Assembly (NCBI RefSeq): GCF_023516435.1
Contig: NZ_CP097332.1
Location: 2,232,001 to 2,296,000, forward strand
Direction of reading: 5' to 3'
Origin: Jatrophihabitans telluris
Lineage (GTDB): Bacteria > Actinomycetota > Actinomycetes > Mycobacteriales > Jatrophihabitantaceae
DNA length: 64,000 bases
In this document: positions 1 through 64,000 of the stretch, piece by piece
How the letters are laid out: each line of letters begins with the position of its first letter
Position numbering within the stretch: the stretch's first letter is position 1
Translations under genes and position numbers: made by a program
Notes under the pieces: generated by a model
Database searches by the model: none
What the model was told of the DNA's origin: nothing
What the model saw: only the letters and a program-made list of their open reading frames with translations

Positions 1-249
1 CGAGAGCGAGGCTGGGCCCCGCTGACGTACGAGGCGTTCGTGGCTGACATCGAGCACGGCGCGCTGCACGTCGGCAGCCCGGAGACAGTCGCGGGCAAGA
101 TCGCCGACACGATCACGACGCTGGGGCTTTCACGCTTTGACTTGAAGTACAGCGCCGGACCGATGCCGCACTCGCTGCTTCGCCAGACAATCGAGCTCTA
201 CGGAACTGAGGTGATTCCACGCGTCCGCAAGCTGCTCGCCGATCGCTGA
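1..249 (+). CDS. LLM-class flavin-dependent oxidoreductase, C-terminal fragment
   Basis: The reading frame is open from base 1, so only the last 82 residues of the protein are present; the 5' part lies outside the window. The visible end contains GSPETVAGKI, FDLKYSAGP and a closing IELYGTEVIPRVRKLL stretch, which is typical of the C-terminus of luciferase-like monooxygenases. These are TIM-barrel enzymes that use FMN or F420. The substrate cannot be told from this fragment. It ends TGA at 247-249 and converges on nrdJ, with a strong hairpin between the two genes. Family assignment is fairly secure; specific function is unknown. Confidence 0.75.
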   Translation, partial: RERGWAPLTYEAFVADIEHGALHVGSPETVAGKIADTITTLGLSRFDLKYSAGPMPHSLLRQTIELYGTEVIPRVRKLLADR

Positions 250-286
250 CGATGCCGGGTGTTCTCCACCGCCGCTCGGTGATGTG

Positions 287-321
287 CAGCGGCCCCGGTT
301 CGTAGTGAACCGGGGCCGCTG
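287..321. terminator. Bidirectional hairpin terminator
   Basis: A perfect 15-bp inverted repeat (287-301 with 307-321) encloses the loop GTAGT. It lies between the converging monooxygenase and nrdJ genes and can stop transcription from both sides. There is no clear T-run, as is common in actinomycetes. Confidence 0.8.
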
Positions 322-377
322 AGACTCACTTTCGACCGCAACCCGGGCGGATCCGAACAGGGTCGCGCACCGTAGGG

Positions 378-3290
378 CTAGCTGCAGCCGCTGGTGGAAC
401 CGCACCCTTCGCAGACGAAGCAGGACCCGGCGCGCTGCATCTTCGTGCCGCAGTTCATGCACAGCGGAGCGTCAGCCGACGACCCGAGCAGCGATTCCAT
501 CAACTCGGTGGAGCTGTGCGCTTTGCTGGAGTCGGTCAGCTTCAATTCAACCGGCTTCGACTCGATCTTGGACTCGGCTACCGGCGCTGACTGGGCCAAG
601 GACTCGAGTTCGTCCTCACTTACCTCATCCTCGATCGGTGCGTAACTACCGGTTTCCAGCTCGCGCGCTCGTTCCTCCGCGGTGTGAATCCCCATGGAGG
701 AACGGGTGTCGAAGTCCAGGTAGTCCAGCGCCAGCCGCCGGAAGATGTAGTCGACGATCGACTGCGCCATCCGGATGTCGGAGTCGTCGGTCATACCGGC
801 CGGCTCGAAGCGCATGTTGGTGAACTTCGAGACGTAGGTCTCCAGTGGCACGCCATGCTGCAACGCGATCGACACCGCGATGGAGAAGGCATCCATCACA
901 CCGGCCAGCGTCGATCCCTGCTTGCCGAGCTTGAGGAAGACCTCGCCGAGCCCCCCGTCGGGGTAGGAGCCGGCAGTCATGTAACCCTCGGCACCACCGA
1001 CGGCGAAGGAAACGGTCTGCGACGGGCGCGACTTCGGCAGGCGCTTGCGGATCGGGCGGTACTCGACCACCTTGCTCGTGGCTGTTTCGACCTTCTCGTC
1101 CACCTTGGCGGACTTGCCTGCAGACAGTGGCTGGCCGACCTTGCAGTTGTCGCGGTAGACGGCCAGTGCCTTCAGGCCGAGCTTCCAACCCTGGAAGTAG
1201 ACATCCGCGATCTCCTCGACCGTGGCCGTCTCGGGCAGGTTGACGGTCTTGGAGATGGCGCCGGAGAGGAACGGCTGGGTGGCCGCCATCATCCGCACGT
1301 GGCCCATCGGCTTGATCGCGCGCTGGCCCATGGCGCAGTCGAAGACGTCGTAGTGCTCCAGCTTCAGACCAGGGGCGTCCTGCACATGCCCGTGCTCGGC
1401 GATGTACTCGACGATGGCCTCGACCTGCTCCTGCTGGTAGCCCAGAACGCGCAGAGCGCGTGGAACCGTCTGGTTCACGATCTGCATCGAGCCGCCACCC
1501 ACGAGCTTCTTGAACTTGACCAGGGCAAGGTCGGGCTCGATGCCGGTGGTGTCACAGTCCATCATCAGCCCGATGGTGCCGGTCGGCGCCAACACCGAAG
1601 CCTGGGCGTTGCGCCACCCGTTCTTCGCACCGAGCTCGTTGCCCTTGCTCCACTGCTCGGTCGCGAAGGCGAGGACCGACTTGTCCGCCGGGTGCACCGA
1701 ACGGACTGCGTCGTTGGCGGCGGCGTGCTTGCGCATCACGCGTGCGTGCGCCTCGGCGTTGCGGGCGAATCCGTCGTACGGACCGACCACAGCGGCAAGT
1801 TCGGCCGACCGGCGGTAGGCGGTGCCCGTCATCAGTGAGGTGATCGCCGCTGCGAGGGTGCGGCCACCTTCCGAGTCGTAGCCGCGGCCGGTGGCCATCA
1901 GCAATGCACCGAGGTTGGCGTAGCCGATGCCCAGCTGGCGGTAGGCCCGGGTGTTGACGCCGATCGCCTCGGTCGGGAAGTCGGCGAAGCAGATCGAGAT
2001 GTCCATCGCGGTGATGATCAGTTCGATGGCCTTGACGAATTTCTCCGAGTCGAAGGTGTCCTCGTCGGTCAGGAACTTCATGAGGTTGAGCGAGGCCAGG
2101 TTGCACGACGTGTTGTCCAGGCTCATGTACTCCGAGCACGGGTTGGACGCGTTGATCCGCCCGGACTCGGGGTTGGTGTGCCAGTCGTTGATCGTGTCGT
2201 CGTACTGGATGCCGGGGTCGGCACATTCCCACGCCGCCTTGGCGACCTTGTTGAACAGGTCCTTGGCGTCGACGGTCTCGATCGTCTCGCCGGTGCTGCG
2301 GGCACGCAGACCGAATTCGGTGCCCTCCTCGACCGCACGCATGAAGTCGTCCGATACCCGGACCGAGTTGTTCGCGTTCTGGTACTGAACCGACGTGATG
2401 TCGACGCCACCGAGGTCCATGTCGAACCCGGCATCGCGCAGGACGCGAATTTTGTCCTCCTCGCGCGCCTTGGTCTCGACGAATTCGACGATGTCAGGGT
2501 GATCGATGTCGAGGACCACCATCTTCGCCGCACGCCGGGTTGCGCCACCGGACTTGATCGTTCCGGCGGACGCGTCGGCACCGCGCATGAAGCTGACCGG
2601 GCCGGAAGCCGTGCCGCCGGAGTGGAGCAGTTCTTTCGAGGAACGGATTCGCGACAGGTTCAGGCCCGCCCCGGAACCGCCCTTGAAGATCAGGCCCTCC
2701 TCGCGGTACCAGTTGAGGATCGAGTCCATGGTGTCGTCGACGGCCAGGATGAAACAGGCCGAAACCTGCTGGGGTGAGGTCGTGCCGACGTTGAACCACA
2801 CCGGGGAGTTGAAGCTGAACACCTGGTGAACCAGCATCCAGGTGAGTTCGTGTTCGAAGACCTCGGCGTCGGCGGCCGACCGGAAGTACCCGTGCTCCTC
2901 GCCGGCCGCGCGGTACTTCAGCACCACCCGGTCGATGAGCTGGCGAAGGGAAGTCTCCCGCTGCGGCGTGCCGACGGCGCCGCGGAAGTACTTGGTGGTG
3001 ACGATGTTCGCCGCGTTGACCGACCACGACGTAGGGAACTCCACGGCGCGCTGCTCGAAGTTGATCGAGCCGTCACGCCAGTTGGTCATGACGATGTCGC
3101 GGCGCTCCCACTCGATCTCGTCGTAGGGGTGCGCACCGGCCGTGGTGTAGATGCGGTCGACAGCCAGCCCGTTCGGCGAGAAGGCCTGAGCCGGCCGTCC
3201 GGCCGGCTTGGCGGCCTTGGGGGCGGCGGGCTTGCTTGCGGACTTCGACGCGGTGGCGCCTTCTGAACCGCTCTGGACAACCTCGGTCAT
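378..3290 (-). CDS. nrdJ: Vitamin B12-dependent (class II) ribonucleotide reductase
   Basis: Reduces ribonucleotides to deoxyribonucleotides using adenosylcobalamin to make the thiyl radical, without needing oxygen. The 970-residue product matches the long actinobacterial NrdJ type. The active-site block NPCSEYMSLDNTSCNLASLN (about residue 390) carries the Asn-x-Cys-x-Glu catalytic set, and VSACFILAVDD (about 178) carries the partner cysteine. The extreme C-terminus is cysteine-rich (CMNCGTKMQRAGSCFVCEGC) and probably acts as a zinc-binding, thiol-shuttling tail. The N-terminus is a Lys/Ala/Pro-rich linker of about 35 residues. The ATG at 3290 is preceded by a GAGAGG ribosome site. It follows nrdR on the same strand after 129 bp, so nrdR-nrdJ is very likely an operon under NrdR control. 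Confidence 0.96.
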   Translation of the reverse strand: MTEVVQSGSEGATASKSASKPAAPKAAKPAGRPAQAFSPNGLAVDRIYTTAGAHPYDEIEWERRDIVMTNWRDGSINFEQRAVEFPTSWSVNAANIVTTKYFRGAVGTPQRETSLRQLIDRVVLKYRAAGEEHGYFRSAADAEVFEHELTWMLVHQVFSFNSPVWFNVGTTSPQQVSACFILAVDDTMDSILNWYREEGLIFKGGSGAGLNLSRIRSSKELLHSGGTASGPVSFMRGADASAGTIKSGGATRRAAKMVVLDIDHPDIVEFVETKAREEDKIRVLRDAGFDMDLGGVDITSVQYQNANNSVRVSDDFMRAVEEGTEFGLRARSTGETIETVDAKDLFNKVAKAAWECADPGIQYDDTINDWHTNPESGRINASNPCSEYMSLDNTSCNLASLNLMKFLTDEDTFDSEKFVKAIELIITAMDISICFADFPTEAIGVNTRAYRQLGIGYANLGALLMATGRGYDSEGGRTLAAAITSLMTGTAYRRSAELAAVVGPYDGFARNAEAHARVMRKHAAANDAVRSVHPADKSVLAFATEQWSKGNELGAKNGWRNAQASVLAPTGTIGLMMDCDTTGIEPDLALVKFKKLVGGGSMQIVNQTVPRALRVLGYQQEQVEAIVEYIAEHGHVQDAPGLKLEHYDVFDCAMGQRAIKPMGHVRMMAATQPFLSGAISKTVNLPETATVEEIADVYFQGWKLGLKALAVYRDNCKVGQPLSAGKSAKVDEKVETATSKVVEYRPIRKRLPKSRPSQTVSFAVGGAEGYMTAGSYPDGGLGEVFLKLGKQGSTLAGVMDAFSIAVSIALQHGVPLETYVSKFTNMRFEPAGMTDDSDIRMAQSIVDYIFRRLALDYLDFDTRSSMGIHTAEERARELETGSYAPIEDEVSEDELESLAQSAPVAESKIESKPVELKLTDSSKAHSSTELMESLLGSSADAPLCMNCGTKMQRAGSCFVCEGCGSTSGCS

Positions 3291-3419
3291 ACTCGTGCCT
3301 CTCTCTACGTACTCGGCGTACTCGGCCTGGATGGCTGGTGGTGCGGTGTCAGGGGTGCCGGCTCGTCCGGCAATCGCTTACGGCACGGCGGTGGTTGGTC
3401 TCCGGTGCCTACGTTGCGC

Positions 3420-3881
3420 TCAGAGGGCGGGCGGTGATCGGTCGGCCCGCAGGTCACCGATGGCTTTCTCGAAATCGTCGATGGAGGAGAAGGCCTGGTA
3501 GACGCTGGCGAAGCGCAGATAGGCAACCTCGTCCAGTTCGCGCAACGGTCCCAGGATGGCGAGCCCAACCTCCGGTGCCGGGATCTCGGCGCATCCGGTG
3601 GCGCGAATCGTCTCCTCGACCGTCTGAGCCAACTGGGCCAGGGCATCCTCGTCGACCGGGCGACCTTGGCAGGCACGCCGAACTCCGCTTACGACCTTCT
3701 GGCGACTGAACGGCTCGGTGACACCGCTGCGCTTGATGACGGCGAGGGTGGCCTCCTCGACCGTCGTGAATCGCTTGCCGCACTCCGGACAGCTCCGACG
3801 ACGGCGGATGACTTGGCCTTCATCCTGTTCGCGGGAGTCGACCACCCGAGAATCAGGGTGTCGGCAGTAGGGGCAACGCAT
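3420..3881 (-). CDS. nrdR: Transcriptional repressor NrdR
   Basis: Represses ribonucleotide reductase genes in response to dATP/ATP levels. The 153-residue length is normal for the family. The N-terminal zinc ribbon is intact, with CPYC near residues 3-6 and CPEC near 31-34, joined by the basic stretch VIRRRRS. An ATP-cone domain follows (about 46-136), starting [16 protein letters not shown]. It is the first gene of the pair with nrdJ. Candidate NrdR boxes lie about 220-270 bp upstream (4103-4150), so it probably controls itself and nrdJ. The long untranslated leader also holds a small tandem repeat. Confidence 0.96.
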
Positions 3882-3930
3882 GAGCGGTTCCTTCGGTCGT
3901 CGTCACGAGGCAAACGGCCCCGACCGTGCA

Positions 3931-3966
3931 ATCCATCGTGTAATCCATCGTGTAATCCATCGTTCG
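3931..3966. repeat. 12-bp tandem repeat in the nrdR leader
   Basis: Three head-to-tail copies of a 12-bp unit, ATCCATCGTGTA on the plus strand. The third copy diverges in its last three bases. It lies 50-85 bp upstream of nrdR. Copy number could vary between strains; no function is evident. Confidence 0.75.
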
Positions 3967-4102
3967 GTCCAGCCGGAAAGCGTTCGATCCTCCGGCGAGA
4001 ACGCGGTCGTCTAACCGAGTTATCAACACCCCGCTGTCCATAACCTGGGGACGACCGGTGGACGGCTGCCCTGGTTCTGTTGACAGGGTGTGGATGACCG
4101 TA

Positions 4103-4150
4103 CCCCAACTTGTGGACGAACCACATGCATGTAACTACTACATGTTGGGG
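4103..4150 (-). promoter_or_regulatory. Candidate pair of NrdR boxes
   Basis: The family consensus has a core C-w-A-n-A-T-n-T-w-G. On the minus strand, 4138-4147 reads CAACATGTAG, a full match to this core. A second, weaker copy (CAACTTGTGG on the plus strand, 4106-4115) matches 6 of the 8 fixed positions. Centres are 32 bp apart, the three-helical-turn spacing usual for NrdR box pairs. The pair also forms the arms of an imperfect inverted repeat around the palindrome ACATGCATGT (4123-4132). It is unusually far from the nrdR start, which leaves some doubt. Confidence 0.5.
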
Positions 4151-4317
4151 TGAACGCTAGAGGACGACACATCCTTCCGCAAGCCGCGACACGCACCGAA
4201 ATCGTCGTAGCGACCTCGAACGCCAGTTCGCACCGCAGAGGCGAAGCTCGGCTCGGTTCGCGGTCCGGGCGGGCCTAAGAATCACGCCACCCAGCCCACG
4301 GCGGAGCGAATAACCCT

Positions 4318-4866
4318 CTACCGGACCTTGAGGGTCTGCCCAGGCGTAAGCGAGGTGGAGGTCAGGTGATTGCGCGCCATCAGGTTGTCGACCACGCCGC
4401 GAGGATCTTGGGCGGGAGCGATCTCGTTCGCGATCGACCAGAGAGTGTCCCCGGAGTGCACCGTGACCGATGCCGGGACCACGGGGGCAGTCGGTGCGGC
4501 GGATGAGGACATAGCCGCGACAAGCAGCATCGCACCTGCCAGTAGGCCGATGAGCGCGGCGACGACCGCCACACCGCGGCCGGTCAGGCGTAGCGGGGTT
4601 CGTGCCGGCGGGACCGCTTGATTGAGGTCCTCCCACACCGGGGTGCGCCGCGCTCGTGCGGCGGCGGCGCCGCGGGACAGCGACCGGATCGGGACCTCGT
4701 GGGTCGGGCGGGGCCGGCCGGGGGTTCTGGCGGGCGTTCTGACCGGCGCGGGTACGGCAACGGGGGCGACGAGCGACAGGTGCTGAGCGCGTTGTTGCGG
4801 CGCGCACGAACGACGGGCCCGGGCGGGGATGTGCACGATCGGGGGAAGATCGGGTGCGACCGACAT
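4318..4866 (-). CDS. LysM-domain membrane protein of the SOS locus
   Basis: A 182-residue protein with a Pro/Arg-rich cytoplasmic N-terminus (1-100), one transmembrane segment (about 105-125, VAVVAALIGLLAGAMLLVAA) and an extracellular LysM domain (about 133-182, VTVHSGDTLWSIANEI to TPGQTLKVR) that should bind peptidoglycan. The start ATG has a GAGGAG ribosome site. Its position divergent from lexA matches mycobacterial Rv2719c, a damage-induced cell-division/wall protein, and a perfect LexA box (4926-4941) lies 60 bp upstream. I infer an SOS-induced division or wall-modifying role. No catalytic domain is visible. Confidence 0.85.
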   Translation of the reverse strand: MSVAPDLPPIVHIPARARRSCAPQQRAQHLSLVAPVAVPAPVRTPARTPGRPRPTHEVPIRSLSRGAAAARARRTPVWEDLNQAVPPARTPLRLTGRGVAVVAALIGLLAGAMLLVAAMSSSAAPTAPVVPASVTVHSGDTLWSIANEIAPAQDPRGVVDNLMARNHLTSTSLTPGQTLKVR

Positions 4867-4925
4867 GGCTTCTCCTCAGTCTCGGCGCGGCGCCTCGATT
4901 GCGACACGCATTTCGACGAACATGA

Positions 4926-4941
4926 TCGAACGGGTGTTCGA
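4926..4941. promoter_or_regulatory. LexA (SOS) box, LysM-proximal
   Basis: TCGAACgggtGTTCGA is a perfect match to the actinobacterial/Bacillus-type LexA operator. It lies in the divergent lexA/LysM control region, nearer the LysM gene. Confidence 0.92.
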
Positions 4942-5005
4942 TCGAATCTCTGTTCCAATGTTTACTACAGGGGTACGACAGAAGCCAGGCTGACGACACA
5001 CCGAA

Positions 5006-5021
5006 TAGAACGGGTGTTTGA
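5006..5021. promoter_or_regulatory. LexA (SOS) box, lexA-proximal
   Basis: TAGAACgggtGTTTGA matches 10 of 12 operator positions. It has the same GGGT spacer as the first box, whose start lies 80 bp away. Its place between the first box and lexA suggests autoregulation of lexA. Confidence 0.75.
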
Positions 5022-5159
5022 ATCGTTACCCGGATCGCGATACGGTCAGCCCCACGTGGGCGGCCCAGACCGCCCGGGATTCGGGCCTAGGGCACGAGTT
5101 GTCCCGGCCGGGACGGCGTCAGTGAGAAGTCGCGGGTGGATCCACCCGCGGAAGGAGAC

Positions 5160-5963
5160 ATGGTGGCCAAGAAACCGACGGACCGAACAGCGACCAGCAT
5201 CTCGGCCGACTCCGGGCCCGGGGGCAGGGCCGCGGCCCAGCCGGCCCGAGGTCGACCCACCAACGACCAGTTGGCTGCCCTTTCCAGCGACAACGATCTA
5301 CGGGACGGCCTGACCGCCCGGCAGCGCATCATCCTCAAAATCATCAAGGACGCGGTCGACAAGCGCGGCTACCCACCGAGCATGCGGGAGATCTGTGAGG
5401 AGGCTGGCCTCGCCTCGACCTCGAGCGTGAGCCATCAGCTCACCGTGCTGGAGCAGAAGGGTTTCATCCGTCGCGACCCCAATCGTCCGCGTGCCCTGGA
5501 GATCCGCCCGCCCGAGGACCTTCAGCTCTACGGAAACCGCAATTTCTCGGGGCTGGACTACGACGACGCCGAGAACTCCGGCCGTCCTACTCCCGTGCTC
5601 GTCCCCGTGGTGGGCCGGATCGCGGCCGGCGGCCCGATTCTGGCCGAGCAGATCGTGGAGGACGTGTTTCCGCTGCCACGAACCGTGGTCGGCGACGGCG
5701 AGTTGTACATGCTCAAGGTTCAAGGCGACTCGATGATCGACGCTGCGATCACTGACGGTGACTGGGTCGTGGTGCGCCAACAACAGGCTGCTGAGAACGG
5801 GGAGATCGTCGCCGCCATGATCGACGGCGAGGCTACGGTCAAGACGTTCCGACGCCGAGACGGTCACGCGTGGCTGCTCCCCCAGAACCCCGCTTACTCC
5901 CCCATCCCTGCGGACGACGCCCAGATTCTCGGGCGCATCGTCGCCGTGCTGCGCAAGGTCTGA
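5160..5963 (+). CDS. lexA: LexA repressor
   Basis: Master repressor of the SOS regulon; it cleaves itself when bound to RecA filaments. The N-terminal winged helix ([20 protein letters not shown] through [17 protein letters not shown]) is complete. The self-cleavage site is the Ala-Gly pair in [12 protein letters not shown]. The catalytic serine lies in GDSMIDAAI and the catalytic lysine in [10 protein letters not shown] disordered N-terminal extension of about 40 residues precedes the helix-turn-helix. AAGGAG at 5152-5157 precedes ATG 5160 by only 2 nt, so GTG 5163 is an equally good start; an upstream GTG at 5136 lacks a site. Two LexA boxes lie upstream. Confidence 0.96.
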
Positions 5964-5976
5964 GATACACCGAAGA

Positions 5977-6001
5977 GGCCGGACACCAGCGGTGTCCGGC
6001 C
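5977..6001. terminator. Hairpin terminator between lexA and tatA
   Basis: An 11-bp perfect stem (5977-5987 with 5991-6001) with loop AGC follows the lexA stop codon after 13 nt. It may also serve the converging tatA gene. Confidence 0.8.
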
Positions 6002-6051
6002 CCTTCGTGTTCGTGTCGATCGCCGGCATCAGCCCATGATCGAGCCGTACG

Positions 6052-6450
6052 TCAGGCGGTGGGGCCGGACGTCGGCTGCGACTCGGCAGGTTGCGCGGAC
6101 GCTGGTGGCACCGCAGCGGGAACGCCGGCGGGCGGGGCTACGGGCGCTGGGGCGACGGGCACCGGCGCGACGACGGTCGGAGGCACCACAACCGGCGCGG
6201 CGGGTGCGGCCACGGGGGGAACCGCGACGGTGGGCTCCGGATTCACCGCGACCGTGGGCGGTGCCGCCTCGGCCTTGTTGTCGCGAGCGGCGTCGTCCTC
6301 GTTCAGACCCTTCATCTCGGACTTGAAGATGCGCAGCGAACGTCCCACCGAACGGGACATGTCGGGCAGCTTCTTGTAGCCGAACAGAACCAGGGCGGCG
6401 ATGGCGATCACCATCCACGTGGTCGGGCGGTCGAATCCTGCGGCACCCAT
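6052..6450 (-). CDS. tatA: Sec-independent protein translocase TatA
   Basis: Forms the variable-size membrane pore of the twin-arginine pathway for folded proteins. A single N-terminal transmembrane helix (about 11-24, TWMVIAIAALVLFGYKKLP) is followed by the amphipathic helix with the family signature LFGYKKLPDMSRSVGRSLRIFKSE. Beyond residue 55 the protein becomes a low-complexity Pro/Ala/Val tail to residue 132, longer than in most TatA proteins. A clear AAGGAG ribosome site precedes ATG 6450. tatB and tatC are not in the window, so this may be a free-standing TatA. TatE is a formal alternative. Confidence 0.88.
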   Translation of the reverse strand: MGAAGFDRPTTWMVIAIAALVLFGYKKLPDMSRSVGRSLRIFKSEMKGLNEDDAARDNKAEAAPPTVAVNPEPTVAVPPVAAPAAPVVVPPTVVAPVPVAPAPVAPPAGVPAAVPPASAQPAESQPTSGPTA

Positions 6451-6574
6451 CGGGATCTCCTTGTGTGGACATCAGCTTTCGAACCGAGACTACGCCGCGC
6501 GGCTGCGGGGATGCGAGCGTCGCGGCCGGAGCACGATGAATTCTCGGGGCGACCGGCGGGCCGCAGCGGCGGCC

Positions 6575-8032
6575 TCAGACCGTATGGAACTCTGCCAGCG
6601 CGGCAGCGAGGTCGGACCTGACCCGTGCGCTGATCAACGTGCCGTCACCGGTGTGGTCCTCGGTCAGCACCTCGCCGTCCGAGTGGATCCGGGCGACCAG
6701 GTCGCCGCGAGTGTAAGGAATCAGTGCCCGGACGGACTGTTCGGGCCGCGGGAGCCGGGCTTCGATCAAGGCCCGCAGCTCGGCCATCCCCGCCCCGGAG
6801 CGGGCCGAGACGAACAGTGCGTCAGGGACCAGGCTGCGCAGCCGGAGCTGAGTTTCAGTGCTGGCCGCGTCCACTTTGTTGAACACGATCTGTTCCGGGA
6901 CGCCCAGGGCATCGATGTCGGCCAGCACCTCACGCACGGCCCGTATCTGCAACTCGGGGTCGTCGTCGGAGGCGTCGACGACGTGCAGGATCAAGTCCGC
7001 CTCGGCGACCTCCTCCAGCGTCGAACGAAACGCCTCCACCAACTGGTGCGGAAGGTGGCGGACAAAGCCGACTGTGTCCGCGAGCGTGTAGATCCGACCG
7101 TCGTCGGTCTCGGCCCGGCGGACGGTCGGGTCCAGCGTTGCGAACAATGCGTTTTCCACCAGGACGCCGGCGTCGGTGAGCCGGTTCAGCAACGACGACT
7201 TGCCCGCGTTGGTGTAACCGGCGAGCACCACCGACGGAATGGCGCGGCTCTCGCGCCGGGCGCGCTTGACGTCCCGAGCGGTCTTCATGCCGGACAGGTC
7301 CCTGCGGAGCTTCGCCATCCGGGACGTGATCCGGCGCCGGTCGATCTCCAGCTTCGTCTCACCGGGGCCGCGGCCGCCGATGCCGACACCGCCGGCGGCG
7401 CGGCCACCGACCTGACGAGACAGTGATTCGCCCCAACCGCGCAGACGGGGAACCAGGTACTGCAGCTGCGCGAGCTCGACCTGGGCCTTGCCCTCACGGG
7501 AACGGGCGTGCTGGGCGAAGATGTCCAGGATCAGGGCGGTGCGGTCGACGACCTTCACCTTGACCACTTCCTCGAGCTGACGGAGCTGGCCCGGGGCCAG
7601 TTCGCCGTCGCAGATAACCGTGTCCGCGCCGGTCGCCAGCACCGTGTCGCGCAGTTGCTTGGCCTTGCCCGAACCGATATAGGTCGCGGCATCCGGCTTG
7701 TCACGCCGCTGCACAAGCCCCTCGAGCACCTCCGAGCCGGCCGTCTCAGCCAGCCGGGCCAGCTCCCGAAGCGAATTCTCCGCGTCAGCGAGGGTGCCCG
7801 AGGTCCATACACCGACCAGGACCACCCGTTCGAGCCTGAGCTGACGGTATTCGACCTCGGTGACGTCGGTCAGCTCGGTCGACAGTCCAGCCACCCGTCG
7901 CAGCGCAGCACGCTCGGACAGGTCGTAGTCACCGAGGGTGTAACCCTCGTCGGCCTGGCTCAGGCGGTCCGCCTGGTCAGGCTCGAACAGGTCGATGGTG
8001 GGAAAGGTGCGGTCATCCGGTTCAGCAGTCAT
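6575..8032 (-). CDS. hflX: GTPase HflX
   Basis: Ribosome-associated GTPase that splits stalled or stressed 70S ribosomes. The 485-residue product has the HflX N-terminal region (glycine-rich GGRGPGETKLEIDRRRI at about 230-246) and a G domain with P-loop GYTNAGKSSLL, G3 DTVGF, G4 NKVD and G5 SARSG. The C-terminal subdomain is present (VRALIPYTRGDL...). DTVGF is the usual HflX form. It lies 69 bp after dapF and is probably the last gene of miaA-dapF-hflX, as in mycobacteria. No strong ribosome site is visible before ATG 8032. Confidence 0.95.
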   Translation of the reverse strand: MTAEPDDRTFPTIDLFEPDQADRLSQADEGYTLGDYDLSERAALRRVAGLSTELTDVTEVEYRQLRLERVVLVGVWTSGTLADAENSLRELARLAETAGSEVLEGLVQRRDKPDAATYIGSGKAKQLRDTVLATGADTVICDGELAPGQLRQLEEVVKVKVVDRTALILDIFAQHARSREGKAQVELAQLQYLVPRLRGWGESLSRQVGGRAAGGVGIGGRGPGETKLEIDRRRITSRMAKLRRDLSGMKTARDVKRARRESRAIPSVVLAGYTNAGKSSLLNRLTDAGVLVENALFATLDPTVRRAETDDGRIYTLADTVGFVRHLPHQLVEAFRSTLEEVAEADLILHVVDASDDDPELQIRAVREVLADIDALGVPEQIVFNKVDAASTETQLRLRSLVPDALFVSARSGAGMAELRALIEARLPRPEQSVRALIPYTRGDLVARIHSDGEVLTEDHTGDGTLISARVRSDLAAALAEFHTV

Positions 8033-8101
8033 TACCAGCTATGGTCCCAGCCGCGGACCGAGATTGCGACGGCATTTCGCTGCCAGCGTGTCCTGCCCCG
8101 G

Positions 8102-8971
8102 TCATCGGTGGGTCGGCAGCCACTCCGCGCACAGTTCCACCTCTGCCACCAGCACGGCGGGCCCGCTCAGAATTACCGTTCCGGCTTCGCTGAAACTGAC
8201 CTCGCACCGCCCGCCGGGGACGTCGACGGTCCAGGTCGCCGAATCCCGTACAGCCCCGGCAGCAGCCACGACCGCCGCGCAGATCCCGGTGCCGCACGAA
8301 CGGGTCTCCCCGACGCCACGTTCGTGGACGCGCATCGCCAGCGCATGCGGGCCGACCCGCACGATGTACTCGACGTTCTGGCCCTCGGGCAGCGCAGGAC
8401 TCACGCTCGGAACCGAGGACAGGTCCAGTGCGGCCAAGCTCTCGTCGTCGGGCAGTTCGACGACGACGTGCGGGTTGGGCATGTCCACGGCGGCGATCGC
8501 GGTCACGCTCTGGCCATCGGCCAGCACGACGGTCGGTCGTTCGGGACGGAACACCGCTGGACCCATGTCCACGCTGACGGACTCGCCGTCGAAGCGCACC
8601 GATCGGGTACCGCCGCGGGTCGCCACCTTGGTGTCGCCGTCGATGAGGCCGGTCTGGCGCAGGTAGCGCGCAAAGACTCGCACGCCGTTGCCGCACATCT
8701 CGGCGATGCTGCCGTCGGCGTTGCGATAGTCCATGAAGAACGGCGCCTCGTCGGCCTGAGCGGCGACGTCGGGCTCGTTGGCAAGTTCGGTGCGCACCAC
8801 CCGCAGGACGCCGTCGGCGCCGACACCGGAGTGCCGGTCGCACAGTGCCCGAACCGCGGAACTGGACAACGCCATGCGACCGTCGAGGTCGGCCAGTATC
8901 AGGAAGTCGTTCTCTGTGCCGTGCCCCTTGACGAGGCCACCCACGCTGCCGAGGCTGTGTCCGGCCACCAT
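8102..8971 (-). CDS. dapF: Diaminopimelate epimerase
   Basis: Converts LL- to meso-diaminopimelate, the last step before lysine and a building block of the peptidoglycan cross-link. Both catalytic cysteines are present: IAEMCGNGVRVFARYL (about residue 92) and ETRSCGTGICAAV (about 227). The family opening LVKGHGTENDFL starts at residue 13, so the true start could be ATG 8971 or slightly downstream. It lies 63 bp after miaA on the same strand. dapA and dapB are elsewhere in this window, so half of the diaminopimelate pathway is represented here. Confidence 0.95.
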   Translation of the reverse strand: MVAGHSLGSVGGLVKGHGTENDFLILADLDGRMALSSSAVRALCDRHSGVGADGVLRVVRTELANEPDVAAQADEAPFFMDYRNADGSIAEMCGNGVRVFARYLRQTGLIDGDTKVATRGGTRSVRFDGESVSVDMGPAVFRPERPTVVLADGQSVTAIAAVDMPNPHVVVELPDDESLAALDLSSVPSVSPALPEGQNVEYIVRVGPHALAMRVHERGVGETRSCGTGICAAVVAAAGAVRDSATWTVDVPGGRCEVSFSEAGTVILSGPAVLVAEVELCAEWLPTHR

Positions 8972-9034
8972 GACGATGCCTACTCCCGGTCCGATCGACG
9001 AGTCATCCAGTCACCGGCGGTCCGGGGACTCCGC

Positions 9035-9979
9035 TCAGCGTAGGCCCAAGACCGCCTCGATCTCGGCCATGGCGCCGGCCACGAGATCGGGATCGGCGCC
9101 GTCGAGCCACCGGATTCGCGGGTCCCGGCGGAACCACGACCGCTGCCTGCGTACGAAACGCTTGGTGCCGCGCACGGTCTGCGCGACCGCGTCGTCCAGG
9201 TCGCCGACGACGCGGTCACCGTCGAGCACGGCCAGCAGCTGCTGGTACCCGAGTGCCTTGGCCGCGGTAGGGCTTGCGGCCAGTCCCTCGGCAAGCAGTC
9301 CACGCACCTCGTCGAGGAATCCGGCCGCCATCATGAGCTCGACCCGCCGTTCCACCCGATCGTCGAGATCGTCGCGGTCCAATCCGATTTCGACGGTCCG
9401 GTAGATCGACTCGAACGGCGGCATCGTCGCCACGAACGGCCGGCCGGTCAGTTCGATCACCTCCAGGGCCCGCACGACCCTCCGGCTGTTGCTGGGCAGG
9501 ATGTTCTCGGCGGCGACCGGGTCGAGCCCGGCGAGCCGTCCGTGCATGGCCGCGACGCCGAGCGCATCGAGTTCAGCGGCCAGCCGGGTCCGGATTTCCG
9601 GGGACTCGCCCGGGAAGTCGAGTCGATCGAGGGTCCCTCGCAGGTAGAGCCCCGAACCGCCCACGAGGATGGGAATCACACCTCGAGAATGGAGATCGGC
9701 GATCTGGGCGCGGGCCAGTGTCTGGTACTCGGCGACCGCAGCCGACTTCGTCAGCGGCCAGATGTCGAGCAGGTGATGCCGAATCCCGCCCCGCTCGTCA
9801 GGGGCGAGTTTGGCGGTGCCGATGTCCATCCCGCGGTAGAGCTGCATCGAGTCGGCGTTGACGATCTCGCCGCCCAGCCGCCGTGCGATCGCGACCGCAA
9901 GATCGGATTTGCCCGTTGCGGTAGGCCCGACGACTGCCACGACGGGACCCGCAGGGCCCTCAATACAGGTGTCGGTCAC
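9035..9979 (-). CDS. miaA: tRNA dimethylallyltransferase
   Basis: Transfers a dimethylallyl group to N6 of A37 in tRNAs reading U-starting codons, preparing the substrate for MiaB. The 314-residue product has the P-loop GPTATGKSDL (about 18-27), the DMAPP/tRNA-binding signature NADSMQLYRGMDIGTAK, and GGSGLYLRG. Start is GTG 9979. It leads the miaA-dapF-hflX run and is divergent from the DUF349 gene, with miaB following about 1.3 kb away: a compact ms2i6A modification locus. Confidence 0.95.
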   Translation of the reverse strand: MTDTCIEGPAGPVVAVVGPTATGKSDLAVAIARRLGGEIVNADSMQLYRGMDIGTAKLAPDERGGIRHHLLDIWPLTKSAAVAEYQTLARAQIADLHSRGVIPILVGGSGLYLRGTLDRLDFPGESPEIRTRLAAELDALGVAAMHGRLAGLDPVAAENILPSNSRRVVRALEVIELTGRPFVATMPPFESIYRTVEIGLDRDDLDDRVERRVELMMAAGFLDEVRGLLAEGLAASPTAAKALGYQQLLAVLDGDRVVGDLDDAVAQTVRGTKRFVRRQRSWFRRDPRIRWLDGADPDLVAGAMAEIEAVLGLR

Positions 9980-10035
9980 GTTGCAAGAGGCTAACCGGCT
10001 GCACCTAGCCCCTGCCCGTCGTGTCTAATGCATGC

Positions 10036-11220
10036 ATGAGTTCGGAGTGGGGACGGATCGACGAGACCGGCACCGTCTATGTCAAAACCGCCGACGGCGA
10101 GCGTGAGGTCGGCTCCTGGCAAGCCGGCGACGCCGAGGCTGGTCTGGCCTATTACCAGCGCAAGTTCGCCGATCTCGAAGCCGAGGTCGAACTGTTGAGC
10201 AGCCGGCTGGAATCCGGCGCTGGTGATGCCAAGAGCAGCAAGTCTCAGGCGATGACCCTCCACGCCTCGTTGCCCACCGCCGCAGGCATCGGCGATTTCG
10301 GTGCCCTCGATGCGCGGCTGGTCGCGCTCATCAGCGCGGCGGACGCCAAGATCGGTGAACAGTCTCTGGCTCGTGAGGCCGCGCGTTCGGAAGCGATCGC
10401 GAAGAAGGAGTCGCTCGCGGTCGAGGCCGAGCAGATCGCCGAATCGTCGACGCAGTGGAAGGCCTCGGGTGACCGCCTCCGGACGATCGTCGATGAGTGG
10501 AAGCTCATCAAGGGCATCGATCGCAAGACCGACGACGCTTTGTGGAAGCGATTCGCCGCAGCCCGGGATGCGTTCTCCAAACGGCGGGGATCACACTTCG
10601 CCCATCTGGACACCGAGCGCGAGGCGGCCAAGAGCGAGAAGGAAAAGCTCGTCAAGCAGGCCGAGGAATTGGCCAGCTCCGACGACTGGCGGGACACGGC
10701 AACCGCCTTGAAGGATCTGATGACCCAGTGGAAGGCCGCGCCGCGTGCCAACCGGGCCACCGAGGGCGCGCTGTGGAAGCGGTTCCGTGCCGCTCAGGAC
10801 GCGTTCTTCGAGCGCCGCTCCGGGGTCTTCGCCGAGCGTGACGCCGAGCAGGCCCAGAATCTCAAGGAAAAAGAAGCGATCATCGCCGAGGCGGCTGGCC
10901 TGGACCTGGGCAACCCCCGGCAGGCCCAGATCTCGCTGCGCGACCTGCAGGAGCGACTGGAGACGATCGGCCACGTTCCTCGCGACGCCATGCGCCGCAC
11001 CGAGGACCGTATGCGCGCAGCTGAACAGCGGGTTCGGGACGCGCTGGACGCCGAGTGGAAGCGCGGCGCCGCGGAATCCAACCCGTTCCTGGCGCAGCTG
11101 CGGGAACGCCTCACCGAAGCCGAGGCCAAACTCGAGCGCGCGCGCAGCTCAGGCGACGTGGACCGCATTGCCAAGGCCGAGGCCGACGTCGCCCAGCGAC
11201 GGGCACTGCTGCCCGACTGA
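10036..11220 (+). CDS. DUF349-domain coiled-coil protein
   Basis: A 394-residue, highly charged helical protein without signal peptide or membrane segment. At least two clear DUF349 units are visible (about residues 150-205 and 225-280), each with an ALWKRF..A.DAF..RR core, followed by a weaker third unit and a long C-terminal coiled coil. The family is common in actinobacteria and its molecular role is not established. ATG 10036 is preferred to the in-frame GTG at 10021: a TCTAAT hexamer ends 6 nt before the ATG and no ribosome site is seen, suggesting a leaderless transcript. It lies between miaA and miaB, as in other actinobacteria. Confidence 0.85.
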   Translation: MSSEWGRIDETGTVYVKTADGEREVGSWQAGDAEAGLAYYQRKFADLEAEVELLSSRLESGAGDAKSSKSQAMTLHASLPTAAGIGDFGALDARLVALISAADAKIGEQSLAREAARSEAIAKKESLAVEAEQIAESSTQWKASGDRLRTIVDEWKLIKGIDRKTDDALWKRFAAARDAFSKRRGSHFAHLDTEREAAKSEKEKLVKQAEELASSDDWRDTATALKDLMTQWKAAPRANRATEGALWKRFRAAQDAFFERRSGVFAERDAEQAQNLKEKEAIIAEAAGLDLGNPRQAQISLRDLQERLETIGHVPRDAMRRTEDRMRAAEQRVRDALDAEWKRGAAESNPFLAQLRERLTEAEAKLERARSSGDVDRIAKAEADVAQRRALLPD

Positions 11221-11292
11221 CCCTCGCCGACCTGTTCGCTCAGGCGCGCTCCCGAGCTGCTCCCGAGGCGGCGCCCCGGTGGCATCAGGGGT

Positions 11293-12768
11293 TCAGGGGC
11301 GCGGGCCGATGCTCAGCAGCGGGCGTCCGGCGTCGACCGTTGCCGTTGCCGGTGCCGTGACCCGACGGGCGCGGCGGTGCTGCAACAGCGCGCCGTCGGC
11401 AACCAGGTGGTGCGGAGCGGCATAGCTCACGCGGCTGCGGACGACGTCTCCAGACTGGATGTCGTTGCCGCCGACCTCGACGTGCACGAGTCGACCGTCA
11501 CGCGCTCGACCGCTGACGCGGCCGTTGGCGTTGTCCTTTTTCCCTGGACCGGTCGAGACGAGTACCTCGACCTCCCGTCCGACCAACTGCTTGTTGGTCT
11601 CCCAGCTGATCTCGTCCTGCAGGGTGATCAGCCGGTCGTAGCGCTGCTGGACGACAGCCTTCGGGATCTGCTCGGTCATGGCGGCCGCCGGAGTCCCCGG
11701 CCGCGGCGAGTACTGAAAGGTGAACGCGCTCGTGAAGCGGGCTCGCCGTACGACGTCGAGCGTCTGTTCGAAGTCCGCCTCCGTCTCGGCCGGGAAACCC
11801 ACGATGATGTCCGTGGTGATCGCGGCGTCGGGCATGGCGGCGCGCACCTCATCGATGATCTGCAGGTACCGGTCCCGGCGGTAGGAACGACGCATCGCCC
11901 GAAGCACGGTGTCGGACCCGGACTGCAACGGCATGTGCAGTTGTGGGCAGACATTTGGCGTCTCGGCCATCGCCTCGATCACGTCCGTGGTGAAGTCACG
12001 CGGATGCGGGCTGGTGAAGCGGACACGCTCCAGCCCGTCGATCGAGCCACAGGCCCGCAGCAGCTTGCCGAAGGCGAACCGATCTCCGAACGATCGGCCG
12101 TAGGAGTTGACGTTCTGACCGAGCAGGGTGATCTCGCTGACGCCGTCGGCGACCAGCGCCTCGATTTCGGCGAGTACCTCGCCGGGACGGCGGTCGGTTT
12201 CCTTGCCGCGCAGTGACGGCACGATGCAGAACGTGCAGGTGTTGTCACAACCGACCGAGACCGATACCCATGCGCTGAAGGCCGAGTCACGGCGGCTGGG
12301 CAGGTCCGAGGGGAAGTTCTGCAGGCTCTCCACGATTTCGACCTGCGCCTGGGCGTTGTGCCGGGCGCGTTCGAGCAGGACGGGCAGGCTCGCGAGGTTG
12401 TGCGTTCCGAAGACCACGTCGACGTTGGGGGCCTTACGCAGGACCTCCTGCTGGTCCTTCTGCGCCAGGCACCCGCCGACTGCGATCTGCATACCCGGAC
12501 GGGCGTTCTTGACCGGAACGAGGTGACTTAGGTTGCCGTAGAGCCGGTTGTCGGCGTTCTCCCGCACGGCGCACGTGTTGAAGACGACCAGGTCCGCGTC
12601 CTGTCCGCTCTGGTCGGCGGCCCGTACGTAACCGGCGGCCTCCAACAGTCCGGACAGGCGCTCGGAGTCGTGGACGTTCATCTGGCAGCCGTAGGTACGG
12701 ATGGCGTACGTCCGACCGGCAGCGGCGGTCGCTGGGGTCTCGGTGAGATCGTGGGAAGCGCTGCTCAT
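11293..12768 (-). CDS. miaB: tRNA-2-methylthio-N6-dimethylallyladenosine synthase
   Basis: Radical-SAM methylthiotransferase that adds the methylthio group to i6A37 of tRNA. The 491-residue product has the N-terminal UPF0004 domain with its three cluster cysteines (YGCQMN, NTCAVRE, VGGCLAQ), the radical-SAM motif [12 protein letters not shown] and a C-terminal TRAM domain (about 405-465). The open frame extends far upstream, but family alignment fixes the start at ATG 12768 (MSSASHD...). TATCCT lies 9 nt before it, so the leader is at most a few bases. It converges on DUF349 and is divergent from the TAXI gene. Confidence 0.96.
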
Positions 12769-12816
12769 AACGAGACCAGGATACGGGCTGGACCCGCGCT
12801 CGCTTACGGTTGTGCG

Positions 12817-13797
12817 GTGACCGACCGCCGAGCCTTGCGCCGGATGGTCACCGTGAGCGCCGCGATCCTCGTGGCCGCCGGGGTGATCATCGCCTGGAGC
12901 TATCGTGCCAGTCACCGACTGCCGTCCCCGTCCGGCACGTTGCGGATCTCTTCGGGAGCCCCGGGCGGTGTGTACGCGACGTTCGCCGAACAGTTCGCCA
13001 CACAGCTGCACGCTCGAGACGGCCGGCTCAGGGTGACGCTGACCACCAGCACCGGATCGCTGGACAACCTGCAACGCATCGGCGCCGGCTCGGCAGACTG
13101 CGCAGTAACCGCCGCTGACGCGGCCTCGCTTGCGGTTCACGGGGACGGCGTGTTCAGCCATCCGGTCCAGATCGGTGCCGTGTCCCGTCTCTACGACGAC
13201 TACATCCAGCTGGTGGCCACCGACGCCAGCGGCATCAACCGTATCGACGACCTGCGCGGGAAGCGGGTGTCGACGGGCGCGGCGAACTCGGGCGTCCAGC
13301 TCATCGCCAACCGAGTTCTGCAGCTGTCCCACGTGCCCGGCAGCGCGATGAGGCCATCGTCGCTGGGATTGGCCGACGACGTGTCGGCGATGCGCTCCGG
13401 GAGACTCGATGCCTTCTTCTGGTCCGGCGGTCTACCGACACCGTCGGTCGCCACGCTGTTGCAGTCCGGCGGCGTTCACCTGGTGCCGCTGACCAGTGTG
13501 GCCACCGCGATGAGTGCTTCCTATCCGGGCGCGTACCGGGCGGCCACCATTCCGACCGGGGCATACAACCTGAAGACCACGGTGGCGACCGTGGCGGTGG
13601 CCAACTTCCTCGTCTGTCGTGCCGATCTGCCCCTCGCCACCGCCGAATTCCTGACCGCCACGCTCTTCGGGCGTCAGTCCAGGATCGCGGCCGTCGTGGC
13701 TCCGTTGAACATGCTCGACCCGCGCACAGCGATCGCGACCGACCCCGTCCCGCTACTGGCCGGGGCAGAACGCTGGTTTCGCAGCCGCAAGAACTGA
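12817..13797 (+). CDS. TAXI-family solute-binding protein, membrane-anchored
   Basis: A 326-residue protein with an N-terminal signal/anchor helix (about 10-30, [20 protein letters not shown]) and a periplasmic-binding fold of the TAXI (TRAP-associated extracytoplasmic immunogenic) type: [16 protein letters not shown] near residue 50, [11 protein letters not shown], and [18 protein letters not shown]. No lipobox cysteine is seen. No TRAP permease gene is nearby, so transport is not supported; the partner may be the converging sensor kinase. GTG 12817 is chosen because TACGGT (12805-12810) stands exactly 6 nt before it, indicating a leaderless transcript. Confidence 0.82.
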
Positions 13798-13849
13798 GTC
13801 AGTACAGCGTTCGCGCCGGATCAGTCGGCTCCGCGGACGGTTGGCCGTT

Positions 13850-15235
13850 TCACCACGCGTCCGCCGAGCCCTCGCGACGCAGCACCACGCGAACCTCAAG
13901 CCCGTGGCCGGGCGGGGAGCGGAACTCCAGCGCGCCACCGGCGCGTTCGAGCAGCGCGCGCGCGATCGACAGGCCGAGCCCGAACCCGGCCACGTTCTGC
14001 TGGCCGGCGCTGCGCCAGAACCGCCTACCGACCCGAGCGAGATCCTCCGACGTCAGTCCCGGTCCGGAGTCCTCGACACTCACCCAGACCCGCTGATCGT
14101 CGTGGTCCAGAAGCACCTCGATCGTCGAGCCATCGGGCGAGAACTTCAGGGCGTTGTCGATTACCACGTCCAACGCTCCGGCCGTTGCGGACTCGTCGGC
14201 CCAAGCCGGCGGGACGTCCGGTGCGCGGAGATTCATGCTGATGTGGCGGGTTTCGGCGATCGGCTGCCACGTCTGGAGCCGTTGGCGAACGAGTTCGGGC
14301 AGTTCGCACCGACCGGCGTTCCCGCCGGCGTGTTCGGCCCGGGCCAGTTCGAGCAAGCGCTCGAGGATGCCGACGAGGTGCTTCCCTTCGTCCAGTGCGC
14401 GCCCTGCGTCCTCGGTCAGCCCGTCAGGAACCCGTAGCGCCAGGTCGTCGAGGCGTAACAGCAGAGCGGACAGCGGGTTACGCAGCTGGTGGGAGGCATC
14501 GGCGACGAACGCCCGCTGTTGCTCGACGGAGGTCTGGACGTTGTCGGCCATCACATTGAAGGAAGCGCCGAGCCGGCGCAGTTCGGGTGGCCCTTGTTCG
14601 AAGGCGACCCTGGCGTCAAGCTTGCCGGTCGCGACGTCGTTGGTCGCGGCGTCCAACACCGCGATCGGGCGCAACGCCCAGCGCGCGAGCCGGTCCGCGA
14701 CGAAGTAGCAGGCGATGAGCGCGGCCAGCCCTCCGGCCGCGATCACGCTCCAGCTCGCCAGGATCCGCTGCCGCATCCGAGTCGTCGGCGAGACGGTGAT
14801 CATCGCGCCGACGACGTCCCCGCCGCGCTCGATCGGTTCGGCCACCAGCATGGGCTTGTTCGACCACGGCCATCCGGCAGTTGGTGGTTCGCTGCGCCGC
14901 CCGCCGAGGGCGATGGAAATCCGAGCGCGGGAGGTGCCGTCGCCGGGCAGCCGATGATCCGCCTCAGCGAGACGAACGGAGCGGTCATCGGCGATGACGA
15001 AGGCATCGATGCCGTAGAGCTGGTGGTACCGGTGAAGTTCGGAGCGGATGCCCGATAGCTGCCCCGTCGCGTCGGCCTGTTGGGCGAGAGCGGCGAAGCG
15101 GGCCGTGTCGTTGAGGCGGTTGAGGAAGACCTCGCGGGTGTAGGCGTTACGCAGCGAGTTCGCCAACGGAAGGCTGAGCAGGACGACCACGACGGCCATG
15201 GGCGTCAGGATCAAGCTGATCAGCCGAATCCGCAT
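13850..15235 (-). CDS. Sensor histidine kinase
   Basis: A 461-residue membrane kinase. It has a first transmembrane helix at about 5-27, an extracytoplasmic sensor domain (about 30-160), a second helix (about 163-185), a HAMP linker (ARWALRPIAVLDAAT), the H-box FVADASHQLRNPLSAL and an ATPase domain with N-box VVIDNALKFS, G1 VEDSGPGL and G2 GFGLGLSIA. An in-frame TTG at 15241 is possible, but ATG 15235 gives the more usual start (MRIRLISLIL). It abuts its response regulator and converges on the TAXI gene, which may provide an extracytoplasmic ligand signal; this pairing is an inference. It resembles TctE/PrrB-type kinases. Confidence 0.93.
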   Translation of the reverse strand: MRIRLISLILTPMAVVVVLLSLPLANSLRNAYTREVFLNRLNDTARFAALAQQADATGQLSGIRSELHRYHQLYGIDAFVIADDRSVRLAEADHRLPGDGTSRARISIALGGRRSEPPTAGWPWSNKPMLVAEPIERGGDVVGAMITVSPTTRMRQRILASWSVIAAGGLAALIACYFVADRLARWALRPIAVLDAATNDVATGKLDARVAFEQGPPELRRLGASFNVMADNVQTSVEQQRAFVADASHQLRNPLSALLLRLDDLALRVPDGLTEDAGRALDEGKHLVGILERLLELARAEHAGGNAGRCELPELVRQRLQTWQPIAETRHISMNLRAPDVPPAWADESATAGALDVVIDNALKFSPDGSTIEVLLDHDDQRVWVSVEDSGPGLTSEDLARVGRRFWRSAGQQNVAGFGLGLSIARALLERAGGALEFRSPPGHGLEVRVVLRREGSADAW

Positions 15236-15241
15236 GAACAA

Positions 15242-15916
15242 TCACACCCCGCCAAGGCGATAGCCGATCCCTCTGACGGTCTCGATGATCGCCGCGGTGC
15301 CGCACTTGGAGCGCACCGCGGCCACATGCACGTCCAGGGTGTGTTGGTCGCCACCCCAGCTGGAACCCCAGACCTGACTGAGCAGCCGCTCACGGCGCAC
15401 TACCAGCCCTCGTTCGCTGGCCAACACCTCGAGAATGCCGAACTCCTTACGCGTCAGAGGAAGCTCACGACCGTCCTTGCGGACCACCCGCCGGCCCAGA
15501 TCGATGACCAGTCCGAGCGAGCGGACCTGCCGGCCGGCGCTGTCGTTGGACTGGCGTGCGACCCGTGATCGTCGGGTGACGGCGTGGATGCGGGCCAGCA
15601 GTTCGGAGACCGCATACGGCTTGACCAGGTAGTCGTCGGCTCCCATGTGCAGACCGTGCACGCGCGAGCGCAGGTCTGCCCTGGCGGTCGTGATGAGAAT
15701 CGGTACGTCGTGCAGTGCCCGTATCGAGGAGCACAAGTCGAAGCCATCGCCGTCGGGCAGGCCGAGGTCCAGCAAGACGACCTCGACAGTCTCGTCGATG
15801 GCTTCGAGTGCCTCAGCCATGCCCGCCGCGCGGGTCACCGTGAAGCCATGACGGATCAGGATGTCGCGGAGTGCGGCCGCTACACGGTCGTCGTCCTCCA
15901 CCATCAGCAGCCGCAT
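15242..15916 (-). CDS. OmpR/PhoB-family response regulator
   Basis: A 224-residue DNA-binding regulator. The receiver domain (1-115) has the acidic pocket EDD near residue 8, the phospho-acceptor aspartate in LLDLGLPDGDG (about 51) and the switch lysine in LVKPYA. A winged-helix output domain follows (about 130-224; LPLTRKEFGILEVLA, recognition region QHTLDVHVAAVRSK, wing TVRGIGYRLGGV). The kinase gene starts just after its stop, so the two are co-transcribed. TAGCGT lies 8 nt before ATG 15916, suggesting a very short leader. Target genes are unknown. Confidence 0.94.
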   Translation of the reverse strand: MRLLMVEDDDRVAAALRDILIRHGFTVTRAAGMAEALEAIDETVEVVLLDLGLPDGDGFDLCSSIRALHDVPILITTARADLRSRVHGLHMGADDYLVKPYAVSELLARIHAVTRRSRVARQSNDSAGRQVRSLGLVIDLGRRVVRKDGRELPLTRKEFGILEVLASERGLVVRRERLLSQVWGSSWGGDQHTLDVHVAAVRSKCGTAAIIETVRGIGYRLGGV

Positions 15917-15993
15917 GGCTCGCGACGCTAGCAGGAACGGCAGGACCGGTCTGTGCCGTCCCCGACTCGGTTTCGGAGAGTCAGTGCGTCACT

Positions 15994-17766
15994 TCAGTGA
16001 GCGATCTCGGTGGAACGCAACTCGCGGACGACCGTGACGCGAATTTGTCCGGGGTAGGTGAGTTCGTCCTCTATCTGCTTGGCAACCTCGCGCGCGATCA
16101 CTCCAGCGGCCAGGTCGTCGACCTCGTTGGGCTGGACCATGACGCGGACTTCTCGTCCGGACTGCATCGCGAAAACCTTCTCGACTCCGGGCTTGGCGCC
16201 GGCGATCTCTTCGATGCGCTCCAGCCGCTTGACGTAGGTCTCCAGCGATTCACGGCGAGCACCGGGGCGTGCGGCCGAACACGTGTCGGCCGCCTGGGTG
16301 AGGACCGCCTCGACGGTGCGGGGCTGGACCTCGTTGTGGTGTGCTTCGACCGCGTGGGCGACAGCTTCGCTCTCACCGTATTTCCGCAGCAACTCCGCAC
16401 CGACAAGGGCGTGGGAACCTTCGACTTCGTGGGTGAGTGCCTTGCCGATGTCGTGCAGGAAGGCCGAGCGCTTCACCAGGGCCGGTTCGATACCGAGCTC
16501 GGCGGCCATGAGGCCCGCGATGTGCGCCGTCTCGATCAGATGCCCTAGGACGTTCTGGCCGTAGCTGGTCCGGTACTTCAGTCGCCCGAGGGTCGGCACG
16601 AGCCGAGGGTCGAGGTCGGTGATCCCGACCTCGGCCAGCGCGTCGTGCGCGGCTCGCAGGCACAGCGCGTCCACCTCGGTCCGGGCGATCTCGTACACCT
16701 CCTCGATGCGGTGGGGGTGAATCCGACCGTCCAGGACGAGCTTCTCGAGCGCGATCCGGCCGATTTCACGGCGCACCGGATCGAAGCAGGAGAGCAGGAC
16801 CGCTTCGGGAGTGTCGTCGATGATCACGTTGACGCCCGTGACTGATTCGAAGGCGCGGATGTTGCGGCCCTCGCGACCGATGATCCGCCCCTTCATCTCG
16901 TCGCTGGGCAGATGCAGGACGCTGACGACGGTTTCGCTGGTCTGTTCGGACGCGACGCGTTGGACGGCATCGACGACGATCGCCTTTGCGCGCTCGTTGG
17001 CTTCCGCACGCGCCTCGTTCTCGATGGTCCGGACGAGCGTAGCCGCGTCACGCCGCGCCGAGGCCTCGACAGCGGTCAGGAGTTCGGCCTTGGCCTCTTC
17101 CACGGTGAGACCGGCGATCCGCGCCAGTGCGGCTTCTTGAGCCACCGCTTCCGCTGCGCGGGCCAGCTGACTTTCAGTCTCTGCGCTCGCCAGCTCCGCC
17201 GCTCGCTCGGTCACGGCCGCGTTGGCCCTCTCGAGCTCGATCGCGTCGACAGCCAGCCGTTCAGCAGCCTGCCTATTGGCATCGGACTGGCGTTCGACCT
17301 CGAGCTGCCTCGCTTGCAGCGACTGCTCGCGGGCCTCGAGCTGGGCCTGCAGGGCCTGGTGCTCTCGTTCCGAGCGTCGGCGAGCGTCGGAGAGCAGTTC
17401 GTCCGCGGCGGCCTCAGCCCGCGCTCGTGCCGCCTCTGCGTCCTTGCGCGTCGACTCGGCTGAGGCGCGAGTTGCCTCCGCCTCCGTGCGCGCCGCACGC
17501 CGGAGCGCGTCGACCTCGACCTCGACGGAAGCCCGCAGGGCCTCAACCTCGTGCCGGGCTCGTTGGGTCGCTGCCGCGACAGCCGTGCCGCTACTATCGC
17601 TGTCCTCGGAAGTGCTGTCCTGAGCGTGCTGCTCAGCCCGGTGTGCGGGATGGGAGGGCCCTTGCTGTGTGTGCCTCTTGGCCGCGATGGACAGGTAACG
17701 CAGCCCGAGGATCAACACGAGGAGGAAGGCGGCCGCTAGTGCTAGAGCGAACTCCAAGCCGGTCAC
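15994..17766 (-). CDS. rny: Ribonuclease Y
   Basis: Membrane-bound endoribonuclease that starts mRNA decay. The 590-residue product has an N-terminal membrane helix (about 5-27), a long Ala/Glu/Arg-rich coiled coil (about 55-240), a KH RNA-binding domain (GRIIGREGRNIRAFESVTGV) and an HD hydrolase domain with the metal pair in SAFLHDIGKALTHEVEGSHA and a later HHNEV. It follows recX across a 314-bp gap that has its own candidate promoter. RNase J, which in many actinobacteria sits beside ftsK/dapA, is absent from its usual place in this window. Confidence 0.95.
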   Translation of the reverse strand: MTGLEFALALAAAFLLVLILGLRYLSIAAKRHTQQGPSHPAHRAEQHAQDSTSEDSDSSGTAVAAATQRARHEVEALRASVEVEVDALRRAARTEAEATRASAESTRKDAEAARARAEAAADELLSDARRRSEREHQALQAQLEAREQSLQARQLEVERQSDANRQAAERLAVDAIELERANAAVTERAAELASAETESQLARAAEAVAQEAALARIAGLTVEEAKAELLTAVEASARRDAATLVRTIENEARAEANERAKAIVVDAVQRVASEQTSETVVSVLHLPSDEMKGRIIGREGRNIRAFESVTGVNVIIDDTPEAVLLSCFDPVRREIGRIALEKLVLDGRIHPHRIEEVYEIARTEVDALCLRAAHDALAEVGITDLDPRLVPTLGRLKYRTSYGQNVLGHLIETAHIAGLMAAELGIEPALVKRSAFLHDIGKALTHEVEGSHALVGAELLRKYGESEAVAHAVEAHHNEVQPRTVEAVLTQAADTCSAARPGARRESLETYVKRLERIEEIAGAKPGVEKVFAMQSGREVRVMVQPNEVDDLAAGVIAREVAKQIEDELTYPGQIRVTVVRELRSTEIAH

Positions 17767-18080
17767 TGTGATCTCCTCCGAACGTCCGGGTGCCGACGGG
17801 TGCGTGACGGCACGTGTACTCAGGAGGTACGGCGACCTCGCTGGAACGGACCAAAACCCAGGGTCGTGGTCGTTCTCAGCGAGTCAGGTTGCCGGCGATC
17901 GGTACCGGTACTCGGATCCTTTCGTGTATGCGCTGGCCAGCGGCCTATTCAGTGGTACGTCATGTATGTCGGTGCGCTCGGCGGATCGCTGAGCACGTGT
18001 CCGTTCTCCTGATGGTCTGAGATTAACTCCACGGCGACCCGGATCAAACCAACCTGACATGTTCATGCCACCGTGCGTCC
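17767..18080. other. Intergenic region recX-rny
   Basis: This 314-bp gap has visibly lower GC than its neighbours and holds no convincing coding frame; the short open frames on both strands have no family resemblance or ribosome site. The only feature seen is a candidate minus-strand promoter at 18020-18047, giving rny a leader of about 240 nt. Confidence 0.6.
18020..18047 (-). promoter_or_regulatory. Candidate rny promoter
   Basis: On the minus strand TTGATC (18042-18047), a 16-nt spacer and TAATCT (18020-18025) resemble a primary-sigma promoter. It lies in an AT-richer patch about 250 nt upstream of rny. Confidence 0.4.
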
Positions 18081-18713
18081 TCAGCCGAGGCCGGCGTCCT
18101 CATCTGCCGTGCCGTGCAGGCCGGCTTCACCCACGACCTCGCGGACGACGGAGTACGTCAGGCCGGCGGAGTAGCCCTTGCGGGCCAGCAATCCGGCTAG
18201 CCGCCTTGTCTGGGTCGCGGTGTCGAGATTGGCCAACGCCCGCTGCCGCTTCCGGACGAGTCGCAAGGCTGTCTCACGCTCGGCTGATGGATTGACCTCC
18301 GTCAGCGCGGCTTCGGCCGTGTCGCCGTCGATACCCTTTGTCCGGAGCTGACGCTCAATCTCTCGAGCCGCCAGACCGCGCTCCCGAACCCTGGTCTCGA
18401 CGAAGCCCCGAGCGAAGGCGACGTCATCGATCAGGCCGACTTGTGTGAGCCGATCCAACACGGACGTGGCGGCGTCCTTGGGGACCGAGCGCCGGTCCAG
18501 TTCTTCGGCCAGTTCGTGACGCGACCTGGCGCGAACTGTAAGCAAGCGAAGGCAGATCGTCCGGGCTACCGAGTGCGGGTCGGGCTCGAGGTCCGGAGAG
18601 TCGCCAACAGGGCGGAACCCGTTGCCTTGGCGTGGAGAGTCGCGGTCAGAGTCCGGCGCCGGAATCGAGGACGGCTCAATCCTCGATCCGGCGCCGGCGT
18701 TCTGTCGTGCCAT
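18081..18713 (-). CDS. recX: Regulatory protein RecX
   Basis: Small modulator that limits RecA filament growth. The 210-residue product has a disordered N-terminus (about 1-45) and then three RecX three-helix repeats: RLLTVRARSRHELAEEL, VGLIDDVAFARGFVETRVRE and a C-terminal GLLARKGYSAGLTYSVVREV. It starts 11 bp after the recA stop, so recA-recX is an operon and shares the DNA-damage promoters of recA. The C-terminal tail of about 15 residues is unremarkable. Confidence 0.95.
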   Translation of the reverse strand: MARQNAGAGSRIEPSSIPAPDSDRDSPRQGNGFRPVGDSPDLEPDPHSVARTICLRLLTVRARSRHELAEELDRRSVPKDAATSVLDRLTQVGLIDDVAFARGFVETRVRERGLAAREIERQLRTKGIDGDTAEAALTEVNPSAERETALRLVRKRQRALANLDTATQTRRLAGLLARKGYSAGLTYSVVREVVGEAGLHGTADEDAGLG

Positions 18714-18724
18714 CTTCGAACCGA

Positions 18725-19762
18725 TCAGAAATCAACCGGTGCGGGCAACGGGGCTTCTTCGGTGACCTTCGCGCCGATACCCAGCTTCTCCTTGATCTTC
18801 TTCTCGATCTCGTCAGCGAGGTCAGGGTTGTCCTTGAGGAAGCTGCGGACGTTTTCTTTGCCCTGGCCGAGCTGGTCGCCGTCGTAGGTGTACCAGGCGC
18901 CTGATTTGCGAATGATCGCCTGATCGACGCCGACATCGATAAGGGAACCTTCCCGACTGATACCCGTTCCGTAGACGATGTCGAACTCGGCTTGCTTGAA
19001 CGGCGGCGCGACCTTGTTCTTGACGACCTTCACTCGGGTGCGGTTACCCACAGCGTCGCCGCCGTCCTTGAGAGTTTCGATGCGGCGCACATCGAGGCGC
19101 ACCGAGGCGTAGAACTTCAGGGCCTTTCCACCGGTCGTCGTCTCCGGGGAGCCGAACATGACACCGATCTTCTCGCGTAGCTGGTTGATGAAGATCGCCG
19201 TCGTCCCCGAGTTGCTCAAGGCACCGGTGATCTTGCGCAATGCCTGACTCATCAGCCGGGCCTGCAGACCCACGTGACTGTCACCCATCTCGCCCTCGAT
19301 CTCGGCGCGAGGAACCAGTGCTGCCACCGAGTCGATGACGATGATGTCCAGCGCGCCGGACCTGATCAGCATGTCCGCGATTTCCAGCGCTTGCTCACCG
19401 GTGTCGGGCTGGCTCACGAGCAGAGAATCGGTGTCCACGCCGAGCGCGCGAGCGTATTCCGGGTCGAGGGCGTGCTCGGCATCGATGAAGGCCGCCACCC
19501 CGCCAGCGGCCTGGGCATTCGCGACGGCGTGAAGCGCCACGGTCGTCTTGCCGGAGCTTTCCGGACCGTAGATCTCAACGACACGACCGCGGGGAAGGCC
19601 GCCGATCCCTAGCGCCAGGTCAAGCGCGATGGAGCCGGTCGGGATGACCTCGATCGGGACCGCCGCGTGCTCACCCAGGCGCATCACCGATCCCTTGCCG
19701 AACTGCTTGTCGATCTGGCCTAGCGCTACTTCGAGTGCCTTGTCGCGGTCGAAAGCTGCCAT
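18725..19762 (-). CDS. recA: Recombinase RecA
   Basis: Forms the nucleoprotein filament for homologous pairing and triggers LexA self-cleavage. The 345-residue product is full length, with Walker [10 protein letters not shown] (about 66-74), Walker [13 protein letters not shown], and the loop/signature [20 protein letters not shown]. No intein is present, unlike some mycobacteria. Upstream there are two damage-response elements: a LexA box (19884-19899) and a PafBC-type promoter (19806-19828). It is followed by recX and preceded by the DUF3046 gene. Confidence 0.98.
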
Positions 19763-19805
19763 CGTCTGGTACCTCTTTCAGAGTCGTGTTCCTCAGTTGG
19801 CTGCG

Positions 19806-19828
19806 ACGCTAGATCGAGGCTCCGACAG
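19806..19828 (-). promoter_or_regulatory. PafBC-type (RecA-NDp-like) promoter of recA
   Basis: The known mycobacterial motif is TTGTCRGTG-N8-TAnnnT. Here the minus strand reads CTGTCGGAG, then 8 nt, then TAGCGT, matching at 7 of 9 positions in the upstream part and at all three fixed positions of the -10. It would give LexA-independent damage induction. Confidence 0.7.
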
Positions 19829-19883
19829 TTTCGCCGGGTCCGGACAATCTGTGGACGACCGCTCGCGCTGTGGACAACGATAG

Positions 19884-19899
19884 ACGAACGTCTGTTCGA
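19884..19899. promoter_or_regulatory. LexA (SOS) box of recA
   Basis: On the minus strand TCGAACagacGTTCGT, 11 of 12 operator positions, lies about 120 bp upstream of the recA start codon and upstream of the PafBC-type promoter. Confidence 0.85.
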
Positions 19900-19950
19900 T
19901 TGGGAGTGCGACACGCCGGACATCGACACGCACAGAGCGGAGTCTCGGAC

Positions 19951-20142
19951 TCAGCGCAATGACTGGGAGATTTCGAACTCGTCGCAGACCGCACGCCAGA
20001 CGTGCTTGGGCGAATCGCCCCGCTCGAGTGCTTCGGAAACCGTGGCGCCCAGCGCGGAGACCCGGTAGTCGACGGCCACCGATCGGGCATAGACCACCCC
20101 GAATCGGGCCTCCATCCGTTGCCAGAACTCGCTCAATCGCAC
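19951..20142 (-). CDS. DUF3046 family protein
   Basis: A 63-residue protein (MRLSEFWQRMEARFG ... VWRAVCDEFEISQSLR) matching the small actinobacterial DUF3046 family, which is found next to recA in many genomes (Rv2738c in M. tuberculosis). It is helical with no membrane segment; function is unknown. Start GTG 20142 has TAAGGT (minus strand, 20149-20154) exactly 6 nt upstream and no ribosome site, so it is probably leaderless. It precedes recA on the same strand by 188 bp. Confidence 0.88.
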   Translation of the reverse strand: MRLSEFWQRMEARFGVVYARSVAVDYRVSALGATVSEALERGDSPKHVWRAVCDEFEISQSLR

Positions 20143-20220
20143 CGGACCACCTTATCGACTCGCGGTCTCGTTTCCCGGTCTCGACTGGCATCGACGGGGA
20201 AACCGGGAAAGGATGTTCAG

Positions 20221-21003
20221 GTGTCGACCCCAGTCCCGCCGCAGGATTCGCCGACCGCGCACACGATCGGAGCACGGGTCAGACCGCTGGCAACGCCCGC
20301 CCCTGACCCCCTGCGGTGGACCGCGATGGAGTCACTGGCTGGAACCCTGGTTGCTCTGGTACCGCTCACGATGGATCACGCAACGGGCTATCTCGATGCC
20401 GCGAACAGCTCTGACGGGGCCTACGAGGTGTTCGTCCACCTCGGTCTGGGTGCGCCCACGACCCTGGCCGAAGCCCGCCAGCACATTGCCATCGCGCTCG
20501 CGGGCCGGGCGCGCTCGGAGCGGTTTCCCTACGCGCAGCTCGAGCGCGGTTCCGGCCGGTTCATCGGCACAACCAGCCTGTATGAGGTCAGTCCGGCGAC
20601 GCGCAGCCTTGCGATCGGACACACCTGGCTCGGTCGGGCCTGGTGGCGGAGCGGGCACAACACCGACTCCAAGCTCACAATCCTGCGGCACGCCTTCGAC
20701 ATCCTCGGCGCCGTCCGGGTCGTGTGGCACACCGACATTCTGAACGAGCGGTCCCAGGCGGCGATCGAACGACTGGGGGCGAGCAGGGAAGGCGTCCTGC
20801 GTAAGCACCGCATCCGACCCGACGGCACCTGGCGGGACACCGTCCAGTACGCCATGACCGACGAGGACTGGCCCGGCGCCGGCGCGGCACTGGCCGCCCG
20901 CCTGAGCCCACGTGCGCCCCGGGCCGCCGAGGAAACCAGCACACCAGGCGCCTTGCCAGGTGACTGCGCTGATGACTCGGCCGCCGGCGTAGCGACTGAC
21001 TGA
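20221..21003 (+). CDS. GNAT-family N-acetyltransferase (RimJ/RimL type)
   Basis: A 260-residue protein with an acetyltransferase domain (about 38-220). LVALVPLTMDHATGYLDAAN opens it, GSGRFIGTTSLYEVSP and GHTWLGRAWWRSGHNTDSK form the acetyl-CoA region, and ERSQAAIERLGASREGVLRK closes it. Such enzymes acetylate protein N-termini or small amines; the substrate is unknown. GTG 20221 follows an AAAGGA ribosome site; ATG 20326 is an alternative start at the domain edge. It is divergent from the DUF3046 gene. Confidence 0.85.
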   Translation: MSTPVPPQDSPTAHTIGARVRPLATPAPDPLRWTAMESLAGTLVALVPLTMDHATGYLDAANSSDGAYEVFVHLGLGAPTTLAEARQHIAIALAGRARSERFPYAQLERGSGRFIGTTSLYEVSPATRSLAIGHTWLGRAWWRSGHNTDSKLTILRHAFDILGAVRVVWHTDILNERSQAAIERLGASREGVLRKHRIRPDGTWRDTVQYAMTDEDWPGAGAALAARLSPRAPRAAEETSTPGALPGDCADDSAAGVATD

Positions 21004-21105
21004 TCCCCCGCGCTGGGCACCGGAGGCCAGCACCGTGCCGAGCGGCATCAGCCCGCAGGCCACCGCCCGCCGTAGGACTGGCGAGCCCGAACAAGGCCGG
21101 ACGGG

Positions 21106-21128
21106 TTGTCGTACCCGCGCGGCACACT
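21106..21128 (+). promoter_or_regulatory. Candidate PafBC-type leaderless promoter of lhr
   Basis: TTGTCG, an 11-nt spacer and CACACT stand in the same geometry as the recA and clgR damage promoters (TTGTCR-N11-TAnnnT). CACACT ends exactly 6 nt before the lhr ATG, so transcription would begin at the start codon. The -10 hexamer is imperfect. Confidence 0.5.
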
Positions 21129-21134
21129 GTAGCC

Positions 21135-24100
21135 ATGGCCACCATCCCTTCGACGCTGTTCACGCCCGCCACCCGGGCGTGGTTCGAGGGTGCCTTCGCT
21201 GAGCCGACGCCTGCGCAGCTCGGGGCGTGGGAGTCCATCGCGGCCGGCCGCCACACGCTCGTGGTGGCTCCGACCGGCTCGGGCAAGACCCTGGCCGCAT
21301 TTCTCTCGGCGGTGGACCGGCTCACCGCCCTTCCCGCTCCAGACGATCCGGCGCAGCGATGCCGTGTCCTGTACGTCAGCCCTTTGAAGGCACTCGCCGC
21401 CGACGTCGAGCGCAATCTGCGCTCACCCTTGGTGGGAATCTCGCAGGCCGCTCGGCGCCTGGGTCAAGCCGAACCCGACGTGCGCGTGGCGACGCGCTCG
21501 GGTGACACCTCCCCCGAAGACCGCCGCGCCTTTGCCCGGCACGGCGCGGACATCCTGATCACCACGCCCGAATCGTTGTTCCTGCTGCTCACTTCGGCGG
21601 CACGTAAGGCACTGAGCGGCGTCGAGACGGTCATCATCGACGAAGTCCACGCCGTCGCAGCGACCAAGCGCGGCTCGCACCTCGCCCTGAGCCTGGAGCG
21701 CCTCGACGAATTGCTCGAACGGCCTGCTCAGCGGATCGGCTTGTCCGCGACGGTGCGTCCGATCGAGGAGGTCGCCAACTTCCTTGCCGGCGGACGTCCG
21801 GTCAATATCGTTCAACCTCCCTCCGACAAGCGCCTCGAGCTGTCCGTGGTCGTGCCGGTCGAGGACCTCAGCACCCTCGGCGGTGGTGAACCCGAACCCG
21901 GCGTCGACCCCCGCACTCAGTCCTCCATCTGGCCTCACGTCGAGAGCCGGGTGCTGGACCTCATCGACAGTCACAACTCGACCATCGTGTTCGCGAACTC
22001 CAGGCGGCTGGCCGAGCGGCTGACCTCCCAGCTCAACGACCTGGCAGCGGAGCGTGACCCCGACCGCGGCGCGGTCGCCCGCGCCCACCACGGATCGGTC
22101 TCACGCGAACAGCGCCAGATCGTCGAAGAAGATCTCAAGGCCGGCCGCCTGCCTGCTGTCGTCGCTACGTCTTCGCTCGAGCTGGGCATAGACATGGGCG
22201 CCGTCGATCTCGTGATCCAGGTCGAGTCCCCGCCGTCAGTGGCCGCCGGCACGCAACGGCTCGGCCGCGCCGGTCACCAGGTCGGGGCCGCTTCCGAAGG
22301 CGTGATCTTTCCGAAGTATCGCGGAGACCTTGTGGAGTCGGCGGTCGTCGCGGAGCGTATTCGCGCCGGGCAGATCGAGAGCATGCGGTACCCCCGCAAT
22401 CCACTGGACGTGCTGGCTCAGCACATCGTGTCCATGGTCGCGATGGACGAGCTGAGCGTCGACGATGTCGAGCGGGTCGTGCGCCGAAGCGCACCGTTCG
22501 CGTCGTTGCCGCACTCCGCCCTGGAGGCCGTCCTGGACATGCTCGCGGGGCGTTATCCGTCTGATGCGTTCGCCGAGCTGCGCCCGCGACTGGTCTGGGA
22601 CCGGCTGACCGGTGAGCTGACCCCGCGCGGCGGTGCCCAGCGGCTGGCGGTGACCTCCGGCGGAACGATCCCGGACCGCGGCATGTTTGCCGTTTTCCTG
22701 GCCGGGTCCGACGGCGCGGGTCGCCGGGTGGGTGAGCTGGACGAGGAGATGGTCTACGAGTCCAGGGTGGGTGAAGTTTTCCTGCTGGGCTCGTCCTCCT
22801 GGCGGATCGAGGACATCACCCACGATCGGGTGCTGGTCACGCCAGCCCCCGGTCAGCTGGGCAAGATGCCGTTCTGGAAAGGCGACTCCATCGGCCGGCC
22901 GGCGGAGCTGGGCCGCGCGCTGGGCGCGTTCGTGCGCGAGCTGGACACCGCGCCGGTCGAGCAGGCCAAGGCGAGGGCGCAGGCAGCGGGCTTGGACGAG
23001 TGGGCGGCCTCGAACCTGCTCGGCTACCTGGCCGACCAGCGAGCGGCGACGCGCCAGTTACCAACCGACCGAACGATTGTCGTCGAGCGCTTCCGCGACG
23101 AACTCGGCGACTGGCGTCTGGTGATCCACTCCCCGTTCGGTGCTCCGGTCAACGCGCCCTGGGCGTTGGCGATATCGACCGGCCTGCGTGAGCGTTTCGG
23201 GCTCGACGTCCAGTCGATGCATTCCGACGACGGGATCGTGCTGCGGCTGGCGGACACGACCGCAGAACCCCCAGGGAGCGACCTCGTCGTCTTCGATCCC
23301 GAGGACATCGAGGCGATCGTCACCGGCGAGGTGACCAACTCGGCGTTGTTCGCCTCACGCTTCCGCGAGTGCGCCGCCCGGTCGTTGTTGCTGCCCAAGC
23401 GCGATCCGCGCCGTCGCTCACCACTGTGGCAGCAGCGACAACGAGCGCATGCACTCATGGAGGTGGCCAAGAATTTCGGGCAGTTCCCGGTCGTGCTCGA
23501 AGCCATGCGTGAGTGCCTGCAGGATGTGTATGACCTGCCCGGACTGGTGGAGTTGATGCGCCAGCTCCAACGACGCCAGATCAAGCTGGTTGAGGTCGAG
23601 ACATCGACACCGTCGCCCTTCGCCCAGTCTCTGCTGTTCGGTTACGTAGGCATGTTCATCTACGACGCAGACGTGCCGTTGGCCGAACGACGGGCCCAGG
23701 CGCTCACGCTCGACACCTCGCTGCTGGCCGAGCTCATGGGCTCGCCCGACCTCCGTGACCTGCTCGATGAGAAGGCAATCGCCGAGTCCGTCCGCGATGC
23801 GCAACGCCTGAGCGAGAGCAGGCGGGTCTCCGGTCCTGACGCGACCTCTGACCTGCTCCGAGAGGTCGGGGATCTGACGACCGCCGAAGCGGAACAGCGC
23901 GGAGCTACCCGGACCGACCTGGACACGCTCCGAACCACCCGTCGGGCCATCGAGCTCCGCATCGGCGGCGAGCAACGGTGGCTGGCGATCGAGGACGCAG
24001 GCCGTGTTCGCGACGCTCTCGGAGCCGCGCTCCCGGTCGGTGTCCCCGAGACGTTCACCGAACTGGTCGCCGACCCTTTGGGCGACCTGCTCACGCGCTT

Positions 24101-25673
24101 CGCCCGCACCAACGGACCGTTCACGGTCGACGCTCCCGCTACCCGCCTGGGCTTGGGAACCGCGGTCGTCGCAGCCCACTTGGAACGGCTGGTAGCCAGC
24201 GGTCAGGTGGTCGCCGGTGAGTTCACCGGCGAGGCGCGCGCCCGCCAGTACTGCGGGACGACGATGCTGCGCACCATCCGTCGCAAATCGCTGGCCGCCC
24301 TGCGCCGCGAGGTGGAGCCGGTGCCCCAGTCCGTACTCGCCCAGTTCCTGCCTGAGTGGCAAGGCGTCGGCGGCGCGCGCCGTTCGAGGGGGATCGACGG
24401 GCTGGCCCGCGTCATCGAGCAGCTCGCGGGCGTGCCGATTCCCGCTTCGGCCCTCGAGTCCCTGGTGCTGCCCGCCCGAGTCTCGGACTACTCCCCGGCG
24501 ATGCTGGACGAATTGACCAGTGCCGGTGAGGTGATCTGGGCCGGCCACGGATCACTCGGCAAGAACGACGGGTGGATCTCGCTCTTGCCCGCAGAGGTGG
24601 CACCCCTGCTTCTGGAGCCGGCCGACGACGCTGGATTCACCCCACAACACAAGGCCCTTCTTCAACTGCTGGATCACGGTCAGGCGTTGTTCATCCGCTC
24701 ACTGAGCGAGCAGTTCGCGGGCTCCAGCGAGCTGACCGAGGCCACGACCAACCGGTCGATCGGGGCGAACGAGCTGAGCCAGCTCCTGTGGGACCTGATC
24801 TGGTCCGGCGCCGTCACCAATGACACCCTCGCCCCGGTGCGGGCGCGGCTGGCCACCGGCAGGACCTCGCACAGCCGTCGGGCAACCGCTCCCCGAGCGC
24901 GTTACGGCCGCTACTCGCGCGCCGCAATCGCAGCGGTGAACAGAGCGACCGAACAGGCTCACTCGCCCGCCGGCGCGGCCATGCCCGGCCGCTGGTCTCA
25001 ACTGCCGGTGCCGGCAACGGAAGAAACGGCGCGCGTCCTGCTCCGCACCGAGGTTCTCCTGGACCGGTATGGCCTCCTGCTGCGTGGCGAGGTGGCGGCC
25101 GAGTCGGTTCCGGGCGGCTTCTCCGCGGTCTACCCCGTCCTGCGCCAGGCCGAGGAGACTGGGCGCTACCGGCGCGGTTACTTTGTGGAGGGCATGGGCG
25201 GGGCTCAGTTCGGCGTCTCCGGTGCGGTCGATCGCCTGCGTGAGATCTCTGCTCGTGCGGGCCAGGCGACGGCTCCTGGAAACGAATGCCTCGTGCTCGC
25301 GGCTACCGACCCAGCCAACCCCTATGGGGCTGCGCTCGAATGGCCCGTACGGGTTGTTGCGGCTGACGACGAGGCCGAGCAGCGTCGCGGCCATCAACCT
25401 GGTCGAAAGGCCGGCGCCCTCGTGGCCCTGATCGACGGGCACTGCGTCCTTTACGTCGAACGGGGCGGCCGCACCATCCTGTCGTTCACCGAGGACGAAG
25501 CCATGCTGAAGGTGGCAGCGACCGCGCTCGCCGACAGCGTCCGGACGGGTGCCCTCGGCCGTCTGCACGTCGAGAAGGCGGACGGTGAGCGGATCGCGAC
25601 CTCGCCGCTCGGTCGCGCGCTCGAGTCGGCAGGATTCCGACCGTCCCCTCGTGGCCTGCAATTGAGAGGCTGA
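21135..25673 (+). CDS. lhr: ATP-dependent helicase Lhr
   Basis: Large superfamily-2 3'-5' helicase linked to DNA repair. The 1512-residue product has motif I APTGSGKTLAAF (about 45-56), a DEVH box (IIDEVHAV), motif III GLSATVRP, motif IV region IVFANSRRLAERL and motif VI QRLGRAGHQVGA, followed by the winged-helix/beta-barrel core and the long C-terminal region typical of full-length Lhr. It ends 3 bp before the Nei-type glycosylase gene, so the two are co-transcribed, a repair pairing also seen in other actinobacteria. No ribosome site precedes the ATG; a leaderless, damage-type promoter is proposed. Confidence 0.96.
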   Translation: MATIPSTLFTPATRAWFEGAFAEPTPAQLGAWESIAAGRHTLVVAPTGSGKTLAAFLSAVDRLTALPAPDDPAQRCRVLYVSPLKALAADVERNLRSPLVGISQAARRLGQAEPDVRVATRSGDTSPEDRRAFARHGADILITTPESLFLLLTSAARKALSGVETVIIDEVHAVAATKRGSHLALSLERLDELLERPAQRIGLSATVRPIEEVANFLAGGRPVNIVQPPSDKRLELSVVVPVEDLSTLGGGEPEPGVDPRTQSSIWPHVESRVLDLIDSHNSTIVFANSRRLAERLTSQLNDLAAERDPDRGAVARAHHGSVSREQRQIVEEDLKAGRLPAVVATSSLELGIDMGAVDLVIQVESPPSVAAGTQRLGRAGHQVGAASEGVIFPKYRGDLVESAVVAERIRAGQIESMRYPRNPLDVLAQHIVSMVAMDELSVDDVERVVRRSAPFASLPHSALEAVLDMLAGRYPSDAFAELRPRLVWDRLTGELTPRGGAQRLAVTSGGTIPDRGMFAVFLAGSDGAGRRVGELDEEMVYESRVGEVFLLGSSSWRIEDITHDRVLVTPAPGQLGKMPFWKGDSIGRPAELGRALGAFVRELDTAPVEQAKARAQAAGLDEWAASNLLGYLADQRAATRQLPTDRTIVVERFRDELGDWRLVIHSPFGAPVNAPWALAISTGLRERFGLDVQSMHSDDGIVLRLADTTAEPPGSDLVVFDPEDIEAIVTGEVTNSALFASRFRECAARSLLLPKRDPRRRSPLWQQRQRAHALMEVAKNFGQFPVVLEAMRECLQDVYDLPGLVELMRQLQRRQIKLVEVETSTPSPFAQSLLFGYVGMFIYDADVPLAERRAQALTLDTSLLAELMGSPDLRDLLDEKAIAESVRDAQRLSESRRVSGPDATSDLLREVGDLTTAEAEQRGATRTDLDTLRTTRRAIELRIGGEQRWLAIEDAGRVRDALGAALPVGVPETFTELVADPLGDLLTRFARTNGPFTVDAPATRLGLGTAVVAAHLERLVASGQVVAGEFTGEARARQYCGTTMLRTIRRKSLAALRREVEPVPQSVLAQFLPEWQGVGGARRSRGIDGLARVIEQLAGVPIPASALESLVLPARVSDYSPAMLDELTSAGEVIWAGHGSLGKNDGWISLLPAEVAPLLLEPADDAGFTPQHKALLQLLDHGQALFIRSLSEQFAGSSELTEATTNRSIGANELSQLLWDLIWSGAVTNDTLAPVRARLATGRTSHSRRATAPRARYGRYSRAAIAAVNRATEQAHSPAGAAMPGRWSQLPVPATEETARVLLRTEVLLDRYGLLLRGEVAAESVPGGFSAVYPVLRQAEETGRYRRGYFVEGMGGAQFGVSGAVDRLREISARAGQATAPGNECLVLAATDPANPYGAALEWPVRVVAADDEAEQRRGHQPGRKAGALVALIDGHCVLYVERGGRTILSFTEDEAMLKVAATALADSVRTGALGRLHVEKADGERIATSPLGRALESAGFRPSPRGLQLRG

Positions 25674-25676
25674 GCC

Positions 25677-26474
25677 GTGCCCGAAGGAGACACGGTCTTC
25701 ATCACCGCAGCCCGACTGTCGCAGGCTCTCAGCGGCCGCACGGTGACGACCTTCGACCTTCGGGTGCCCCAACTCGCGCTGGCCGATCGGCGAGGGGAGC
25801 AGGTGAGCGAGGTCGTGTCCGTTGGTAAGCACCTGCTGATGCGCTTCTCCGGCGGTACGAGCTTGCACAGCCATCTCAGGATGGACGGCGCCTGGCGCGT
25901 GGGCAACGCGGGAGCCAAGGCGCGAGCCCGCTCCTTCGAGATCCGGGCGCTCGTCGGTAACGACCGTTTCCTGGCCACCGGCAGCAACGTGCATGATCTC
26001 GCGCTCGTACCGACAGCTGAGGAGCAAACGGTGGTCGGGCACCTGGGTCCCGACCTACTGTCCCCGAATTTCGACCTCGAAGAGGCCATCCGGCGTGCCT
26101 TGCTCGAACCCAGCCGCCCAGTCGGAGAGGTGCTGCTCGATCAACGCGTCGTGGCCGGAATCGGCAACGTCTACAAGTGCGAACTGCTGTTCCTGCACCG
26201 ATTGAACCCGTGGCAGGCTATCGAGACTGTTCCCGACGTGCCAGCGGTGCTGAACGACGCGGTGCGCCTGCTCAGAGCGAACTGCGGCAGCTTCCACCGC
26301 AACACCACGGGCTGGCCCCAGCCCGGACAGCAGTATTACGTCTACGGGCGTGCCGGCCGCGGTTGCCGGCGCTGCCGAACCGCAATCCGGCAGGCGGAGC
26401 AAGGCCCCGACGCGATGGAACGAGTCCTCTACTTCTGTCCGCAGTGCCAGGGCGTGCAACCCCAGGGCGGCTGA
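25677..26474 (+). CDS. nei: Nei-type DNA glycosylase/AP lyase
   Basis: Endonuclease VIII-like base-excision enzyme for oxidised pyrimidines. Translation from GTG 25677 gives the catalytic N-terminus PEGDTV (Pro as nucleophile after Met removal, then Glu). The helix-two-turn-helix region ERVVAGIGNVYKCELL-like (DQRVVAGIGNVYKCELLFL) is present. The C-terminal zinc finger is complete: CRRC near residue 230 and CPQC near 258. It is 265 residues long and starts 3 bp after lhr, thus in the same operon. Confidence 0.93.
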   Translation: MPEGDTVFITAARLSQALSGRTVTTFDLRVPQLALADRRGEQVSEVVSVGKHLLMRFSGGTSLHSHLRMDGAWRVGNAGAKARARSFEIRALVGNDRFLATGSNVHDLALVPTAEEQTVVGHLGPDLLSPNFDLEEAIRRALLEPSRPVGEVLLDQRVVAGIGNVYKCELLFLHRLNPWQAIETVPDVPAVLNDAVRLLRANCGSFHRNTTGWPQPGQQYYVYGRAGRGCRRCRTAIRQAEQGPDAMERVLYFCPQCQGVQPQGG

Positions 26475-26525
26475 TTCCGCTCTCTGGTCCGAGCGCCGGT
26501 CGCCCAGGCGCAACCGCGCGCACGA

Positions 26526-27377
26526 TTACTCAGCAGGGTCAGCCTTGCGCAGCGACGGCGTGGCCTGCTCGACCGGCGAGTCGGCGCCGGGTCCCTTGCC
26601 AAGTGCGGGATTCTGATCGGTCTCCAACGTCGCCGCTGGTCCGCCGCCGGGCTTGTCGGCCGACAGCGACGCGCGAATCTCCTCCAGTCGCGCCTGGGCG
26701 GCCATGCTCGTCGTCGCCTTTCTCACCTCGAGCATGCGGCCCTGGACCGAGGACGACGCCAGCTCGGCCTGTCCGAGCGCCGTGGTGTAGCGCCGTTCGA
26801 TCTTCTCGCGCACCTCCTCCAGCGACGGGGTGTTGCGAGGCGCGGACAGCTCGCTCATCTGGTTCAGGGAGGCAGACACCTGCTCTTGCATCTTTGCCTG
26901 CTCGAGCTGGCTGAGCAGTTTGGTGCGCTCGGTGAGCTTCTCCTGAAGAAGCAGCCCGTTGTCCTGCACGGCCTGGCGCGCCTGCTCGGCCGCACCGATC
27001 GACTGATCGTGCAGCTGCTTGAGATCGGCGGCGCTCTGCTCAGCCGTAACCAGCTGATTGGCCAGGATCTGCGCCGTCTGCTCGAACTCACCGGCCCGGC
27101 CTTCGTCGCCCTCGCCTCGGGCCTTGTCCGCCAGCACGAGGGCCTGACGTGCTTCGGCCTGAAGCTTCTCGATCTGGCTGAGCTGACGATCGAGTTTGAT
27201 CTCCAGCTGCCGCTGGTTGCCGATCACGCTGGCGGCCTGGCGGGTCAGCGCCTCGTGCTGCCGCTGCGCCTCCTCGATGGCCTGCTGAATCTGGATCTTC
27301 GGATCGGCCTTTTCATCGACCTTCGCGCTGAACCAGGCCGAGACGTAGTGCCACGCCTTGACGAAACCGTTAGCCAT
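26526..27377 (-). CDS. pspA: PspA/IM30 family envelope-stress protein
   Basis: A 283-residue peripheral membrane protein that oligomerises on stressed inner membranes. It begins [20 protein letters not shown], followed by a long coiled coil (about 25-210; [35 protein letters not shown]), then a Gly/Pro-rich tail. ATG 27377 is chosen from family alignment and a GGAG site. In mycobacteria the homologue (Rv2744c) lies directly downstream of clgR and is controlled by it. Here a tetR gene lies between clgR and pspA, all on the same strand. Confidence 0.92.
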
Positions 27378-27479
27378 TTCGCTCCAGGACCTTTCGCTGC
27401 CGATCGATACGTGTGAGCGTCCCGCCGAGGCGCCGCTCACATCCAGTCTGCCGCATGTACCGCCTCGGGCGGAGGGCGA

Positions 27480-28121
27480 TTACGCCGTCACCGGGGGAAG
27501 GCCCGCGACGAGAATGCTGACGTCCGACCGAATGTCCTCAAGATCGGCCGGCCCGGTTATGAACGAGGCCAGCCAGCGCAGCACTGTCGGCGCTCCCCGG
27601 CGTCCAGCCCGGTTGAGCACGGCCGCCACCGCCTCGGCCGCCTGGCGCCACCCGGGCGAGCGGACGTCCACCCGAGCGAACACCGCCAGCAAGGCCGTGT
27701 CCTCACCGCCGAGGGCCTCCAGCATGGGGTGCTCGGAAATCGCCAGAGCAGCCTGGAGCAGCGCGTCGGTCAGTTCGAGATGACCGACCTGCCGGATGAG
27801 CTGGTCGACCTCGACGAGCAACAGCGCGGCCAGCACGTCATCCCGGGTCCGGAAGTGGTTGTACAGCGTCGCCTTGGCCACCCCGGCCGCAGCTGCGATC
27901 TGCGTCATCGAGATCTGGGTTCCGCTCACGCTCACCGCACGCCCGGCCCCGGCCAGGATCGCGCCCCGCGTTCGGGCCATCGGACTGCTCATCCGCGCCG
28001 GCGGTGAGCCCAGGGGTACTGGGGCCTCGTCGACGGGGTCAGGTCGGACGGGCAAGCCCGTGGTCGGGGTCAACAGGATCTCGACCAGGGGATCGTGCCG
28101 GTGTGATCTCGCTGCTGCCAT
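27480..28121 (-). CDS. TetR-family transcriptional regulator
   Basis: A 213-residue regulator with a Pro-rich N-terminal extension (about 45 residues), a TetR helix-turn-helix (MTQIAAAAGVAKATLYNHFRTRDDVLAALL, about 72-101) and a helical ligand domain. The recognition helix core AKATLYNHF is canonical. ATG 28121 is supported by TACGGT (minus strand, 28128-28133) exactly 6 nt upstream, which suggests a leaderless transcript, so the long N-terminus is probably real. Ligand and targets are unknown; pspA just downstream is a possible target. Confidence 0.9.
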   Translation of the reverse strand: MAAARSHRHDPLVEILLTPTTGLPVRPDPVDEAPVPLGSPPARMSSPMARTRGAILAGAGRAVSVSGTQISMTQIAAAAGVAKATLYNHFRTRDDVLAALLLVEVDQLIRQVGHLELTDALLQAALAISEHPMLEALGGEDTALLAVFARVDVRSPGWRQAAEAVAAVLNRAGRRGAPTVLRWLASFITGPADLEDIRSDVSILVAGLPPVTA

Positions 28122-28239
28122 GATTCGACCGTAGGCGCAGGGTCAGCAGCCTCGGCTCACCTTGGATGCCGACACGCCCATAGTCTCAGGCTCGGCTTGA
28201 GCCTCATGGGCGTCGAATCGCCCGCACCGGTGCACTGGT

Positions 28240-28593
28240 TCAGGCGGCGACGTTCTTCGGAACCGATCGCATCTGCGGGCCGTCCTCGCGATGCGGCGCC
28301 GGCGTGAGCATCGGCCCGTGCCCGGCTTTGGCCATGACCATGGTGCGTTCGGCCATCCGCTCTTGCCGGCGGAGCTGGTCAGAAACGGTCAGGAAGATCT
28401 CGGACAACGGAACGTCGAGCGCCTCGCAGATAGCCGCGAGCAGTTCGGAGGACGGTTCCTTGTGCCCGCGTTCGATCTCGGACAGGTAGCCCAGGCTTAC
28501 CCGGGCTGCGGCGGAGACCTCTCGTAGAGTGCGACGCTGACGCAGGCGCACTGCACGCAGGGTCTCGCCGACAACGTGCCGCAGAACGGCCAT
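28240..28593 (-). CDS. clgR: ClgR-type XRE-family regulator
   Basis: A 117-residue activator of Clp protease and stress genes. The helix-turn-helix (about 20-60) reads RTLREVSAAARVSLGYLSEI followed by ERGHKEPSSELLAAICEAL, the highly conserved ClgR recognition region. The C-terminal half is short and charged, and the Ala-Ala end (VAA) fits a Clp-degraded protein. Its place next to pgsA and near pspA matches Rv2745c. A perfect ClgR box and a PafBC-type promoter lie upstream, so autoregulation and DNA-damage induction are both likely. Confidence 0.92.
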   Translation of the reverse strand: MAVLRHVVGETLRAVRLRQRRTLREVSAAARVSLGYLSEIERGHKEPSSELLAAICEALDVPLSEIFLTVSDQLRRQERMAERTMVMAKAGHGPMLTPAPHREDGPQMRSVPKNVAA

Positions 28594-28663
28594 TTGCGAT
28601 ACCCCTCTCGTTCGCTGGCGCTGTCAGCATCGTGAATGCAACATCACCACAGGTGTACATCAA

Positions 28664-28686
28664 ACCCTAGTCCGGCGACTGACAAC
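28664..28686 (-). promoter_or_regulatory. PafBC-type promoter of clgR
   Basis: On the minus strand TTGTCA, an 11-nt spacer and TAGGGT match the TTGTCR-N11-TAnnnT framework of the mycobacterial LexA-independent damage promoter. The GTG that usually follows TTGTCR is AGT here. The predicted leader is about 64 nt. Confidence 0.6.
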
Positions 28687-28704
28687 TTCGCCGCCAAGCG
28701 CTCG

Positions 28705-28721
28705 TTCGCTGAAAGCGAACC
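28705..28721. promoter_or_regulatory. ClgR operator
   Basis: GTTCGCtgaaaGCGAAC is a perfect palindrome of the GTTCGC-N5-GCG(AAC) class reported for Streptomyces and corynebacterial ClgR. It is centred about 56 bp upstream of the predicted clgR transcription start, a typical activator position. Confidence 0.85.
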
Positions 28722-28855
28722 AGGCCCGCCCGGGCCTCGGGTCCGGCCGACCTACCTCAGCGCTGCCCCCGAAGGTTTCGGCGAGCGGAACCGACAGAAG
28801 GTCAACCGAGGACACAACGCGCTGGCCCCTGATCGTGTTCCGGGTCCCGTGCCGC

Positions 28856-29458
28856 TCAGCGAGCGCTCTTGCGCCGCAGCGTTACCGCCCGCGCAACGTA
28901 GTCCAGGCCCGTGAGCACGGTCAGCACCACTGCAGCCATCATCACCCCGGTCGCGGCGGCATGCCACCCGCCGTTGAGGGGCAGCACGAGCAGCCCGATG
29001 GCCCACGCCTGCACCATCGTCTTGAGCTTCCCGCCCCGGCTGGCCGGGATCACTCCGTGACGAATCACCCAGAACCGCAGCAGGGTCACGCCGATCTCGC
29101 GCGCCAGGATCAGCCAGGTGACCCACCACGCCAGCTCCCCCAGCATGGACAGGCCCACCAGTGCGGTGCCGATCAGAGCCTTGTCGGCGATCGGGTCCGC
29201 GAGCTTGCCGAACTCGGTGATCAGCCCCCGCTTACGTGCAAGGTCACCATCGATGAGGTCGGTGAGGCTGGCAACGGCGAAGATGACCCAGGCGACCCCT
29301 CGCCACGCGCCGGTATGGCCGCCATGGGCGAACAGCGCGGCGGCGAAGAAAGGTACGAGGACCAGCCGCAGGATCGTGAGCGCGTTGGCGATGTTCCAGA
29401 CCGAGACGGTCGTGACCGGATCACCGAGCGGGTCGAGCCTCGGTTCCAGGTGCGTCAT
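28856..29458 (-). CDS. pgsA: CDP-alcohol phosphatidyltransferase (phosphatidylglycerophosphate synthase)
   Basis: Integral membrane enzyme that joins CDP-diacylglycerol to glycerol-3-phosphate for phosphatidylglycerol synthesis. The 200-residue product has about six membrane helices and the complete family signature D-x2-DG-x2-AR-x8-G-x3-D-x3-D, seen as [12 protein letters not shown] through [10 protein letters not shown] (about 67-92). It overlaps the rimO stop by 4 bp (ATGA), so the two are translationally coupled. An exact acceptor cannot be proven from sequence. Confidence 0.9.
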
Positions 29459-30888
29459 CTGGCCGACTCCGGCCGCACGTGCGCGACCAGATCAGCTCCG
29501 TCGCTGTCGATGACCACTGCGCTGACGAGGTGACCCCTGCGCAACCCGGCGATCTCGCCCACCAAGGTGACCGAGCCGTCGGTCTCGGGCGCCTGGTGAG
29601 CCGCTCTGCCGGTGACACCATCGGCGTCGATGGCCTCGACAAGCACCTCCACCAGCGAGGAGATGCGATCCTCGGCGCGCTGATTGACGAGTTCGTCCGC
29701 CAGCTGGGACACGCGCTCGACCCGGGCGGCGATCTCGTCCGGGTCGAGCTTGCCCTCGAAGGTTTCGGCCTCGGTGCCCTCCTCGTCGGAGTATCCGAAG
29801 ACCCCGACCACATCGAGGCGGGCCTCGGTGAGGAACCGTTCGAGTTCGGCGACGTCGTCCTCGGTTTCGCCCGGGAAGCCGACGATCACGTTGCTCCGCG
29901 CGCCGAGTTCCGGGGCGATGGCGCGGGCCCGATCGAGCAGCTCGACGAACGTCTCGGTCGAACCGAACCGTTTCATGCGGCGCAGCACCGTCGGGCTGGC
30001 GTGCTGGAACGACAGATCGAAGTAGGGCACGACGCCGGGCGTCCCCGCGATGACCTCCAGCAGTGACGGGCGAAGCTCGGCCGGTTGCAGGTAGGAGACC
30101 CGGATGCGTTCGATTCCCTCGATCGCGGCGAGCCGAGGCAGCAGGGCCTCCAACGCGCGCAGGTCACCCAGATCCTTGCCGTAGGAGGTCGAGTTTTCGC
30201 TCACCAGGACGAGTTCGCGCACCCCTTGTTCGGACAGCCAGGCAGCCTCGGACTCCACCTCGGCGGGTGTCCGGGAGACGAACGCGCCACGGAAGGACGG
30301 GATCGCGCAGAACGTGCACCGGCGATCGCAGCCCGAGGCCAGTTTCAGATAGGCCACCGGGGCGTCGTCCAGGCGCCTGCGGGCCAGGCCCGGCGACGCT
30401 GTCGGCCCCCAGGCATGACCGGGTACCGCGACCTCGGAGACGGCCTTCGGTCGTTGAGCCGGGCTGATCGGCAGCAGCGTCCGGCGATCACTCGGGTGAT
30501 GAGGCGCGATCTCGCGGCCGGCCAGCACGTCGTCAAGGCGCTCGTCGATGCTGGCGTAGGAGTCGAAGCCGAGGATCGCGTTCGTTTCCGGAAGCGCGCC
30601 GGCCAGCTGGTCGCCGTAGCGTTCGGCCAGGCACCCCACTGCAACGACCTTGCGTCCGGAGTCCGCGACCGCCAGGAGCGTGTCGATCGAATCCTTCTTG
30701 GCCGAGTCGATGAATCCGCAGGTGTTGACCACCACGACGTCGGCATCCTCGGACTCGGACAGCTCCCATCCGCGGGCCGCCAGGGTCCCTGCGAGCTCCT
30801 CGGAGTCCACCTCGTTGCGGGCGCAGCCAAGGGTCACCAAGGACACACGACGAGGTTGTGACACCTCCTGGACTCGCGATTCAGGCAC
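29455..30888 (-). CDS. rimO: Ribosomal protein S12 methylthiotransferase RimO
   Basis: Radical-SAM enzyme that methylthiolates an aspartate of ribosomal protein S12; paralogue of MiaB in this window. The 477-residue product has the three N-terminal cysteines ([25 protein letters not shown]), the radical-SAM motif [16 protein letters not shown] and a C-terminal TRAM domain. The frame is open far upstream. GTG 30888 is chosen because TAATCT stands 7 nt before it, suggesting a near-leaderless mRNA. GTG 30864 (right after AGGAGG) is the alternative. It is followed by pgsA and divergent from argA. Confidence 0.94.
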
Positions 30889-31026
30889 GGGCCAAAGATT
30901 ACCTGCGGAATCAGGTCCTCGTTTCCCGTCGGCCGCGCAAGGGCCGTCCAAGCCGCGGATCTGGACCGACGCGCGCTTCCGGAGCCGATGATCCGACCCC
31001 GCCGATCGGATCGATAGTCTTCCCCC

Positions 31027-31554
31027 GTGGCGGACCCGGACAGCGAGCAGGTGCAGGGACTGGTACTGGTTCGCCGAGCGCGGACGAGTGACGTCGGCAG
31101 TATCAAACGGCTGGTCGACACCTACACCGGCCAGCGGTTGCTGCTGGCCAAGGACACCGTGACGCTCTACGAGACCGTCCAGGAATTTCGAGTCCTGGAG
31201 CTGGACGGAGACATCGTCGGCTGCGGCGCACTGCACGTGCTGTGGGAGGACCTGGGCGAGATCCGCACCCTGGCGGTGTCCCCGACGGTCCGGGGGCATC
31301 GGTTGGGCGACGGTCTGCTGGCCGAACTCATCGACGAGGCCCGCCGGCTGGGACTGCACCGGCTGTTCGCGCTGACCTTCCAGACGCGCTTCTTCGCCCG
31401 GCACGGCTTCGTCGAGATCGAGGGAACGCCCGTCGAACCCGAGGTCTACTCCGAACTCAGACGCTCCTATGACGCCGGCATCGCCGAGTTTCTCGACCTC
31501 GAGTACGTCAAGCCCAACACCCTCGGCAATTCCCGGATGTTGCTCACTCTGTGA
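31027..31554 (+). CDS. argA: Amino-acid N-acetyltransferase (short ArgA type)
   Basis: A 175-residue GNAT enzyme of the kind that acetylates glutamate (or a related amino acid) at the first step of arginine synthesis in actinobacteria (Rv2747 type). Visible features are [40 protein letters not shown], the acetyl-CoA loop [18 protein letters not shown] and [11 protein letters not shown]. It lacks the kinase-like domain of classical ArgA. GTG 31027 is supported by TAGTCT (31015-31020) exactly 6 nt upstream, a leaderless arrangement. Its position between ftsK and rimO/pgsA is conserved. Confidence 0.88.
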
Positions 31555-31624
31555 CCGGCCTCCCGCGCGCCTCTGCGGTCGGCTGAGACAAATCTCCTAC
31601 CCTGTGGTACGGAGGTGTTGCCCC

Positions 31625-31810
31625 ATGACCGTGTTCCAGCTCAACCGCCCGCAGGTGCATTCCACCGTGGCCAGCCCTGCGGCCGACGCTTGGAAGCAGC
31701 AGACCACGACCGCCGTGGTCGACCGTCCCGGTCGGCACGCCGCCGAAGGCCGGGTCAGGCTGACGTTGCGTCGGATGTTCTACACCGCGCGCCACTCAGC
31801 CAGAGTCTGA
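31625..31810 (+). CDS. Small hypothetical protein (61 aa)
   Basis: Starts MTVFQLNRPQVHSTVAS and ends FYTARHSARV. Support for a real gene: a GGAGG ribosome site (31611-31615) 9 nt before the ATG, and an 18-bp hairpin terminator starting 16 nt after the stop. It is soluble, basic towards the C-terminus (VRLTLRRMFYTARH), with no cysteine or membrane segment. I do not recognise a family. It lies between argA and the converging ftsK. Confidence 0.55.
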   Translation: MTVFQLNRPQVHSTVASPAADAWKQQTTTAVVDRPGRHAAEGRVRLTLRRMFYTARHSARV

Positions 31811-31826
31811 CCGCACCGTTCGACGC

Positions 31827-31866
31827 GAAGAAGGGGCCGTCCGCAACCGCGGGCGGCCCCTTCTTC
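31827..31866. terminator. Long hairpin terminator
   Basis: An 18-bp stem (31827-31844 with 31849-31866, one G-T pair) with loop AACC, flanked by GAAG/CTTC runs. It ends the small gene and can also stop ftsK transcription. Confidence 0.85.
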
Positions 31867-31880
31867 ATCAGCGTGGGTAC

Positions 31881-31900
31881 TCAGAGGTCCTCAGAGGTCC
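31881..31900. repeat. 10-bp direct duplication after the ftsK stop
   Basis: TCAGAGGTCC is repeated twice in tandem, directly abutting the ftsK stop codon, which itself begins a partial third copy (TCAGA). It is probably replication slippage. Confidence 0.7.
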
Positions 31901-34567
31901 TCAGAACGGTGGCGAGTCCTCGGATCCGGCGTAACCGGAAAGGCGAGCTCGCTCGAGGCCGTCGACCGGCTCCTCGTCTGACTCGTCCTCCACCAGATCG
32001 TCGGCCGTGCCGCCGTTTCGCAGGGTGTACATCAGGCCAGCGAGCTCGTCCGGTTTGACCAGCACATCGCGGGCCTTCGACCCCTCCGAGGGACCCACGA
32101 TCGAGCGCGACTCCATCAGGTCCATCAGTCGACCCGCCTTGGCAAAGCCCACCCGGAGCTTGCGCTGCAGCATCGACGTCGACCCGAACTGGGTCGACAC
32201 CACCAGTTCGACCGCCTGCAGGAATACGTCCAGGTCATCGCCGATGTCCTCGTCGATGTCCTTCTTCGCGGCGACCGGAGCCGTCACGTCATCCCGGTAG
32301 ACCGGCTGCAACTGCTCCTTACAGTGGTCGACGATGGCCTTGATCTCGTGGTCGGTCACGTACGCGCCCTGGATACGGGCAGGCTTGGAAGCGCCCATCG
32401 GCAGGAACAGTCCGTCACCCTTGCCGAGCAGTTTCTCCGCCCCCGGCTGGTCGAGGATGACGCGCGAGTCGGTGACCGACGACGTCTTGAATCCCAGCCT
32501 CGAGGGGACGTTCGCCTTGATCAGTCCGGTCACGACGTCGACCGACGGTCGCTGGGTCGCGATAACCAGGTGGATGCCCGCGGCCCGGGCCAGCTGCGTG
32601 ATCCGCACGATGGCGTCCTCGACGTCACGCGGTGCCACCATCATCAGATCCGCGAGCTCGTCGACGATCACCAGCAGGTACGGATAGGGCTGATAGACGC
32701 GCTCACTGCCCGGCGGCGCGATGATCTCGCCGTTACGGACCTTGCGGTTGAAATCGTCGATGTGCCGGACCGCCGAGGCCTCCATGTCCTCGTAGCGCAT
32801 GTCCATCTCGCGCACCACCCAAGCCAAGGCGTCGGCGGCCTTCTTCGGGTTGGTGATGACCGGGGTGACCAGGTGCGGAATGCCCTGGTACGCCGCGAAC
32901 TCCACGCGCTTGGGGTCGATCAGCACCATGCGCACCTGCTCGGGGGTCGCGCGGGTCAGGACCGACAGAATCAGCGAGTTGATGCAGGAGGACTTGCCGG
33001 CCCCGGTGGCACCGGCGACGAGCATGTGCGGCATCTTCGCCAGGTTGGCCACCACGAAACCTCCCTCGACGTCCTTGCCGAGAGCGGCCAGCATGGGGTG
33101 CTGATCGCGGCGGGCCACCGACGAGCGCAGCACGTCGCCCAGCATGACGATTTCCGGGTCGGTGTTGGGGATCTCGACCCCGACGGCGGACTTTCCCGGG
33201 ATCGGACTGATGATGCGGACGTCGGCCGACTTCACCGCATAGGCGATGTTGCGGGTCAACTGGATGATGCGCTCGACCTTGACGCCCGGCCCGACCTCGA
33301 TCTCGTAGCGGGTGACCGTCGGGCCGCGGGTGAAACCGGTGACCGCGCAGTCGACGTTGAACTCCTCGAATACCTGGGTGAGCGAGGCGATCACCTCGTC
33401 GTTGGCCTTCGTATGAGCCAGGTGGGGCGAGCCCGCGCCCAGCACGTCGACGGGCGGCAGGGTGTACATCCCGGCCCCGCCGGACAGCTCCAGCTGGGTC
33501 GGGCGCGTGATCGGCGGCAGGTCCTCCTCGACGGGTGGCTGGGCGACCCTCGGCCTGCGTGGTTTGCGGATGGGTTCGGCCTCGGCCGCGCCGGCGATCG
33601 GGTCCGCCGGGGTTCCGTCGCCGGCCGGGAACGGGTCGTCCAAGAACGGGTCGCCGTCGGCGAAGGCCTGCGCCGCCAGGAGGTCGGCCTCGATGTCGGC
33701 GGGCTTGCGCCCGCGACGCCAACTGGCTCTGAAGTCGCCGAATTCAGCGTCGGAATCTGCCGCCGGGTCGGCGGTGGCCTGGCCGTGGTGAGCGAGCTGC
33801 CGGTACGCCTCGCCGACCATGGCCGGCAACTGGTTGAGAGGTGTCGCGGTGACGACCAGCGCACCGAACGCGCCGAGCAGGAAGAGAACCAGGACGAGCA
33901 AGGCGGCCGGCAGCGCGCGCTCGGCCAGCCCGGACAGGGCACCGACGCTGCCGCCGGCGTGCGACCAGTCGCCGCGCCGGGACGGGCTGTCGCCCCACAG
34001 GTGCAGAAGACCCGTGACCGACAGCAGAATCGCCGTGCAGCCCACCAGCATCCGGCCGTGGGTTTCCGGGCGCGGACGCTGCCGCAGAACGTGAATCGCG
34101 ACGTAGCCCAGCAGCGGAGGAATCACGACGGCGGCGTTGCCGACGAGCAGGCGGAGCAGGGCGGCCAACGCATGGCCTGCCGAGCCCGCGGCGTTGAACC
34201 AGATGGCGATGGCCGAGATGACACCGAGTGCGATGAGAGCCAGTCCGGCACCGTCACGACGGTGGGCGGTGTCCAGGTCCCGGGCCGTGGCCGCGTTACG
34301 GCCGACCGCACGGGCCACCGTGCCGAGGCCTCGTCCAACGGTCAGCCACACGCGCACGATCCCGTGGACAAGGCCCCGCATGATCAGCGCGAGCGGGCCC
34401 GGGCCTCTGCGGACGGGGGGCTTGGGAGACCGGGAGGTGCCGCGTGAGGCTGCTGCCCGCGGCTTGGTGTTGGCGGCCCGAGGCTTGCTCGACGGCGAGC
34501 GGCCGCCGGTCTTGGCGGCGGCCGACCGACCTGCGGGAGGACGCGGTGTGGTTCCGGTAGCTGGCAC
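31901..34567 (-). CDS. ftsK: DNA translocase FtsK/SpoIIIE
   Basis: Membrane-anchored motor that clears chromosomal DNA from the septum. The 888-residue product has a basic, disordered N-terminus, about four membrane helices (about 100-265), an acidic/Pro linker, then the motor domain with Walker [14 protein letters not shown], Walker [15 protein letters not shown] and a C-terminal gamma winged helix (about 800-860, [20 protein letters not shown]). GTG 34567 is preferred over GTG 34612 because TACGGT lies exactly 6 nt upstream (34574-34579) and would begin the message at this codon. dapA lies only 72 bp upstream; the RNase J gene usually found between them is missing. Confidence 0.95.
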
Positions 34568-34573
34568 TCGGTA

Positions 34574-34599
34574 ACCGTAACGCTCAACCCAAAGTTGAG
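34574..34599 (-). promoter_or_regulatory. ftsK leaderless promoter with embedded palindrome
   Basis: TACGGT (minus strand, 34574-34579) stands 6 nt before GTG 34567. Immediately upstream, in the -35/-10 spacer, is the inverted repeat CTCAAC-CCAAA-GTTGAG (34583-34599), a plausible repressor site. Confidence 0.45.
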
Positions 34600-34639
34600 G
34601 GTGTAGCGACACCGCGAATCGGACCCCGGGCCGGGGTGG

Positions 34640-35536
34640 TCAGAGCAGGCCGGCGGCGACCAGATCCTCGCGAAGGTGGCTGATCTCGTGATCGGTCGCT
34701 TCCACCAGCGGCAGCCGTACTCCGCCCACCCCCAGGCCCTGCAGCGCCAGGCCAGCCTTGACCAGGATGACCCCCTGAGTGCGGAAGATTCCCGTGTAGA
34801 TCGGCAGTAACTGCTGGTGCAGCCGGGCAGCTTCGGACACCGCACCGCGTTCGTAGGCCTCGATGAGCTCGCGGGTGAGGCGGCCGGAGAAGTGTGTCGA
34901 TGTCCCCACCACACCGACGCCTCCGACGGACAGCAGCGGCAGCGTCATGGCGTCGTCGCCGGCGTAGTAAGCCAGGCCGGTCTCGCCGATCACTCGGGCG
35001 GAGGCGGCGAGATCGCCCTTGGCATCCTTGACGGCGACGATCTGCTCGTGCTTGGCCAGCTCGATCATGGTGTCGGTGGCGACGGGCACGCCCGAGCGGC
35101 CCGGGATGTCGTAGATCATGACCGGAAGCTGCGTTGCGTCGGCAACCACTCGGAAGTGCTGCAGCAGGCCGGCCTGAGGTGGCTTGGAGTAGTAGGGCGT
35201 GACGACCAGCAGCCCGTGCGCACCGGCTTTCGCGGCCTGCTCGGCCAGGTGCACCGTGTGCACAGTGTCGAACGTGCCCACCCCCGCGACCACGCGCGCC
35301 CGGTCGCCGATCGCCTCCACGACAGCGGCGACGAGGTCAGCCTTCTCCCCGTCGGTCGTGGTGGGCGATTCGCCTGTCGTGCCGTTGACGACGAGCGTGT
35401 CGTTGCGCTGCTCGTCGACGAGGTACTTCGCCAGCTTCACCGCTGCGTCGAGGTCGATCTCCCCAGCAACAGAGAACGGCGTGACCATAGCCGTGGCGAG
35501 GCGGCCGAACGGGCGAGTGGGATCGAGCGTCGACAT
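34640..35536 (-). CDS. dapA: 4-hydroxy-tetrahydrodipicolinate synthase
   Basis: Condenses pyruvate with aspartate semialdehyde, the first committed step to diaminopimelate and lysine. The 298-residue TIM barrel shows GTTGESPTTTDGEK (substrate loop, about 52), the proton-relay tyrosine in VMIYDIPGRSGV (about 141) and the Schiff-base lysine in AVKDAKGDL (about 169). TAGCGT sits 7 nt before ATG 35536 with no ribosome site, suggesting an almost leaderless mRNA. Order relative to thyX and dapB is conserved in actinobacteria, but acetyltransferase and other genes intervene here. Confidence 0.96.
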   Translation of the reverse strand: MSTLDPTRPFGRLATAMVTPFSVAGEIDLDAAVKLAKYLVDEQRNDTLVVNGTTGESPTTTDGEKADLVAAVVEAIGDRARVVAGVGTFDTVHTVHLAEQAAKAGAHGLLVVTPYYSKPPQAGLLQHFRVVADATQLPVMIYDIPGRSGVPVATDTMIELAKHEQIVAVKDAKGDLAASARVIGETGLAYYAGDDAMTLPLLSVGGVGVVGTSTHFSGRLTRELIEAYERGAVSEAARLHQQLLPIYTGIFRTQGVILVKAGLALQGLGVGGVRLPLVEATDHEISHLREDLVAAGLL

Positions 35537-35618
35537 GGCTTCAACGCTACCGGCAGGACGTCCGGCGTTCGTACCGCGTTACCGCCGATCGCCGCTCAGA
35601 GCCTGCCAAACTGTCCTC

Positions 35619-36134
35619 GTGCACCATTTCGCGGCGTTACGTACGGACCGGCTGCAGCTGGACGCGGTCGCCATGACCGACCTGGATGACTTCCACCGGC
35701 TGCACAGCGACCCGGCGACGTATGAGCACGCGCCGCACGTGCGTCACCCGGACGTCGAACACAGCCGGACGGTGCTGCAGGAGTGGATCGAGGACTGGCT
35801 GCTGGTCGGCCTGGGGTACTACTCGGTGCGCTCGATCTCGGGCGACTACCTGGGGTGTGGCGGCGTCCGGCGCAACCAGGTCAACTTCAACGTCTACTAC
35901 CGGCTCTTTCCGCACGCCTGGGGGCACGGCTACGCGCAGGAGATCATCCGGGCCAGCGGTCCCCTGGCCGAACGAATCGAGCGCGGCGCGATCCTGCAGG
36001 CCGTGATCCGCCCGGTGAATGTGGCCTCGATCGCGGTCGTCGAACGGCTGGGCATGATTGCTTGCGGTCGTCAGCTGGACTACACCGGCGCAGAGCAGCT
36101 GGTGTACCAGCTGCCTGCGGCGGAGCTGGGCTGA
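35619..36134 (+). CDS. GNAT-family N-acetyltransferase
   Basis: A 171-residue acetyltransferase of the RimJ/RimL-like group: LRTDRLQLDAVAMTDLDDFH at the start, DYLGCGGVRRNQVNFNVYYR, an acetyl-CoA loop FPHAWGHGYAQEII and a closing VNVASIAVVERLGMIACGRQ. GTG 35619 is supported by CAAACT (35607-35612) exactly 6 nt before it. The substrate is unknown. It is divergent from dapA and converges on thyX with an 8-bp gap. Confidence 0.85.
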   Translation: MHHFAALRTDRLQLDAVAMTDLDDFHRLHSDPATYEHAPHVRHPDVEHSRTVLQEWIEDWLLVGLGYYSVRSISGDYLGCGGVRRNQVNFNVYYRLFPHAWGHGYAQEIIRASGPLAERIERGAILQAVIRPVNVASIAVVERLGMIACGRQLDYTGAEQLVYQLPAAELG

Positions 36135-36142
36135 CCGGGGGC

Positions 36143-36895
36143 CTATCCCTCCGACACCATCGGCGAGGACGCTACCTCCGTGCCGTCGGGCAACGTCGTG
36201 ATCTCGAAGTCCGCGAAGACGTTCCCGGCGACGCGCTTGAGTTCCCGAAGGCAGGCGATGGCCAGATTCCGGATCTCGACGTCGGCGTGCTCGGACGCTC
36301 GCATCGCGACGAAATGCCGCCACGCCCGGTAGTTCCCGGTGACCACGATCCGGGTTTCGGTGGCGTTCGGGAGCACCGCCCGGGCCGCTTGGCGGGCCTG
36401 CTTGCGTCGCAGCGTGGCGTGCTCGACGTCGGCGAACTTCTTTTCCAGACCCTCGAGGAGGTCCGTATAGGCGGCCACGGCCGCCTCGGACGCCGCGACG
36501 AACTTCGCATGCAGTTCAGGATCGTCGGCAATGACGTCGGGCTCGACCATCGCCGCGTCTCGCTCGGGCACGTAGCGCTGTGACAGTTGGGAGTAACTGA
36601 AGTGGCGGTGCCGGATCAGCTCGTGAGTCAGCGAGCGAGAGATGCCCGACAGGTAGAAGGTCACCGAACCGTGCTCCAGGACCGACAGATGCCCAACCTC
36701 GAGGATGTGGTGCAGGTAGCCGGCGTTGGTAGCGGTCGCTGGATTCGGTTTCTTCCACGACTGGTAACAGGCGCGGCCGGCGAACTCGGCCAGAGCCTGG
36801 CCGCCGTCGGCGTCGGTCTCCCACGGCACGCCGTCGGGGACCTCGAATTGCGTCCACGCGATGACCTGGACCTTGGGTTGGACGATTTCGGGCAC
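36143..36895 (-). CDS. thyX: FAD-dependent thymidylate synthase
   Basis: Makes dTMP from dUMP using methylene-tetrahydrofolate, FAD and NADPH. The 250-residue product has the ThyX signature RHR-x2-S-x4-S-x-R ([14 protein letters not shown], about 87-100) and further motifs [15 protein letters not shown] and [13 protein letters not shown]. The frame continues far upstream, but family alignment places the start at GTG 36895 ([14 protein letters not shown]). No thyA is in the window. The dapA-thyX-dapB neighbourhood is a conserved actinobacterial group, although interrupted here. Confidence 0.95.
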
Positions 36896-37060
36896 AGCGC
36901 ACTCCAGTCGACAGCGTGATGACCGCATCGAGCGCCGGCAACCGGACCTGCCCGAGCGTGTGAACAGCTTAGGCCACACGCCGGGTTCTCGGTCCACGAT
37001 CAGCCTCCGTGTCGCGGCCCGCTGCTGGGTTGCCACACTGACAGCAATACCCTCTTGATT

Positions 37061-37091
37061 TGATGCCAGGCATGATGTCATAGTGATGTCA
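37061..37091 (+). promoter_or_regulatory. Direct-repeat operator at the ribbon-helix-helix gene
   Basis: Three copies of TGATGYCA start at 37061, 37073 and 37084, one helical turn apart. The last overlaps the start codon at 37091. CATAGT (37079-37084) stands 6 nt before the ATG, so the repeats would cover a leaderless promoter. This is the layout expected for autorepression by a ribbon-helix-helix protein. Confidence 0.65.
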
Positions 37092-37690
37092 TGAAGCTCG
37101 ACGACTACACCTCGCAGGTCCGAAGCCAACTCACCGCCGCCGCCGCGCTCGGTGACGAACGCACGCAGGAGATCGCGGCCGCATTGGCCGGCCCGCTCGA
37201 CTCCGCCGTGCGGCTGGCAGTCCTCAACGCCCTGTCGGAGGCCGCGGGCGAGATCAACGGAGCACTTTTCGAAGCCGGCGGCGGCCATGCGAGTCCGGCC
37301 GTCAGCGTCCATCTCGACGGTGACGCCGTACGCGTGTCGGTGAGCCACGCCCCCGTCGAGGCCGAGGAACCGCGGGTGGACGACGGTGACGCCTCGGCAC
37401 GAATCAGCATGCGCCTCACCGAGGCTCTCAAGGCCGACATCGAGCAGGCCGCGGCCCGCGCCGACGTGTCCGTCAATACCTGGCTGGTCCGCACCGCAGC
37501 GAACGCGGTCGGCTCCGGACGATTCCCAGGGGGTCAGGGTCCTGGTGGCTGGGCCAGCTGGGCCGGCTGGCCCAGCGGCGCGGGCTGGCCCAGCGGCGCG
37601 GGCTGGCCCGGCGGATCCGGGGGTCGCTCCGGCGGCAGTTCAGGCGGCAGCCGTGGGTCCAACCGCATCTCCGGGTGGGTCACGGGCTGA
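37091..37690 (+). CDS. Ribbon-helix-helix (HicB/Arc-like) regulator with Gly/Trp-rich tail
   Basis: A 199-residue protein. The N-terminal 90 residues are helical with a HicB-like partial fold ([20 protein letters not shown]). Residues about 102-138 ([20 protein letters not shown] ... [12 protein letters not shown]) form a ribbon-helix-helix DNA-binding domain. The C-terminus is low complexity with repeats of GWPSGA and Gly/Ser. No HicA toxin gene is adjacent; instead a DUF4097 gene follows after 129 bp, a pairing I recognise from other actinomycetes. The direct-repeat operator at its start suggests autoregulation. Regulatory role is inferred. Confidence 0.75.
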
Positions 37691-37819
37691 GCCGCCCGCC
37701 GCTGTACCGCTCCTGTACCGCCGCGGTGGTGCCCCGCGAAGTCCCCGTTCTGAAGTCCCGTACTGGGGCCCCGTAGGTCCCGGCGTCGAGCTTTTCCCTC
37801 TCATCTCTGGAGTCCCGTC

Positions 37820-38677
37820 ATGCCTATCGAAACGTTTCCCCTGAGCGGGCCGATCAATCTTCAGGCCCGCTTCGCCCTCGGATCACTGTCCGTGCGAGCC
37901 GAGGACGGCCTGTCCGAGGCACGGGTCGAGGTGACGCCACGCGCTCCCCGCTCCTCCGTGCTCGACAGCGTCAGCGTCGCCATGCGTGGCCCGACCCTGA
38001 TGATTTCCGGACCGCGGCCTCGCGGGGGTTTGCTCGACCTCGCGGTGTTCGGTGGCCCGACTTCGGAAAGCGACGCCATCGACGTGGTCGCGGTCGTCCC
38101 GACCGGGACGGCCATGAAAGTCACCACGTTGAGCGCGACGGTCTCGGTCGCCGGCACCCTCGGCGGGGTCGACATCGCCGGACGAACCACCGAACTCAAC
38201 CTCGACGGAGCCGACGGTGACGTGCGGGTCCGCAGCGGCAACGGATCATCGACGCTGCACCGCGTGCGCGGCTCGGTCGAGATCCGGTCCGGGAGCAACG
38301 AGGTGGACATCACCGAGGTCAGCGGCGCAGTCGACATCGGCATAGGCACCGGCACGGCCCGGATCGGGCTCGCGCACGACGCGGTGAGACTGCGGTCGGG
38401 ATCGGGGGAACTCGTCATCGAGCAGGCTGATGGCGACGTCGATCTGACGACGGGCAGTGGGAGTCTGAGCGTCGGGATCGCCGCCGGTCATCAGGTGCGG
38501 CTGGATCTGCTGACCGGGCACGGGGAACTACGCACCGAGATGCCGGTGACCGATCAGCCCACGACCGCCGGGCTGGTCAAGGAGCCGTCCCGCCGGTCGA
38601 GCATTCGGGCCCGCACGGGCAACGGTGACATCACCGTTCGCCGGACCGCGCCCACTGCCGAGCAACCCGCTACCTGA
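37820..38677 (+). CDS. DUF4097 family beta-repeat protein
   Basis: A 285-residue protein rich in alternating beta strands, with recurring ...VRSGNGSS, ...IRSGSNEVDI, ...LRSGSGELVI, ...LTTGSGSLSV and ...RARTGNGDITV segments about 20-40 residues apart, typical of the DUF4097 (putative adhesin-like) right-handed beta helix. There is no signal peptide or membrane segment, so it appears cytoplasmic. A GGAG site precedes ATG 37820. It follows the ribbon-helix-helix gene and overlaps the converging ycaQ-like gene by 8 bp. Function is unknown. Confidence 0.82.
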   Translation: MPIETFPLSGPINLQARFALGSLSVRAEDGLSEARVEVTPRAPRSSVLDSVSVAMRGPTLMISGPRPRGGLLDLAVFGGPTSESDAIDVVAVVPTGTAMKVTTLSATVSVAGTLGGVDIAGRTTELNLDGADGDVRVRSGNGSSTLHRVRGSVEIRSGSNEVDITEVSGAVDIGIGTGTARIGLAHDAVRLRSGSGELVIEQADGDVDLTTGSGSLSVGIAAGHQVRLDLLTGHGELRTEMPVTDQPTTAGLVKEPSRRSSIRARTGNGDITVRRTAPTAEQPAT

Positions 38678-39911
38678 TGAAGCGGCTCAGCGGGCCGGCG
38701 AGGTCACCGATGCCGGCACTGACCACGTCGGCCAGCCCCAGCCAGTGGGCCAACTGCGCGAGTTCGGCCGCCAGGTGCTCAGCCACATAGCCTTCGTCCA
38801 CCCCTGGCTGCGCCCATACCGCCTGGACCCTGAGCGCGCCGACGGCTCGATCCGCCTTGAGGTCGACTCGGGCCACAATGGTGTCGCCGAGCAGGAAGGG
38901 CAGAACGTAGTAGCCGTAACGTCGGCTCGCCGCCGGCGTGTAGATCTCGATTCGGTAGTGGAAGTCGAACAGCCGCAGAGCCCGATCGCGGAACCAGATC
39001 AACGGGTCGAACGGACTCAGCAGAGCACGAGCGCTGACTGAACGCGGACGTCGCGCCGACGGCCACAGATACGCCGGCGGCTGCCAGCCCGCGACGGTGA
39101 CCGGAACGAGCTCGCCCGCCTCGACCAACTCGGCCACCCGCAGCTTCGAGTCGGTGCGGGGTAGCCGAAAGTAGTCCCCCAGATCCGGCTCGGTGGCAAC
39201 ACCGTAGGCGCGAGCGGCAATCCGTACGAGCTCGCGCTGCGCCTCCGGACGCGACAGGGTCGGCGCCGCGAGCACGTCGGCCGGAAGGATCCGTTCGATG
39301 AGGTCGTAGTGGCGCTCGAAATTGACCCGGCGGGCCGCCCCCACCTGACCGGTGAAGAAGAGGTACTCGAGCGCGACCTTGCCCTTGTGCCAGTTCCACA
39401 TCTGTCCCGGCGTTCGTGGGGAGCGCTCGATCCCGGTCTGCTTCGTGCGGATCGGACCCGACTCGGCGACCAGCCGGCGAACGTCGTCCACCAGTTCCGG
39501 GCGCTCAACCGCGATGCGCGCGATGCCGCCCCAGGCTTGCTGCTGCGGATCGTCCATGCGCCAGCGCAGCAGCGGGTACGTCGACAGTGGGATGAGCGAG
39601 GCTTCGTGCGCCCAGTACTCGATGTACTCGCGCGTGATGCGACCGGTGGTGTGCGCGGTCAACCGGTCGAGCACGTCGCGCTGGTACGGACCGATGCGCG
39701 AGTAGACCGGCAGGTAGTGGGAGCGGGAGAGCACGTTGACCGAGTCGAGTTGGAGTAGACCCATCGTGTCGACGGCCTTGCGGATGTGCCGCGCCGTGAC
39801 GGCCCCGGCGGGGCTCGGGGCCGCGAAGCCCTGAGCCGCCAGCGCGATCCGCCGCGCGGCCGCCGGGCTGAGGGTCGGGCCGGCCGCCGATCCCTGCGCC
39901 TTGGTAACCAT
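38670..39911 (-). CDS. Winged-helix DNA glycosylase, YcaQ/AlkZ-like (HTH_42)
   Basis: A 413-residue protein of the family that unhooks interstrand cross-links and removes bulky alkylated bases. The catalytic Gln-x-Asp motif of the YcaQ branch is visible in LLQLDSVNVLSRSHYLPVYSR (about 51-71), followed by YWAHEASLIPLSTYPLLRWR and later SPFDPLIWFRDRALRLFDF, all family hallmarks. ATG 39911 has a PafBC-type leaderless promoter directly upstream, consistent with a damage-response role. It converges on and overlaps the DUF4097 gene. Confidence 0.88.
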   Translation of the reverse strand: MVTKAQGSAAGPTLSPAAARRIALAAQGFAAPSPAGAVTARHIRKAVDTMGLLQLDSVNVLSRSHYLPVYSRIGPYQRDVLDRLTAHTTGRITREYIEYWAHEASLIPLSTYPLLRWRMDDPQQQAWGGIARIAVERPELVDDVRRLVAESGPIRTKQTGIERSPRTPGQMWNWHKGKVALEYLFFTGQVGAARRVNFERHYDLIERILPADVLAAPTLSRPEAQRELVRIAARAYGVATEPDLGDYFRLPRTDSKLRVAELVEAGELVPVTVAGWQPPAYLWPSARRPRSVSARALLSPFDPLIWFRDRALRLFDFHYRIEIYTPAASRRYGYYVLPFLLGDTIVARVDLKADRAVGALRVQAVWAQPGVDEGYVAEHLAAELAQLAHWLGLADVVSAGIGDLAGPLSRFIR

Positions 39912-39917
39912 CGGGCC

Positions 39918-39940
39918 ATTCGATCATGAGGATGCGACAA
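39918..39940 (-). promoter_or_regulatory. Candidate PafBC-type leaderless promoter of the ycaQ-like gene
   Basis: On the minus strand TTGTCG, 11 nt, TCGAAT, then 6 nt to ATG 39911. Geometry equals the lhr element; the -10 has C instead of A at position 2. Confidence 0.5.
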
Positions 39941-40010
39941 CCTTGGCAGCGCGCTGAGCCGTCCGGGCCGTCAGCGGCGGCGAACGGCCGCCCCATGACA
40001 GGATGGGCGA

Positions 40011-40625
40011 GTGACGGAGTTCCTCAAGCACATCGGCGAGCACGTCGGTGTATGGCTCTATGTCATCGCGGCGGGCCTGGCCTTCGCCGAGGCGGCGATC
40101 CTGGTCGGGTTGGTCCTACCGGGCGAAACGGCGCTACTGGTGGCGGGTTACTTCTGCCACGAGAAGGTGCTCAACGTGTGGGTGATGGTCCCCCTGGCCA
40201 TCGTCGCGGCGATCGCCGGTGACAGCGTGGGCTTCGAGTTCGGACGCAAGTTCGGTCCACGCATCCGCCGATCCCGCCTGGGTCGCTTCGTCGGCGAGCC
40301 GCGATGGCAGAACACCGACCAGTTCATCCACCGACACGGCGGAAAGGCTGTCCTGTTCGGGCGGCTGACCGCGGTCCTGCGGGCACTGACCCCGTCGATG
40401 GCGGGCATGAGTGGCATGCACTACCCCACCTTCCTCGCCTGGAACGCCACCGGCGGCATCTTGTGGGGAGGCGGCTGCGTGCTGCTGGGCTACGCCTTCG
40501 CGAGCGCCCTGCACCGCGTCGAGCAGTATCTGACCTGGGCTCCGCTGGCGGTGCTCGCCCTGGTGATCCTGGCCGCGATCGCCTTGCACATCCGGCGAAG
40601 GCGCCGTGAACGCGTCGCCGACTGA
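40011..40625 (+). CDS. DedA-family membrane protein
   Basis: A 204-residue integral membrane protein with about five hydrophobic segments. Family hallmarks are AEAAILVGLVLPGETALLVAG (about 27-47), the GDSVGFEFGRKFG block (about 70-82), the FHRHGGKAVLFGRLTAVLRALTPSMAGMSGM region (FGRLTAVLR core) and a closing WNATGGILWGGGCVLLGY. DedA proteins are implicated in lipid-carrier flipping and envelope homeostasis; the substrate is not known here. GTG 40011 has CAGGAT 6 nt upstream. It is followed by the Fpg-like gene on the same strand. Confidence 0.9.
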   Translation: MTEFLKHIGEHVGVWLYVIAAGLAFAEAAILVGLVLPGETALLVAGYFCHEKVLNVWVMVPLAIVAAIAGDSVGFEFGRKFGPRIRRSRLGRFVGEPRWQNTDQFIHRHGGKAVLFGRLTAVLRALTPSMAGMSGMHYPTFLAWNATGGILWGGGCVLLGYAFASALHRVEQYLTWAPLAVLALVILAAIALHIRRRRRERVAD

Positions 40626-40702
40626 ACTCGACGGCCTGGGGATTCGGCTCGGTCAGCCGGCCGGCCCACCGTGGCCCCCGGGCGGCACGGGATGGGGCGG
40701 TC

Positions 40703-41527
40703 GTGCCTGAACTACCCGAGGTCGAGACAGCTCGACTCGCGCTGGACAAGGCAGCGCTCAATCGCCGAATCGTCGATGTGGACGATCTCGACTCCTACGT
40801 CTGCCGTCCGCACTCCCCCGGCGACATCCGCTCGGCGTTGGTGGGCCGCCGGCTGGAGTCAGCGCACCGTCGTGGCAAGTCGCTGTGGTGCGAGACCTCG
40901 GGCGTGGGCCGGTCCCGGCACGCCGGACCCACCCTGGGCATCCACCTCGGCATGGCCGGACGGTTGTTCATCGACAGCACCGACGGCGAACTCGTCGAAG
41001 GCGGCGACCCGATCGTCACCCGTCGTTCCAGCACGCCGAATCCGGCCTGGGATCGCTTCACCGTCCACTTCGCCGACGGTGGGACGCTGCGGCTGTTCGA
41101 CAAGCGCCGACTGGGCCGGGTGCGCCTGGACCCTGATCTGAGCCAACTGGGGCCGGACGCGCTCGACATCGCCGCAGCCGATTTCGATCGGGCGATCGCC
41201 CGTGGCAGCGCGCCGATCAAAGCACGCCTGCTCGACCAATCCGCACTGGCCGGCGTCGGCAACCTTCTGGCCGACGAGGTGCTGTGGCAGGCGAAGGTGT
41301 CTCCGCAGCGGCCGGTGTCCGCACTGACGGCAGCCGAGCGCCGCCGGCTGTACCGGGCGCTGCGCGCGGGCGTCGCCGCCGCCGTCGAGAAGGGCGGCGT
41401 CCACACCGGCCGGATCATTCCGCACCGCCGGAAGGGTGATCACTGCCCGCGGTGTCACACCGAGATGACCCGGGCCACGGTCGGCGGCCGAACGACCTGG
41501 TGGTGCCCCAAGGAACAGGTGGCCTAG
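40703..41527 (+). CDS. Fpg/Nei-family DNA glycosylase with altered zinc finger
   Basis: A 274-residue base-excision glycosylase/AP lyase. The catalytic N-terminus PELPEVE is intact (Pro1, Glu2 after Met removal), as are the region LGIHLGMAGRL and the helix-two-turn-helix LLDQSALAGVGNLLADEVLW. The C-terminal zinc finger has CPRC and a third cysteine in WWCPKEQ, but the fourth position is Glu instead of Cys. This may mark a subfamily instead of a loss of function. It is a second Fpg/Nei enzyme beside the one after lhr. A MutM role in 8-oxoguanine repair is plausible, not proven. Confidence 0.88.
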   Translation: MPELPEVETARLALDKAALNRRIVDVDDLDSYVCRPHSPGDIRSALVGRRLESAHRRGKSLWCETSGVGRSRHAGPTLGIHLGMAGRLFIDSTDGELVEGGDPIVTRRSSTPNPAWDRFTVHFADGGTLRLFDKRRLGRVRLDPDLSQLGPDALDIAAADFDRAIARGSAPIKARLLDQSALAGVGNLLADEVLWQAKVSPQRPVSALTAAERRRLYRALRAGVAAAVEKGGVHTGRIIPHRRKGDHCPRCHTEMTRATVGGRTTWWCPKEQVA

Positions 41528-41575
41528 GCCGCACCCGTGAGCCAGTCGTCCGTCGGCCCTCCGTAGGCTGGCGGC

Positions 41576-42121
41576 GTGGCAGATGTGAGCGTGCGGCCGG
41601 CCGGCCCCGGCGACGTGACCGAGATTTCCCGGATCCAGGTCGAGACCTGGCGGCAGGGATACCAGGACGTCCTGCCCGCCCCGGTGCTGGCGGCACTCGA
41701 TCCGGCCGCGATCGCCGACGGATGGCGGGCAGCAGTGGCGAGCCCGCCCAGCCCGCGCCACCACGTCGTGATCGCCCAGGAGGGCGACTGGACGGTCGGT
41801 TTCGCGGCCTTCTCCCCCGATCCCGACGCCCTCGACGGAGACCCCGGGCCGGAGTCCACCGCCGCGATCAGCGTCTTGCTCGTGGAGCCCCGCTGGGGAC
41901 GGCGAGGTCACGGATCCCGGTTGCTGGCCGCGGTCGCGGACCTGGCCTCCGCCGACGGTGCTGATCGGCTCATCGCCTGGGTTCCGGCGGCCGACACCAG
42001 TTCGCTGCAGTTCTACCGATCGGCGGGTTGGGAGGCCGACGGGGTCCAGCGCAGTCTGGACACCGGGGCCGGAAGCATCAACGAGCTTCGCCTGCACGCG
42101 AGCCTGGGCGATCCGGCCTAG
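41576..42121 (+). CDS. GNAT-family N-acetyltransferase
   Basis: A 181-residue acetyltransferase: VRPAGPGDVTEISRIQVETW and RQGYQDVLPAPVLAAL at the start, DWTVGFAAFSPD in the core, the acetyl-CoA loop VEPRWGRRGHGSRLLAAV and a closing TSSLQFYRSAGWEADGVQR. GTG 41576 has TAGGCT (41564-41569) exactly 6 nt upstream, a clear leaderless arrangement. The substrate is unknown. It follows the Fpg-like gene after 48 bp but probably has its own promoter. Confidence 0.86.
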   Translation: MADVSVRPAGPGDVTEISRIQVETWRQGYQDVLPAPVLAALDPAAIADGWRAAVASPPSPRHHVVIAQEGDWTVGFAAFSPDPDALDGDPGPESTAAISVLLVEPRWGRRGHGSRLLAAVADLASADGADRLIAWVPAADTSSLQFYRSAGWEADGVQRSLDTGAGSINELRLHASLGDPA

Positions 42122-42146
42122 CCAACGGCGAAGCTAGGGTGAGCGG

Positions 42147-42806
42147 GTGACGTTCACGGGTATCCCGGCCGCAGCGCTGGACTTCTACGACGACCTCGAG
42201 ACCGACAACTCCAAGACTTTCTGGCTGGCCCACAAGAACGTCTACGACGAGGCGGTGAAGGCTCCGCTGGAGGCGCTGGCCAGCGAACTCACCGCCGAGT
42301 TCGGCACGCCGAAGTTCTTCCGGCCCTACCGTGACGTCCGCTTCTCCAAGGACAAGACGCCGTACAAGACACACCAGGGTGTCTACTTCAGCGAGTCCCG
42401 GCGGTACTTTCACGTCTCCGCGGCGGGGCTGTTCGTCGGTGGTGGCTACTTCGGCATGGAATCCGATCAGATCAACCGCTACCGGCGCGCGGTGGACGAC
42501 GACATTGCCTCGGCAGGGCTGGTCGATGCACTGGACAAGGCGCGCAAGGCCAAGCTCGAGGTGGGCGGCGATCAGCTCAGTCGGGTGCCCTCGGGCTACG
42601 ACAAGGGCCATCCGCGGGCCGAGCTCTTGCGGCACAAGGCGCTGACCCTACGCAAGGAGCTGGGCTTTCCGCCCTGGCTGCACTCGGCCCGAGCGAAGAG
42701 CGAGATCGTCAAAGCCTGGCGGAGCATGGGTCCGCTGGTCGAGTGGCTCGACGCCAACGTCGGCGCCTCGGACGCGGTCGGCGGACGCAGTCGCCGCGGG
42801 CAGTAG
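42147..42806 (+). CDS. DUF2461 domain-containing protein
   Basis: A 219-residue protein matching DUF2461: LDFYDDLETDNSKTFWLAHK at the start, FFRPYRDVRFSKDKTPYKTH (about 58-77), a central GGGYFGMESDQINRYRRAV and a C-terminal helical portion. It is soluble, without signal peptide. Function is not established for the family. GTG 42147 has TAGGGT (42135-42140) exactly 6 nt upstream, indicating a leaderless mRNA. It converges on dapB with a 12-bp gap. Confidence 0.9.
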   Translation: MTFTGIPAAALDFYDDLETDNSKTFWLAHKNVYDEAVKAPLEALASELTAEFGTPKFFRPYRDVRFSKDKTPYKTHQGVYFSESRRYFHVSAAGLFVGGGYFGMESDQINRYRRAVDDDIASAGLVDALDKARKAKLEVGGDQLSRVPSGYDKGHPRAELLRHKALTLRKELGFPPWLHSARAKSEIVKAWRSMGPLVEWLDANVGASDAVGGRSRRGQ

Positions 42807-42818
42807 GCCCGTTCTCGA

Positions 42819-43631
<813 letters not shown>

Positions 43632-44942
43632 TCACACCGCCGAGGCGAAGTGATCGGCGCCGAACGGCCCGACCACGGTGAGGCACCGGGGCCGGGACAA
43701 CAGTTCCTCGGCCAACGTGTTGACCTGCGCGCTGGTCACAGCCGCGACACCGGCCAACAACTCGTCCATCCCCAGCACGTCACCGAAGCTGAGTTCTGCC
43801 TTGCCGATGCGAGTCATCCTCGACCCGGAGTCCTCGAGCCCCAGGACCATGCCGCCGCGCAACTGACCCTTCGCCCGAGCGACCTCGTCCTCGCTGAGCC
43901 CGTTGAGGGCGACGTCGGCCAGGACACTGGTCATGATCGATACGACCTCGTCGGCTTTGCCGGGCTGGCATCCGGCGTAGAGGGCGAACAATCCGTCGCC
44001 GGCGTAGCCGGAGGAGAAACTGTAGGTGGAGTAGGCCAAGCCGCGCTGTTCGCGAATCTGCTGGAACAGCCGGGACGACATTCCGCCGCCGATGCCCGAG
44101 GACAGCACCCCGAGCACGAAGCGGCGCTCGTCGAAACGCGACAGGCCGGCGCCGCCGAGAATGATGTTCGCCTGCTCGGTGTCGTCCTTGACCACATGCA
44201 CCGGCGCCGAGGGCGCATGAGCGTGCGAACGGTCCGCGCGGATCGCCGGCGGGTCGGCCTGGCCGTCGAGGCGTCCGGCGAACGCGGTGCGAACCATTCG
44301 CACCACGTCGGCGTGATCGATGTTTCCCGCGATCGAGACGACCATCTCGCCCGGCCGGTACCGGCGAGCGTAGTAGCCGTGGATCTGGGTCCGGCTGAGG
44401 GTCTGAATCGAGTGCTCGGTACCCAGGATCGGTCGGCCCAGCGGCGAGTCGCCGAAGAGGGCCTCGGCGAACTCGTCGTGGACGAGGTCGGAGGGATCAT
44501 CGTCGCGCATGGCGATCTCCTCCAGCACGACCGTGCGCTCCACGTCCACGTCCGTCGCGGCGATAACCGCATTCAGGACGACGTCGGAGATCATCTCGAC
44601 GGCCAGGGGCAGTTCCTGATCGAGCACCGTTGCGTAGAAGCAGGTGTGCTCCTTCTCGGTGAAGGCGTTGAACTCCCCTCCTACCGCGTCCATGGCCGAG
44701 GCGATGTCGAGCGCGCTACGGGTCCGGGTGCCCTTGAAGAGCAGATGCTCGAGAAAGTGGCTGGTTCCAGCGACCGACGGAGCTTCGTCGCGCGAGCCGA
44801 CCGCCACCCAGATACCCACGCTCGCCGACCGCACGCCGGGCATGGCTTCGGTGATGATCCGCAGGCCACCGGGGAGCACAGTGCGTTTGATGACCCCGCC
44901 ACCGGAAGCGGGCAGCGTGCGGGTCGAGGCGCGAGAAGTCAC
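43632..44942 (-). CDS. M16-family zinc metallopeptidase
   Basis: A 436-residue single-unit M16 peptidase related to the processing-peptidase beta subunit. The inverted zinc motif HxxEH is present in HFLEHLLFKGT (about 62), with the distal glutamate in VVLEEIAMRDDD (about 139) and the C-terminal half carrying QIREQRGLAYSTYSF. GTG 44942 has TAGGCT (minus strand, 44949-44954) exactly 6 nt upstream, so it may be transcribed leaderless despite the nearby Rrf2 gene. In most actinobacteria it lies directly after pnp; here about 6.6 kb separates them. Confidence 0.93.
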   Translation of the reverse strand: MTSRASTRTLPASGGGVIKRTVLPGGLRIITEAMPGVRSASVGIWVAVGSRDEAPSVAGTSHFLEHLLFKGTRTRSALDIASAMDAVGGEFNAFTEKEHTCFYATVLDQELPLAVEMISDVVLNAVIAATDVDVERTVVLEEIAMRDDDPSDLVHDEFAEALFGDSPLGRPILGTEHSIQTLSRTQIHGYYARRYRPGEMVVSIAGNIDHADVVRMVRTAFAGRLDGQADPPAIRADRSHAHAPSAPVHVVKDDTEQANIILGGAGLSRFDERRFVLGVLSSGIGGGMSSRLFQQIREQRGLAYSTYSFSSGYAGDGLFALYAGCQPGKADEVVSIMTSVLADVALNGLSEDEVARAKGQLRGGMVLGLEDSGSRMTRIGKAELSFGDVLGMDELLAGVAAVTSAQVNTLAEELLSRPRCLTVVGPFGADHFASAV

Positions 44943-44976
44943 CCGGACAGCCTAGTGTCCGCCGGCTGGGCCGCGG

Positions 44977-45438
44977 TCAGGGCGTACGCCGGGCCCACGC
45001 GGAGGGATCGGCGATCATCTTCTTCACGTGGGCGGGCATCTTGCCGGTGAGCAACTGCTGCAACGATGTCTCGTCCAGGACCTTGCGCAGGCTCGCCCGC
45101 ACCGCCACCCAGAGTCCGGGCAGGTGTTCGGCAAGGCCGATGTAGTTCATCTCGTCCGGACGCAAACCTCGAACCTCGGCCAGCGGACCGTCCACGGCGC
45201 GGATGACGGACCCGATGGAAATCTCCGACGCCGGCCGCGCCAACGCGTAGCCACCGTCCGCGCCGCGCATGGAGCGCACGATTCCGGCCCGGCGAAGATC
45301 GCCGAGAATCGCCTCCACGAACTTGCGGGGAAGCTGCTGGTCGCCGACGATCACGTCGATCTTGACCAGGCCCGGAGCCCTGTCGGCCAGTTCGAGAAGT
45401 GCACGCACGGCGTAGTCGCTCTTCGCTGAGATCTCCAC
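44977..45438 (-). CDS. Rrf2-family transcriptional regulator, cysteine-free
   Basis: A 153-residue winged-helix regulator: MEISAKSDYAVRALLELA, then LPRKFVEAILGDLRRAGIVRS (recognition helix) and the wing RGADGGYALARPASEISIG. The three cysteines that bind Fe-S clusters in IscR/NsrR are absent; the protein has no cysteine at all. This is the CymR-like situation, where the family senses sulfur status through partner proteins. It lies 42 bp downstream of cysA on the same strand, so a role in regulating sulfate uptake is likely by inference. A candidate operator is upstream of the operon (49167-49190). Confidence 0.85.
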   Translation of the reverse strand: MEISAKSDYAVRALLELADRAPGLVKIDVIVGDQQLPRKFVEAILGDLRRAGIVRSMRGADGGYALARPASEISIGSVIRAVDGPLAEVRGLRPDEMNYIGLAEHLPGLWVAVRASLRKVLDETSLQQLLTGKMPAHVKKMIADPSAWARRTP

Positions 45439-45480
45439 GCGCGCATTGTCCCAAATTCCGACGGGATTCGGGGGATTCGC

Positions 45481-46443
45481 TCAGGACGCGGCGACCAACG
45501 TCGACGCGCGGGACGCGGGCCGCAACCAGACGGCGCTGCCCTCGGCCAGTTCCAATGCCTCGGCCTGCCCGCGGGTCAGCTGCACCCAGGGGGCGGAATC
45601 GCCGGCGTCGAACTCGGCCCGGACCTCGAAACCGATGCGCTGCAGTCGCGTGATGGTCGCCTGCACACTGCCGACGTGGTCTGCGGTGAGGACCTCGATG
45701 TCGTGCGGACGCACCAATCGACCGTGCAGCTGTGTGACCGGCCCGAGGAATCCCATGACGAAGTCGTTCACGGGGTGGTCGTAGAGGTCGTTGGGACTGC
45801 CGACCTGTTCGATCCGCCCGTGATTGATCACCACGAGGGCGTCGCTGACCTCCAGGGCCTCCTCCTGGTCGTGGGTGACGAAGACGGTCGTGACCTTGAC
45901 CTCGTCGTGCAGGCGCCGCAGCCAGTCCCGCAATTCCTTGCGTACGTTGGCGTCCAGCGCGCCGAACGGTTCGTCGAGGAGCAGAACCTGGGGCTCGACG
46001 GCCAAGGCGCGGGCCAACGCCATCCGCTGCCGCTGGCCACCGGACAGTTGAGCGGGAAGCCGGTCGGCGAAGTTCTCCAGGTGAACGAGCTCGAGCAGCT
46101 CGGTGACGCGACGGCGAACCTCGGCCTTCGGGCGCTTACGAATCTCCAGCCCGAAGGCGACGTTGCGGTACACGGACAGGTGCTTGAACGCCGCGTAGTG
46201 CTGGAAGACGAAACCGACGTTGCGGCGCTGGGCGGGCAGGCCGGTGGCCTCCCGGCCGTCGATCACGACCCGGCCCTCGTCAGCTGATTCCAAACCGCCG
46301 ATGATGCGTAGCAACGTGGACTTACCGCCGCCGCTGGGACCGAGCAGCGCGGTCAGCTGTCCGCTCGGCACGTCCAGATCGATGTTGTCCAGCGCGAGGA
46401 AACTGCCGAAACGCTTGGTGATGCCAGTTGCCGTGATACCCAT
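45481..46443 (-). CDS. cysA: Sulfate/thiosulfate ABC transporter, ATPase subunit
   Basis: Energises sulfate import. The 320-residue product has Walker [10 protein letters not shown] (about 34-42), the CysA-typical Q-loop [16 protein letters not shown], signature [15 protein letters not shown], Walker [13 protein letters not shown] and the switch histidine in [11 protein letters not shown]. After residue 235 a TOBE-like domain ([19 protein letters not shown]) follows. Its start codon shares a base with the cysW stop, so the genes are translationally coupled. Confidence 0.94.
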
Positions 46444-47258
46444 CAGGCACCCTCCTTGGGACGCAGGAACGAGATCGCCTGGATGGCCAGGGCGGCAACG
46501 AGGATGAGCACGACCGCCAGCTGATAGGCGCCCGTCTCGAGCTGCTCGGCGTGCTGGTCCACGAGCAGGGTCACCGTCTGGGTGCGTCCGGTTACGTTGC
46601 CCGAGACGACCTTGACGGCACCGAACTCACCGATCGAGCGGGCGATGCCGAGGACGATGCCATAGGCCAGGGCCCACTTGATGGTCGGCAGCGTGATCCG
46701 GACGAAGCGCTGCCATCCGTTGGCACCGAGCGAGCGGGCCGCTTCCTCCTGCTCCACTCCGGTTTCCTCCAGCACCGGTAGCACCTCGCGAACAACCAGC
46801 GGCAGCGCGACGAAGGTGGTGGCGAGGATCATGCCTGGCGTGGCGAAGATGATCTGCAAGCCGGCGCTGCGCAGGTCGGGCCCGAACCACCCGGTGCGGA
46901 AGCCGAAGACGAGAACGAGGGCCAGCCCGACGACGATCGGCGAGACGGAGACCGGGAGGTCGATCAGGACGTTCAGAATGCGCTTGCCGCGAAAGCGGAA
47001 TCGCGCCAGCAGGAGGGCCATCCCGACCCCGAAGACGGTGTTGATGACGACGGCTGATCCGGCTACCACCGCGGTCAATTGATAGGCATGGACAGAATCC
47101 GCAGCCGTCAGTGTCTCGGTAAAGGCCGACCAGCCCTGCTCGATCGTGCGCCAGAAGACCAGCCCGACGGGGACCGCGACCAGAGCGAGCACATAGACCA
47201 CGGCAACCATCCGCAGTCCCCACCGCGCCCGGGTCGACTTCACCAACTGGTCAGCCAC
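46443..47258 (-). CDS. cysW: Sulfate ABC transporter permease CysW
   Basis: A 271-residue membrane permease with about six transmembrane helices and the EAA loop [20 protein letters not shown] (about 175-194) that docks onto Cys[21 protein letters not shown] and [16 protein letters not shown] are typical of CysW. It overlaps cysT by 8 bp and cysA by 1 bp. Confidence 0.92.
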
Positions 47259-48105
47259 GTCGCGCCGCCCACTGCTGGAGCAGCCCGATGAGCCCGATCA
47301 CGACGACGCTGATCAGCAGCAACACGGTCGCCGTGGCCGCGGCCTGGGGCAAGGCGTCGTCCTGAATCTGCTTGTAGATGTACAGCGACGCGATCTCCGT
47401 CTTGTACGTGAGCTGGCCCGAGATCAGGACGACCGAGCCGTATTCCCCCATGGCGCGGCCGAAGGCCAGCGCGGCACCGGACAGCACGGCGGGCAGGACC
47501 GCGGGCAGCACGATCCGCCGGAACGTTGTGAACGAACTCGCGCCCAGGGACGTCGCGGCCTCCTCGACGTCGGACTCCAGCGCGAGCAGGACCGGCTCGA
47601 CGGTACGGACCACGAAGGGCAGGGTGACGAAAAGCAGCGCGACGACGATGCCGGGCTTGGTCGCGTAGAGGTCGGGCGCGATGGCACTGTGCGGTCCGTA
47701 GAGGGTCAGCAGCACCAGACCGGCAACGATGGTCGGCAGCGCGAACGGGATGTCGATGAGCAGTTCGAGAATGCGCTTGCCGGGGAAATGATCGCGCACC
47801 AGCACCCAGGCGATGACAGTGCCCATGACGGCGTTGATCAGCGCGACGCCGAGCGAACTGAGCACTGTCAGCTGAATCGCATCGAAGGCACGCCGATCGG
47901 TGAAGGTGTCGGTGAAGCCCGTCCAGCCGCTGCCGGTTCCTTTGGCGACCACAGCCGCCAGCGGGAGCGCCACGAGCAAGCTGAGCCAGATCACCCCGAG
48001 GCCGAGCCCCACACCCGAGGCCAAACCCAGGCGCTGAGAGTCCGCAGCGCCACTCCGATCAGGAGCGGCCCTGCGGATCTCAGGCTCGAGGACGGTCGAA
48101 CTCAT
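47251..48105 (-). CDS. cysT: Sulfate ABC transporter permease CysT
   Basis: A 284-residue permease with about six membrane helices after a short cytoplasmic N-terminus. The EAA loop is EEAATSLGASSFTTFRRIVL (about 188-207); RDHFPGKRILELLIDIPFAL and GEYGSVVLISGQLTYKTEIA are hallmarks of CysT (CysU). Its ATG overlaps the stop of the binding-protein gene (ATGA). Order binding protein-cysT-cysW-cysA is classical. Confidence 0.92.
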   Translation of the reverse strand: MSSTVLEPEIRRAAPDRSGAADSQRLGLASGVGLGLGVIWLSLLVALPLAAVVAKGTGSGWTGFTDTFTDRRAFDAIQLTVLSSLGVALINAVMGTVIAWVLVRDHFPGKRILELLIDIPFALPTIVAGLVLLTLYGPHSAIAPDLYATKPGIVVALLFVTLPFVVRTVEPVLLALESDVEEAATSLGASSFTTFRRIVLPAVLPAVLSGAALAFGRAMGEYGSVVLISGQLTYKTEIASLYIYKQIQDDALPQAAATATVLLLISVVVIGLIGLLQQWAARRG

Positions 48106-49130
48106 CCGGTGCTGTTGAGGATCGTGGTGATGATCCCGTTGGTCTTGTCGAAGTACTTGGTGTTTACCGTGCTCCAGCCACCCAGGTCGGAGACCGTCGT
48201 GAGGGTCCTCACCGCCGGGAACGGGTTCGCCGGGTCGTTGGCCCCGGTGACGCTGCCGACGTTCACGCCGGACAACACCGGCCGGTATCCCTTGCTGGCG
48301 AACACCTTCTGGCCCGCCTCGCTCTCGACGAAGGCGAGGAAGTCCTTCGCGGCCTGACCCGCCTGCTTGGTGACAGCGGCCGGGTTCTGTATGAGGAAGG
48401 AGTCCTCAGGAACGACGTAGTCCAGGGCCTGCTTGTTGGCGCGGGCATTGATGGCTTCGTTCTCATAGGAGATCAGGACGTCGCCGGTGCCGGACAAGAA
48501 GGTCTGGGTGGCTTTGGAACCGCTCTCCGGCTTGCTGACGATGTTGGCCGAGAACTTCTTCAGGTAAGCCTCGCCGCCGGCCTCTCCCCCGCCGTTGCCG
48601 TACCCATGAGCGAAGGCGGCCAGGAGGTTCCACTTCGCCGAGCCGGACGAACCCGGATCGGGCGTCACGATTTTCACCCCCGGCTTGGTGATGTCGTCCC
48701 ACCCCTTGATGCCGAGCGGGTTGCCCTTACGGACGGCGATCACGACGACCGAGTCGGACACCAGGCCCTTGGTGGGACCGGTGTTCCAGTCGGCGGACAC
48801 CAGGTCGGGAGTCAGCTTCGTCATGTCGGGCTGGATGGAGAAAGCGACATAGTCCGCGCTCTGCCCATTGGCCACCGCTCGGCTCTGGTCGCCGCTGGCG
48901 CCGTAGGACGCGCTGAAGGAGACGCTCCTACCCTTGTCGGTGGCCTTGAACGCGGTCTGCAGCGCGTCGTAGGCGGGCTTGGGAACCGAGTAGGCCACGA
49001 TAGCCACCTTGCCACCCCCGCCAGCGGAGCCCGCGCCAGAGGACGAACACGCCGTCAGGCCGATCGCGGCGACGGCGGCCACGCTCAGCGCTACCGCGGC
49101 GGACCCGCGGCGATTACGGAATGCTCGCAT
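48102..49130 (-). CDS. Sulfate-binding lipoprotein
   Basis: A 342-residue extracytoplasmic binding protein. The signal peptide ends in the lipobox LTAC (cysteine about 28), followed by a Gly/Ser linker. The mature part matches sulfate/thiosulfate-binding proteins: VAYSVPKPAYDALQTAFKAT, SYGASGDQSRAVANGQSADY, VTPDPGSSGSAKWNLLAAFA and DVLISYENEA. GGAG lies 8 nt before ATG 49130. It is the first gene of the sulfate operon; a 24-bp inverted repeat lies 37-60 bp upstream. Confidence 0.93.
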   Translation of the reverse strand: MRAFRNRRGSAAVALSVAAVAAIGLTACSSSGAGSAGGGGKVAIVAYSVPKPAYDALQTAFKATDKGRSVSFSASYGASGDQSRAVANGQSADYVAFSIQPDMTKLTPDLVSADWNTGPTKGLVSDSVVVIAVRKGNPLGIKGWDDITKPGVKIVTPDPGSSGSAKWNLLAAFAHGYGNGGGEAGGEAYLKKFSANIVSKPESGSKATQTFLSGTGDVLISYENEAINARANKQALDYVVPEDSFLIQNPAAVTKQAGQAAKDFLAFVESEAGQKVFASKGYRPVLSGVNVGSVTGANDPANPFPAVRTLTTVSDLGGWSTVNTKYFDKTNGIITTILNSTG

Positions 49131-49166
49131 CGAAAGATCTCCCTAGTGGAACTGATTCCATCGTGC

Positions 49167-49190
49167 CGATAGATCCGATATTGTCTATCG
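49167..49190. promoter_or_regulatory. Inverted repeat upstream of the sulfate operon
   Basis: CGATAGA and TCTATCG form perfect 7-bp arms separated by 10 bp, in an AT-richer patch before the binding-protein gene. It is a good candidate operator for the Rrf2 regulator encoded in the same operon; that link is inferred. Confidence 0.55.
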
Positions 49191-49325
49191 AGCTACAAGA
49201 GAATACGACACGGGACTGCTCGGCTCCAACGTGAGGGACGTCGCACCCGTATCGGGACGCCGGCGGGTACCAACGGGTGCTAACGGGTGCCGGCCGGTGG
49301 CTTCGACCAGGCCCGGCCGGAAGTA

Positions 49326-50159
49326 CTACTCGGCGGTTACCACGTCTTCGACCCGGATGGTCCCGGTGGCTTCAGGGATCAGCCGCAGACCGAACCACAC
49401 CGCTCCGTCCCACCGTCGGTGGCGGGCCAGGGTCCGGATCGGCTCCTTGCCCTTGGCCAGGCTCGAAGGCTCGATCGTCGTCATAACACAGCGATCGCAG
49501 AGTTCGGACGCACGGAAAGCCACGTCCCCGATGCGGACCCGCGTCCAGCGGTCCTCGCCGAACGGGACCTCGGCGTCCCGCACGACGACATTCGGACGGA
49601 AGCGATCCATGACCAGCGGCGACGGAACAGGCTCGGACAACTCGGCGGCCGTCTGGGCGACCCATTCGTTCAGACGACTCAATGAGGCACCGGTGGTCAG
49701 CAGCAGCGGCCCGGCATCGGCCAGGTTCATCACGTCCTCGGCTCGCCCTCCGTGGTGGGCACCGACGGCCCGGCGTCGAGGGTCGTCCTGCCACGCCAAA
49801 CGGGCCGGCAGCGCGAGCAGATCACCGAACCACGCGGCCGCCTCTGCACCCGCGTCACGCAGCTGGTCGATGCGGGACAGCCCGGTATCGAGGAGCGCAC
49901 CGGTGGTCGGTGCGGTCACGCAGAGCGCAGGCAGGTCCGGGGCTGACAGCTGCAGCGAGCCGTCCGGCTGTGGTAGGGCCGTCACCGAAAGCAACTTCTT
50001 GTGCGTCCGCGCGGTGATGTTCTCGCCGCCAGGGTCCAGGACGAGCCACCGTCGATCGTGGCGTAGCCCCCACGGTTGGACCTCGGCAGAGCTCACGCTG
50101 AGCCCCTTGGTCGACTTGACGGGGTAGATCTGCAAGCTCTCGACACGCACGCCGAGCAC
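49326..50159 (-). CDS. MOSC-domain oxidoreductase-like protein
   Basis: A 277-residue protein with an N-terminal MOSC beta-barrel domain (VESLQIYPVKSTKGLSVSSA, GLRHDRRWLVLDPGGENITA) and a C-terminal MOSC domain (about 130-270: RFRPNVVVRDAEVPFGEDRW, FRASELCDRCVMTTIEP). This is the YcbX/mARC-like arrangement that binds molybdenum cofactor and reduces N-hydroxylated compounds. The conserved cysteine lies in the ELCDRCVMT stretch. GTG 50159 is 1 bp from the MFS stop codon, so the two genes are co-transcribed. The substrate is unknown. Confidence 0.87.
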   Translation of the reverse strand: MLGVRVESLQIYPVKSTKGLSVSSAEVQPWGLRHDRRWLVLDPGGENITARTHKKLLSVTALPQPDGSLQLSAPDLPALCVTAPTTGALLDTGLSRIDQLRDAGAEAAAWFGDLLALPARLAWQDDPRRRAVGAHHGGRAEDVMNLADAGPLLLTTGASLSRLNEWVAQTAAELSEPVPSPLVMDRFRPNVVVRDAEVPFGEDRWTRVRIGDVAFRASELCDRCVMTTIEPSSLAKGKEPIRTLARHRRWDGAVWFGLRLIPEATGTIRVEDVVTAE

Positions 50160-50160
50160 G

Positions 50161-51333
50161 CTACCGGTGAACGTGCCGGCGCACCCCGACGGTGGACCGG
50201 AGCGGCACGAGCAGCAGGGGCAGAACGGCCACCGCGGCAGCGACCCCGAAACTCCAGCCGAAGCCGTACCGATCGGCGAGATAGCCGGCGACGACGGGCC
50301 CGGCGACCGAGCCCAGGTCGCCGGCCATCTGGAACACCGACACGACCGTGCCGCCCCGGGCACCGACGATGTCGCCGACCATCGCGCCGGGAACGACGGA
50401 CAACACCGCTCCGGCGACGCCCAGCAGGGCCGAGGCCAGAAGCAGGCCGCCCAGCTGCGGCCACAGCGGGAGGACGCTCAGGGCCGCGGCCGCGGCAAGC
50501 AGTCCGCCGGCCAGCAACGGCAGCCGGCTCCTCCGATCGGCGTGGTGGCCGACCGGGGCCAGCAGGACGCCACTGACGACGCTGACCAGGAAGAACGAGG
50601 CGTAGTTCCAGGCGGTCGAGGCCCCCATCGGACCGATCACGAACAGCGGGATGAGGGCGCTTCGGACGCCGATGACCGACCACTGGGCCGAGCCCGTGGA
50701 GGCAAGGGCGAGCAGATATCCCCGCTGTCGCAGAGCGAATCGGACCGTGACAGCGTCGGACTGAGCAGTCTGTGGCGCCGCGAGGGTGCTGTGCCGCAGC
50801 CGGTGCAGGCCGAGATAGCCGGCGAGGACGAGTGTGCCCGCGTAGAGAAAGAACGGCGCGCGAAGTGACCACGACGCGACGACGCCGACCGCGGGTCCGG
50901 TGATCCCGCCGAGGAGGAAGCCGCCGGCGTAAACCCCTTGCGCGCGCCCTCGCATGGCCGGCGGCGTGACGCGATACAGCAGGCTGGCGGAGCTGACGGT
51001 GAACATGATCGATCCCAGACCGCCGAGCCCACGCAGCACCAGAAGTTGCCAGTAGGACTGGGACAGGCCCGCGACGAAGCTGGACACGGCGACGATCCCG
51101 ATCCCCGTGCCGAGCAGGACGCGTTCACCGACGGCGTTGACGAGCCGTCCGACGAACGGCGCCATCACCAGTCGAGCGAGGGCGAAGGCACTGATCACCG
51201 CGGACGCGGCCGTCGCCGACACACCGAACTGCTCGGCGAACGGTGCGATCGCGGGGGCGACCACGCCGAATCCGACCGCCACCATGAAGGCCACGGCCGT
51301 CAACGCGGCGACCTCGGGCGGCAGCTCGGCCAA
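50161..51333 (-). CDS. Major facilitator superfamily transporter
   Basis: A 390-residue protein with about 12 hydrophobic segments and MFS signatures: FAEQFGVSATAASAVISAFA, GRLVNAVGERVLLGTG in the loop between helices 2 and 3, and GPAVGVVASWSLRAPFFLYA. It resembles drug/sugar efflux permeases, but the substrate is unknown. The only workable start is TTG 51333 with no good ribosome site. The 168-bp region before it contains a hairpin with a perfect LexA box 116 bp upstream, so SOS control of this gene and the MOSC gene is possible. Confidence 0.88.
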   Translation of the reverse strand: MAELPPEVAALTAVAFMVAVGFGVVAPAIAPFAEQFGVSATAASAVISAFALARLVMAPFVGRLVNAVGERVLLGTGIGIVAVSSFVAGLSQSYWQLLVLRGLGGLGSIMFTVSSASLLYRVTPPAMRGRAQGVYAGGFLLGGITGPAVGVVASWSLRAPFFLYAGTLVLAGYLGLHRLRHSTLAAPQTAQSDAVTVRFALRQRGYLLALASTGSAQWSVIGVRSALIPLFVIGPMGASTAWNYASFFLVSVVSGVLLAPVGHHADRRSRLPLLAGGLLAAAAALSVLPLWPQLGGLLLASALLGVAGAVLSVVPGAMVGDIVGARGGTVVSVFQMAGDLGSVAGPVVAGYLADRYGFGWSFGVAAAVAVLPLLLVPLRSTVGVRRHVHR

Positions 51334-51437
51334 CGTCCCGCGTCGAAGCGGATTCAGGCGCGCGGTCGTGGCGATCTCCTCAGTGAGCGGAGTCCCTCGG
51401 GGACAAGTCAGGACGGGTGTGAGCCCGCAGGAACAGA

Positions 51438-51475
51438 CTGATGCCCGGTCGAACCGTGGTTCGACCGGGCATCAG
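51438..51475. terminator. Hairpin downstream of pnp
   Basis: An 18-bp perfect inverted repeat (51438-51455 with 51458-51475) with a minimal loop lies 26 bp after the pnp stop codon on the minus strand. It probably ends pnp transcription. Its upper stem is also a LexA box. Confidence 0.75.
51449..51464. promoter_or_regulatory. Perfect LexA box inside the pnp/MFS hairpin
   Basis: TCGAACcgtgGTTCGA matches the actinobacterial SOS operator at all 12 positions. It lies 116 bp upstream of the MFS start and 38 bp downstream of the pnp stop. It may be chance, since the hairpin is itself palindromic. Confidence 0.5.
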
Positions 51476-51501
51476 TACTAGTTGCGATGCAGACGGCTAG
51501 C

Positions 51502-53730
51502 TCAGGCGTCGGCCGTCGCAGGCTCGGCCGGAGCTTCGGTGGCGGCGTCGCCCACCGAGTCCTCCTTCACCGGTACCAGGCTGATCTTGCCGCGCTGGTC
51601 GATCTCGGTGATCTCGACCTGCAACTTGTCGCCGACGTTGACCACGTCCTCGACCTTGCCGATGCGCTTGCCGTTGCCGAGCTTGGAGATGTGGACCAAG
51701 CCGTCCTTGCCGGGGAGCAGGGAGACGAACGCACCGAACGCGGCGGTCTTGACGACAGTGCCGAGGAAACGCTCGCCGACCTTGGGCATCTGCGGGTTGG
51801 CGATCGCGTTGATGCGGTCGACCGCGGCAGCGGCGGAGGGGCCGTCGGCGGCACCGACATAGATGGTGCCGTCGTCCTCGATGGTGATGTCCGCGCCGGT
51901 CTCGTCCTGGATCGAGTTGATCATCTGGCCCTTGGGGCCGATGACCGCACCGATCTTGTCGACGGGGATCTTGACCACGGTCACGCGCGGGGCGTACGGG
52001 CTCATCTCGTCGGGCCCGTCGATGGCCTCGTTCATGACGTCGAGAATGTGCAGGCGCGCCTCGCGAGCCTGCGACAACGCCGCTGCCAACACCTCGGACG
52101 GGATGCCGTCGAGCTTGGTGTCCAACTGCAGAGCAGTCACGAACTCCTTGGTACCGGCGACCTTGAAGTCCATGTCACCGAAGGCGTCTTCGGCGCCGAG
52201 GATGTCCGTCAGCGCCACGTACTGGGTGGCACCGTCGACCTCATCGGAGACCAGACCCATGGCGATACCGGCCACCGGAGCCTTCAGCGGCACGCCGGCG
52301 TTGAGCAGGCCCAGCGTCGAGGCACACACCGATCCCATCGAGGTGGAACCGTTTGAGCTCAGCGCCTCCGAGACCTGACGGATCGCGTAGGGGAACTCGT
52401 CCCGGCTCGGCAGCACCGGAACCAGGGCACGCTCGGCGAGCGCGCCGTGGCCGATCTCGCGACGCTTGGGCGAGCCCACGCGGCCGGTCTCGCCGGTGCT
52501 GTACGGCGGGAAGTTGTAGTTGTGCATGTAGCGCTTGGTGCGGTTCGGGCTCAGGGTGTCGAGCTTCTGCTCCAAGCCCAGCATGTTCAGCGTGGTCACA
52601 CCCAGGATCTGGGTCTCGCCACGCTCGAACAGGGCAGAACCGTGGACGCGGGGCAGCACCTCGACCTCGGCGGACAGCGTCCGGATGTCGGACAGTCCAC
52701 GGCCGTCGATGCGGATCTTGTCCCGCAGGATGCGCTGACGCACGAGCTTCTTGTTCAGCGACCGGAAAGCGGCGCTGATCTCCTTCTCGCGACCCTCGAA
52801 CTGGGCCGACAGGGAGGTCTTGGCCGCTTCCTTGATCTCGTCGAGCTTGGCCTCACGCTCCTGCTTGTCGGCCAGGGTCAGGGCAGCGGCGGTCTGGTCG
52901 CTGTAGGCGTCGCTGACCGCGGTGAACACGTCGTCCTGGTAGTCCAGGAAGAGCGGGAACTCCATGGTCGGCTTGGCCGCGGCGGCGGCCAGCTCGCCCT
53001 GCGCGCGGCACAGTACCGCGATGAACGGCTTGGCCGCTTCAAGACCCTCGGCAACGACCTCTTCGGTGGGCTTGGTGGCGCCGCCGGCGACGAGATCGAT
53101 CGTGTTCTCGGTGGCCTCGGCCTCGACCATCATGATCGCGACGTCACCGGAATCGAGCAGACGGCCGGCGACGACCATGTCGAAGGTGGCGCGCTCGAGC
53201 TCGCTGTGGCTGGGGAAACCGATCCACTGTCCGTCGATGAGCGCAACCCGGGTACCGCCGACCGGGCCGTTGAACGGCAGGCCGGAGATCTGGGTGGACG
53301 CCGAAGCGGCGTTGATCGCCAGCACGTCGTAGGCGTGGTCGGGATTGAGCGCCATCACCGTGATGACGACCTGAACCTCGTTGCGCAGGCCCTTGATGAA
53401 GGTCGGGCGCAGCGGGCGGTCGATCAGGCGACAGGTCAGGATCGCATCCTCGGAGGGACGACCCTCGCGACGGAAGAACGATCCGGGGATACGGCCGGCT
53501 GCGTACATCCGCTCCTCGACGTCCACCGTGAGCGGGAAGAAGTCGAACTGTTCCTTGGGGGTCTTGCCGGCCGTGGTGGCCGAGAGCAGCATCGTGTCCT
53601 CGTCGAGGTACGCGACGACGGCGCCGGCGGCCTGCTTGGCCAACCGGCCGGTCTCGAACCGGATGGTGCGGGTGCCGAAGGCACCGTTGTCGATGGTGGC
53701 TACTGCTTCGTGAATCGAAGCTTCGGACAT
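51502..53730 (-). CDS. pnp: Polyribonucleotide nucleotidyltransferase (PNPase / GpsI)
   Basis: Phosphorolytic 3'-5' exoribonuclease and polymerase. The 742-residue product has two RNase PH cores (about 10-150 and about 330-550; the second with [20 protein letters not shown] and [21 protein letters not shown]), a helical middle domain, a KH domain ([20 protein letters not shown]) and a C-terminal S1 domain ([20 protein letters not shown]). ATG 53730 has GAGAGG 9 nt upstream. A 24-bp near-palindrome sits just upstream. It follows rpsO, the standard pair, with a terminator between them. Confidence 0.97.
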
Positions 53731-54023
53731 AGGAGTCCGCCTCTCTGTGGGCAGCACTCACACCTGTGAGCGCTGTTCTAGAGCCGGGGGCGGACGCTGC
53801 TGCACGTCAGGGTGCCGATCATGGGTCGGCGGGTGCGGTGCCGGTCTTCGATCGAAGCGCACGCGGAGTCTCGACTCGGCGGACGCCACTACCGAGGACC
53901 GACCTCGTGAGCCGCACGACATCGGCAGGACGTGCCTGCAGGCGCTCAGCTCCGGCGATTGTGTTCAGTTGTTGATCTTCGCAGGTCGGTGACCGGGACC
54001 CCGGCCACCGCCGGATACGAGTC
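53731..54023. other. pnp upstream region
   Basis: No coding frame here is convincing. It holds the palindrome at 53752-53775 near the pnp start. Leader-level control of pnp is plausible, since PNPase often represses its own message, but no RNase III-type long stem was recognised. Confidence 0.5.
53752..53775. promoter_or_regulatory. 24-bp palindrome before pnp
   Basis: CAGCaCTCACA-cc-TGTGAGcGCTG has 11-bp arms with one mismatch, 22-45 bp upstream of the pnp ATG. It could be an operator or a leader hairpin. Confidence 0.5.
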
Positions 54024-54056
54024 GCGGCCCTTCTCCCAAGCCGGGAGAAGGGCCGC
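54024..54056 (-). terminator. Hairpin terminator after rpsO
   Basis: A 14-bp perfect stem (54024-54037 with 54043-54056) with a 5-nt loop follows the rpsO stop codon after 6 nt. Confidence 0.85.
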
Positions 54057-54062
54057 GCGAAG

Positions 54063-54332
54063 CTATCGACGCAAGCCGAGGCGCTCGATGATCGAGCGGT
54101 AACGGTTGATGTCGGTCTTGGTGAGGTAGTTCAGCAGCCGACGGCGCTGACCTACCAGCAACAGCAGACCACGACGGCTGTGGTGATCATGCTTGTGCAG
54201 CTTGAGGTGCTCGGTCAGATCCGAGATTCGCCTCGACAGCATGGCGATCTGCACTTCCGCGGAGCCGGTGTCGCTCTCGTTCGCGCCGTACTCGATGATG
54301 ATCTGCTTCTTTACGTCCTGGGCCAAGGGCAC
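54063..54332 (-). CDS. rpsO: 30S ribosomal protein S15
   Basis: The 89-residue product has the normal S15 length and sequence: [20 protein letters not shown], then [40 protein letters not shown] and [20 protein letters not shown]. It binds 16S rRNA in the platform of the small subunit. GTG 54332 has GGAG 8 nt upstream; the frame's upstream extension is not homologous. It is followed by a terminator and then pnp. Confidence 0.97.
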
Positions 54333-54530
54333 AGTGCGTTCTCCTTCTCCACGTGGTGCAGGCACGCCCCGCCGGTCTAGATCACGGCAGGTGCGATACG
54401 TACGCTGCGTGCGCACGACGAATCAACCGTCCGTGCGCTGGGGCTCAGAGTATCAGCCGGCCGGCCGGGGCCGGGAATCGCGCCACCTCCCTCGCCCCGG
54501 CCGCCGCGCGCCGATCGACCCGGTTAACCG

Positions 54531-54560
54531 GTCTTGGTCGGTCTTGGCGCGTCTTGGTGC
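54531..54560. repeat. Three 10-bp tandem repeats, GTCTTGG
   Basis: GTCTTGGTCG, GTCTTGGCGC and GTCTTGGTGC follow head to tail with an exact 10-bp period, 70-100 bp upstream of the phosphatase gene. One-turn spacing suggests a protein-binding array. Confidence 0.65.
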
Positions 54561-54606
54561 GTTACGTTCGGACAGGAGCCCTGGCGGTAACGCGGCTGTA
54601 GCCTGA

Positions 54607-54636
54607 TGAACGCACGTTGAACGCATGCTGAATGCA
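54607..54636 (+). promoter_or_regulatory. Three 11-bp-spaced direct repeats, TGAACGCA
   Basis: TGAACGCA, TGAACGCA and TGAATGCA start at 54607, 54618 and 54629, exactly 11 bp apart. The third spans the first possible ATG of the phosphatase frame. This looks like an operator for a direct-repeat-binding regulator. Confidence 0.6.
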
Positions 54637-55390
54637 ACGGCGCATCGCGGGGGCGATAATGACACGGACAGATGTGATCAATCGAAGGCGCTTCGCGCGC
54701 CTGCGACACGGCGGCAGCGCGTACGGCGCCGCCGGCATGACCAGCGGCCAGCAGCTCGTTCAGCTCACTCCACCAGGGCCGACAGGTCCAGCACCGGTCA
54801 CCGTGGAAATGCTCGACAGCGGGAGCCGCTTCGGCATTCTCTTCGTCTGCACGGGAAATCTGCACCGGTCGGTCATGGCCGAAAGACTGTTGCGGTCCCG
54901 CTTGGACGACCGTCTTCCCGTCACCGTCATCAGCACTGGCATCGAGGCCGTCGTCGGCGCCGCGGTCGGCGAGCATTCGGCCGTGGCCCTGCGCGAGCTG
55001 GGCGTCGACCCGGAGGGGCATTCGGCCCGCGCGTACGTCCCTCAGCTGGCCAACAACGCCGACCTCATCCTGACCGCCGAACGCGCGCACCGCGAGCAGG
55101 TGCTGCGCGACACCCCGTCGGCGCTGCGGCGGACCTTCACCCTGGAGGAATTCGCCCGGCTGGCCGAAACGGTGGAACCGCTGCCCTTCGCGGCCCGGCC
55201 TCGGCTCGTCGAACTGCGGGCCAAGGTACATGCCGTGGCCGGTCGCCGCGGGCGGGTCATGCCCGGTCGGGGCCCCCGCGACATCGCCGACCCGGCCACC
55301 GCCGATCTGGCCGAGACGCGCCGCGTCGCCGCGGACGTCGCGGACAAGATCGCGGCCGTCGTGCGGGTCCTGGGACTCACCCCGGTCTGA
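54632..55390 (+). CDS. Low-molecular-weight protein-tyrosine phosphatase family protein
   Basis: The catalytic P-loop C-x5-R-S is seen in LFVCTGNLHRSVMAERLLRS (about residue 72). The fold continues with STGIEAVVGAAVGEHSAVAL, GHSARAYVPQLANNADLILT and a C-terminal RDIADPATADLAETRRVAAD, whose DP may supply the general acid. At 252 residues it is longer than classical enzymes of about 160, mainly through an N-terminal extension (about 60 residues) and a late insert. The start is uncertain: ATG 54632, 54659 or 54737. Such enzymes often act in exopolysaccharide or wall-glycan control. No partner tyrosine kinase is nearby. Confidence 0.82.
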   Translation: MQRRIAGAIMTRTDVINRRRFARLRHGGSAYGAAGMTSGQQLVQLTPPGPTGPAPVTVEMLDSGSRFGILFVCTGNLHRSVMAERLLRSRLDDRLPVTVISTGIEAVVGAAVGEHSAVALRELGVDPEGHSARAYVPQLANNADLILTAERAHREQVLRDTPSALRRTFTLEEFARLAETVEPLPFAARPRLVELRAKVHAVAGRRGRVMPGRGPRDIADPATADLAETRRVAADVADKIAAVVRVLGLTPV

Positions 55391-55437
55391 GCGGCGTCGC
55401 CGCCCTGGCCGGCGAAGCTGCTCTGCCCCCGGCGAGG

Positions 55438-55500
55438 CTGCCCGGCTTCGCTGCCCTGCCCGGCTTCGCTGCCCTGCCCGGCGTCGCTGCCCTGCCCGGT
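55438..55500. repeat. 18-bp minisatellite after the phosphatase gene
   Basis: Units at 55438-55455, 55456-55473, 55474-55491 and a partial unit to 55500, of the form CTGCCCGGCTTCGCTGCC, with one substitution in the third copy. It begins 48 bp after the stop codon. Copy-number variation is likely. Confidence 0.85.
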
Positions 55501-55546
55501 GGCACGACCGGACCGCGCAGGAAACGCGTGCGCCGTCGGTGCGGAC

Positions 55547-56227
55547 TCAGTGACGCCGAGCCTGTGGACGCCGACTCAGGTAAACCAGGCCCAAGCCCAC
55601 GAACAGCATGAGCCCGGCCAGGCCCGTTCCGTAGCCGGACAGCGACGAGCCGGTGTTGGCCAGGCCGCCCGAGGACGAGCTGGTCGGGACGTCGACCACG
55701 CTGCTGGAGCGCGCACTGCTCGACTCGGCGATCGAGGAGGAGTTGGTGGGGCTCGGCGGGTTGACGGCCGTGGACCCCGACGAAGTCGTCGTGCTTTCGC
55801 TCGGAGACAACGAGATCGTGACGGTGTCGCTCGGCGATCCCGACGTAGGCGTCTCGGTCGGGCTCGAGGGCGGGACCGACGTCGTGGCCGTGGACGTATC
55901 CGACGGTGGTGCCGAAGTCGTCTCGGTGGGCGGCGCGGACGTCGTCGCCGTGGTCTCGGTCGGCGGCGCCGAGGTCGTCGCGGTGGTCTCGGTCGGCGGC
56001 GCGGACGTCGTCATGGTCGAGGTGTCAGACGGCGGGACAGACGTCGAGTAGGTCGGTGGTGACGACGTGACCGGGGTGGAGCTGTACGGGTTGACGAACG
56101 ACGACAAGTGGCTCGCTACCGCCGGTCGGGCACTTTGCGCGTCTGCACCACCAGCCAGAGCGAGGGCGGAACCGGTGATGAACGCAATGCCTACCGCCAG
56201 CAGGGCGGCGCGAGGTGAGGTGATCAT
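55547..56227 (-). CDS. Secreted Thr/Ser/Pro-rich protein with LAxTG sortase signal
   Basis: A 226-residue surface protein. The N-terminal signal peptide (about 1-32, ITSPRAALLAVGIAFITGSA to AGGADAQSA) is followed by a low-complexity stalk with repeated TSAPPTETTAT units. The C-terminus carries LANTG (about 186), a hydrophobic helix (GLAGLMLFVGLGLVYL) and the basic end SRRPQARRH: a complete sorting signal. LAxTG is the form recognised by class E sortases of actinobacteria. No sortase gene is in the window. ATG 56227 follows GGGGAG at close range. Probably a glycosylated wall stalk; no binding or enzyme domain is visible. Confidence 0.85.
   Translation of the reverse strand: MITSPRAALLAVGIAFITGSALALAGGADAQSARPAVASHLSSFVNPYSSTPVTSSPPTYSTSVPPSDTSTMTTSAPPTETTATTSAPPTETTATTSAPPTETTSAPPSDTSTATTSVPPSSPTETPTSGSPSDTVTISLSPSESTTTSSGSTAVNPPSPTNSSSIAESSSARSSSVVDVPTSSSSGGLANTGSSLSGYGTGLAGLMLFVGLGLVYLSRRPQARRH
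55925..56012. repeat. 33-bp coding tandem repeat in the LAxTG protein
   Basis: Units begin at 55925, 55958 and 55991 (third partial) and encode the 11-residue TSAPPTETTAT repeats. Length variation of the surface stalk is likely. Confidence 0.85.
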
Positions 56228-56386
56228 GGCTCCCCATCCAGGATCACGCGCGAGCCGAGACTCGCGTGAAGGAGGCCGGTAGGACCGGCTTGGTTCAAGC
56301 GACCCCCGCTGAGTCCAGAGACACTCCCCTAAGCGCCCGGGCCCGTCGACGGCTGACACGAAACTAGCACCAGAGACGGGATCGGG

Positions 56387-56392
56387 AATATA
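56387..56392 (-). promoter_or_regulatory. Candidate -10 element of the LAxTG gene
   Basis: TATATT on the minus strand in an AT-rich patch, with an upstream CTGACC at a long spacing. It implies a leader of about 155 nt containing a small hairpin near 56243-56266. Confidence 0.35.
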
Positions 56393-56413
56393 GGCAATCC
56401 GGTTACGATCAGG

Positions 56414-57370
56414 TCAGGCTAGTAAGTTCCGCGTCTGTTCGACGTCGTCGGCCATCTGCACCACGAGTTCGCCGATCGAGTCGAAGCGCACCATTCCGCG
56501 CAGCCGGTGAATGAACTCGACCCCGAGGTTCTGACCGTAGAGGTCGGCGTCGAAGTCGAGGATGTAGGCCTCGACCGACCGGTGCCGGCCGTCGAAGGTG
56601 GGGTTCGTGCCCACCGAGATGGCCGTGACCCGGGACGGCTCGTCGGTTCGGGTGTTGCCCCATTCGTCGATGCGGACGATGCGACCGGCGTAGACACCGT
56701 CGGCCGGGACGGCTGCGAACGTCTCGGCGCGGACGTTGGCGGTGGGAAAGCCCAGATCGCGGCCGCGCTGATCGCCACGGATGACGACGCCGTCGAGCCG
56801 ATGAGGACGGCCGAGCGCGTGCGAGGCTGCCGCCATATCGCCGGCCTCGACGCACGAACGAATGTAGGTCGACGAGATCGGGGTGTCGGATTCGATCAGC
56901 AGGCCGACACCCTCGGCCCGGAAGCCCCACCGACGGCCGAGCTCGATCAGCGTGCTCACGTCTCCGGCCGCCTTGGCGCCGAATCGGAAGTTCTCGCCGA
57001 CGACGACGGCGGCCGCGTGGAGATCGGCGACCAGTGCCTGATGCACGAATTCCTCCGGACTCAACCGGGAGAACTCGAGGGTGAACGGAATGAACACCAC
57101 GACGTCCACGCCGTAGTGCGCGGCCAGTTCGGCCTTGCGCGTATTGGTGGTGAGCAGCGGCGGGTGACTTCCGGGACGCACGACCTCCGACGGGTGCGGC
57201 GTGAACGTGAGCAGCACACTGGGAAGTCCGAGCTCGGCGGCGAGCTCGTTCGTACGAGCGATCAGGCGTTGATGACCTCGATGGACGCCGTCGAACACGC
57301 CGATGGTGGCAACGCACCGGCCCCAACCGTTGGGGATGGATTCCAGCCCACGCCAGCGCTGAGCGGCCAT
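56414..57370 (-). CDS. ribF: Bifunctional riboflavin kinase / FAD synthetase
   Basis: Makes FMN and FAD from riboflavin. The 318-residue product has the N-terminal adenylyltransferase domain (VATIGVFDGVHRGHQRLI, about 20-37; VGENFRFGAKAAGD; SSTYIRSCVEAGD) and the C-terminal flavokinase domain (about 185-310; VIRGDQRGRDLGFPTANVRA, ISVGTNPTFDGRHRSVEAYI). All core motifs are present. ATG 57370 lies 2 bp after the aroQ stop, so it is the last gene of the aroC-aroKB-aroQ-ribF operon; flavin supply supports chorismate synthase, which needs reduced FMN. Confidence 0.96.
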   Translation of the reverse strand: MAAQRWRGLESIPNGWGRCVATIGVFDGVHRGHQRLIARTNELAAELGLPSVLLTFTPHPSEVVRPGSHPPLLTTNTRKAELAAHYGVDVVVFIPFTLEFSRLSPEEFVHQALVADLHAAAVVVGENFRFGAKAAGDVSTLIELGRRWGFRAEGVGLLIESDTPISSTYIRSCVEAGDMAAASHALGRPHRLDGVVIRGDQRGRDLGFPTANVRAETFAAVPADGVYAGRIVRIDEWGNTRTDEPSRVTAISVGTNPTFDGRHRSVEAYILDFDADLYGQNLGVEFIHRLRGMVRFDSIGELVVQMADDVEQTRNLLA

Positions 57371-57372
57371 CG

Positions 57373-57909
57373 TCAGCGATCCCTGCCGACCGAGGAGATC
57401 CAGCTGAGCGCCAGCACGTACCCCTCGATTCCGAGGCCGACGATCACCCCGGAGGCCACCGCGGACAGATAGGAGTGGTGGCGGAAGGGTTCCCGGGCGT
57501 GGACGTTGGAGATGTGGACCTCCACGAGTGGAGCGGTCCGAGCCGCCGCCGCGTCGCGCAAGGCGACCGATGTGTGGGTGAAGGCGCCCGCGTTCAGCAC
57601 GACCGGTAGTTGCTCGTCCGCGGCCTCGTGCAGCCAGTGCAGCAGATCGGCCTCACTGTCGGACTGGCGAACCTGCACGTCGAGTCCGAGTTCGCGGCCG
57701 GCCTGTTCGCACAGGCTGACAAGCTCGGCATGCGTCGTGCTGCCGTAGATCGTCGGCTGGCGAGAACCCAACCGCCCCAGATTGGGCCCGTTGAGCACGA
57801 GGACCCGCCGCCCGGGTTCCGTGCCGGGGTCGGGTGCGGGTCCCCCAGCGGGACCGGCAGTGGGACCGCCAATGGTGCCAGCAGTGGGACCGCCAGTGGC
57901 ATCGGTCAT
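57373..57909 (-). CDS. aroQ: 3-dehydroquinate dehydratase, type II
   Basis: Dehydrates 3-dehydroquinate to 3-dehydroshikimate. After a Gly/Pro/Thr repeat extension of about 33 residues comes the family core: [19 protein letters not shown] (catalytic Tyr in the last part), [29 protein letters not shown] and [17 protein letters not shown]. The total is 178 residues against a usual 145-155, because of the extension. Its ATG overlaps the aroKB stop by 4 bp. Confidence 0.95.
57850..57897. repeat. 12-bp coding repeat at the aroQ N-terminus
   Basis: Four tandem 12-bp units (57850, 57862, 57874, 57886) of the form GGGACCGCCAGT on the plus strand encode the Thr/Ala-Gly-Gly-Pro-like repeats of the AroQ extension. 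Confidence 0.8.
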
Positions 57910-59543
57910 TGCGAAACCTCCTCATAGACCGCCCGCAACAACTCCGGGTCGGCGTCTTCCACGCGCCCGGGTCGAGCCAGGCCATCCAGGACGACAAACC
58001 GAATTCGGCTGCCGCGTGCCTTCTTGTCCACCCGCATCGTGTCGAGCAGCTGCTCGAACGCCTCCGGTCGGTACGAAACCGGCAGCCCGAGCGAGGCGAG
58101 AATCCGGCGGTGGCGGGCGGCGGTGTGTTCGTCGAGCCGACCCAGTCTGCGGGCCAGTTCCGCCGCGAAGACCAGGCCGACCGATACGGCATCGCCGTGC
58201 CGCCACCGGTAGTTCTCGGCGCGTTCGATGGCATGGCCGAGCGTGTGGCCGTAGTTGAGGATCTCTCGCTCGCCCTGTTCGGTCAGGTCGGCCGAGACCA
58301 CCCGCGCCTTCACCGCAATCGAGCGCTGGACGAGTTCGGCTTCCGCCGCGTTCCCCGGCACGGTGACCGCGGCCGGGTCGGCTTCGATCAGTTCGAGAAT
58401 CGCGGGGTCGGCGATGAAGCCGCACTTGACGACTTCCGCGAGCCCGGCCAGATAGTCCGTCTGGCTCAGGGTCGCGAGCAGGTCGAGGTCACAGAGCACC
58501 GCGGCCGGCGGGTAGAACGCACCGACGAGGTTCTTGCCGCGGCCGGTGTTGATACCGGTCTTGCCGCCGACCGCGGCGTCGACCATGCCCGCGACGGTCG
58601 TCGGAACCTGAATCACCCGCACGCCACGCAACCAGGACGCGGCCACCCAGCCGGCAAGGTCGGTGGTCGCGCCCCCGCCGAGCCCGATCACCAGATCGGA
58701 TCGGGTGAAACCCCACTCACCGAGCGCGTCGAAACACCGCCCGGCGATCGTCAGGGTCTTCTGGGCCTCGCCGTCGGGCACCGCGAGCAGGTGGGCCTGC
58801 GAACCGCGAACGGTCAACTCGGCCGCCACGGCACCCGCGACGCCGACCATCGTCTCGGGGTGAATGATCGCGATCCGGTCCGCCCCGGTGGCGAGCTCGA
58901 CCAACCGCGGCAGGATCGCCCGTCCGATGTGGACCTCGTAGGGCGGCGGACCGGCGACGAAGATCGTGGTCATGCGCTGGGCGGCCTCCGGTGTCGCCAC
59001 GGCGGAGTCAGCGACCGGGTCCTCGGCGGTCGCGCCGCTGGCCAGCAAGGTGTGCACGTGCTCGGCGACGTCGGCCACCGCGCGCCCGCTCGTGTCGACG
59101 GAGTAGGTCGCGACCTCTGCGTACAGCGGCGCCCGTTCGGCCTGGAGTTGCTTCAGCCGGGCCACGGTGTCACCAGCCAGCAGCGGACGATGGCGCGTAC
59201 CGGACACGCGCTGCACCAGCTCGGCCTGGCTGGCCCGCAGCTCGACGACGGGTACCTGGGCAGCGACCAACTCGGCTCGGACCGACGGCGTCGTCACCGC
59301 ACCACCGCCGAGCGAAAGCACCCCGTCAAAATCGCAGAGAGCGTCGGCTATCGCCGCGGCCTCGATCTCACGAAACGCCGCCTCGCCGTCGTGGGCGAAG
59401 ATCTCCCCCACACTTCGTCCGGTCATCTCGATCAGCAGATCGTCGGTGTCGGCGAAATCGACACCGAGACGGGCTGCGAGGGCGCGACCGACCGAGGACT
59501 TGCCGGCGCCGGGCAGCCCGACGAGCACCGTGCGTGGACTCAT
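57906..59543 (-). CDS. aroKB: Fused shikimate kinase - 3-dehydroquinate synthase
   Basis: A 545-residue fusion of two shikimate-pathway enzymes normally encoded by adjacent genes. Residues 1-165 are shikimate kinase: P-loop [37 protein letters not shown] and lid TRHRPLL. After a linker (about 166-195) residues 196-545 are dehydroquinate synthase: [50 protein letters not shown] and the zinc ligands in [12 protein letters not shown]. Both active sites look intact and the frame is uninterrupted. It overlaps aroC and aroQ by 4 bp each, giving a tightly coupled operon. Confidence 0.95.
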
Positions 59544-60769
59544 GGCCGAGCGGCGAACACGTCGCCCGAGGCCAGCGAGCGCTCGGCGAGTCGAGCGAGG
59601 TAGGCCTCGGCGTTGCGGCGCGTCTCCCCCAGGGCGTCGCCCCCGAACTTCTCCAGCACGGCCTCGGCCAGTACGAGCGCGACCATGGCCTCGGCGACGA
59701 CTCCGGCGGCCGGCACGGCGGAAACGTCCGACCGCTGGTTGATGGCCACGGCTGCCTCACCGGTCGCGACGTCGATCGTCTCCAGGGCCCGGGGCACGGT
59801 CGAGATCGGCTTCATGGCCGCGCGGACCCGCAGGAGCTCACCGGTCGACATTCCGCCTTCGGTGCCGCCGGCGTGACCGGTACGCCGCCGGATCTCCCCG
59901 TCCGGACCCCGGCCGATCTCGTCGTGAGCCTGGGAGCCACGGATCCGGGCCAGCTCGAAGCCGTCCCCGACCTCGACGGCCTTGATGGCCTGGATGCCCA
60001 TCAGGGCAGCGGCCAGACGAGAGTCCAGTCGCCGATCCCACTGGATGTGGCTGCCCAGACCGGGCGGAACGCGGAAGGCGAGCACCTCGACCACGCCGCC
60101 CACGGTGTCACCGGCACGCTTGATGTCGTCGATGTGCGCGACCATCGCCTGCGAGGCAGCCGGATCGAAACAGCGCACCGGCGACTGGTCGATGGTCTCC
60201 AGTGCGGCGAGCGGATCGGTGACCGCGCCCAGCGAGTCGGCCGGAGCCGAGACCTCGCCGATCGACACCACATGGCTGATGACGTCGATATCGAGGGTCT
60301 GCTTGAGGAACGCCTTCGCCACGGCCCCGAGGGCGACTCGGGCGGCTGTCTCGCGGGCGCTGGCCCGCTCCAACACCGGACGAGCGTCGTCCAGCTCGTA
60401 TTTCTGCATGCCGACCAGGTCCGCGTGGCCGGGCCGGGGCCGGGTCAGCGGTGCGTTGCGGGCCTGCTCGGCCAGCAGCTGCGGGTCGACCGGATCGGCT
60501 GACATCACCGTTTCCCACTTGGGCCATTCGGTGTTGCCGACCCGGACGGCGACCGGGCTGCCCATGGTCAGGCCGTGCCGCACGCCGCCGGTGAGCTCGA
60601 CCTCGTCCTGCTCGAATTTCATCCGGGCGCCGCGGCCGTACCCGAGCCGACGCCGCGCAAGGTCGCGACCGATCTCGGCCGTGGTGATCGCCACGCCGGA
60701 CGGCAGCCCCTCGATCATCGCGACCAGGGCAGGTCCATGGGATTCACCGGCAGTCATCCAACGCAGCAC
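59540..60769 (-). CDS. aroC: Chorismate synthase
   Basis: Final step of the shikimate pathway, using reduced FMN. The 409-residue product has the three family signatures: [19 protein letters not shown] near the start, GRASARET-type [20 protein letters not shown] (about 130-150) and the C-terminal [23 protein letters not shown] 60769 ([12 protein letters not shown]) fits the usual MLRWLTAGESHG start and has AACAAT 6 nt upstream, a likely leaderless promoter. It leads the aro operon and is divergent from the MobA-like gene. Confidence 0.95.
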
Positions 60770-60871
60770 GTGGCGATTGTTCCAGACCGGCACGAGCCCG
60801 CTGCCAGCGCGAGGTAGGCACGGCCGATCCCGCTTCGACGAAACTGTCGGTCCGGCCGCCACAATGTGGGC

Positions 60872-61945
60872 ATGGCTGCCGCGCTGACTCCACTCCCGGA
60901 CGAGCCCTGTGATGTGTCGGCCGAATCCGCTGGACTGGATTCGGCCGACGACGGCGGGCAGAACCGGTTCGAGTGGGCCGCGGCCCTGGCCAACGCCTCT
61001 GCCCTGCTGGCCGCGGATTCGTTCGACTCCGCGGCGCGACTGCAGCGGCGCGCCTGGCAACGCTGTGAGGACCGCGCCATGCAGGCGGGCACCGCGATGC
61101 AGATCGGGCGTCGCTGGTGGGCCGCGGGCGAGCCGGACCTTGCGGCGAGCTGTTTCGAGATCGCGCTGCGTCTCAGACAGGGCTGGGCTGGTTCAGCTCT
61201 CACCGCGAGCAGTCGCAAGGCGCTGGCTGCGACCCGCTCCGAGACCCGGTACGACGCGATCATTCTGGCCGGCGGAGCCGGACGGCGCTTCAGCGGCCCG
61301 CCTCCTACCGGCGGCGCCCAGGCCGCTGCGACCGTGACCAAGCCCGAGTACCCCCTCTTGGGCTGGCCGATGCTCGACCATGTGTTGACCGCCACTGCGT
61401 CGGCGGAACGCCGGATCGTCGTCGGACCACGCCGCCGGGGGCTGGGGGAACCGATGTTCGTTCGGGAGAACCCACCCGGAGCCGGGCCCGTCGCCGCCAT
61501 TGCCGCCGCGTTGCCGCAGGTGGACCAGCACCGGGTCGCCGTCCTCGCCGCCGACGCGCCGTTCGTGCTCGGCGGCCTGAGCCAGCTGCGTACGGATCCG
61601 ATGGTGGACGACGTCCGCGTCTGGGTCGGCCCCGACGGCGGTACGAACTACCTGGCCGCGATCTGGAGTACCGATTCCCTCCGGCTGGCCGTCGCGAGTC
61701 TCGGCGATCCGAGAAACGCGTCGGTGCGCTCGCTCTACGAGGGCGTGACGGTCGCCCGGGTACCCGATTTCGACGGCTACGCCGACGACCTCGACACCCT
61801 CGCCGACGTCGAATGGGCCGAGCAGCGAGCCCGCGAGATCCGCACGCCCGACGGTGGCCGCCGACCGCCGATCGACTACCTCACCGACGAGCTGCCGATA
61901 ATGCCGCTCGCATGGCCTGGACTGGAGCTGCACGCCCCGTCATGA
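60872..61945 (+). CDS. MobA-like nucleotidyltransferase with N-terminal helical domain
   Basis: The C-terminal two-thirds is an NTP-transferase: [12 protein letters not shown] (about 132), [29 protein letters not shown] and [12 protein letters not shown] carry the nucleotide loop, the lysine and the metal aspartate of MobA/CofC-type enzymes. Residues 1-125 form an extra Ala-rich helical domain ([56 protein letters not shown]) resembling TPR helices. ATG 60872 is chosen because CACAAT stands exactly 6 nt before it. Whether it makes molybdopterin guanine dinucleotide or another product is open. It overlaps aroE by 65 bp, tail to tail. Confidence 0.8.
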
Positions 61946-62705
61946 GTTCCACCTGGCGGGCGGCCTGGAACAACAGCAGCTCAGCGCCGGAGACCACCGT
62001 GGCCCCGGCGGCCGCGGCCCCGGCGGCGAGGGCGGTCGGCCAGGGCCGATAGATCACGTCGAAGACGGCCTGCTCGGGACGCCAACCGAACGCGCCGAGC
62101 GGATCGGCCACCCCGGCGGGCAAGGTGGAGATGACCAGGTCGGCGGAGCCGAGTCCGGCTCCCGAGTCCAGCCTCGCGACGGTGACGGCCACGTCCAGGC
62201 GCTCGGCGGTAGCGCGAAGCTCGACGGCACGGGCGGGCTCGCGCACCAGGACCGTCACGGTCTCGACATCGACGAGGGCCGCAAGCGCGGCCTGAGCCGT
62301 GCCACCGGCGCCGAGCACGACGATCCGTCCACCAGCCGGCACCCCGGCCTCGGCCAGAGCGTCCCGGATCCCGATCCAGTCGGTGTTGTCGGCGTACCAG
62401 TCCTCGTCGACGCGAAGCAGGGTATTGCCGGCTCCGATCGCCGCCGCCTGCGCACTGATCGAGGTCGCGACCCGCAGCACCTCTCGTTTGAGCGGCATGG
62501 TGCACGAGTACCCGACCTGGTTGGGCGGTGCGTCGACCAGCAGCGCACCGAGGTCGGCCTCGGTGCATTCGATCGCGTCGTAGTGCCAACCGGTCAGGCC
62601 GAGTGCGGCGTAGGCCGCGTTGTGCAGGTCCGGCGACAGCGAATGGCTCACCGGCGAACCCAGCACGGCGGCGCGCCCGCGCGCGGGATCGGCCTCAGAC
62701 GCCAT
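61881..62705 (-). CDS. aroE: Shikimate dehydrogenase
   Basis: NADP-dependent reduction of 3-dehydroshikimate. The 274-residue product has the substrate-binding start LGSPVSHSLSPDLHNAAYAA, the catalytic lysine region SCTMPLKREVL, NTLLRVDEDWYADNTDW with the paired aspartate, and the nucleotide loop GAGGTAQAALAAL. The usual Asn before the catalytic lysine loop (NVTxPxK) reads SCTMPLK. ATG 62705 shares a base with the mltG stop, so translation is coupled. It faces the MobA-like gene. Confidence 0.92.
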   Translation of the reverse strand: MASEADPARGRAAVLGSPVSHSLSPDLHNAAYAALGLTGWHYDAIECTEADLGALLVDAPPNQVGYSCTMPLKREVLRVATSISAQAAAIGAGNTLLRVDEDWYADNTDWIGIRDALAEAGVPAGGRIVVLGAGGTAQAALAALVDVETVTVLVREPARAVELRATAERLDVAVTVARLDSGAGLGSADLVISTLPAGVADPLGAFGWRPEQAVFDVIYRPWPTALAAGAAAAGATVVSGAELLLFQAARQVELMTGRAAPVQAMRAALSAARR

Positions 62706-63895
62706 CAGCCGCAGCCCCACCCTTGCTTCTTGCACTTGTCGGCAGCGGCCAGGAACTGCGCCTCATCGGTGAAAAATCCCAGGTGCCCGGCGGCGTCGAT
62801 GTTGACGTAGTACATCCAACTACCCGCCGGCGGGTTCAGTGCGCCGGAGATGGCCGCGACGCCAGGATTGCCGATCGGCGTCGGCGGCAACCCTGCATTC
62901 TTGTAACTGTTGTAGGGCCCGGGGATCGAGGCGTAGACGACCTTGGCCGGGTCCTTGCCGTTCAGCTTGGCCCAGTAGGCACTGGTTGCATCCACCTGCA
63001 GGGGACGCCCGGCCGCGATCCGGTTCATGATCACCCGCGCGACCTTGGCCCGATCGGCGTCGAACTTGGCCTCGGCCTCGGCGATCGAGGCGATGATGAG
63101 CACCTTGTAGGGACTCAGATTGAGCGCCTTGGCCTTGTCCGCGACACCGAGCTGGACGTACTCGGCGCTGAACTTGTCCACCATCGACTGCAGGGCAGTG
63201 CTGGCCGTGGTGTTGTCCGAGTACTGGTAGGTCGCGGGAAACAGCAGGCCCTCGACCGAACTGACCTGCAGGTCCGACGGGATACCCAGACCTGACAGGT
63301 CCTTCGCGGCGGTCTGCAGCGCAGCGGTGCTGATCCCGGTCGCCTTGCTGATCGCGGCGAACGCCTGCAGGTAGGTGAAACCCTCGGGAATCACGAACTG
63401 CTGAACGATCAGGTTCTTCGGGTCGAGGATCGCCGTCATGGCGGCGGTGCCCGATGAGTGCAGGCGAACCTGGTACGTCCCGGGCTGGATGTCGGCGGCG
63501 CGGCCCGACTTCTTGGCCGCGTTGATGAAGGCCTGGGTCGACTTGACGACGCCCTGGTTCTTCAGGGTCACGGCGATGTCGCTCGCGCCCTGCCCGGACA
63601 CGACCTGGATCCGCACGAACTTGTCACCCGCGCCGCTGTAGTCGGCGACGGCGAAGCGACTCTTGAGGTTGTTGACCGCGATCCAGCCACCCGCTACCAC
63701 GGCGAGGATGACCAGAATGGCCAGGATCGGGGCGAGGGTGCGGTGTCGGCGAGGACGGCGACGATGCCGGTCGGTCCGGCTCTGTCGCCCTGGGACGTAA
63801 TGGTCGGACTCGGCCGGAGCGTCGGCGCCGAACAACGGATGATCGTCGTCCGGTAGTTCGTCGATCGAATGCTCCACAGGCGCAGATCCCTTCAC
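62705..63895 (-). CDS. mltG: Endolytic murein transglycosylase MltG
   Basis: Membrane-anchored enzyme that cuts nascent glycan strands and is thought to set their length. The 396-residue product has a basic cytoplasmic N-terminus, a transmembrane helix (about 54-76, LAPILAILVILAVVAGGWIA) and an extracellular YceG domain: VIPEGFTYLQAFAAI, VEGLLFPATYQYS and IIASIAEAEAKFDADRAKVA with the catalytic glutamate region, then RVIMNRIAAGRPLQVDATSA. The usual ASIVEKE reads ASIAEAE, keeping the first Glu. It is coupled to aroE, the standard mltG-aroE order. Confidence 0.94.
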   Translation of the reverse strand: MKGSAPVEHSIDELPDDDHPLFGADAPAESDHYVPGRQSRTDRHRRRPRRHRTLAPILAILVILAVVAGGWIAVNNLKSRFAVADYSGAGDKFVRIQVVSGQGASDIAVTLKNQGVVKSTQAFINAAKKSGRAADIQPGTYQVRLHSSGTAAMTAILDPKNLIVQQFVIPEGFTYLQAFAAISKATGISTAALQTAAKDLSGLGIPSDLQVSSVEGLLFPATYQYSDNTTASTALQSMVDKFSAEYVQLGVADKAKALNLSPYKVLIIASIAEAEAKFDADRAKVARVIMNRIAAGRPLQVDATSAYWAKLNGKDPAKVVYASIPGPYNSYKNAGLPPTPIGNPGVAAISGALNPPAGSWMYYVNIDAAGHLGFFTDEAQFLAAADKCKKQGWGCG

Positions 63896-63948
63896 TGTCC
63901 CCAGTCAGACGGCCGGCTGCTTTTCAGCCGAGCTCCGCGGCCGACGCG

Positions 63949-63999
63949 CTACTGCCCGCCTTCGGTGGCCTGCGAACCGCGCTGACGATCGAGGAACGA
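63949..63999 (-). CDS. C-terminal fragment, probably Holliday junction resolvase-like RuvX
   Basis: Only 16 codons and a TAG stop are in the window; in this frame they read SFLDRQRGSQATEGGQ. An Ala/Leu-rich helix followed by a short polar tail is how RuvX ends, and ruvX normally lies directly upstream of mltG in actinobacteria. Assignment rests on synteny; 53 bp separate it from mltG. Confidence 0.4.
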   Translation of the reverse strand, partial: SFLDRQRGSQATEGGQ

Positions 64000-64000
64000 C

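Follow-up and report, generated by a model that had tools for sequence, protein, structure and literature searches.

A ribbon-helix-helix regulator with a repeated operator over its own predicted leaderless start, paired with a DUF4097/Toastrack protein in Jatrophihabitans telluris and other Actinomycetota

The window, which is the whole 64,000-nt stretch of DNA from the soil actinobacterium Jatrophihabitans telluris that was analyzed, carries on its forward strand a gene coding for a 199-amino acid ribbon-helix-helix (RHH) regulator (positions 37091-37690). This open reading frame (ORF) has homologs in family and order genomes, and its message is predicted to be leaderless. It is followed on the same strand by a gene for a 285-amino acid DUF4097/Toastrack protein (37820-38677), preceded by a TGGAG Shine-Dalgarno sequence at 37808-37812. 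The protein matched PF13349 with 28.1 bits (cut-off 22.9), and its AlphaFold2 model (pLDDT 92.8) is a beta-helix whose top Foldseek match was 4qrk (E 6.5e-07), which is cited as a Toastrack-fold structure in PMC11237479. The gap between both genes is 129 bp, longer than usual, and hence the DUF4097 gene could have a promoter of its own. No ABC ATPase or permease gene lies downstream at this locus; the next gene is AlkZ-like, on the opposite strand. Upstream, outside the unit, the divergent thyX gene (36146-36895, reverse strand; PF02511) is a neighbour conserved in the thyX-linked subtype of the locus.

The regulator was modelled by AlphaFold2 as a monomer. Its N-terminal domain (residues 1-85; 37091-37345; pLDDT 86-97) is predicted to form a helix (residues 3-19), a second helix (23-62) and a hairpin (70-76/79-85), and Foldseek found no PDB counterpart for it. 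The RHH domain (residues 102-141; 37394-37513) has the expected strand-helix-helix order with alternating base-contacting residues: an RI[STN]xRL strand is followed by helices 111-123 and 128-141, and the HicB, RHH_1, Arc and TacA1 models match across members. It is closest to the AtaR/TacA-type RHH, AtaR being the nearest PDB match. A Gly-rich linker with GWPSGA repeats, which is predicted to be disordered (37514-37663; pLDDT about 50 or below, with gaps in the alignment), leads to the conserved C-terminal peptide RISGWVTG (37664-37687), the proposed DUF4097 docking motif. The description of the protein as HicB-like in an earlier note on this DNA holds for the RHH part, where the Pfam HicB model scored 18.0 bits (cut-off 21) and covered residues 102-133 only, but not elsewhere: the partial RNase H-like domain found at the N-terminus of HicB is absent, and the predicted helix-helix-hairpin in its place has no HicB match. 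Similarly, the GWPSGA repeats reported for the tail are present, but conservation in the tail is confined to the last ∼7 residues.

A sequence scan located three copies of TGATGYCA on the forward strand, TGATGCCA at 37061-37068, TGATGTCA at 37073-37080 and TGATGTCA again at 37084-37091, so that the proposed three-copy array, with intervals of 12 and then 11 bp over a -10 element and the start codon, was confirmed at these coordinates. Copy 3 ends on the A of the RHH gene ATG (37091). Each copy is, however, better taken as a near-palindromic site for a single RHH dimer: the general form TGRYRYCA is nearly its own reverse complement, and would therefore suit one two-fold dimer per site, a geometry that we infer. 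The -35 element TTGATT (37055-37060) abuts copy 1 on its 5′ side, and its TTG is kept at about this place across an alignment of 116 homologs, 104 of which have the first T. After an 18-bp spacer comes the predicted -10 element CATAGT (37079-37084, or -12 to -7), which runs from the last bases of copy 2 to the first of copy 3 and lies 6 nt upstream of the ATG. Both hexamers are weak, and a generic promoter scan made no call at CATAGT because only 8 of the 12 sigma-70 consensus positions are matched. Although the scan gave no call, the element is conserved across homologs as CANNNT, with columns -12, -11 and -7 conserved. A riboswitch or other RNA element was rejected, since Rfam gave no match.

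The conservation and uniqueness of the operator were then computed. Single TGATGYCA sites occur 8 times in the window (2.6 expected). The phased pair was found at this locus only when the whole 4.19-Mb genome was searched, and the relaxed pattern TGRYRYCA-N3/4-TGRYRYCA was likewise unique. At least two perfect TGRYRYCA sites in 11/12-bp phase are present in 148 of 205 homologs, versus 9 of 6058 control windows drawn from the same loci, and 145 of the 205 have a perfect last copy directly at the ATG. When 116 upstream regions were aligned by their ATG, TGRYRYCA fell at -29 to -22 (equivalent to copy 1), -18 to -11 (copy 2, strongly conserved) and -7 to +1 (copy 3), with an almost invariant CA/TG junction at the start codon. 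A Shine-Dalgarno-like sequence was seen in 3 of the 205 homologs, all three outside the phased set. Many of the non-phased homologs have this array as well, though one or two of its bases deviate. It is missing from the deepest relatives, some of which carry a GAGGAGG-type leader in its place.

The triple operator pattern gave 25 matches in 150 order genomes, and the reversed pattern, used as a control, gave none in the same genomes. Nineteen of these matches are at the RHH start, five are upstream of it, and one (genome G114) is on another contig. Because no genome has the pattern twice and nearly all matches are at the RHH gene, the circuit looks purely autoregulatory. A regulon beyond the own gene was rejected: the strict and relaxed searches of this genome found no further site, and no order genome has more than one triple site. 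The five upstream matches lie roughly 150-250 bp 5′ of the RHH start, as assigned by homology. Four of them (L263, L265, L266 and L267, from genomes G081, G135, G111 and G059, respectively) directly adjoin the ATG of a conserved ORF of 44-45 codons located before the RHH gene, and the fifth (L264) is followed by ATA. Two of the four ORFs start with MTxDPYVEELRSQL, resembling the regulator N-terminus; it is possible that the short ORF is a leader peptide or the relic of a duplicated start.

The operator covaries with the strand of the regulator. The RHH strand reads R-I-[S/T/N]-x-R-L, and residue 106, a Ser in this copy (encoded at 37406-37408), varies among homologs. With Asn at this position the half-sites are TGG, with a mean G fraction of 0.86 (n = 40); with Thr or Ser the mean G fraction is 0.34 (n = 101) and 0.24 (n = 25), respectively. 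This pairing of Asn with TGG, and of Ser or Thr with TGA, supports direct binding of the predicted operator by the RHH domain. On a FastTree phylogeny of the regulator protein with the strand region taken out, 6-7 of 8 phylogenetically separate contrasts went as expected and one was opposed, a single contrast being on well-supported branches. Few contrasts are well supported (one for the strand residue, and four for loss of DUF4097, see below), which limits phylogenetic independence, and we consider the tree-based covariation to be good rather than conclusive. When 15 genomes with two paralogs were compared, the Asn copy carried the TGG-rich operator, and 14 of 14 scorable pairs agreed; these pairs may descend from a single duplication. 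Since paralogs within one genome differ as expected, GC content was rejected as the source of the correlation. At thyX-linked loci the operators are TGA-rich, and Asn106 is found in 0 of 51 scored regulators. It is hardly credible that another conserved actinobacterial regulator, rather than the RHH protein, binds the repeats, given that the site tracks the RHH gene almost exclusively and covaries with its base-contacting strand, even between paralogs of one genome.

The earlier note had made its reading depend on the two genes being neighbours in relatives, and of the 209 scorable homologs, 202 indeed have DUF4097 directly after the regulator gene. Its term "two-gene system" fits the copy studied here, but in many relatives the unit is a larger operon with an ABC exporter. 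A scan of close relatives with the DUF4097 protein as sole query found nothing. The C-terminal motif, hydrophobic-x-G-[W/Y/F, rarely T/H] (ISGWVTG here), follows a linker of very variable length, and is present in 199 of the 202 DUF4097-adjacent homologs versus 0 of the 7 without DUF4097 (Fisher p 4e-11, relatedness not being corrected for). The seven DUF4097-less homologs (L139, L143, L170, L203, L218, L220 and L228), which on our reading represent four clades, keep the RHH domain and most of the operator; in L143 a widened tail regex scores SNGH as a motif, which by eye it is not. The four supported DUF-loss contrasts on the tree, in which both fused ORFs were counted as DUF-less, pointed in the same direction in nearly every random pairing. 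In these fusions (L212 and L242) the RHH and DUF4097 parts are joined in one ORF that lacks the C-terminal peptide; they may be natural, or the result of a frameshift or assembly error. The 23 class-level homologs outside the rule-finding set carry DUF4097 and the tail motif without exception, and the operator with few exceptions.

The retention of the motif with DUF4097, and its absence from the seven homologs that lack DUF4097, suggests that the C-terminal GW peptide docks onto DUF4097. The motif persists both with and without an ABC transporter, so it would not serve the transporter. Autorepression could also hold with DUF4097 as a co-transcribed effector that makes no contact with the regulator; the GW peptide would then have another role, for example as a degradation signal or in oligomerisation or membrane contact. 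A peptide on a disordered tail is also degron-like, and two deep relatives (L068 and L243) are DUF4097-linked yet have neither the tail motif nor the operator. Nevertheless, loss of the motif in every homolog without DUF4097, in four clades with the RHH domain and most of the operator retained, and its indifference to the transporter make an effector that never contacts the regulator rather unlikely.

The gene order, the closeness of the RHH domain to AtaR/TacA, the disordered and partner-linked tail, and the repeats over the promoter are antitoxin-like, and relatives are annotated as "HicB family antitoxin". The locus could then be a toxin-antitoxin system with an RHH antitoxin, a DUF4097 toxin and conditional cooperativity. 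HicA (PF07927), however, had no match anywhere in the genome, as the earlier note had supposed from the sequence, and the same search was positive in 7 of 14 control genomes; PADLOC gave no match at this system. Membership in HicAB was rejected on the lack of HicA in the genome and the confinement of the HicB match to the RHH residues, and membership in other toxin-antitoxin systems on the PADLOC result. Furthermore, DUF4097 has the fold of a Toastrack beta-helix scaffold, which in other settings accompanies envelope-stress and ABC proteins (PMC11237479), many relatives run on into an ABC exporter, and partner-less regulators as well as pair-less genomes occur. We therefore regard a DUF4097 toxin as very improbable. 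Homologs were also seen in 39 plasmid records (e.g., NZ_CP108416 and NZ_CP030074), 34 of them from Streptomyces; several of the 39 are annotated as "HicB family antitoxin", a label that looks misleading.

A single-sequence search detected the regulator in 17 of 24 family genomes, and a search with an alignment of 13 family members detected it in 96 of 150 order genomes and 41 of 296 phylum genomes, with 408 confirmed stretches in the genome collection. The close relatives in this collection are Jatrophihabitans and Pseudonocardiales MAGs by their deposited names, and Blastococcus, Arthrobacter, Cellulomonas, Micromonospora and Streptomyces are among the more distant ones. The architecture of operator, partner gene and tail recurs across Actinomycetota. 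The regulator profile found no copy in four family genomes of high completeness (G005, G009, G014 and G015) and, to judge from these, the regulator is dispensable. The opposite-strand neighbour is thyX at 62 loci. Among 155 loci with both flanks, 52 are thyX-linked without ABC, 65 have an ABC ATPase without thyX, 38 have neither and 0 have both; thyX lies upstream on the opposite strand, and the ABC ATPase downstream in the other form. The locus studied here (36146-37091 region) is of the thyX-linked two-gene form. Divergent thyX and ABC linkage are mutually exclusive.

From these results it is well supported that the regulator switches its own putatively leaderless message and is paired with DUF4097. 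We think it probable that the locus is an autoregulated two-gene operon, with the RHH protein acting at the leaderless start and DUF4097 adjusting its action via the C-terminal peptide. Mechanistically, cooperative autorepression at the putative leaderless promoter seems most likely. Each near-palindromic 8-bp TGRYRYCA site would be occupied by a single RHH dimer, and successive dimers would stack on one face of the DNA, 11 bp being one helical turn. The stacked dimers would cover the -35/-10 spacer, the -10 element and the transcription start (the A of the ATG), and by covering them are proposed to block RNA polymerase. As the genome has no other site, the target of the regulator would be essentially its own operon. 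Co-transcribed DUF4097 would bind the GW peptide at the tip of the flexible linker, and docking may tune repression according to the free amount of DUF4097 or the status of the envelope. We infer this adjustment from the co-occurrence of motif and partner.

If this is true, it provides a concrete route from a Toastrack domain to transcription, namely a short peptide on an RHH repressor; a platform role has been proposed for Toastrack, but no transcriptional contact is known for it in this setting. The one-residue specificity switch (Ser/Thr versus Asn) would keep paralogs apart within a cell, the conservation of the operator is sufficient for annotating hundreds of actinobacterial genomes, and the widespread "HicB family antitoxin" label would be corrected. 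More tentatively, and with somewhat less confidence than doubt, the system may be a phylum-wide module with the control logic of toxin-antitoxin systems, in which a Toastrack envelope-stress scaffold replaces the toxin. The operon partner would then titrate the C-terminal peptide of an RHH protein on a multi-site operator, and the status of Toastrack would be read out directly at the leaderless promoter.

Among known systems, PMC11237479 (mSystems 2024), which proposes Toastrack as a platform for signalling complexes, devotes one sentence to an operon in Actinobacteria that joins Toastrack with an ABC transporter and an RHH factor. In both cases RHH and DUF4097/Toastrack genes adjoin, but the copy studied here is thyX-linked and lacks the ABC genes. 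A term search of that paper's main text turned up neither an operator nor a leaderless start, and no covariation or tail motif. Nor did we find, in the searched literature, which stopped short of most subscription papers, any report of the operator, its position across a predicted leaderless start, the covariation or the tail peptide; nothing was found on HicB with DUF4097 or thyX. The DUF4097 beta-helix, with a weak LiaG match and 4qrk as top fold, resembles the LiaG/Toastrack proteins of the Lia and PSP envelope-stress systems, but a membrane anchor, LiaF, PspC and a two-component system are all missing here. The met boxes of MetJ and the Arc operator are arrays of short palindromic sites or half-operators, each bound cooperatively by one RHH dimer, and the Arc half-sites are ∼11 bp apart. 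The operator described here, known from sequence, is likewise an array of short sites; it differs in the site itself (TGRYRYCA), in its placement over the start codon and in having no known co-repressor. With AtaR/TacA and other type II antitoxins the regulator shares the RHH fold, the adjacent partner gene, the disordered C-terminal tail and the putatively autoregulatory operator over the promoter. Unlike these antitoxins, it has an extra N-terminal helix-helix-hairpin and a central RHH domain, and it is paired with a scaffold, not with a known toxin.
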